Shown here: in pieces, positions 1 to 24,356 of the stretch
Position numbering within the stretch: position 1 is the first letter of the stretch
Layout of the letters: every line of letters begins with the position of its first letter
Source of the DNA: a virus
Length of the DNA: 24,356 nt
Virus record (IMG/VR): IMGVR_UViG_3300033144_003827
Span: 1-24,356 of that record
Strand: one strand, 5' to 3'
Made by a program: the position numbers and the translations under genes
Notes under the pieces: generated by a model
The model's input: only the letters and a program-made list of their open reading frames with translations
What the model was told of the DNA's origin: nothing
Database searches by the model: none

Positions 1-102
1 GTGTTGACCGCAATACTTTACGAGCATACGGATGAAAAACAAATGAAGATTAGAGAAGTTGACTACGAAGAAGTGGTTAAGGATATAATGGAATACTTTT
101 AA
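1..102 (+). CDS. C-terminal end of an unknown gene (partial)
   Basis: The first frame is open from the first base and stops with TAA at 100-102, leaving 33 codons that end in EEVVKDIMEYF. The piece is acidic and probably helical. The first codon happens to be GTG, but the gene more likely continues upstream of the window. I do not recognise it. It lies just left of a hairpin repeat and of the inverted-repeat-bounded gene at 209-553, so it may belong to an upstream early-gene block or to another cassette. Confidence 0.4.
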   Translation: MLTAILYEHTDEKQMKIREVDYEEVVKDIMEYF

Positions 103-118
103 TGACCGCTAACGAATA

Positions 119-153
119 GTATATGGTGCGTGAGGCACGAATGCAATATATAC
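119..153. repeat. Hairpin or cruciform repeat element
   Basis: GTATAT (119-124) pairs with ATATAC (148-153). Inside it, GTGC (126-129) pairs with GCAC (135-138) around GTGAG. The element starts shortly after a GCTAACG sequence and runs into CGTGTTGTGTGC. Similar intergenic hairpins (AACG, then stem, then GTTGTG) recur in many Bacteroidota genomes as I remember them, which I could not check. It is not a canonical integron attC because the R' box GTTRRRY is not matched. Confidence 0.5.
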
Positions 154-171
154 CGTGTTGTGTGCTGGCAC
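153..171. repeat. Left inverted repeat flanking the 209-553 gene
   Basis: The reverse complement of this 19-mer matches 553-571 at about 13 of 19 positions, with a shared GTGC and an uninterrupted shared ACACAAC block. The two arms face each other and enclose exactly one gene. Confidence 0.45.
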
Positions 172-208
172 GGGTTTGAAAACGAAAATTTAATTAAATA
201 CAAATAAG

Positions 209-553
209 ATGAAAAAAGCAATTTACAAATTCAACGCTGATTGTGGTAGAATGGGAGAATTAGAAGGAGTATTAATATCGACTAAAGAGAAGGTTGAAAA
301 ATTAATTGAAAGTAAGATTGAAGTTTATTTTGGTGAAGTACTTGGTAAGCATTCAGAAATTTACGGAGCTATTGAAAAGGATGATATGACATTTGTATCT
401 GACAATGAAGAAGCTGTAAGAGTTGTAGAGGAGCATAACTTAACAAGTGGCTTTAATCCTTTTCATTACACTTCAATTAATTTTGAATTAGAGGGTGAGG
501 ATTTAGACGATATGGATGTAGACGAAATTATTGACAAGTTACTCGAAAAGTAG
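209..553 (+). CDS. Small acidic conserved hypothetical protein, possible cassette gene
   Basis: A 114-aa soluble acidic protein starting at ATG 209. The N-terminal part is basic and aromatic (MKKAIYKFNADCGRMGELEG), the centre carries an EVYFGEVLGKHSEIYG-type motif (about residues 39-54), and the C-terminus is strongly acidic (EDLDDMDVDEIIDKLLEK). There is no signal peptide or membrane segment. I have the impression that short proteins with this centre occur scattered in bacteria and phages without a known role, but I cannot assign a function. It is a one-gene unit: upstream is a hairpin repeat and downstream there is a terminator. Inverted repeats at 153-171 and 553-571 bound it, which suggests it moves as a cassette separately from the virion genes. 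It could be an anti-defence or immunity-type accessory gene, but that is a guess from position and size. Confidence 0.75.
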   Translation: MKKAIYKFNADCGRMGELEGVLISTKEKVEKLIESKIEVYFGEVLGKHSEIYGAIEKDDMTFVSDNEEAVRVVEEHNLTSGFNPFHYTSINFELEGEDLDDMDVDEIIDKLLEK

Positions 554-571
554 TGCTTGTACACAACGTAG
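553..571. repeat. Right inverted repeat flanking the 209-553 gene
   Basis: This is the partner of 153-171 in inverted orientation (GTGCTTGTACACAACGTAG). It begins inside the stop codon of the 209-553 gene, so the gene and the repeat abut directly, as in mobile gene cassettes. Confidence 0.45.
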
Positions 572-599
572 GAATAAACGCCACTAAACAAAAATAACC

Positions 600-653
600 A
601 TGACACCAAAAGAGAAACCAACCAATCAAAACTCCTCAAAGCAACTTAAATAG
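600..653 (+). CDS. Very short ORF, possible gene remnant
   Basis: ATG at 600 gives 17 codons (MTPKEKPTNQNSSKQLK) ending TAG at 651-653, directly before the terminator stem. The opening MTPKEK is one I associate with short Bacteroidota phage proteins that continue into a helical region, but here the reading frame ends almost at once. It may be a truncated remnant next to the cassette boundary, or chance. There is no clear ribosome-binding site. Confidence 0.2.
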   Translation: MTPKEKPTNQNSSKQLK

Positions 654-674
654 ACCTTTAACCGGGTCTTTTTT
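652..674 (+). terminator. Intrinsic terminator
   Basis: AGACC (652-656) pairs perfectly with GGTCT (665-669) around an 8-nt loop, and a run of T follows (669-674). It closes transcription from the accessory gene and insulates the promoter at 713-743. Confidence 0.75.
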
Positions 675-690
675 ATTGCCTAAAACTTAA

Positions 691-706
691 TTTAGATAAA
701 TCTAAA
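691..706. promoter_or_regulatory. Operator-like dyad 1 (TTTAGA-N4-TCTAAA)
   Basis: TTTAGATAAATCTAAA contains a perfect 6-bp inverted repeat around 4 bp. It lies exactly 22 bp upstream of a second copy at 713 and 45 bp upstream of the -7 element. The same pair recurs before the capsid gene (6157 and 6179). The likely ligand is a dimeric DNA-binding protein; no candidate is encoded in the window. Confidence 0.6.
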
Positions 707-712
707 AATAAA

Positions 713-728
713 TTTGGATTAGTCTAAA
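713..728. promoter_or_regulatory. Operator-like dyad 2 overlapping the -33 element
   Basis: TTTGGATTAGTCTAAA differs from the palindrome TTTAGA-N4-TCTAAA by one base in the left half. Its first four bases are the -33 element of the promoter, so a bound protein would touch RNA polymerase (activator) or block it (repressor). It can also fold with dyad 1 into a hairpin with 15 of 16 positions paired, including two G-U pairs, and a 6-nt loop. Confidence 0.6.
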
Positions 729-743
729 AATGTATTACCTTTG
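713..743 (+). promoter_or_regulatory. Bacteroidota-type promoter for the packaging operon
   Basis: TTTG at 713-716, a 19-bp spacer and TACCTTTG at 736-743 match the Bacteroidota primary-sigma consensus TTTG / TAnnTTTG. Transcription would start near 749-750. It follows a terminator and precedes an uninterrupted run of packaging and head genes. Confidence 0.75.
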
Positions 744-748
744 TTGTA

Positions 749-779
749 GGGGTTATGTTTTATTATGAATCATAGCCCC
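749..779 (+). promoter_or_regulatory. 5' leader hairpin, possible stabiliser or attenuator
   Basis: GGGGTTATG (749-757) pairs with CATAGCCCC (771-779) over 9 bp with one G-U pair and a 13-nt loop, followed by CTTTTCTT (780-787). It would form at the very 5' end of the transcript from the 713-743 promoter. It may protect the RNA end or act as a weak attenuator. Confidence 0.45.
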
Positions 780-821
780 CTTTTCTTGCTTTGTGGGGTT
801 GTGGTTCTGATACGGAACTAA
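765..821 (+). CDS. Possible 18-aa leader peptide coupled to ninG
   Basis: ATG 765 begins MNHSPLFLLCGVVVLIRN, a hydrophobic 18-residue peptide. Its TAA (819-821) overlaps the likely start ATG 821 of the NinG-like gene as TAATG, the same junction type used between other genes here. The start codon lies in the loop of the 749-779 hairpin. It could couple translation or be a chance ORF; nothing else supports expression. Confidence 0.25.
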   Translation: MNHSPLFLLCGVVVLIRN

Positions 822-1246
822 TGGAAGCAAAGACCTTAAGAAAATATGACAGCAAGTCAGTGAGTGATCTAATAAAGATCGCAACTAGACACTTCAATAA
901 GTTTATCCGGAACAGAGACAGCAATGAGGGTTGTTTCAAATGCATTAGCTGCAGCAAGGTGAAACCTAATGAAAAACTCCAGGCTGGACACTTCAGAAGT
1001 GCAGGTCATTATCCCTCGGTAAGATTCAACGAAAAAAACGTTCACGGCCAGTGTAAGAGGTGTAACCTGTTTCTGAGCGGCAATCTAGCTGATTATGCCA
1101 AGAACCTAACAGCAAAAATAGGGACAGAAGGAATGCAGGAGATCGAAGATTTAGTAGGAAGGTCAAAGCAACTAGGTTTCAAATGGGATAGAATATCTCT
1201 TATCGAAACAATCGAAAAATACAAGAAACTAAATAAGGAACTATGA
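821..1246 (+). CDS. ninG: NinG/Rap-like recombination nuclease
   Basis: A 141-aa protein of the lambda NinG (Rap) family, which are structure-specific nucleases acting on Holliday junctions and recombination intermediates in the cytoplasm. Visible features are the zinc-binding pair C41xxC44 and C78xxC81, H57 and H63 in a QAGHFxSxGHY block, RFNEKNVHGQC with H75, and CNxxLSGN after it, all in the family order. I chose ATG 821 because it forms TAATG with a leader ORF. A TTG at 791 in frame would add 10 residues (MWGCGSDTEL) that look unlike the family start. It is the first gene after the promoter and overlaps the next by ATGA. NinG usually sits with early replication genes; here it opens the packaging operon, which fits resolving branched concatemers before terminase acts, an inference. 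Confidence 0.88.
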   Translation: MEAKTLRKYDSKSVSDLIKIATRHFNKFIRNRDSNEGCFKCISCSKVKPNEKLQAGHFRSAGHYPSVRFNEKNVHGQCKRCNLFLSGNLADYAKNLTAKIGTEGMQEIEDLVGRSKQLGFKWDRISLIETIEKYKKLNKEL

Positions 1247-1365
1247 TCGAATACATCTTAGAATACAACATGCAAAATCCATTATGCTCAATGCTTTGGG
1301 TAATGTCAATTGTTGGTACAGCAGTATTAATAACACGATCGCTATTTAAGCCTAGAAGTGAGTAA
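1243..1365 (+). CDS. 40-aa single-span membrane peptide, unknown
   Basis: ATG 1243 overlaps the ninG stop as ATGA, and the frame ends TAA 1363-1365, overlapping the next gene's GTG start (1358) by 8 nt. The peptide has a polar N-terminus (MIEYILEYNMQNP), one hydrophobic span (about residues 14-31, LCSMLWVMSIVGTAVLIT) and a basic tail (RSLFKPRSE), which predicts an N-out, C-in membrane anchor by the positive-inside rule. The tight coupling on both sides supports a real gene despite its size. No family is recognised; a role in lysis timing or superinfection exclusion is possible but unsupported. Confidence 0.55.
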   Translation: MIEYILEYNMQNPLCSMLWVMSIVGTAVLITRSLFKPRSE

Positions 1366-1630
1366 GAAACGCAAAATAAAAGACGGCTTCTGGTTCAAGG
1401 TGGTTAACATCGTTCCTAGAATAGATTCACCCGATCTAGAGCTACCTATTTATTGCGTTGAGGAATCAAAAGAAATGGCCTTATACAAATTCAATCTCGC
1501 TATAGGTCAGAAGAAGAAATGCGACTACATCGGTGAAGTGAAAAGCGGAATAATCCAATCAACCGGAGAAAGGTTAGTCATTGGCACTGATAACAAACCA
1601 GTTAAAGACTTAGAAGAAAGGAATAATTGA
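1358..1630 (+). CDS. Hypothetical protein, 90 aa
   Basis: The frame starts with GTG 1358 (MSKKRKIKDGFWFKVVNIVPR) and ends TGA 1628-1630, overlapping the terminase small-subunit ATG as TGATG. It is a small soluble protein with a basic start, a central VEESKEMALYKFNLAIGQKK segment and an acidic end. It has no membrane segment, cysteine cluster or nucleotide motif. Position between ninG and terS in a coupled series suggests a packaging-related accessory role, but nothing in the sequence shows it. Confidence 0.7.
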   Translation: MSKKRKIKDGFWFKVVNIVPRIDSPDLELPIYCVEESKEMALYKFNLAIGQKKKCDYIGEVKSGIIQSTGERLVIGTDNKPVKDLEERNN

Positions 1631-2082
1631 TGTCTTATTCAAAAGAGGAAATAGAGTTTTTGTTTAGTTCCATCTGTAAAAAGATGGGTGAGGAGGGAAG
1701 GTCTTTGAGGTCTGTTTTGAGTGAGGAAGGTATGCCGGATAGATCTACATTTTATGAATGGATAAGAAATGATGATTTAAAATCCGACCATTACGCGCGC
1801 GTGAAAGAAGATAGAGCCGACTATATTTTCGAGGATATACTCAATATAGCTGACGAAACCCATAACGACAGGAGGGTGAAATCAGATGGAGCAGAGGTTG
1901 TTGATCACGAGGCTATCCAAAGGTCTAAATTAAGAGTTGACGCTAGGAAATGGATGTTGAGTAAGATGCTGCCTAAAAAGTATGGCGACAAAATCGATGT
2001 TACATCTGATGGAGATAAAATCGGAGGGGATAAGTCTATAAACATTAGCCTTGATGGAAAGGACATAAACCTTGGTAGCTAA
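1630..2082 (+). CDS. terS: Terminase small subunit
   Basis: A 150-aa protein expected to recognise phage DNA and load the large subunit during packaging. Residues 5-47 form a helix-turn-helix-like segment (SLRSVLSEEGMPDRSTFYEW), followed by an acidic helical region (YARVKEDRADYIFEDILNIA) and the block RSKLRVDARKWMLSKMLPKK with YGDK after it, which is characteristic of small terminases. I use ATG 1630, which overlaps the previous stop as TGATG, rather than the in-frame TTG at 1627. The stop TAA 2080-2082 overlaps the terL start (TAATG). The C-terminal tail is rich in D and G and probably binds the large subunit. The call rests on both sequence and position directly before terL. Confidence 0.85.
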   Translation: MSYSKEEIEFLFSSICKKMGEEGRSLRSVLSEEGMPDRSTFYEWIRNDDLKSDHYARVKEDRADYIFEDILNIADETHNDRRVKSDGAEVVDHEAIQRSKLRVDARKWMLSKMLPKKYGDKIDVTSDGDKIGGDKSINISLDGKDINLGS

Positions 2083-3392
2083 TGAACTTCGATCCTAATC
2101 CTTTGTTTTACCAAATGTGTAACATATTCCAAGAGAATTACACTCCAGACAATAAGGTAGTTATATGTAATGAAGGAGGAACAAGAAGCTCAAAGACTTG
2201 GGATTTATTCCATTGGATTGTTGCTTTCTGTGACCACAACAGGAATCAAGAAAATGAGATTTACATACTCAGAGATACCTTAACTAATTGCAAGGATAAA
2301 ACGTTTAGAGATTTTAAGAAGTGCATGAAGCTTATTGGTTACTCATTTAAATATTTCTCAGAGCATCAAAAGCCTTATGTAAACATATTAGGTAACCACG
2401 TTTTTTTTAGAGGTTTAGATGACGAGAAGAACGCCGAAGGATACCCAAGTGACATTTTGTTTATCAATGAAGCCTTAGAAACTCAAAAGAGTAAAGTTGA
2501 CGGATTAAAAATGAGATGCAGAAAGGCTATGATTCTAGATTGGAACCCAAAGTTTACTGATCATTGGTGCTTTGATTTAGAGGGTCAACCAAACACGTTT
2601 TTCACTAGAACCAATTACAAGAACAATAAGCACCTTCAAGGGTCAATTGTCCGAGAGATAGAGAGTTACGAGCCTTGGCTTCCTGGTAGTTATGAAATAA
2701 TTGATGGAACTGAACTTCACTATAACGGTCAATTAATCGATGCTAAAAATCAACCTCCTCCACACCCAGCAAACATTAATAACAATACGGCTGATGAGTT
2801 TCGATGGAAGGTGTACGGCCTTGGTCTAAGAGGAGCAATGAAGGGTGTAATTTTCAACAATGTCCGATACATCGATGAGTTCCCAAACATAGCTCATACC
2901 TACGGGCTAGATTTCGGGTTTACCAATGACCCTACTGCATTAGTGAGGTATTCTGAAGATTCAACAGACATTTACTTAGAGCTCCTTTGCTACCAACCAA
3001 TCGAAACACCTCAAGAGATTGATTCCTACATGCAGGAGATTGATATTGAAAGAAACGTACCTATTACTGCGGATAGTTCAGATAAATACACAAGCGAGCA
3101 CAGAGGGAGTGTTGAAATGGTAGAGAGTCTTTATGAATTAGGCTGGACTATCGATAAAGTAAGCAAAAGAAAGAACGTAATGTTCTGGCTTCTTTCAATG
3201 AAGAATAAGAGGATAAATATTGTAAAAAATCAATTCTACCCTCAAGCAAAAAAAGAACAACAAAACTACATTTTCAAGGAAATTAACGGAATAGCTATCA
3301 ATCAACCTGTCGATAAGTTCAATCACTTTTGGGATGCTGCTCGATACGCTCACATGGCATATAATCAAGAAACACAAGAAATATACGCATGA
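2082..3392 (+). CDS. terL: Terminase large subunit (packaging ATPase and nuclease)
   Basis: A 436-aa two-domain packaging motor. The N-terminal ATPase has a Walker A of the terminase type, GGTRSSKT (residues 32-39), and a Walker B with catalytic glutamate in ILFINE (125-130). The C-terminal RNase H-like nuclease shows acidic metal ligands in GLDFGF (D277), ITADSS (D331) and FWDAARYA (D418). The length is normal for the family. It starts at ATG 2082 overlapping the terS stop, and overlaps the portal gene by 4 nt (ATGA), so the motor and its docking portal are made together. All key residues appear intact. Confidence 0.95.
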   Translation: MNFDPNPLFYQMCNIFQENYTPDNKVVICNEGGTRSSKTWDLFHWIVAFCDHNRNQENEIYILRDTLTNCKDKTFRDFKKCMKLIGYSFKYFSEHQKPYVNILGNHVFFRGLDDEKNAEGYPSDILFINEALETQKSKVDGLKMRCRKAMILDWNPKFTDHWCFDLEGQPNTFFTRTNYKNNKHLQGSIVREIESYEPWLPGSYEIIDGTELHYNGQLIDAKNQPPPHPANINNNTADEFRWKVYGLGLRGAMKGVIFNNVRYIDEFPNIAHTYGLDFGFTNDPTALVRYSEDSTDIYLELLCYQPIETPQEIDSYMQEIDIERNVPITADSSDKYTSEHRGSVEMVESLYELGWTIDKVSKRKNVMFWLLSMKNKRINIVKNQFYPQAKKEQQNYIFKEINGIAINQPVDKFNHFWDAARYAHMAYNQETQEIYA

Positions 3393-5029
3393 CACTAACA
3401 GACGACGAAGCAATTGACTATATAAAATCCAATCAGTCAATCAAACCAAAATGGAACGAAGCTAGATCTCAATCGAAAGAGCTTTTTGCTTTGATTGAAG
3501 GTTTAGATTACTCTGAGGAGCTAATTAAAAGAATAGAATTTGTCGAGACTGAGGGGAGAGCTAAGTCGAGGAAGAAGTATAGCCGCCCTATTATTGATTT
3601 ATTTGAAAGACTTTCGAAGCCTATAACCAATGTATTTACAGCGACAGGAGGGGAACTAAGATACAATATCGACAACGACGAAACGAGGAAAAAATTCATA
3701 TCCGAAATCACTAATGTCAGAGACAATAAGTCGCTTCGAAAATATCTTCAAAACACTTGGACTAGGATGTATGCGAGCGATCCAAACGGGGTTATATTCT
3801 TAGAATACAACACTAATGAAGAAAAAGGACCAGTTAAAGTTTGGCCTACTTACAAGAGTGCTTTATCGATTAGAAGTTACGTACCTAACGGGCAATTATT
3901 GGAAGTGTTACTATTTGAACCCAAAAAGATTGACGATAAAAATTACTGGCGTATTGTTGATGATAATCAAGATAGAACTTTTAGGCAGGAAGGCGATGAG
4001 TTTATTCTAGAAGAAGATAGGTCTTTTATACATCCATTCGGAAAGGTTCCTGGCGTGATTGCGTCTGACCTTAATAACCTAGGGTGCCCAATTAAATTAT
4101 CAGGATTCAACAAGATAATACCGTTATCTAAGGAGCTTGCTGCTGATAGCTCAGTGAAGACGATATACAAAAGGATCCAAGGAAACCCTATCCATTGGAG
4201 ATATGCGATAAGATGTAAGGACTGTTCGGGTCTTGGTAAGGATGGTAATAAAATTTGTAGTAGTTGCTCTGGAAAAGGAGTGATGAATAATGGGGATGTT
4301 ACAGACATGATTCAGCTCCCTATACCAAGGCCTGACCACAAGGTTCTAGCTCCAGATGTTGCTGGGTACGTTTCCCCAGACCTTGAGTTTTTAGAGTTTG
4401 CAACAAAGGAGATAAAAGAGCTTGAAATTACTGCTCACGAAACTCACTGGGGAACACTATTCGGAGCCAGAGAGGAAATTGTAAAAAGCAAAACAGCAAC
4501 GGAAATCAGGTTTAGTCAGCAACCAATGGAGCAAAAGCTAAATGAATATGCTGATGTCGCTGAATGGATAGAAAAGCAATTATCTGAATGGGTGTTGAAT
4601 TTCTATGATAGCTCAAAAAGCAGGGAGGAGTCCAAGATCATGATACACTACGGAAGAAGATATATCATGGAATCACCAGATGCTATTTTAATCAGGTACG
4701 ATGAAGCAAGAAAAGAACAACAAAACAACGTTGTGCTTGATAGGCTATTTAGAGAGTACTTAACAGCTAAATATAGAAACAATCCGACAGACCTAAAGAT
4801 TAACATCAAGAAGTCAGATGTCGAGCCTTACATCCACATGTCTACGGATGATATCATTACTGTATTCGGAGTGGAGGAAGCTCAACGTAAATCACTTTTT
4901 GAGAAATGGTGGAAAACGCTAGACGAAAAACAAAAAGAAGACAAAGATTCGAGTGTTCTTGAATCAGAATTCAACACCTGGTTCGATCAAAACAAAATAG
5001 CAAATCAAAATCAAAATCAAAATGAATAA
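3389..5029 (+). CDS. Portal protein with DnaJ-like zinc finger insertion
   Basis: A 546-aa portal (head-tail connector ring) candidate by length, position straight after terL and content. The N-terminal half has the basic and helical stretches usual for portals, and the C-terminal part has long helices (ITAHETHWGTLFGAREEIVK, then TATEIRF). Unusually, residues 276-297 carry two CxxCxGxG modules (C276/C279 and C290/C293), the motif of DnaJ cysteine-rich domains, so this region probably binds one zinc ion. I have the impression that related Bacteroidota phage portals share this, which suggests a stable structural insertion. The gene ends in a CAAAAT repeat coding NQNQNQNE and overlaps the next gene by 8 nt. 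Confidence 0.82.
   Translation: MTLTDDEAIDYIKSNQSIKPKWNEARSQSKELFALIEGLDYSEELIKRIEFVETEGRAKSRKKYSRPIIDLFERLSKPITNVFTATGGELRYNIDNDETRKKFISEITNVRDNKSLRKYLQNTWTRMYASDPNGVIFLEYNTNEEKGPVKVWPTYKSALSIRSYVPNGQLLEVLLFEPKKIDDKNYWRIVDDNQDRTFRQEGDEFILEEDRSFIHPFGKVPGVIASDLNNLGCPIKLSGFNKIIPLSKELAADSSVKTIYKRIQGNPIHWRYAIRCKDCSGLGKDGNKICSSCSGKGVMNNGDVTDMIQLPIPRPDHKVLAPDVAGYVSPDLEFLEFATKEIKELEITAHETHWGTLFGAREEIVKSKTATEIRFSQQPMEQKLNEYADVAEWIEKQLSEWVLNFYDSSKSREESKIMIHYGRRYIMESPDAILIRYDEARKEQQNNVVLDRLFREYLTAKYRNNPTDLKINIKKSDVEPYIHMSTDDIITVFGVEEAQRKSLFEKWWKTLDEKQKEDKDSSVLESEFNTWFDQNKIANQNQNQNE
5006..5023. repeat. Hexamer microsatellite (CAAAAT x3)
   Basis: Three perfect CAAAAT units (5006-5011, 5012-5017, 5018-5023) preceded by a partial CAAAT. 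They code for alternating N and Q at the portal C-terminus and run into the ATG (5022) of the next gene. Changes in copy number would stay in frame. Confidence 0.6.
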
Positions 5030-5354
5030 AAATGAAATCGTAGTATGTTCTAAGCATTCAATGCTAAGAAAAGGAACAAAATTCAGTGAGTCGCACACCG
5101 AAGAGTTAAGGACAGGGCTAACAATACCCAGATATATGGTGGATGATTTCAATAGTCAAAGTCAAAATTCCGGCATTATATATAAGATCGATGAAGAGGC
5201 AACGGAAAAATGGGCAGAAGAAAACAACAAGCTAATTGAAGAGCGAAAAGAGAACGAAAATGCGTCAAAGCTTGTATCTGATGCATTGGGAGACTTAGCG
5301 AAAAAAGCTGTTGCTCCAAAGAAAAAAACACCGCAAAAAAGTTCATCAAAATAA
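5022..5354 (+). CDS. Hypothetical protein between portal and scaffold, 110 aa
   Basis: The frame starts at ATG 5022 inside the portal 3' end. The N-terminal half (IVVCSKHSMLRKGTKFSE to the IPRYMVDDF region) looks globular. The C-terminal half is helical and charged, then ends in a lysine/proline/serine tail (PKKKTPQKSSSK). It has no membrane segment or catalytic motif. Its place between portal and scaffold fits a small head protein or an accessory to scaffold or portal assembly; the basic tail could touch DNA. No family is recognised. Confidence 0.7.
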   Translation: MNKNEIVVCSKHSMLRKGTKFSESHTEELRTGLTIPRYMVDDFNSQSQNSGIIYKIDEEATEKWAEENNKLIEERKENENASKLVSDALGDLAKKAVAPKKKTPQKSSSK

Positions 5355-5360
5355 ACACAA

Positions 5361-6152
5361 ATGGCAATTGAAAATTTATCAGCGATAGAGAAATCGTTAG
5401 GACTAGAGGAGGGAACTCTCCAAAGCGCAATTGACAACGAAGAATCCGTGTCAGTTGAAATTCCGGAACTGGAAATATTTACCAAAGACGACTTTAACAA
5501 AAGGATTGAAAATGTAAAGTCAGAAGCCGGCAAAGCTGCGGTTGAGATTGCAGTAAAAAAATCTAGAAACGACTTGGGGTTAGATTTCGAAGGTAAAACG
5601 ATGTCGAATCTACTGGAAGCGCATTCAAAGAAAGTATTGGGCGAAGCTAAAATTGAACCAAATAAGAAGATTGAAGAGCTTACCAAGGATAATGAACTGC
5701 TTAAAACCAATCTTTCCACAATCCAGCAAGAGTTGCAAACCACCAAAGATCAGTGGAGTCAGGAGAAAAGTTCTGCTAAAAGAGACGCCTTAATTTTATC
5801 ATCAATTCCAGAGAATACCATAATCCCAAAACAAGATATTCTATCGATATTCAAATCTACGCACGAAGTAGAGTTTACGGAAGGTGGTGGTCACCAGGTG
5901 AAAAAGAATGGGCAAGTGCAAAAAAACAGCACGAATCTTGACCCTCTTTCAGTAAGTGATTACATGTCTAACTTTTCCACACCGTATCTAAAAGCAGCCT
6001 CTGGAGGTGCAGGAGCAGGAGATGAAACAGGTAATCCAAAGAAAGGATCATTTGAAGCATTTGAAAAAGAGGCAGAAGATGCTGGGTGGTCAATCGAAGA
6101 AAGAAACAACATTATGAGTGATCGGATAAAAGCCGGCACATTAGAAGTATAA
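5361..6152 (+). CDS. Capsid scaffolding protein (candidate)
   Basis: A 263-aa, highly charged, largely helical protein directly upstream of the major capsid gene, which is the standard place for a scaffold. It has a central coiled coil (about residues 100-145, heptad-like leucines in IEELTKDNELLKTNLSTIQQ), a small central domain (about 150-200) with EFTEGGGHQVKKNGQV, and a flexible Gly/Ala linker (AASGGAGAGDETGNPKK) before an acidic C-terminal helix that could bind the capsid protein. No protease motif is seen. The call rests on synteny and composition, since scaffolds are poorly conserved. It is followed by a dyad-rich promoter and not by the capsid gene directly. Confidence 0.7.
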   Translation: MAIENLSAIEKSLGLEEGTLQSAIDNEESVSVEIPELEIFTKDDFNKRIENVKSEAGKAAVEIAVKKSRNDLGLDFEGKTMSNLLEAHSKKVLGEAKIEPNKKIEELTKDNELLKTNLSTIQQELQTTKDQWSQEKSSAKRDALILSSIPENTIIPKQDILSIFKSTHEVEFTEGGGHQVKKNGQVQKNSTNLDPLSVSDYMSNFSTPYLKAASGGAGAGDETGNPKKGSFEAFEKEAEDAGWSIEERNNIMSDRIKAGTLEV

Positions 6153-6156
6153 TAAT

Positions 6157-6172
6157 TTTAGGGTAGTCTAAA
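6157..6172. promoter_or_regulatory. Operator-like dyad 3
   Basis: TTTAGGGTAGTCTAAA is one base away from the symmetric TTTAGA-N4-TCTAAA. It lies 22 bp upstream of dyad 4, the same distance as dyads 1 and 2, and 45 bp upstream of the -7 element of the capsid promoter. Confidence 0.6.
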
Positions 6173-6178
6173 TAATAT

Positions 6179-6194
6179 TTTAGATTGCCCTAAA
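6179..6194. promoter_or_regulatory. Operator-like dyad 4 overlapping the -33 element
   Basis: TTTAGATTGCCCTAAA has one base of asymmetry in the right half. Its first four bases occupy the -33 position exactly as dyad 2 does at the packaging promoter. Confidence 0.6.
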
Positions 6195-6209
6195 ATTTTA
6201 CTATATTTG
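6179..6209 (+). promoter_or_regulatory. Bacteroidota-type promoter for the capsid operon
   Basis: TTTA at 6179-6182, a 19-bp spacer and TATATTTG at 6202-6209 match the TTTG / TAnnTTTG consensus with one mismatch in the -33 element. Transcription would begin near 6215. A separate promoter here would allow the capsid protein to be made in excess over portal and terminase. Confidence 0.7.
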
Positions 6210-6215
6210 AATTAA

Positions 6216-6310
6216 TCCTTACAAGCTGGGATATATCTGCGGTCGTGGATAGGGGCGAATAGGCGGTAGTCTATAAGGAGTTTTGATTTTTTCACTAAAC
6301 ATTTTTTATC
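6216..6310 (+). promoter_or_regulatory. Untranslated leader of the major capsid gene
   Basis: About 95 nt of leader, longer than any other gap in the morphogenesis block. The middle is G-rich (6236-6270) with a TAAGGAG at 6274-6280 that is 30 nt from the ATG, too far for a normal Shine-Dalgarno, followed by a T-rich run up to the start. It also contains GGTAGTCTA (6265-6273), the core of dyad 3. I see no clear riboswitch fold; it may set translation or stability of an abundant message. Confidence 0.35.
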
Positions 6311-7336
6311 ATGCCGAATAGAACGGATGCTAATTTAGTGAAGGCTCAAGCTAAACTTCTTGCTAAGTTTCAGTCTTCCGAATTACGCTTTAGATTTCCA
6401 GCTACGTACTTAGCTTTCAAAACAAGTACACCAATCATGTTCCCAAACTACGTCGAATTAAGAGGTAGAGAAGATAGGGTTATTGAAACAAACTACAAAG
6501 CAAGAACCTCAAGAGCATTGGGTTTAGGTGGTCGTACTCACAACCATACAGGACCTAAAGGGGATACTGCCTTAATGACCCCTGCCTGGAGTACTTACGA
6601 CGATAAATTCAATATCTCGTTGAAGCAAGCTGATAATAGCTTGTACAATCTTCAAGAACAACTTCAAAGTGAATTAGAAAATATCGTAGCTAATTTTGCT
6701 GAAGGATACGAAACGCTAGCTACCAACTACGTGTTTGCCAATCGTTCAGGAGTAAATATTGACACATCTGGAGAGGGAATTTTCAATGGAGCAAACCAAT
6801 CTTTTGAGATTACAGAGGCTACTGAAGGTGATCGATCTATCCAGATTACTAAATCAGTAATGCATTCCAATAAGTACACTGGAGGTTATGTTGTGTTTTG
6901 CGACACTAAGTCCTTCAATAAGTTTGAAGCGGATGCAGCTCAAGGTGCTGGAAACTCAACTAACCTATCTTTCCAATTCAACAATGTCACCTATGTTCAT
7001 TCTGTTGAATTAGGGGCTTTAGCTGCTGGCTTAGGTTATACAAAAGGTTTTTGGGTGGCAGTTGAGCCTGGAACTTTCGGCGTTCTTCCATGGGTTCCTA
7101 AGCAGAACCGAATGGGGGTAAACACTAAAGTAAACCAATACAGTTTGATTAGCAATCCTGTTGACGGAGAGTCTTACGCTGTTCATACCTATGAGGATCG
7201 AGCAGATGACACTGCTAACAACGGATATACTCAGGATGTTGTTACTCAATATGAAATCTCTCAAGACATTTCATTTGTACACGCACCACTTACTACTGCA
7301 AACGAAACAACATTCCAGGCATTCAGCCTAGTTTAA
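6311..7336 (+). CDS. Major capsid protein (HK97-fold candidate)
   Basis: A 341-aa protein expected to form the icosahedral shell. Evidence is its position after portal and scaffold, its own promoter and leader, a length typical of HK97-type capsid proteins without an N-terminal protease-cleaved arm, and an overall mixed alpha/beta composition with no membrane segment. Regions include a basic N-terminal arm (residues 1-30), a long helix (YNLQEQLQSELENIVANFAE, about 114-133, the spine-helix position) and a C-terminal half rich in G, N and beta-prone residues. The coding region reads with well-behaved codons throughout, consistent with strong expression. The stop TAA overlaps the next ATG (TAATG). 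Confidence 0.85.
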   Translation: MPNRTDANLVKAQAKLLAKFQSSELRFRFPATYLAFKTSTPIMFPNYVELRGREDRVIETNYKARTSRALGLGGRTHNHTGPKGDTALMTPAWSTYDDKFNISLKQADNSLYNLQEQLQSELENIVANFAEGYETLATNYVFANRSGVNIDTSGEGIFNGANQSFEITEATEGDRSIQITKSVMHSNKYTGGYVVFCDTKSFNKFEADAAQGAGNSTNLSFQFNNVTYVHSVELGALAAGLGYTKGFWVAVEPGTFGVLPWVPKQNRMGVNTKVNQYSLISNPVDGESYAVHTYEDRADDTANNGYTQDVVTQYEISQDISFVHAPLTTANETTFQAFSLV

Positions 7337-8406
7337 TGTTCGTTAAACAGAAAATAGAAACAGGTTTATTTGGGTCGGTAGGTTTTAGACAGCCTATCGA
7401 CCCGAGTTACCCTATTTTGGATTCAGGTAACATCGAGTCTAGATCTGGGTATTATGTGAACGATAATCCTTTTGCGTCTGTCGAGAATTTAAAGGATACT
7501 CAAGACTACAAGGACGCCGATGACTCTCAGTTTAACACCTACTTATCGAACATTCAAACATCAAGTATCGCGAATGTATGTAATCAGGTTTTCAATGATT
7601 ACGACTTTATCGATTCTCAGGTTCTATACAAAAACGCAATGAATAAGGTTAATGTAGAGACCTTACCAGACGGGTTTGTTGGCTACAAAATAAGAATCAC
7701 AGACGAGAAAAGCGTTGCGTTTAAGATTAGCAAGGTATTTCTTGATTTTCAAGGAACCGGAGATGTTGAACTACTGTTGTTTAACTCCAATAAACTAACC
7801 CCATTATTTAGTGAAACAATTACAATATCCTCAGATCATCAAGTAGAGGAGCTGAATTGGGTCATTGATGACTCAAACGACACCTATAAAGGCGAGTATT
7901 ACCTTGGGTATAACACTCAAGGATTAACTGTTTCGCCATTCAAAAGAGACTACAACAATTCCGATATCATGAGTTCGGTAACTCATTTAGGGATTGAAAA
8001 AATATCCGTACCCAATCACAATACAAACACATTGTTTGATCTAACCAAGCAATCAGGACTAAGTCAAACAACCGGAATAAACCCCTACATACAAGTCTAT
8101 GATGATTTCACTGATGTAATCATTCAGAATCAAAACTTATTCAGTAGAGCAATTTACCTGGATATGTGTGTATCTGCAATTACCCGGTGTATTAACTCAA
8201 AGCGATCTAATTACAATGAAAGAAACGCAGATCGTGACTTGAAGCGAATGATTGCCGAGGTTGAAGGGCTGAACACCGAAGGAGGGTTTAAGATAAAAGG
8301 ACTTAAGCCACAGTTAAAGTATGAAATTTCACAGATAAGGGAAGAATTAAAAAAACTCAAGGAGGGTTTTTTCATTGATGGACTAGAGGTAATTACATTG
8401 GATTGA
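7336..8406 (+). CDS. Virion structural protein, head-associated, unknown family
   Basis: A 356-aa protein starting at ATG 7336 in TAATG overlap with the capsid stop. The N-terminus is glycine- and proline-containing (GLFGSVGFRQPIDPSYP), the middle (about residues 120-200) is beta-rich with a jelly-roll-like alternation (VAFKISKVFLDFQGTGDVEL), and the C-terminal 80 residues are helical and basic and end in a coiled coil (YEISQIREELKKLKEG). I recall similar proteins after the capsid gene in Bacteroidota phages. A head-decoration, neck or head-closure function is plausible from position only. Confidence 0.7.
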   Translation: MFVKQKIETGLFGSVGFRQPIDPSYPILDSGNIESRSGYYVNDNPFASVENLKDTQDYKDADDSQFNTYLSNIQTSSIANVCNQVFNDYDFIDSQVLYKNAMNKVNVETLPDGFVGYKIRITDEKSVAFKISKVFLDFQGTGDVELLLFNSNKLTPLFSETITISSDHQVEELNWVIDDSNDTYKGEYYLGYNTQGLTVSPFKRDYNNSDIMSSVTHLGIEKISVPNHNTNTLFDLTKQSGLSQTTGINPYIQVYDDFTDVIIQNQNLFSRAIYLDMCVSAITRCINSKRSNYNERNADRDLKRMIAEVEGLNTEGGFKIKGLKPQLKYEISQIREELKKLKEGFFIDGLEVITLD

Positions 8407-8921
8407 TGGCATTGATTTTAAAAGATAACCCCGTTGGAGTCGATGCTAAAATCGATGTAATTCAAAGAGTTCTATTTGACAACCTGCAATGGACCAATTA
8501 TGAAAGCTACCACAGAGCATACATAAACCCTAAAGATGGGAAAAAGATACCTGAAGTATATGTCGGTAACGGTGAGTATCAAGAGGTGTTTTACAATGAT
8601 GAATTTACAGCATCATCTCACTTCATAGTTCAAAACGACAGACGCTTTGGAGAGCTTTATCAAGCCGAAGTATCGTTGATATTTCACGCGAATCTCGAAG
8701 AATTGTATCCGTCAATTTTACATAGAGCTGATGAGGAGATGCATAGACAGATATCCTTAATCCTTGAAGATAATCAATCCATTGCTGAATTAAATAGACT
8801 GGTTACTGGAGTTGATTCAGTTTACAGGGGTCTAGACGTGTCTCGAGTTACATTCACAGACATGAGTGAAAAACACGTGGTAAGATTCGACTTAACTATT
8901 AACTATCAATACATCTGCTAA
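8406..8921 (+). CDS. Head-tail joining or tail-completion protein (candidate)
   Basis: The start is ATG 8406 (MALILKD), overlapping the previous stop as TGATG; the in-frame TTG at 8403 is less likely. The 171-aa protein has an RAYINPKDGKKIPEVYVGNG block, an EYQEVFYNDEFTASSHFIVQ strand region and a C-terminal alternating strand ending in TINYQYIC. The size and position between head genes and tail tube match tail-terminator or connector proteins. I have seen this type of protein in Bacteroidota phage gene orders, but no motif proves the role. Confidence 0.65.
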   Translation: MALILKDNPVGVDAKIDVIQRVLFDNLQWTNYESYHRAYINPKDGKKIPEVYVGNGEYQEVFYNDEFTASSHFIVQNDRRFGELYQAEVSLIFHANLEELYPSILHRADEEMHRQISLILEDNQSIAELNRLVTGVDSVYRGLDVSRVTFTDMSEKHVVRFDLTINYQYIC

Positions 8922-9898
8922 TGACGAACACGATAGTAATAACAAAAAAACAAAACGACACAATTCTAGTAACTAGAGGTTCTTCATTTAGAAAGCAGCT
9001 AAGTCCTAGTTTGACAGTTTATGAAACTCCAAAAGGTGTTGATATAAGAGATTGCGACAGAAGCGCTGAAAGCTTTGATTTCGATCAGGTTTTAGAGGTT
9101 GTAAGGAAGGACGGGACAGTAGTTCCGATTAACGACAAAGCAACCCTTTTCGACGAATTATCCACTTACTTTTTTTTTAAACCAGCTGCATTTGGCGAGC
9201 CGCTGGTTCCTAGCACTAACGTTGTAAACGATTTTGCGAGTCTTCCACCATTCGGTGATCATTTAGGGGAATACTGGCAGGTTGATAATGCTACAGGCTG
9301 GAGGTTATTACTTACATATAAAGCTTCTGGAGTTTACAAAGCAGAAGTATCTGGGTGGCGTAAAATAAACGACGCTCAAGCCTTGTTTGCTGACAATCAA
9401 TTCCTAGTTCAAAATTCAATCGATCCTACTAAAGGTCTCCGGTTTAGTGTTTCTTCCATTGGAACAGGAGCCCAACAAACAGCTTCTTGGAGGAATCAAA
9501 GCGGAATTGTGGCGTTTCTATCTGATCTTATTTACGGGTCTAACAAGAATTACCAAGAGAATTTAACCGAAAACTCCACTAATGGAGGGGTTCCTCTACT
9601 TCAAGTCTCTGCATCAAATATCGGGCTACCTAACGGGAGGTATGAATTTAAGTCATACTGTGAACTAAACAACTCAACAATCAATGGAACCGCAGTAGCA
9701 AGATCTACTGTAAAAGGTACAATAGTATCCGAGTCACCAATAGAACCCAAAGACAACGATAACTACTACCCCATAATGACATTTGGAGAGGTTGATGTAC
9801 TTGACGGGAACATGAACGTCGATTTAGAATTCTTCAATCTAGGATCTGGAACGGCTAGTTGCAGAAATGCTAAAGTGAAATACAAGAGAATCGCTTAA
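8921..9898 (+). CDS. Virion protein with fibre-type motif
   Basis: A 325-aa protein. The central region (about residues 110-205) carries a string common in phage fibre and appendage proteins: FASLPPFG followed by GEYWQVDNATGWRLLLTYK, then WRKINDAQALFADNQF and DPTKGLRFSVSSIGTGAQQT with WRNQSGIVAFLSD. The D-TK-F-VS-I-TG and SG-VAF spacing is the signature. The N-terminal 100 residues (ITKKQNDTILVTRGSSFRKQ) and the C-terminal beta-rich domain look different, so it is probably modular. Finding fibre motifs here, between head-tail joining genes and the tail tube, suggests a head or neck appendage. Sharing of adsorption functions with the fibre at 22137 is an inference. Confidence 0.65.
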   Translation: MTNTIVITKKQNDTILVTRGSSFRKQLSPSLTVYETPKGVDIRDCDRSAESFDFDQVLEVVRKDGTVVPINDKATLFDELSTYFFFKPAAFGEPLVPSTNVVNDFASLPPFGDHLGEYWQVDNATGWRLLLTYKASGVYKAEVSGWRKINDAQALFADNQFLVQNSIDPTKGLRFSVSSIGTGAQQTASWRNQSGIVAFLSDLIYGSNKNYQENLTENSTNGGVPLLQVSASNIGLPNGRYEFKSYCELNNSTINGTAVARSTVKGTIVSESPIEPKDNDNYYPIMTFGEVDVLDGNMNVDLEFFNLGSGTASCRNAKVKYKRIA

Positions 9899-10800
9899 TG
9901 GAATTGACTTACAACATATCGCAGACGGTTAATTCTAAGGTGAATATTGATAGACTTCAGTACGATGTTGAGGATATAAGCTCAGACGTAACTCATATAA
10001 GTTCAGTTAATGGTGTTATCACTATTTATTCGTCTACCGAACTAAGTCAAGAACAAGTTTCATCTATTGGTCAAGCTGTATCTAGTCACGAAGGAAGCCC
10101 AATTCCGAAGCATCGGATCGAACAAGATACAGAAGAAAATAAGGGATTCTTAAGTATTAATTACAAAACCGAATTAAAAGACGGTATATCCTATCACCCG
10201 GTTTACACAATTAATGATGATGGGCTCTTGGAGAAGACAGAATATTTCAGAGGATTTGTTGATGAGAACAATAAAGGAGAATTAGTTCTGCAGGTAGAAG
10301 AGGTATACGATGTCAATGAAGATGTTTCGATTCCAAAATCAGCCAGAGAAGTAAATTCAAGGGAGAAAACTTGGAAGCATTACCGGACGGATGGAGTTTT
10401 AGACGAAAAGAAAAAGAAGAGGAGGCCAAAAAAATACGACACCAGGGAAAAACGACACAAAGAAGGGGTTAGAAGACGAGCAAACCTCGAAGAGCAATTG
10501 ATTGACCGGGTGTCACTAGCTGGGTCTTTATCTGGGGCTTTTGTTGGGTCAAATAGTGATGAGATTAAATCAGACGCATACAATAAGCTAACAACCCTGC
10601 AGGAAACACATAGCTCATCTTTTTCAGCTTGGAGAAACAGTGGAAGAGGGTCTATTTATAATGATCTATCAAACGAATCTATTTCGTGGGTCAATATTGT
10701 TGTTCCTGACACCCCATCAACCCAGGTAAAGTGTCCCTGGATTATTGGAATGACATTAAAGGGGTATATGGTGGAAAAGCTAAAAGGAGAAATTAAATAA
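9898..10800 (+). CDS. Structural protein with basic linker, unknown
   Basis: A 300-aa protein beginning at ATG 9898 in TAATG overlap. The N-terminal part (1-160) is beta-rich and acidic. A very basic linker follows at about residues 162-200 (KKKKRRPKKYDTREKRHKEG then VRRR). The C-terminal 100 residues look globular, with ITTLQ-like helices and a WIIGMTLKGYMVEKLKGEIK end. The basic linker could bind DNA or RNA or a negatively charged partner. No family is recognised. Its place in front of the tail-tube gene fits neck or tail assembly. Confidence 0.65.
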   Translation: MELTYNISQTVNSKVNIDRLQYDVEDISSDVTHISSVNGVITIYSSTELSQEQVSSIGQAVSSHEGSPIPKHRIEQDTEENKGFLSINYKTELKDGISYHPVYTINDDGLLEKTEYFRGFVDENNKGELVLQVEEVYDVNEDVSIPKSAREVNSREKTWKHYRTDGVLDEKKKKRRPKKYDTREKRHKEGVRRRANLEEQLIDRVSLAGSLSGAFVGSNSDEIKSDAYNKLTTLQETHSSSFSAWRNSGRGSIYNDLSNESISWVNIVVPDTPSTQVKCPWIIGMTLKGYMVEKLKGEIK

Positions 10801-10836
10801 CAAACAATTTTCAATAACAAATAAAAACAGATAAAA

Positions 10837-11802
10837 ATGGCAACAGCTTGCACATGTAATGTAGGATTAGGGAACACAGGTTCTCCAAACTGCATACCGT
10901 TAATGGACGCTGCATTGTTCTTCATTGCAGTGCCTTATTTTAGAGCCGACGGGTCGGTGAATGGGATCGACTTATCAACTCTGCCGGGAGGGAAATTAAA
11001 CCAAACCTTTTTGGACGAACAAATTCGAAACGCTGATGATCAGGAAAGATGGAGAATTCTTCCTAGAATGAAAAACGTAACCGACGAAAGAGGAGACGAT
11101 ATTACAGAGGATTTCGATGATCAAACATCGGTATTTATCCAGCAAGGAATTCGATCAGTAAGCGCCTTAATGCTTAAGCAAGGACCAACGTTACTTGGTA
11201 TTCTTGAAGGCTTTAGATGTGCTTCTGTTGGATTGTTCGTGGTTGATAAAAGCTTCAATTTAATTGGAAATTGCTCACAAGACGGATTCTTGAATCCTAT
11301 CAGAGTTTCAGACGAGACATGGTCTCCAATGTTGATTAAAACAACCGACACTACCAAACAGAAGATTCAATTGAATTTCCAATGGGACATTTCAGAACAA
11401 GACAAAGACTTGGCTCAAATTGGGGCGTCCGACATCACAGCAAACTTATCGAATGCTAGAGCAATGATTGACGGTGTAGTTTCATTAGCAGTTAATTCTG
11501 CAACACAAGATTCAATCACGCTGACATTGAATACCCTTTATGGAGATAAATTAAATCCAATTCCAGCTGCGGGAATGACTAATGTTAGTGATTGGAGCCT
11601 GTTTAATAGAACTACTTTATCTCCAATGGCTGTAACGTCTGTTAGCGTTGCAGGTGACAACTCTTACACTTTGAATTTCATTGCTGAAAATATCGGGGAT
11701 GTAGTTGAGATTGAAAGCGGGCAAGTACCTGGGACAATTGTTTCGTCGATCTACAATAAGATATACGATATAACTAAGTATTCACACACACTTACAGCGT
11801 AA
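10837..11802 (+). CDS. Tail tube protein (candidate)
   Basis: A 321-aa protein, the first gene after the head-joining set and upstream of the small tail-assembly genes and the tape measure, which is where the major tail protein normally lies. The N-terminus is short and Cys-rich (ATACTCNVGLGNTGSPNC), a start I associate with Bacteroidota phage tail proteins. The remainder is beta-rich, with a possible Ig-like C-terminal part (SPMAVTSVSVAGDNSYTLNF, about 265-285). A 36-nt A-rich gap separates it from the previous gene, one of the few gaps in this region, which may allow better translation. No promoter motif is seen in the gap. Confidence 0.7.
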   Translation: MATACTCNVGLGNTGSPNCIPLMDAALFFIAVPYFRADGSVNGIDLSTLPGGKLNQTFLDEQIRNADDQERWRILPRMKNVTDERGDDITEDFDDQTSVFIQQGIRSVSALMLKQGPTLLGILEGFRCASVGLFVVDKSFNLIGNCSQDGFLNPIRVSDETWSPMLIKTTDTTKQKIQLNFQWDISEQDKDLAQIGASDITANLSNARAMIDGVVSLAVNSATQDSITLTLNTLYGDKLNPIPAAGMTNVSDWSLFNRTTLSPMAVTSVSVAGDNSYTLNFIAENIGDVVEIESGQVPGTIVSSIYNKIYDITKYSHTLTA

Positions 11803-12014
11803 TGAGTAAGATACAAACAGAAAAGACAGTGGGTAATTTATCTATTCGAACTGAAGCCCTCGCTAAGATGACTGAAGCAACTTTTAGGGAGAAATTTTCA
11901 GGAAAAGTAGAGAACATTAATGCTGTCTGGGAGGAGTTAAAACCCTACGCTAAAAAAACAACAAAAAAAGGGACAAACGAGTCTCGCGCTAAGAAAGGTG
12001 ACACCCCCTCTTAA
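11802..12014 (+). CDS. Small basic protein after tail tube, 70 aa
   Basis: ATG 11802 overlaps the tube stop as TAATG. The protein is helical (LSIRTEALAKMTEATFREKF), with an SGKVENINAVWEEL segment resembling short HeH-like DNA- or protein-binding motifs, and ends in a lysine-rich tail (KKTTKKGTNESRAKKGDTPS). The stop lies inside a strong hairpin. Position fits the first of the small tail-assembly proteins. Two A7 runs occur in its 3' part (in AAAAAAAC and AAAAAAAGGG), but neither alternative frame extends beyond 12018, so programmed frameshifting is not supported here. Confidence 0.65.
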   Translation: MSKIQTEKTVGNLSIRTEALAKMTEATFREKFSGKVENINAVWEELKPYAKKTTKKGTNESRAKKGDTPS

Positions 12015-12031
12015 TTGAGGGGGCTTTGCCC
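12004..12031 (+). terminator. Strong GC hairpin at gene end (terminator-like or RNA-processing)
   Basis: CCCCCTC (12004-12010) pairs perfectly with GAGGGGG (12017-12023) around TTAATT. The loop holds the stop codon of the 70-aa gene. A competing hairpin GGGC (12021-12024) / GCCC (12028-12031) shares bases with it. There is no proper T-run, so it may reduce, process or protect the transcript instead of ending it; tail genes continue just downstream without a visible new promoter. Confidence 0.5.
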
Positions 12032-12039
12032 GTTGTTAT

Positions 12040-12051
12040 GTAAAGCTTTAC
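12040..12051. repeat. 12-bp perfect palindrome in tail intergenic gap
   Basis: GTAAAGCTTTAC is self-complementary. It lies in the 64-nt gap between a strong hairpin and the next tail gene. It could be a protein site, but a palindrome of this size in AT-rich DNA may be chance. Confidence 0.25.
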
Positions 12052-12078
12052 GAAGACATTTTAAGTGTATCCGAAGTG

Positions 12079-12504
12079 ATGTTTCAGTTAATCCTAAACG
12101 ATCCAAGAACCGAAGAATTCATTCTTGACCTTATACGTAAGGATCAATTGTTTGACAAGGGAATAGATTCTTTAGGAGTAGAGCTTAGTGAAATTGGAGG
12201 CGATTATTCTATAGCTACTATAGAAGGTATACCTGGAATTTTCGAAGGAAAAAGAGCAAGGGGATTGCCATTTGATAGAATCACTCTTTTCAATGAAGGG
12301 GATTTCTACGAAAGCTTTGATATAGATATTGGTAAAAAAGAGGCTGAGTTTACGGCCGACTACAATAAGGACGGGTTCGATTTAAGAGATCGATGGGGGA
12401 AAAACATAGTTGATTTAACAGAAGAAAATAGACTCAAGGTAATAGATGTTTTTGAAAGAGAAACAATCAAAAAAATTGAAGAAGTCATCCGTAGAGCGGC
12501 TTAA
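12079..12504 (+). CDS. Bacteroidota phage minor tail or neck protein
   Basis: A 141-aa acidic protein, MFQLILND to the end. The central signature is GYF-like beta content with a TIEGIPGIFEGKRARGLPFD segment, then RITLFNEGDFYESFDIDI, and WGKNIVDLTEENR near the end. I recall this RITL-x-GDFY-SF and WG-I-LT layout from a family found in many Bacteroidota prophages just upstream of the tape measure; its function is not known to me. ATG 12079 is preferred to GTG 12076. The frame is open upstream to 12019 with a protein-like reading (KLYEDILSVSE) but without a start codon, so the N-terminus is uncertain. The 3' end overlaps the next gene by 59 nt. Confidence 0.75.
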   Translation: MFQLILNDPRTEEFILDLIRKDQLFDKGIDSLGVELSEIGGDYSIATIEGIPGIFEGKRARGLPFDRITLFNEGDFYESFDIDIGKKEAEFTADYNKDGFDLRDRWGKNIVDLTEENRLKVIDVFERETIKKIEEVIRRAA

Positions 12505-12943
12505 GACTTACACATCTATTCATGATCTACCTCAAAGAATCTGGAACGATATACACTCTACTGGTGATTTAAACCTACTCGTTAAAAAAGGGAGAGCAAA
12601 CGAAGTTCAGTTAAATGAATTATGGGAGAAAATATTCGATCAGTTTCTTGATGAGATTGGATTCTCTACTGATTATAGAAACGTACTTGAAAAGCAGAAG
12701 TCGATCTTAATGTTGAAGTGTGACTTAATTACCACTGGTGACAAATCATTGAAAACCATAATTCAAATTGAAGAAGAAGAGTTAGAGCAAATGACATCAG
12801 GTGGAAATGGGTTTTCCTATATGGAATCGATAATTCATATCTCCAAATTTGCCGGACACCGAATTGACGCCCAAAAAATCACAGTCGCTGAATACCATTC
12901 TTGGTTGGAAGTGATGAAAAAATCCGTTAAGAATGTCAATTAA
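12446..12943 (+). CDS. Tail-assembly protein preceding the tape measure (chaperone candidate)
   Basis: A 165-aa protein directly before the tape measure, where tail-assembly chaperones usually lie. ATG 12446 follows immediately after an in-frame TAG. The first 20 residues are very basic (MFLKEKQSKKLKKSSVERLK) and the familiar conserved part seems to begin at YTSIHDLPQRIWNDI, with WEKIFDQFLDEIG, then LITTGDKSLKTIIQIEEEEL and VAEYHSWLEVM. Starts at TTG 12452 or 12476 are possible. Within the long overlap a run of seven A (12469-12475) sits where both frames could be joined by a -2 or +1 slip, giving a fused product with the upstream gene. Independent initiation is the simpler reading. The stop overlaps the tape-measure start by 11 nt. 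Confidence 0.65.
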   Translation: MFLKEKQSKKLKKSSVERLKTYTSIHDLPQRIWNDIHSTGDLNLLVKKGRANEVQLNELWEKIFDQFLDEIGFSTDYRNVLEKQKSILMLKCDLITTGDKSLKTIIQIEEEELEQMTSGGNGFSYMESIIHISKFAGHRIDAQKITVAEYHSWLEVMKKSVKNVN

Positions 12944-15900
12944 GGACACTACAATATATCAAGGTGGTCCTGAGAAAGCTCTTGGGATTACAGTTCTAAG
13001 AGAGGCGGTGAGCCTGTTAAAGGAACAGAAGAAAGAAATTGGCGAAATAGCTTCCGCTAATAAAAAGGCGGCTGAAGTAAATAAGCTTAACAGTACAGCA
13101 GATCTAAATAAGTTCAAGAAGGCTCAACTGGAAGTTAATGCAGCGGTTAAAAAATCTGCGGATATTGAAAAAGCACAGTTTAATGCAAAAAACAATCTTT
13201 TAAAACTTCAAAAGCAAGAAGAACAACTAGCCCAACAAAGGTTAAGGACAAAAACTCAACTAGCAAAGGAGTCGGAAAGACAAGCTAAAGCTGCTAAAAG
13301 GCAAGCTGAGGAGCAGAAAAAACTGAATAACGTTTTCATTCAGCAAAAGAATGAGTTAAACGACCTTCGATTAAGGTACGCAAATCTAGCCGCGAGTGGC
13401 AGGGGGGCTGGTAAGGTTGCAAGGGGGCTTCTAAAGGAGATAACCGCTCTAGATGCAAAGCAAAAGGAGATCAATAAAACTATCGGTAAAGGTGCTTTCA
13501 ATCAACTATCAGAAAATGTAAAAAGAGCTGGAACACAAGTGAGAAGTTTAGCTTCTTCATTAGGTGTTCTTGGAGGGGTTCAATTACTTCGTAGAGGTAT
13601 AGGAAGCCTTTCAACTGTGGTCAGAGACTTTGAGCAATCACAGGCTGATTTAGCGTCAATATCTGGAAAAACAGAAGATCAACTTGTCGCTTTAAAAGAT
13701 CAAGCTAGGGACCTAGGAGCAACAACTAAATTTACGGCCTCTCAAGTTGCTGGGCTTCAAATTGAGTTAGCTAAACTAGGATTTGAAGATACCGAGATTC
13801 AGGACTCAACTCAGGGTATTTTGAACTTTTCAGCAGCCACAGGAACCGAATTACCCAGAGCTGCAAAGGTTGCTGGATCAGCTTTAAGAGCCTTCAATTT
13901 AGATGCTTCCGAAGCGAGTCGAGTTGCTGCGGTTCTAGGTGTTGCAACTACTAAGTCAGCTTTAGATGTTGGTAAATTAGAGACCGGTCTAAGCACAGTA
14001 GCTCCGGTAGCTAATGCGTTTGGATTTAGCATTGAGGACACTGTTTCTCTTTTGGGTAAATTATCAGACGCCGGGTTTGATGCCTCAAGCGCAGCTACTT
14101 CAACCAGAAATATACTTCTAAACCTAGCAGATGCTAACGGGGATTTAGCCAAACAACTAGGAAGACCAATCAAAAACCTAGATGATTTATCAGGGGCATT
14201 TGCCGAACTCGACGCTAAAGGAATAGACTTAGCCTCTTCCTTAGAACTCACCGACAAGAGAAGTGTTGCTGCATTTAGTACTTTCCTTAAAACAGCTGAC
14301 AGTTTAACTGACCTTAGAGATTCTATTACTGATGTTCAACCTGAGCTTCAGGAGATGGCGGATAAGCAATTAGACACGGTTAACGGGGCTGTTGATTTGT
14401 TGCGATCAGCTTGGGAAGGGTTGATTCTTGACTTCGAAGACGGGGTTGGGATTTTTACCGGACTAAAGGACGTAATACTATTTGTTGCAAGAAATTTAGA
14501 GACAATTGTTAAAGTGGTTTTGTCTGGAGTGGCCGGTTGGGCTGCTTATAGAATTCAATTAGCTCTTCTAGGGAAAGAGTTCAAAAAATTAAGGCTAGGA
14601 AGTGTAATCACCGCTCTTGGAAATATCGGTAAATCGTTAAAGGGTGTTATATCTGGCGCAAAGGCCGCAAGTTTATCATTTAAAGGTCTAGGCGCTTCTA
14701 TTAAATCAATTCCGTTTGTAACCGTAATTTCAGGTATTGCAACATTGGTTACGTCTTTAATTTCATTCACTGCCGCTGCAACTGATTCTGAGAAAGCACA
14801 ATCCAAGTTGAACAAAAGAATTGAAGAATTCAATGAGCTTTCCGAAGAGAACTCAGAAATCCTGGGAAATGAGACCAAACAAATATTAGCCAGGATTAGA
14901 GCAATTGACAAAGCAGCTGATAGAGAGGTAGCAAGACTAAAAGATGTACTCAAGGTTAGAGAATTGCGAGCCAGAAGAGTTGGTAAGACAGAAGAGGAGA
15001 TAAGGGAGATAACGGAAAGAAATGAAGGACTTATTGTTTCAGTTAGAGAAAAAGCTGCTAAAGATAGGGCTAAGTTACTTTCATCTGAAATTAGGGATGT
15101 AAGAGGTAAGATCTCAATAGTAACCGCTCAAATAATAAAGTTTGAAAATTCTATATCGGAGGCTAGAGCCGTTGGAGATAAAAATCTTGAGGAGGTACTT
15201 GCTGCAAATAAGTCAACACTCGAAGCCGAGCGAAACACATTAATTAGACGTAGAGAACTTTTATTGAAATTCAATAAGGAAAGGATAGACTCTGATAACA
15301 AAGTTCTGAATAATTCGGGGAAGGGTAATAAAAAAGAATTAACCGAATTAGAGAAGCTAAGAAAACAACTTCAGGCTAACCTTAAAGCGAGGGAGAAAGA
15401 GATCGAGCTAGGGCAAGGGTTTGAGACTGTAAAGTTTAATGCATTAACAAAAGAGTCAAAAGAGCTTGAGCTGCAAATTGAGTTACTTGAGGAGAAGCTT
15501 GATTTAAGTAGGGACATCTCAGTAGAGTCTATAAAAGCGTCAAACACTTCTTTAGAGATAACTGAAAACGAAAAAAATAAAAAACTTGAAGCAATTGAGG
15601 AGGTTGAGTTTGCAAGCAAAACTGCTGACGAACTGGAAGCTGAAAGATTAGCGGCTAGAAAAAAAGCATTGGAAGATTTTGTGAAATCACTTAGTATTTT
15701 AGGAGAACTAGCAACCGATAGAATTCAGACCTCTTTAAACCAATTAAACAGGGACTTAGAAAACTCAAAGAACGAAGCAGATCAAATAGCCAATGATGCT
15801 GCTCAAGGTCAGGTTGATGCTCAAAGATCAATAGCCCTGGAAAAAGAGAAGCAAGCAAAACTTCAGGAAGATATAATCAAGAAAGAAAGGCAGCAGCAAA

Positions 15901-16514
15901 ATATAAAAGCAGCATTAGCTATCCTAGAAGATATAACTGCTAGAATTGGAGCAGGTCAAAACCCAACAACAGCCACTACGGATGCTATTGGGGATGTTAC
16001 AACAGCTATACAGGTTGCATCTAATTTACCTGGTTTCATCGATGGAACCGAAAATATAGAGGACTCGTTAGGCTCTAAAAATGCAATGTTCTCCAAATCA
16101 GCATACGACAAGTATCTGGGGGTTACGAATTCTGGCAACTTATTTAGGTTCGATGGACGGGAAGCAATACTCAACCCGGAGCAAAACCAAAAAAGAGGGG
16201 CTTTATCCAATGATGATCTAGCTCAACTAGGGCATGACTTCAATAATGGATCATTAGGATATTTTGACCCTGCTATGATGGCTTTAAATTCAGCTCCTTT
16301 AATGCCGTCAGTTAGTATTAGCACCAAGAATTTAGAAAGAAAACTTGACAAGGTAGATTCTTCAATAAATGATTTACCAAGAAGAATGCCGCACTCCAAA
16401 ACAGAATGGGATGATGTATACCAGGCTCTAGTTACTCGAATGGCAAAGGATGGTATAATTGAGAATCAAATACACGGAAAGCCAAGAGCAGAAAGGAGTG
16501 GTAGATGGGATTAA
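12933..16514 (+). CDS. Tail tape measure protein
   Basis: A 1193-aa protein that sets tail length and is ejected with DNA. The N-terminal 200 residues are coiled coil rich in K, Q and A. Residues about 225-480 match the TP901-type tape-measure core (VRDFEQSQADLASISGKTED, ARDLGATTKFTASQVAGLQI, AATSTRNILLNLAD). Two hydrophobic segments follow (about 520-545, 600-630), which may enter the host membrane. Next comes a long coiled coil (about 630-1010). The end holds the PGFIDGTENIED block and FDGREAILNPEQNQK, usual for the family. By the rule of about 1.5 angstrom per residue it would fit a tail near 180 nm, so a long-tailed siphovirus-type particle is likely, although a contractile tail is not excluded. 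Confidence 0.93.
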   Translation: MSIKDTTIYQGGPEKALGITVLREAVSLLKEQKKEIGEIASANKKAAEVNKLNSTADLNKFKKAQLEVNAAVKKSADIEKAQFNAKNNLLKLQKQEEQLAQQRLRTKTQLAKESERQAKAAKRQAEEQKKLNNVFIQQKNELNDLRLRYANLAASGRGAGKVARGLLKEITALDAKQKEINKTIGKGAFNQLSENVKRAGTQVRSLASSLGVLGGVQLLRRGIGSLSTVVRDFEQSQADLASISGKTEDQLVALKDQARDLGATTKFTASQVAGLQIELAKLGFEDTEIQDSTQGILNFSAATGTELPRAAKVAGSALRAFNLDASEASRVAAVLGVATTKSALDVGKLETGLSTVAPVANAFGFSIEDTVSLLGKLSDAGFDASSAATSTRNILLNLADANGDLAKQLGRPIKNLDDLSGAFAELDAKGIDLASSLELTDKRSVAAFSTFLKTADSLTDLRDSITDVQPELQEMADKQLDTVNGAVDLLRSAWEGLILDFEDGVGIFTGLKDVILFVARNLETIVKVVLSGVAGWAAYRIQLALLGKEFKKLRLGSVITALGNIGKSLKGVISGAKAASLSFKGLGASIKSIPFVTVISGIATLVTSLISFTAAATDSEKAQSKLNKRIEEFNELSEENSEILGNETKQILARIRAIDKAADREVARLKDVLKVRELRARRVGKTEEEIREITERNEGLIVSVREKAAKDRAKLLSSEIRDVRGKISIVTAQIIKFENSISEARAVGDKNLEEVLAANKSTLEAERNTLIRRRELLLKFNKERIDSDNKVLNNSGKGNKKELTELEKLRKQLQANLKAREKEIELGQGFETVKFNALTKESKELELQIELLEEKLDLSRDISVESIKASNTSLEITENEKNKKLEAIEEVEFASKTADELEAERLAARKKALEDFVKSLSILGELATDRIQTSLNQLNRDLENSKNEADQIANDAAQGQVDAQRSIALEKEKQAKLQEDIIKKERQQQNIKAALAILEDITARIGAGQNPTTATTDAIGDVTTAIQVASNLPGFIDGTENIEDSLGSKNAMFSKSAYDKYLGVTNSGNLFRFDGREAILNPEQNQKRGALSNDDLAQLGHDFNNGSLGYFDPAMMALNSAPLMPSVSISTKNLERKLDKVDSSINDLPRRMPHSKTEWDDVYQALVTRMAKDGIIENQIHGKPRAERSGRWD

Positions 16515-18270
16515 TAAATGTAAATCTTGATGGACTTCAGATTTCTCGTATACAAACGAGTCGAAACAATTCAATGTATCAAGGTCTCAACCGTCTATTA
16601 CAGTTAATGCTTTAGAGTTCGTAAACATTGCAGGAAACAAAGCTGCAAGTAAGATTTTTGGCTACAAAAAAGCAGGGTTGAATGGCGGCTTAGGATTGAC
16701 TCAAGGAATGCCTTTAGATTTTTCAGTTTCAGACGATGGTTCAGAAATCGAAATTTTCAAAGGGTTTGTAGACTTCTATTCAGGATACAACAAGAAGTCT
16801 GATTCAGAGGTAGCTGTGAATATAAAAGCCTTAGACGATCTAACTTCCATTGATGCAAGAGCGGCTGGAATTACCATGGGTCTTTTAGAAGCCGAAGGGG
16901 TTTTGTCTCTATCTGACTTTGTAGATGTGCCTTATTTAATTGAAAAGCCCTTCAACCTGCTTGAGTTGGCATTACTTAGTCTTACTATTTACAACCTAGT
17001 TAAACAACAGATTGATTTAGTAAGGGAGTCAATCGACATCATTACCGCATTCACGGAAACGATCAGTATTCAGGTTGTAGGAGCTGGAGCAACTACTTCA
17101 CCTGTTGCCGCTGCATTAGGATTAGCTTTAAGATTGGCCGCGTTAACCGCTGCAAGTGTTGCGCTGTCGATTCAATTAGTTAAGTTAACAAAAGACTTGA
17201 TTGACAGAATCCTACCACCAACCAGATATCATAAAGGAATCTATCTCAAAACCCTTTTAGAGAAATCTTTTGGATACATGGGGTATCAATTCGAAAGCTC
17301 GATTTCCGAGTTGAATAACTTGGTTTATGTACCTACAAAGGAAAAGGAAGGCCCACTCAAAAAAGGCCAGCCAGGAAACGGGGCGCCAAGAGCTGGTGAT
17401 GCCGGATATCGTGTCGATGGATTAATAAACGAGACGTTGAACATGTTTTATGCCGACTTGTTTGTTCATGATGGAGTTGTTCAAATGGAGTCATTTTCAA
17501 ACACTGGGTTTTGGGATAAAACCAGTAATTATGTTTTAAGCACTCCTTTAATAGAAGACACTCCTTTTTATCAGAACGGTAGTGAGTCAGTAAACATTAA
17601 TGAACTCAATCAATTCAGGTTAATCGAATTTAAAGTTGATGATCGGGATATTTGGACACGCAGAAACTTCACGGGAACCATTTCAGAAGTACATACTACC
17701 CAAATTACAACAACAGAGAATAGAGCAGTAGGAGTCAAAGGAGTTGAGGAAGTGAAGATGCCATTCGCATTGGGGAATAGAAAGGATTCATTGACAGATC
17801 TTGAAGAGGCGATAAAAAGTCTTTTGAAATTAGTTGATAGTTTACTGAATGCTTTAGGTGGATCAAGCCAATTATCGGAAGTAATTGAAAACCGAAAAGG
17901 TAAACTGAAAATCGAGAATCATGAAATAGCAACTCCAAAACTGATTTATGTTAATCCAAATCTAAGCCTTCCTTCTAATCACAGGGATTTATGGAGTGCA
18001 TTGGTTCTTGAAATGAAATACCATGGTCAAAAGTCATTTGTAAGAAACAATTTCGGAGGTCAGTACACACTATATGAAAATGTAAAAATACCGCTAAGCT
18101 TTAGAGAAGCTGTGGAAGCTTTTAAGTCCAGGTTCTTTTCGTTAGATGACGGAAGAAGAGCTTTGTTTGATGGAAATCCTGTTTGGCTTCCAGAACTAGG
18201 ATACGGAATTATCAGCATTAGAGTTCAAGAGCCATGGACTAACAACCTTAAAGAAACATTTGTAGCATGA
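16505..18270 (+). pseudogene. Tail-tip or baseplate hub protein with apparent -1 frameshift
   Basis: ATG 16505 has a clear Shine-Dalgarno (AAAGGAG, 16492-16498) and reads MGLINVNLDGLQ before that frame stops at TAG 16613. The main frame is open from 16531 after a TGA at 16528-16530, lacks any ATG/GTG start before TTG 16678, yet is protein-like from DFSYTNESKQFNVSRSQPSI onward. Joining them at 16538-16541 (CAGATTTC) with a -1 step gives a smooth 588-aa protein. The body has two hydrophobic stretches (about corrected residues 143-168 and 189-228, VAAALGLALRLAALTAASVA) followed by a beta-rich part typical of tail-tip proteins. This may be a one-base deletion or sequencing error, a genuinely broken gene, or programmed frameshifting. 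It follows the tape measure and overlaps the next gene by ATGA. Confidence 0.7.
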
Positions 18271-18590
18271 TAGATTTTAATCAAATACTAAAAGAAGCTC
18301 AAAATGGGAAAGACCCAATGCAATTTGTAAAAGGGTTTACAGACAAAATCCTAAAGGAATCAGAAAAGCACCTGGAGTCTTTACCGGAAGAACAGCGAAA
18401 GCAATCAATCAAAATACTATCGCAAACAAAAGGAGTGCTAGACTCATTAGCCTCACCAAAACAAAAGAAAGTTAGTCCATCAAACTTAAATGACTTTCTT
18501 GATCAAAAAGCAAAAGAAACGAGTAAAGCTCAGGAGAAAATATCACAATTAGGAAAGGACCTAGCAAACATATTCCCGAATGGCATTTAG
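18267..18590 (+). CDS. Small helical tail-region protein, 107 aa
   Basis: ATG 18267 overlaps the preceding stop as ATGA. The protein is lysine-rich and almost all helical (MIDFNQILKEAQNGKDPMQF, then EKHLESLPEEQRKQSIKILS and AQEKISQLGKDLANIF) with coiled-coil potential and no membrane segment. It overlaps the following gene by 11 nt. A chaperone or small tail-tip assembly factor is possible from position between two large structural genes. No family is recognised. Confidence 0.65.
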   Translation: MIDFNQILKEAQNGKDPMQFVKGFTDKILKESEKHLESLPEEQRKQSIKILSQTKGVLDSLASPKQKKVSPSNLNDFLDQKAKETSKAQEKISQLGKDLANIFPNGI

Positions 18591-21129
18591 AACAACAGAG
18601 AGCAAATTTTATTACCAAGGATCAAATGGTGAAAACCTCGATTTAAACCCATTACAATTCACGCAGAATTTAGCTGGTGGTGTTTTAGAAAGAGTTAAGT
18701 CGGTAAAGAAAGTAGCTGTCTCTGTACTTACGGATGCCTCTGTAGGTGTACCGTTCTTCGTAGATGGAAACGTTTTATACAGAACTTCAGGAAGTTTTGT
18801 TGATGCTGGTTTCTGGGTAGGTGATACGATAAGTGTATTTAATGAGTCAATTGGTGGAGGATGGATATTTGAAGATAGGGAGATCACCAGTATTTCAAAC
18901 GACGGTCTTCAGGTTTATTTTGATGGCCTTCCTGTTGCTGCGGTTGGTTTCGGTTCTGGTAGTTGTTACAATAAAACACCGTTAAGAGCTTTTCAATTAG
19001 GCTTCGGGATTATTCAAAACGATGAATCGTTCAATGTAATTTCAAAGATCGATGGTAGTTCTCAGCAGTTTTATTCACCGACTGAGGTTGGAGCTGGTCC
19101 TGTTGGCGCCAGAGACACATCCTTTCAAGACTGTATCCCATTAGGTACAACTAGATCATGGCTCACCAAAGATCAGGTTAGGGTTCGATTCGTTCAAGAT
19201 CTCCCATTCACTGAACTTGAAGGATATCCGCAAGAATTTGAGATTGAGCACACTTTTGAAATAGTGCCATTTGTTTTGGACGGTGAGCTTGGGAATCTTC
19301 AGAATGATATACTGCCAGAGTTGTTCCAAAACAACAACTCATTGAAGTACGCGTTTGAAGCTGAGTTTAAAACAAGTAATTCGAATCCTAACACAGCAAA
19401 AACCGGCAGGTTTGAACAGTCATTAGGAGCTGTAAGCTGGTTTAACAGAAACTTCAACAATCTAAACAATCAGTACAGCGTAGACTCAGTCGATCATACT
19501 GATGACTTAACCGCTCAAGTTGTAGATTCAATCCAAGTTGGAGCAATCACCAATAACACCCTTGTATTAAATTCAGCAGACGGGACATTTGTAAACGGTC
19601 AAAGAGTCATTTTAGATGTTTTCTACCTGGCTTCTGAGTCTGAATACCTACCTAACCCAGACGATCCAGCTTCGAGTGTAGTTTCAACTCATGACGTTCA
19701 CGAGAATTTTATATGGGAAAAGGTGGTTCTTCAGATTGGTTTAGGTAGTAGTTCATCAGGATTTATTATTGATGCTTCAGCTACTTTGCTTGGCCCAAGT
19801 CAGATTCAAATCGATTTTCAAACTCAGTATAGCGCAAGTGAACAACTCAGATTAGATCAAACCAAATACTATGGTATTGCTGTTAATTTATCAGATCAAT
19901 CAGTAGGACCTGAATTTACAGATAAGGTTCCTTTACTTTGCGAAGTAAAAGAGTATACTAAATCGGTAGATGTTCCAGATCTATTCACTGTCAATGGAAA
20001 TATTAGAGTTTTTCCGCATAATCAAAACATTGGTGTTGATTCAGGGTATACTGACTTCAAGGGCTGGGTTGAAGATGGGGTTGTACTACAGATTCCATTT
20101 GGGTTAAACTTAGATCAAATTGCTAGAGTTCAAAGTTTAGAGGTCGGAGTCATTGCTTATAACCCAATAGATGGAGATTTATTTGTGATTGATAAGTTCA
20201 ATATTAGCCTGTCTAGTCAAGTGCTGGCACCAAACGGAACTCAGTACTTTACATTGGACGGAACAAGGAACTACAAACTTGAAGATGGGAGTCAATTTAA
20301 CACACTTCAGCTGGGGCATCAGGGAACAACATTTATAAAGCCCTCCACAGTTGAACCAGGAGTGGATATTACTTACAACGGGTACTTACTTACCTGCGGT
20401 TACAAAATCCCATGGCAAGAGTGGGATTCAATTCAGGCGAATACTTCCTTTTTTAATCCTTCTCAAGAGAATAATGGACTAAATAAGAATACTTCAAATT
20501 ATGCAGGCTCTACTTTACCGGACACCACACCAAATCCGTACATCGTTGCTATGTCGGTTATGGCAAGTGTTCTAGTTGCTAATGAAGATTCGAATGACTT
20601 CGGGACTGTTACACAGTATACCTCAATTACTTCAGCTTGTACAGTTAACGATTATAGCGAAGGAAGTTCCTTTCCAGGGTGGGCTGTTTCTATAGGTACG
20701 TCTACGGTCGGTGGCGCTGATCTCGAAGGTAATATTGCTGATAGTGAAAACACGTTAATCACTACTACTTATACACCTTCAGGAGGAGATACCTCAATAA
20801 TAACAGATCCTTATGGAATAGATCGATTTGACAATGCAAACGGAGGGCCGATTTCAATAAGAGAGTTATCATCAATTCGAGGGTCAGAGTCGGATAATCC
20901 ATTAGTTCCTGTTGCAGGAGAAACATTCTTAAAATTAACAGACAATGGGACGGAAATTGTTACAGAGTCAATGATTGATTTTAACAGGATAGACCCGACC
21001 ATAGGAAAAAGAATAACCTCAAGACTGGGTTGTTTGTCTTCATCTGGCGGAATTCCACCCGGAGCAAAAATTACTGAGTCAGGAATTGTGAAGGTAACTG
21101 AGTCTGGGGATATTAAAGTAATTGAATAA
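18580..21129 (+). CDS. Large tail-tip or baseplate structural protein, 849 aa
   Basis: An 849-aa beta-rich protein with few charged clusters, many G, N, S, T and aromatic residues, no signal peptide and no membrane span, as expected for an extracellular virion appendage. The first 130 residues (KFYYQGSNGENLDLNPLQFT, VGVPFFVDGNVLYRTSGSFV) look like an attachment domain. The centre (about 250-600) has repeated beta blocks, and the end carries a short internal repeat, ITESGIVKVTESGDIKVIE, preceded by EIVTESMIDFN. Homologous large genes follow the hub in several Bacteroidota phages as I remember them, but I cannot name a domain. It could combine baseplate and receptor contact. It overlaps the next gene by TAATG-type linkage. 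Confidence 0.7.
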   Translation: MAFRTTESKFYYQGSNGENLDLNPLQFTQNLAGGVLERVKSVKKVAVSVLTDASVGVPFFVDGNVLYRTSGSFVDAGFWVGDTISVFNESIGGGWIFEDREITSISNDGLQVYFDGLPVAAVGFGSGSCYNKTPLRAFQLGFGIIQNDESFNVISKIDGSSQQFYSPTEVGAGPVGARDTSFQDCIPLGTTRSWLTKDQVRVRFVQDLPFTELEGYPQEFEIEHTFEIVPFVLDGELGNLQNDILPELFQNNNSLKYAFEAEFKTSNSNPNTAKTGRFEQSLGAVSWFNRNFNNLNNQYSVDSVDHTDDLTAQVVDSIQVGAITNNTLVLNSADGTFVNGQRVILDVFYLASESEYLPNPDDPASSVVSTHDVHENFIWEKVVLQIGLGSSSSGFIIDASATLLGPSQIQIDFQTQYSASEQLRLDQTKYYGIAVNLSDQSVGPEFTDKVPLLCEVKEYTKSVDVPDLFTVNGNIRVFPHNQNIGVDSGYTDFKGWVEDGVVLQIPFGLNLDQIARVQSLEVGVIAYNPIDGDLFVIDKFNISLSSQVLAPNGTQYFTLDGTRNYKLEDGSQFNTLQLGHQGTTFIKPSTVEPGVDITYNGYLLTCGYKIPWQEWDSIQANTSFFNPSQENNGLNKNTSNYAGSTLPDTTPNPYIVAMSVMASVLVANEDSNDFGTVTQYTSITSACTVNDYSEGSSFPGWAVSIGTSTVGGADLEGNIADSENTLITTTYTPSGGDTSIITDPYGIDRFDNANGGPISIRELSSIRGSESDNPLVPVAGETFLKLTDNGTEIVTESMIDFNRIDPTIGKRITSRLGCLSSSGGIPPGAKITESGIVKVTESGDIKVIE

Positions 21130-22073
21130 TGATATTAGAGCGACTAACAAACCCTAATCCAATGCCGCTTTGCGTGGCTCAAGATAAAATTGATGTAAAG
21201 GTATTAAGACTTCCTAGTGATGTGGTAAAATTAGATTTCCCATCATGCAGGTGTCCTATTAGTATTCCGGTTTTTGCGGATTCAACAGATTCATCATCTC
21301 ATTTGAATGACATACTTCCGAGTTTATATAGAAAGGTAGTGAGTGCCGATACTTTTGTTTTCAGTCTGGAAAAAGATGGAGTAGAAGTGTTTGATGATAA
21401 TCAGATTAGAAACGGCGATGCTGGAGAGTTTTATGACATCGGAACGTGGAGTACATTTTCGGAGCAAGAGAATTACATAGGTATTATTATCCATTGGCGA
21501 ACAGTTCTATCCGCTCACGGGCCAGGGGAATATGTACTGAAAGCAGATAAAACTATACTTGGTATCGCAAGTCAAGAAGTGTCTGCAACGTATAAGCTTA
21601 TGAATTTCGGGCCAGCCGCATTAGGAACTGTAAGAATTGATGGTATTCAGTCAGGGAGAATTGATAGCGCTGATTTCGACTACACCGACTTGGTTACAAA
21701 TGGTCGCTCAGGATGGCCGCAACAAATTCGAATCAAGGGAGAGTTCATTCCTGAAGACGATTCGCATGAGAAAGACTTTATTCTAGACGGACAGAGAAAG
21801 AAACAGCAAATACAAAGAAGCGTTGTTAAGAATTACACACTTAACACTAAGCTAATACCTTCTGAAATCAGTGAGTTAATTAGGTATAATTACCTTTTAG
21901 CAAATCAACTTACTATAACAGATTATAACCCAAATAATAACATTGGAGACTTTATCGAAGTACCTGTTGAATTCGAAGAGCCGACCGACTTTATCCCTTC
22001 ACGACAACAAAAGTCAATCATTCATAAGTGGTCGTTTACGGGTAAGAAAGATATTAGAAAGAGTAATCCTTAG
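21129..22073 (+). CDS. Baseplate or tail-associated protein, 314 aa
   Basis: A 314-aa protein starting at ATG 21129. The N-terminal region contains a Cys pair (FPSCRCPISIPVF) and beta strands. The middle holds YDIGTWSTFSEQENYIGIII and GEYVLKADKTILGIA. The C-terminal half is diagnostic in feel: GRSGWPQQIRIKGEFIPED, FILDGQRKKQQIQRSVVKNY and LIRYNYLLANQLTITDYNPN, a pattern I associate with a conserved tail protein of Bacteroidota phages that may form part of the tail tip. It ends 63 nt before the next gene, where a promoter candidate lies, so it closes the tail-tip block. Confidence 0.7.
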   Translation: MILERLTNPNPMPLCVAQDKIDVKVLRLPSDVVKLDFPSCRCPISIPVFADSTDSSSHLNDILPSLYRKVVSADTFVFSLEKDGVEVFDDNQIRNGDAGEFYDIGTWSTFSEQENYIGIIIHWRTVLSAHGPGEYVLKADKTILGIASQEVSATYKLMNFGPAALGTVRIDGIQSGRIDSADFDYTDLVTNGRSGWPQQIRIKGEFIPEDDSHEKDFILDGQRKKQQIQRSVVKNYTLNTKLIPSEISELIRYNYLLANQLTITDYNPNNNIGDFIEVPVEFEEPTDFIPSRQQKSIIHKWSFTGKKDIRKSNP

Positions 22074-22101
22074 TTATTAGTCTATTTTTTCCGTATCTTA
22101 G
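22071..22101 (+). promoter_or_regulatory. Candidate promoter for the fibre and lysis block with degenerate dyad
   Basis: TATCTTAG (22094-22101) matches TAnnTTTG with one mismatch and is the only such element in this 63-nt gap. Starting 23 bp upstream of it, at the offset seen at the other two promoters, lies 22071-22086, which shares the block ATTAGTCTA with dyad 2 but only about half of the palindrome bases. No second dyad is seen 22 bp further up, and the -33 is poor (TAGT or TTAG). The stretch overlaps the stop codon of the preceding gene. Confidence 0.4.
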
Positions 22102-22136
22102 TGTAACTAGCGCGAGACTCGTATTCAATCTAGAAT

Positions 22137-23045
22137 ATGAGTGAACAAATATCATTATACCCTGAAGCTTCTGATTCAGAGGTAGAAAACAATAACCCTC
22201 TTGTAGACCTGTCTATTGAGACATCTCCAGGATCAGGGGACTACACTGACGGGACAAGAAAAAAGGCCCTCCTTGATATCATAGGTCTTCTTATTTCTAG
22301 TATATACTCTGGAGATGGAGATATCAATGAACCTAGAACTATAACTATGAATGATTTCCAAGTTCTTTGGGATCAGGGGTTGAGTATTTTTAAGGGTAAT
22401 ACCAAAGATGATGACATTGTTCAATTTCAAGACAAAGTTGGGGATTTAAGATCGTGGATTGATAACAACGGTGATATTGAGTTTAAAGACGGAGAGCTAC
22501 ATAAAATAACCGGAGCAGGAAATACAAGGGTATGGTTCTTTGATGGTCGTCTTTTGTTTTTTGCAGATGATCGGATACAAGTCACTCAAGACATGCAGCT
22601 AACGGCTAACGTTGAAATGCGCAACCCTTCAAATCAATCAGTTTTTACATTAACAGATTCAAGTTTCTCAACCTATCAACTAGGTAGTAATTCATTTTGG
22701 CTTTTGAATGGGGCTGGAATAATGATGAACGGAGCTTACTCGAATGATGGAAGCATCAATAATATATCCACCGCAAATGGATTTTCGTTCATGCTTCACT
22801 CTGATGGTTCCGGTCCTGCAAGTGGTTATAATGGCCCCGCTCCAAATTTTCAGATATGGAGCAGTCAAGAATCTAATCCAAGCCTTAATAATACCCTGAT
22901 TTATGAAGTCACAAAAGAAGGATATGATGTTTTACCAGAAATTGGAACATATCTGAATGATGCTGCTGCTGATGCAGATCCAAACCTGCCGAGTGGAGGT
23001 AGATATTTAATTACAGGAAATCGAACAGTATTTCAAAAACCTTAA
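22137..23045 (+). CDS. Tail fibre-like protein
   Basis: A 302-aa protein. The N-terminal 55 residues (QISLYPEASDSEVENNNPLV, then DGTRKKALLDIIGLLIS) resemble attachment segments of phage fibres. The middle (about 85-265) is G, N, S-rich and beta-repetitive (VGDLRSWIDNNGDIEFKDGE; FTLTDSSFSTYQLG), as in trimeric fibres. The end, TYLNDAAADADPNLPSGGRY followed by LITGNRTVF, is a widespread short C-terminal motif of phage virion proteins (YxNDAAA-(G/P)-G-Y). Being the last structural gene and followed by lysis genes fits a receptor-binding fibre. Its own candidate promoter may allow independent expression. No catalytic or chaperone domain is visible. Confidence 0.75.
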   Translation: MSEQISLYPEASDSEVENNNPLVDLSIETSPGSGDYTDGTRKKALLDIIGLLISSIYSGDGDINEPRTITMNDFQVLWDQGLSIFKGNTKDDDIVQFQDKVGDLRSWIDNNGDIEFKDGELHKITGAGNTRVWFFDGRLLFFADDRIQVTQDMQLTANVEMRNPSNQSVFTLTDSSFSTYQLGSNSFWLLNGAGIMMNGAYSNDGSINNISTANGFSFMLHSDGSGPASGYNGPAPNFQIWSSQESNPSLNNTLIYEVTKEGYDVLPEIGTYLNDAAADADPNLPSGGRYLITGNRTVFQKP

Positions 23046-23047
23046 CA

Positions 23048-23461
23048 ATGTCAATACACCAAACAAAAAAAACATTTGACCCTTCAGGAACGGGATTAAT
23101 AACCCCAGTTTTAGCTGGATTGGAAGACCCTAAGTCAGGGCTAGAAAAGAGAATTGAAGTGCATCGATGCCAGCTTGATTATGAGAACCAAGTATGTGCT
23201 ATTGAATATTCTTTTGCATTCTACAATCAAGGAGGGGAGAGAATTTACTCAGAAAAACAACCAATCCTATTGATTAAAGACATTGGAAGGACATCATGTA
23301 TGATTAACACACTAGACGAAAATAACGTTGTAATTAATCAAGAAGAAGGTGATGTAGTCAAGGAGGAGGAGTTAAGATTGACAGGGATTGAAGCACAATT
23401 CGGCCCTTCATCGAGAGAGTCAATTTTAAGTACAATTAAAGAATATTTGAACATTGCTTAG
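23048..23461 (+). CDS. Hypothetical protein after the fibre gene, 137 aa
   Basis: ATG 23048 lies 2 nt after the fibre stop. It is a soluble mixed protein with GLEKRIEVHRCQLDYENQVC and AIEYSFAFYNQGGERIYSEK in the middle and an acidic patch (NQEEGDVVKEEELRLTG) near the end. It has no signal peptide or membrane segment. Position between fibre and holin candidates suggests a fibre-assembly or small structural protein. I do not recognise the family. Confidence 0.65.
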   Translation: MSIHQTKKTFDPSGTGLITPVLAGLEDPKSGLEKRIEVHRCQLDYENQVCAIEYSFAFYNQGGERIYSEKQPILLIKDIGRTSCMINTLDENNVVINQEEGDVVKEEELRLTGIEAQFGPSSRESILSTIKEYLNIA

Positions 23462-23473
23462 GCTACGTGGGAA

Positions 23474-23725
23474 ATGATAATTCAATCAACCAAAATGATG
23501 ATCATAGAAGGATTAAAAGATGTCGCTATTGGCTTATTCGGTATGTTGATTACTTGGTTCGCCCCAACAGTTCAACTAGAAGTTTTGCCGCTGGTAACAG
23601 ATGTGAGCGACACAGTCAACTCAATAGTCCAAACCTTAGCTACTGTCTCAGGTCTATACCTGGTGGTTGTTAAGGCTATGAAAGGCCATTTAGACCTGAT
23701 GGATAAAATAAAAAAGAATAAGTAA
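23474..23725 (+). CDS. Small two-span membrane protein, holin candidate A
   Basis: An 83-aa protein with two predicted membrane helices, about residues 16-33 (DVAIGLFGMLITWFAP region) and 50-68 (VQTLATVSGLYLVVVKA region), separated by a short acidic loop, and ending in a basic tail (MDKIKKNK). This layout fits class II holins, which make the inner-membrane hole for the endolysin. ATG 23474 is used; ATG codons 8 and 9 are alternative starts and a dual-start antiholin pair is conceivable. The stop overlaps the next gene's ATG (TAATG). An overlapping frame at 23467-23673 is a shadow. Confidence 0.6.
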   Translation: MIIQSTKMMIIEGLKDVAIGLFGMLITWFAPTVQLEVLPLVTDVSDTVNSIVQTLATVSGLYLVVVKAMKGHLDLMDKIKKNK

Positions 23726-23916
23726 TGAGCATAAAGGATTTAAATAAACCAACACCTAGTAAGTGGAAGAAAATCGGGAACATCCTTTTGTTAGTTTCTG
23801 GTATGTTGTCGGCGATTTCACTTAGCCTTGAGCACGAATATATTTCTATCGCATTAGTGGTTTGCGGGGCCATAGGCAAGTTTCTAACTGAACTTACAAC
23901 TGATGAAATTAAATAG
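23725..23916 (+). CDS. Small two-span membrane protein, holin candidate B
   Basis: A 63-aa protein with the opening KPTPSKWKKIGNILLLVSGM, which I associate with short Bacteroidota phage membrane proteins in lysis regions, then a second span around ISIALVVCGAIGKFL and a short acidic end (TTDEIK). N-in and C-in topology is likely from the basic N-terminus. It is translationally coupled to the previous gene and overlaps the next by 14 nt. It may act as holin with candidate A as antiholin or pinholin, or the reverse. Confidence 0.6.
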   Translation: MSIKDLNKPTPSKWKKIGNILLLVSGMLSAISLSLEHEYISIALVVCGAIGKFLTELTTDEIK

Positions 23917-24160
23917 ATACCACATTATAGGGATAGGAGTAGCGGTCATTTTAGCTTTTATCGTTTTGCAATGGCCCTCTCCATCCGTGGTAATCCCTGT
24001 AGAAAATGAAGAGAGAATAGAGGAGTTAGAAGATCGAATCGAATCCGAAAAAGAAACAATCAAAACAAAGGACTATGAGATTATTAAAGGTCATGACCAT
24101 ATTGATAGGCTTGATTACAAGCAGCGTGACAGTTTGCGCGCAATCCTTAATCCAAGTTGA
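23903..24160 (+). CDS. Inner-membrane spanin-like protein (Rz-like)
   Basis: An 85-aa protein with a short basic N-terminus, one membrane helix (about residues 8-23, IIGIGVAVILAFIVLQ) and an extended charged coiled coil (about 35-75, ERIEELEDRIESEKETIKTK) projecting to the periplasm. This is the layout of i-spanins such as lambda Rz, which link to an outer-membrane partner to fuse the membranes at the end of lysis. Its size is short for Rz. The partner gene is nested out of frame at its 3' end (start 24093), the classic embedded arrangement. No catalytic motif is present. Confidence 0.7.
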   Translation: MKLNRYHIIGIGVAVILAFIVLQWPSPSVVIPVENEERIEELEDRIESEKETIKTKDYEIIKGHDHIDRLDYKQRDSLRAILNPS

Positions 24161-24356
24161 CTCATGCGATTGTTTACCTCCCAGGGTATGTTATACCGAA
24201 CAGCAAGATAGAAATTGCTTAAAAGCCTTTGTTACCATCCAACACCAAAAAGTAATTATCCAATCCTTGGAAAGAGTCACAAGAGACCAAGAGGAATTGA
24301 ATAAAAGCAAAGACTACACCATCTCCCAACAAAAGAAGCAACTCAAAAAAGCAAGA
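24093..24356 (+). CDS. Nested secreted protein with coiled coil, o-spanin-like candidate (partial)
   Basis: In the +1 frame relative to the spanin-like gene, ATG 24093 opens a frame that stays open for 88 codons to the last base of the window. The N-terminus is a hydrophobic signal-like segment (MTILIGLITSSVTVCAQS) with a possible signal peptidase I site after VCA, then a Cys-rich stretch (Cys 25, 27, 33, 42) and a charged helix (QKVIIQSLERVTRDQEELNK). A GTG at 24126 is an alternative start but would lose the signal. The n-region lacks basic residues and the Cys at 15 does not fit a normal lipobox, so lipoprotein status is uncertain. Nested overlap with an Rz-like gene suggests an outer spanin or periplasmic partner. 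Confidence 0.55.
   Translation, partial: MTILIGLITSSVTVCAQSLIQVDSCDCLPPRVCYTEQQDRNCLKAFVTIQHQKVIIQSLERVTRDQEELNKSKDYTISQQKKQLKKAR

Follow-up and report, generated by a model that had tools for sequence, protein, structure and literature searches.

The packaging and capsid operons of an uncultured tailed phage are each preceded by a promoter that carries two 16-bp dyads. These paired dyads are most readily read as operator boxes for a metalloregulator of the DtxR/MntR family, most likely the host's own, that would repress both late operons; we put the probability of this reading at about 0.66. The sequence and geometry of the boxes, their overlap with the promoters, their positions at the operons, and their identity with a host box that keeps the same 22-bp register were seen directly.

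Paired dyads at the packaging and capsid promoters

The window, the whole stretch of DNA that was analyzed, is a complete IMG/VR record, a linear fragment of 24,356 bp that holds the structural half of a tailed phage, with genes for NinG, TerS, TerL, portal, head structural protein and tape measure. The NinG-like gene (833..1246; PF05766, E = 1.7e-29) is the first of the packaging operon and is followed, according to the protein annotation of the window, by genes for an Sf6-like terminase small subunit (1627..2082), the terminase large subunit (2082..3392) and the portal protein (3389..5029). The second operon begins with a gene for a head structural, probably major capsid, protein (6311..7336; phrog_7231), and all of these genes lie on the plus strand. 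Relatives of the window's TerL and tail proteins come mainly from phages of Flavobacterium, Cellulophaga and other Bacteroidota, and the phage apparently infects Flavobacterium-like bacteria.

Two sister contigs match the window at 99.99% identity over 563-12040. Because this identity marks them as the same phage, they carry no independent evidence that the paired dyads are conserved. Sharp mosaic junctions separate them from the window, with other genes to the left of about 563 (563-565) and, between 12040 and about 16333, a replaced tail region that includes the tape measure gene. An end-overlap search for the rest of the phage found no overlapping contig, BLAST of the promoters and of the whole window against known phages gave no near match (the promoter matches were weak or due to chance), and an Rfam search returned no match.

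The dyads have the form TTTRG-N6-CYAAA, and pairs of them occupy positions 691-728 and 6157-6194. At the first site, box 1a (TTTAGATAAATCTAAA, 691-706) is a perfect dyad, and box 1b (TTTGGATTAGTCTAAA, 713-728; compare TTTAGATTAGTCTAAA at host locus L276) begins with the TTTG (713-716) of the -33 element. At the second site, where the sequence was likewise read directly, box 2a (TTTAGGGTAGTCTAAA, 6157-6172) is followed by box 2b (TTTAGATTGCCCTAAA, 6179-6194), whose first four bases, TTTA (6179-6182), stand at the -33 position. Boxes 1b and 2b both end exactly 7 bp short of a TAnnTTTG element on the plus strand. This -7 element is TACCTTTG (736..743) in the promoter of the NinG/terminase/portal operon, with a predicted start near 749, and TATATTTG (6202..6209) in that of the capsid operon, with a predicted start near 6215. 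A prior sequence-only reading had described tandem 16-bp dyads that start 22 bp apart and depart from symmetry by 0-1 base each, the second of them over the -33 element, together with a 19-bp spacer and a 53-bp span that recurs at the other promoter. Direct inspection of both sites bore out this description in full.

Both promoters fit the host consensus TTTG/TTTA-N19-TAnnTTTG closely. Since they are near-consensus for the host polymerase, repression is the expected effect of a protein that covered the -33 element and the spacer, and the position of the boxes could let a bound protein block RNA polymerase. Each 38-bp pair of dyads also forms a larger palindrome, with 14 of 19 and 15 of 19 base pairs, and a third, lone half-site (GCCTAAA, 678-684) lies upstream of site 1 in 22-bp register with box 1a. 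In the second dyad of site 1 a single base breaks the symmetry, giving TTTGG for TTTAG. Because this same base makes the TTTG of the -33 element, promoter and operator look jointly selected.

An intrinsic terminator-like hairpin on the plus strand (AGACC-loop-GGTCT and a T run, 652..669) stands between the upstream gene and the late promoter, so that site 1 looks like a genuine operon start. A further hairpin, GGGGUUAUG...CAUAGCCCC followed by CUUUUCUU (749..779, plus strand, z = -3.5), is stable, lies where the packaging transcript is predicted to begin, and may serve as an attenuator, a terminator or a transcript-stability element; A755G, the only sister-contig substitution nearby, retains a pair in it as G-U. 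The capsid 5' leader RNA folded no better than its shuffles.

A matching box upstream of host DtxR/MntR-family genes

A scan for the pair of dyads alone recovered about 20 further phage contigs, several of which carried at least three copies at 22-23 bp. In these phage 22-bp arrays, the positions left free by the scan pattern showed a preference for TTTAGRCTAGYCTAAA (half-site TTTAG-R-C-T). Because this preference resembled a DtxR-family operator, host DtxR-family loci were tested directly. A PF02742 gene was present in 30 of 31 Flavobacteriaceae genomes. Upstream of the DtxR/MntR-family gene, 20 of the 30 loci carried an exact TTTAGN6CTAAA, which in most of them stood at nearly the same distance, about 20-55 bp, ahead of the start codon; seven more carried a variant, TTTAAGN4CTTAAA. 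Other members of the phylum, beyond this Flavobacteriaceae set, have the TTTAGN6CTAAA form upstream of their DtxR-family gene as well. The variant box belongs to a Flavobacteriaceae subgroup (L296-L302) and is close to the SRE1 site of SloR; it suggests a specificity shift within the family. The same dyad was found upstream of none of 30 host FUR loci and none of 30 host Nramp loci, and a FUR and Nramp regulon was rejected on this count.

The host protein has about 218 residues and contains PF01325, PF02742 and FeoA domains. Its relatives include SloR, ScaR and MntR, and its closest solved structures are metal-dependent regulators, SloR and ScaR among them. The host gene is often followed by one for a metal transporter of the ZIP or ZnuA type, and in several cases it is the first gene of an operon with such a transporter. 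The protein presumably autoregulates through its upstream box. A box in 22-bp register upstream of the Flavobacteriaceae MntR-type gene is a useful result by itself, and we found no description of it in the literature searched.

The register of the phage boxes was also assessed at the host loci, with a neighbor counted when it matched at least 7 of 10 half-site letters. A second copy lay near the host dyad at +22 in 12 of 27 loci and at -22 in 9 of 27 (z = 4.1 and 2.5), and the other counted offsets gave 0-2. These results indicated that the 22-bp register is a property of the host box and not of the phage alone. Host half-sites prefer TTTAG-R-Y-W, and the window halves continue mainly as A-T-T or A-C-T; at the R-Y-W core (half-site positions 6-8), six of the eight window halves fit. 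At host loci L282 and L285 the dyads end 8 bp before TATATTTG, compared with 7 bp in the window.

Several observations count against a host DtxR-type protein as the binder. The two remaining window half-sites, with GGT and GGC at the core (GGGT/GGGC), fit the host preference poorly, the TTTAAG variant is the form used by Lacinutrix, the nearest MAG host, the box is missing upstream of Nramp genes, and TerL relatives of the window phage lack the boxes. In hosts a good dyad is accompanied by a degraded one, and exact tandem pairs are almost absent: they occur in 0 of 300 Flavobacteriaceae genomes and 1 of 395 Bacteroidota genomes, counts that ruled them out as a host-wide regulon. Whole-genome enrichment of the single dyad was weak and uninformative, with a match in 25 of 148 genomes and in fewer with the reversed control. 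The host protein is nevertheless the most likely binder, because nearly every sampled Flavobacteriaceae genome has one, most with the same box.

Other phages and other possible binders

Boxes in 22-bp register also lie at packaging genes in an unrelated phage, G687. Its 22-bp-period array of TTTAGGCTNNCCTAAA-type dyads (L210 10399-10670, which is G687 28399-28670) stands beside the terminase genes and, although its boxes are about 380 bp from the first of them, supports the recruitment of such boxes at packaging genes. Further phages, whose records form two related pairs, have two to four boxes at or near 22-bp spacing (L202 427-488, L205 3230-3290, L211 953-1012 and L217 11469-11810), in non-coding DNA close to small uncharacterized genes. 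Flavobacterium phage FpV9 (L266) has promoters at 20010, 27076, 29641 and 36658 with a common upstream TTAAAAAATGTTTT, another phage-specific promoter family.

Conservation in related phages, which the sequence-only reading had named as a check, did not hold up: the operator was found in none of the TerL and NinG relatives of the window phage. One TerL relative, G822 (L015), carries tandem dyads of a different sequence, AACATATTTTGTT, 21 bp apart. Ahead of the packaging region, two promoters have these dyads directly against the -7 region, and one of the two is closely preceded by a terminator; single copies of AACATATTTTGTT occur at two further late promoters. In this 53-kb temperate relative (L270-L272) the four AACATATTTTGTT late promoters are at 20565, 22878, 27501 and 41646. 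The late promoters of G822 are like those of the window in their paired dyads and unlike them in operator sequence. Paired dyads on late promoters are thus a recurring solution, of which the metalloregulator box is one version.

The tandem dyads of G822 also indicate that phage-specific paired operators exist in this neighborhood, and they lend some weight to a different binder. A phage-specific regulator of the XRE/CI/Cro kind could bind the paired dyads cooperatively and time the late operons, with the resemblance to the host box arising by convergence. Lambda-like operators have a similar spacing, and G822 encodes several XRE proteins. A 17-bp dyad of G822, TTTAGAATAAATCTAAA, lies near an XRE gene and could be an operator, but it is within chance; a candidate XRE-linked array, L048, was dropped when its dyads proved to be within a coding frame. 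In sequence, however, the operator of G822 has no relation to the window boxes, which agree with the host DtxR upstream box in sequence, in core preferences and in the exact 22-bp register. A convergent XRE-type operator is therefore unlikely.

The identity of the boxes would be the same if the phage encoded a DtxR/MntR paralogue in its unsequenced half and used it as its own metal-responsive late repressor. The window is only a 24-kb fragment, with the early half, the likely region for a regulator, outside it, and the phage sites are better than the host sites, as a dedicated regulator might favor. No regulator families were found among the scanned window proteins, which represent the structural half. 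A PF01325 (DtxR-type) gene above the family cut-off was absent from all 29 related or array-bearing phage records, and DtxR homologues in the phage collection were limited to eight unannotated records, none named as coming from a Bacteroidota host. A paralogue of this kind is quite unlikely, and a host DtxR-type protein probably binds the phage sites. The earlier suggestion of one dimeric regulator on both promoters is plausible and likely right, the sites overlapping host-type promoters of the packaging and capsid operons; that this regulator is an undescribed phage protein is improbable, given the 29 phage records and the occurrence of the same dyad, core and 22-bp register upstream of host DtxR/MntR-family genes.

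The bound protein might also activate the late promoters instead of repressing them. Late promoters usually need activation, and the upstream dyad is centered near -50, a possible activator position. Both promoters, however, already match the host consensus, and the downstream dyad lies over the -33 element and the spacer, a position from which SloR is believed to repress mntH by steric hindrance (PMC12096823). Activation is very unlikely on these grounds, and binding to the phage boxes would be expected to repress.

The rarity of the arrangement was assessed with a 26-position composite, which scores 26/26 at both sites. The best score elsewhere, either at the next-best unrelated position of the window or in 60 third-order Markov windows, was at most 21/26. 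Generic tandem near-perfect dyads with an equal half-site arose at 0.1 per simulated window, and none of the simulated windows held two matching tandem dyads. Across all of IMG/VR, the geometry of three half-sites and a -7 element was found only at these two promoters, the sister contigs included. A broad variable-spacing scan was dominated by coding-phase and other-phage matches, and 22 bp alone gave no peak. The concern that dyad pairs might be frequent by chance was thus answered by the simulations and by the genome counts given above. In this AT-rich region, single dyads with no more than two mismatches are common, but the notion that the dyads are chance AT-rich palindromes is contradicted by the simulations, the whole-collection IMG/VR scan and the genome scans, and can be dismissed.

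Proposed metal control of late genes and its precedents

In a metal-replete cell, two metal-loaded dimers of the host regulator would sit side by side at each promoter, two helical turns apart on one face of the DNA and possibly bound cooperatively. The downstream dimer, placed on the -33 element and the spacer, would shut out RNA polymerase with the host sigma factor, and the packaging operon (NinG-terS-terL-portal) and the capsid operon would be silent together. Metal scarcity, or a regulator that is inactivated or titrated by replicating phage DNA, would derepress both operons together. Metal is the probable signal at the phage boxes.

The more specific proposal, that virion morphogenesis is under the direct control of a manganese/iron sensor of the host through doubled, better-than-host boxes at the packaging and capsid promoters, is evenly balanced in our estimation. 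Under this proposal, several unrelated phages with 22-bp-periodic boxes would use the same trick. If it is true, phage assembly is tied to host metal nutrition through a protein that most of these bacteria already have, and the timing of the burst is predicted to change when metal is chelated or the host regulator is lost. We know of no described late-gene regulator for Bacteroidota phages.

Among known systems, the non-canonical LexA box of Bacteroidetes, CTAA-N5-TTAG, belongs to a phage-like regulator (PMC8565304). It resembles the window dyads in its TTAG/CTAA half-sites and its phylum, but the order of the half-sites is opposite and the spacing different; CTAA-N5-TTAG is absent from the window, and this box was ruled out. 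The box at the Flavobacteriaceae DtxR gene shares with the window the TTTAG-N6-CTAAA form, the core preference, the 22-bp register and, at some loci, a position 8 bp before TAnnTTTG. A host promoter usually combines one good dyad with a degraded neighbor, whereas both phage promoters have two dyads that are near-perfect.

SloR of Streptococcus mutans and the Flavobacteriaceae host protein are related, both being of the DtxR/MntR family. At mntH, SloR binds SRE1 (TTTTAAGCATACTTAACA), a 6-6-6 dyad over the -35 element, and SRE2, which lies 4 bp upstream of SRE1, the two being about 22 bp apart; binding is cooperative and metal-dependent (PMC12096823). The window promoters are alike in having two imperfect dyads about 22 bp apart, with the downstream one over the -35 region. 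They differ in that the SloR site belongs to a bacterial transporter promoter and has the half-sites TTTTAA/TTAACA in place of TTTAG/CTAAA.

The closest precedent is corynephage beta tox in Corynebacterium diphtheriae, where the metal-activated DtxR of the host represses a phage-borne promoter through a single operator that holds two DtxR dimers on nearly opposite faces (PMC9693595). The arrangement proposed here is similar in placing a metal-activated host repressor of the DtxR family on a phage promoter. Unlike the single tox operator, each window promoter has two separate dyads 22 bp apart, and the proposed control would act on two core operons, for packaging and for the capsid, where tox is a single accessory gene of the phage cargo. 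Host-type DtxR/MntR boxes at promoters for phage morphogenesis are the best reading, a variant of the DtxR-tox theme that, if true, would take this theme beyond cargo and into the core programme of morphogenesis.

Follow-up and report, generated by a model that had tools for sequence, protein, structure and literature searches.

A nested, lipobox-free candidate spanin pair at the end of a flavobacterial phage record

The IMG/VR record IMGVR_UViG_3300033144_003827 comprises 24,356 bases, and the stretch of DNA analysed here (the window) covers it whole. It encodes a piece of a tailed phage, in which an Sf6-type small terminase subunit, a large terminase and a tape measure protein are recognised by Pfam and PHROGs, and its 16678-18270 protein matches 32 records of named phages, all of them Flavobacterium phages and each below 60% identity. 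The ORFs 12076-12504 and 12446-12943, upstream of the tape measure gene, overlap and may be linked by a programmed frameshift, since the equivalent position in phage 1/32 is occupied by a joined tail assembly chaperone. The last 0.9 kb of the record hold the following features.

23474..23725, + strand: 83-aa protein with two hydrophobic spans, holin or antiholin candidate (ORF, hydropathy, coding score)
23725..23916, + strand: 63-aa protein with two hydrophobic spans, holin candidate (ORF, hydropathy)
23903..24160, + strand: 85-aa type II membrane protein, i-spanin candidate (ORF, hydropathy, profile comparison with relatives)
24075..24356, + strand: nested +1-frame exported protein of at least 94 aa, o-spanin candidate (ORF, open-frame, signal and nested-pair tests)
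24075..24140, + strand: predicted signal peptide MRLLKVMTILIGLITSSVTVCA of the nested protein (sequence, Q-rule, lipobox consensus)
24141..24356, + strand: predicted mature part of the nested protein, with Gln, four cysteines, a helix-like charged stretch and a basic KKQLKKAR at the record end (sequence)

The four overlapping reading frames that a first-pass annotation had described as a lysis block are all present: the ATG of the 23725 ORF overlaps the stop of the preceding gene by 1 nt (TAATG), the 23903 ORF overlaps the 23725 ORF by 14 nt, and the nested ORF overlaps the 23903 gene by 86 nt in the +1 frame. Codon usage of the first three is gene-like (0.235, 0.244 and 0.276 bits per codon for the 23474, 23725 and 23903 ORFs). 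No endolysin was recognised among the window proteins scanned with Pfam and PHROGs, so that the 'lysis block' is incomplete.

For the two putative holins, the two-span architecture on which the same annotation had based its proposal stands, and neither protein matched a named holin family in Pfam or PHROGs. The 23474-23725 protein found no relative in the viral_contigs scan, and tblastn in phages with both small proteins returned weak matches that are probably due to chance. The top scorer of the 63-aa protein among 2592 ORFs was a two-span protein beside an endolysin-like gene (L069 20098-20334), a rank that pairwise BLASTP, which gave no alignment between the two proteins, did not confirm. 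The holin assignments are weaker than the spanin-pair reading developed below. The lysis region of record L089 (239-620) likewise encodes two short two-span proteins, of 72 and 57 aa, that overlap and resemble these candidates.

The 23903 protein has a single N-terminal span (residues 8-24 of 85) followed by a charged remainder, a topology from which we infer the periplasmic orientation and helical outer part expected of an i-spanin. For this protein neither Pfam nor PHROGs returned a named spanin model, tblastn found nothing in phages, and a search of 19 related records gave no match. A profile of the i-spanins of the relatives described below aligned with its N-terminal part alone (probability 54), and the C-terminal similarity had p=0.047.

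The nested frame, which had been noted as out of frame and without a stop in the window, indeed reaches the record end, 24356, after 94 codons without meeting a stop; its start had been placed at 24093, and 24075 fits better and is the more likely one, since the in-frame ATG 18 nt earlier adds a basic n-region (MRLLKV). The first 22 residues of the protein end in VTVCA, with Gln next. The atypical signal that had been claimed, lacking a usual lipobox and accompanied by several cysteines, is borne out: VTVC breaks the consensus [LVI][ASTVI][GAS]C, as given in a passage of PMC6139136, at position -1 (Val), and the protein has five cysteines. Cleavage by signal peptidase I leaves Gln at the new N-terminus of most of its substrates in Bacteroidetes (the 'Q-rule', according to an excerpt of PMC5837995), and VCA|Q is on its sequence the more likely processing site. 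Cleavage there would remove the cysteine of VTVC and leave four of the five cysteines in the mature protein, where disulfide linking is possible. Because a consensus lipobox is lacking and a Q-rule site is present, the nested protein is probably not lipidated. In a crude Q-rule signal test the nested ORF passed, as did 0/315 spurious ORFs and 21/1290 other ORFs; the same test was passed by just 4 of the 9 nested-pair relatives introduced below.

Searches with the nested protein itself gave no named family match in Pfam or PHROGs, no hit by tblastn in phages and no relative in the viral_contigs scan, and searches of 24 and 23 records returned one chance-level match, which lies inside a larger ORF. 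Context comes from related phages. The near-identical contig L002 stops within its homologue of the 21129-22073 gene, short of the spanin region, and a 31-mer near the record end has no exact match in viral_contigs; other relatives share approximately 24-33% identity in the flanking tail proteins. A homologue of 21129-22073 was found in 18 of 23 records searched, and the downstream content could be read in 17 of these 18. Several have holin, endolysin and spanin-like genes there, the latter of several kinds, and most relatives use layouts other than a nested pair. Among these genes are some for single-chain proteins that carry a lipobox and a C-terminal span (e.g. L093 1367-1930 and L095 912-1361) and others for single chains whose span is N-terminal and whose C-terminal end is either beta-rich or short and hydrophobic (L090, L097, L103; L087, L089), while in some records (e.g. 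L088, L094 and L098) no spanin-like gene was seen downstream. The chains of L090 (1276-2037, reverse complement), L097 (3693-4388) and L103 (6166-6822), all in lysis regions, combine an N-terminal span with a beta-like, glycine-rich C-terminus and are possible unimolecular spanins of reversed polarity.

Two of these records, L096 and L101, carry a nested pair: a holin-like gene, an amidase gene and a gene for a type II protein of 118-124 aa are followed by a nested +1 ORF for an exported protein of 165-172 aa. Croceibacter phage P2559S has the same organization, with endolysin gp28, inner partner gp29 and a nested 185-aa ORF (L104 4947-5504; NC_018276 27508-28065) of which GenBank gp30 is the C-terminal part only, and a metagenome protein (L112) matches the P2559S nested protein over its whole length at 54.5%. 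The viral_contigs scan yielded 8 loci, including the L096/L101 records and P2559S, with a nested pair in 8/8, and genome_contigs added one further pair, making 9 distinct loci. This ninth locus (L113, JAJOLD010000018.1) is a 3-kb contig labelled Candidatus Paceibacterota that encodes a phage tail protein homologue, an amidase and the nested pair, and is probably a misbinned phage piece. Eight loci include the gene directly upstream of the pair. Pfam identifies it as an amidase in six of them (L105, L106, L107, L109, L110 and L113), and for its counterparts in L108 and L112 gives no match to an endolysin family.

The frame shift is +1 in all nine loci as in the window, with overlaps of 83-167 nt (86 nt in the window). 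Two close pairs of relatives differ in the nested frame outside the overlap at 8, 1, 18 and 7, 4, 13 sites of codon positions 1, 2, 3, and this excess at third positions indicates that the relatives' nested frame is protein-coding. Their i-spanins match PHROG models annotated as Rz-like spanin: phrog_1152 in 4/8 (best 8.9e-4), phrog_89 in 3/8 (best 7e-6) and phrog_739 in 3/8. An S|Q site and a cysteine-free mature part are common to all nine nested partners, so that their sequence rules out a lipid on the mature N-terminus, and all eight complete ones end in F or W. No convincing family was found for these outer partners: the Pfam matches were those of single members to unrelated coiled-coil families, and PDB sequence matches stayed at the level of coiled-coil noise.

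A scan for a type II protein with a nested exported ORF, by a rule that was post hoc, written after the cases had been seen, picked out the window's pair as the sole match in the window and 16 further matches in 113 loci, 12 of them in one homologous family whose members had been fetched by homology and 4 outside it; on the same sequences reversed it gave 0 matches. An [YHN]E signature at the nested start, read in the i-spanin frame and present in all 10 pairs, was rejected as evidence, since any +1-frame start of the M-K/R type produces it.

The predicted structure of the relatives' outer partner suggests how it might be anchored. AlphaFold2 monomer models of the L105 and P2559S partners (mean pLDDT 69.7 and 71.2, pTM 0.30 each) both consist of a helix of ∼70 residues and then four C-terminal strands (residues 119-128, 134-144, 147-154 and 162-169 in L105; 131-142, 147-158, 161-170 and 173-182 in P2559S). 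The first Foldseek PDB match of the L105 model was the membrane domain of the trimeric autotransporter AtaA (9vnj, E 0.041, probability 0.98), with the YadA anchor at rank 12, and that of the P2559S model was the strands of the autotransporter EspP (E 0.22, probability 0.97); these matches are weak, none reaching E 0.001. VIA-align gave the L105 model Z scores of 4.6 with AtaA, 3.8 with Hia and 4.9 with the EspP strands, and unrelated folds scored higher; all Z scores were below 6.5, with unrelated folds mixed in. Alternation in the last strand had p<0.05 in 3 of 8 relatives. A 12-strand trimeric barrel carrying a coiled coil would be compatible with the topology of the modelled monomers. What the relatives' partners share with the trimeric autotransporter anchors AtaA, YadA and Hia is a helix with four strands after it, a likeness that belongs to the relatives and comes from weak matches.

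A second nested layout was found in Tenacibaculum phage JQ, where an amidase (Pfam) and a two-span protein are followed by a 116-aa type II protein and a nested +1 exported protein of 122 aa (YC|Q); this partner is unannotated and ends in a hydrophobic segment (L117 4037-4405; MT002873.2 28027-28395). JQ was the sole positive among 6 loci tested with the nested-pair rule, by which B124-14, Cellulophaga phi18:1 and phi12:1, Elizabethkingia TCUEAP2 and P12024L have no nested pair. In Bacteroides phage B124-14, a 201-aa protein with an N-terminal span and no obvious lipobox is encoded right after the endolysin gene (L114 6765-7370, minus strand). The window's nested protein has no direct similarity to the JQ partner, nor any direct similarity or profile match to the P2559S family, and neither of the window's two proteins shows significant homology to the P2559S family or JQ. 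When its C-terminal 44 residues were compared with 2592 ORFs, the best score (60) fell on the C-terminal part of a single-chain spanin-like protein in L048 (12106-12585), which has LKKAR followed by RRN and a hydrophobic end. None of 2000 permutations did as well; the next two ORFs, long unrelated proteins, scored 58 and 56, and the likeness is therefore a hint only. If real, it implies that the window's nested protein is cut just before a hydrophobic anchor.

Taken together, the observed frames and signals, the lack of a consensus lipobox and the arrangement conserved in relatives make a spanin pair the likely reading of the window itself; its processing, pairing, anchoring and function are proposed on that basis. 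The spanin pair proposed in the first-pass annotation gains from the architecture and from the same +1 nested arrangement in the relatives' lysis cassettes, and not from homology, the window proteins having no significant homology to those of the relatives; with the window's anchor expected beyond the record as well, the reading of the window is one that we infer. The other mode of outer membrane anchoring raised there is strongly suggested in the relatives by their Cys-free mature partners and predicted C-terminal beta-strands, and in the window the anchor would lie beyond the record end.

We favour, at somewhat better than even confidence, a two-component spanin of reversed polarity, belonging to a Bacteroidota (flavobacterial) siphophage, in which the outer partner is no lipoprotein and has a non-lipid, C-terminal outer membrane anchor. 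The putative 23474 and 23725 holins would breach the inner membrane, leaving the wall to be removed by an endolysin whose gene would lie outside the window. The 23903 protein would sit with its N-terminus in the inner membrane and its helix pointing outward. The 24075 protein, which bears the signal, would be exported and cut by signal peptidase I before Gln and, probably cross-linked by its cysteines, would pair with the 23903 protein. Judging from the relatives, either a short hydrophobic segment or a beta-strand anchor at its C-terminus would fix the 24075 protein in the outer membrane, and collapse of the complex would bring the two membranes together. Because the only evident outer membrane anchor of the relatives' partners is C-terminal, inner and outer partner would both run N to C from the inner to the outer membrane, the reverse of Rz1. 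In lambda, Rz1 has its N-terminal lipid in the outer membrane and meets Rz by its C-terminus. Single chains that begin with a span and end in an anchor would be accounted for by the same polarity. Counting against this reading, besides the lack of homology, are the codon usage of the nested ORF given below, the failure to recognise an endolysin in the window, the weak structural matches of the models, and the other spanin layouts of most relatives.

The alternative that fares best, although we regard it as unlikely, is that the nested protein ends in a true inner membrane helix, so that both products reside in the inner membrane and, without bridging the two membranes, either target the holin or play a regulatory role in the periplasm. 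The C-terminal sequence of the nested protein is after all most like that of a protein with a hydrophobic end, and the JQ partner ends likewise. However, the N-terminus of the L048 protein already spans the inner membrane, which would free its C-terminal segment for the outer membrane, and nested pairs beside endolysins have the classical spanin layout as outlined in part of PMC6139136.

Slightly less probable still is an ordinary two-component spanin in which VTVC, an atypical lipobox, is the processing site and the nested protein, like lambda Rz1, a lipoprotein. A cysteine does stand at the end of its hydrophobic stretch, and unusual lipoboxes such as AWAC function (PMC6139136, in the section concerned), but Val at -1 is outside the consensus, the Q-rule site follows directly, and the mature partners of the relatives are devoid of cysteine.

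We attach the same low probability to the view that the nested frame is not a gene and that the i-spanin acts alone or with a partner encoded outside the window. Such a view would account for the codon usage of the non-overlapping part of the ORF, which is not gene-like and near zero (-0.002 bits per codon; 23 other genes, 0.23-0.55), and draws on the absence of any homologue found and on a frame cut by the record end. Against it, the 195 nt from 24162 to the end have no stop in the nested frame and 2-4 stops in each of the other five, and the nested frame stays open in 79 of 5000 dinucleotide shuffles of this stretch; furthermore, the ORF begins with a signal peptide and Q-rule site, and ∼200 nt of a compact genome would otherwise be non-coding. 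That these genes encode small membrane proteins of another role behind the tail genes, and are not a lysis block at all, is very improbable: the window has no endolysin and none of the genes has a named family match, but holin, endolysin and spanin-like genes lie downstream of the 21129-22073 homologue in several relatives.

The preferred reading, a lipid-free pair of reversed polarity, can be set against known systems. With Rz/Rz1 (Kongari et al., 2018, PMC6139136, as far as described in the part consulted) the window shares a type II inner partner and an exported out-of-frame partner in an overlapping gene, along with small holin-like genes upstream and periplasmic cysteines; it departs from them in having no consensus lipobox, predicted signal peptidase I processing and an expected C-terminal anchor in place of the N-terminal lipid. 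Unimolecular spanins such as T1 gp11 likewise anchor both ends of their periplasmic part in a membrane, whereas the window has two ORFs in different frames and no consensus lipobox, and the polarity of gp11, with its N-terminal lipid in the outer membrane and its C-terminal anchor in the inner membrane, is opposite to that proposed for the window. In P2559S and the 8 other loci, as in the window, a +1 nested ORF overlaps the end of the i-spanin gene (by 83-167 nt, against 86 nt in the window) and the partner combines a Q-rule signal and a helical periplasmic part with the absence of a lipobox; their partners differ in being Cys-free in the mature part and in their four predicted C-terminal beta-strands, and have no significant similarity to the window's partner.

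P2559S, P2559Y and B124-14 are listed, in a portion of the 2018 survey (PMC6139136), among 91 phages without an identified spanin, and a passage of the same paper concedes that an outer membrane protein could in principle serve as o-spanin, while leaving this out of consideration. According to excerpts of a 2025 survey (PMC12596118), o-spanin candidates without a lipid box were removed and Bacteroidetes phages are said to use unimolecular spanins exclusively; for North Sea flavophages, too, a passage of PMC8776804 describes unimolecular spanins. Our literature search, limited to open-licence papers, found no earlier report of the lipobox-free nested layout; prior publication is possible. We tentatively suggest, at a little under even confidence, that flavobacterial phages use lipid-free spanins of reversed polarity with a C-terminal protein anchor, either four-stranded and trimeric-autotransporter-like or short and hydrophobic, in the form of nested pairs (the window, P2559S and JQ) or single chains (such as L048), and that these have been missed because searches require a lipobox. 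As spanin catalogues demand one in the outer partner, lipobox-free nested pairs would fill part of the Bacteroidota gap and would give gene finders a new signature, and the manner in which 'spanin-less' phages cross the outer membrane would become testable in an isolated phage.
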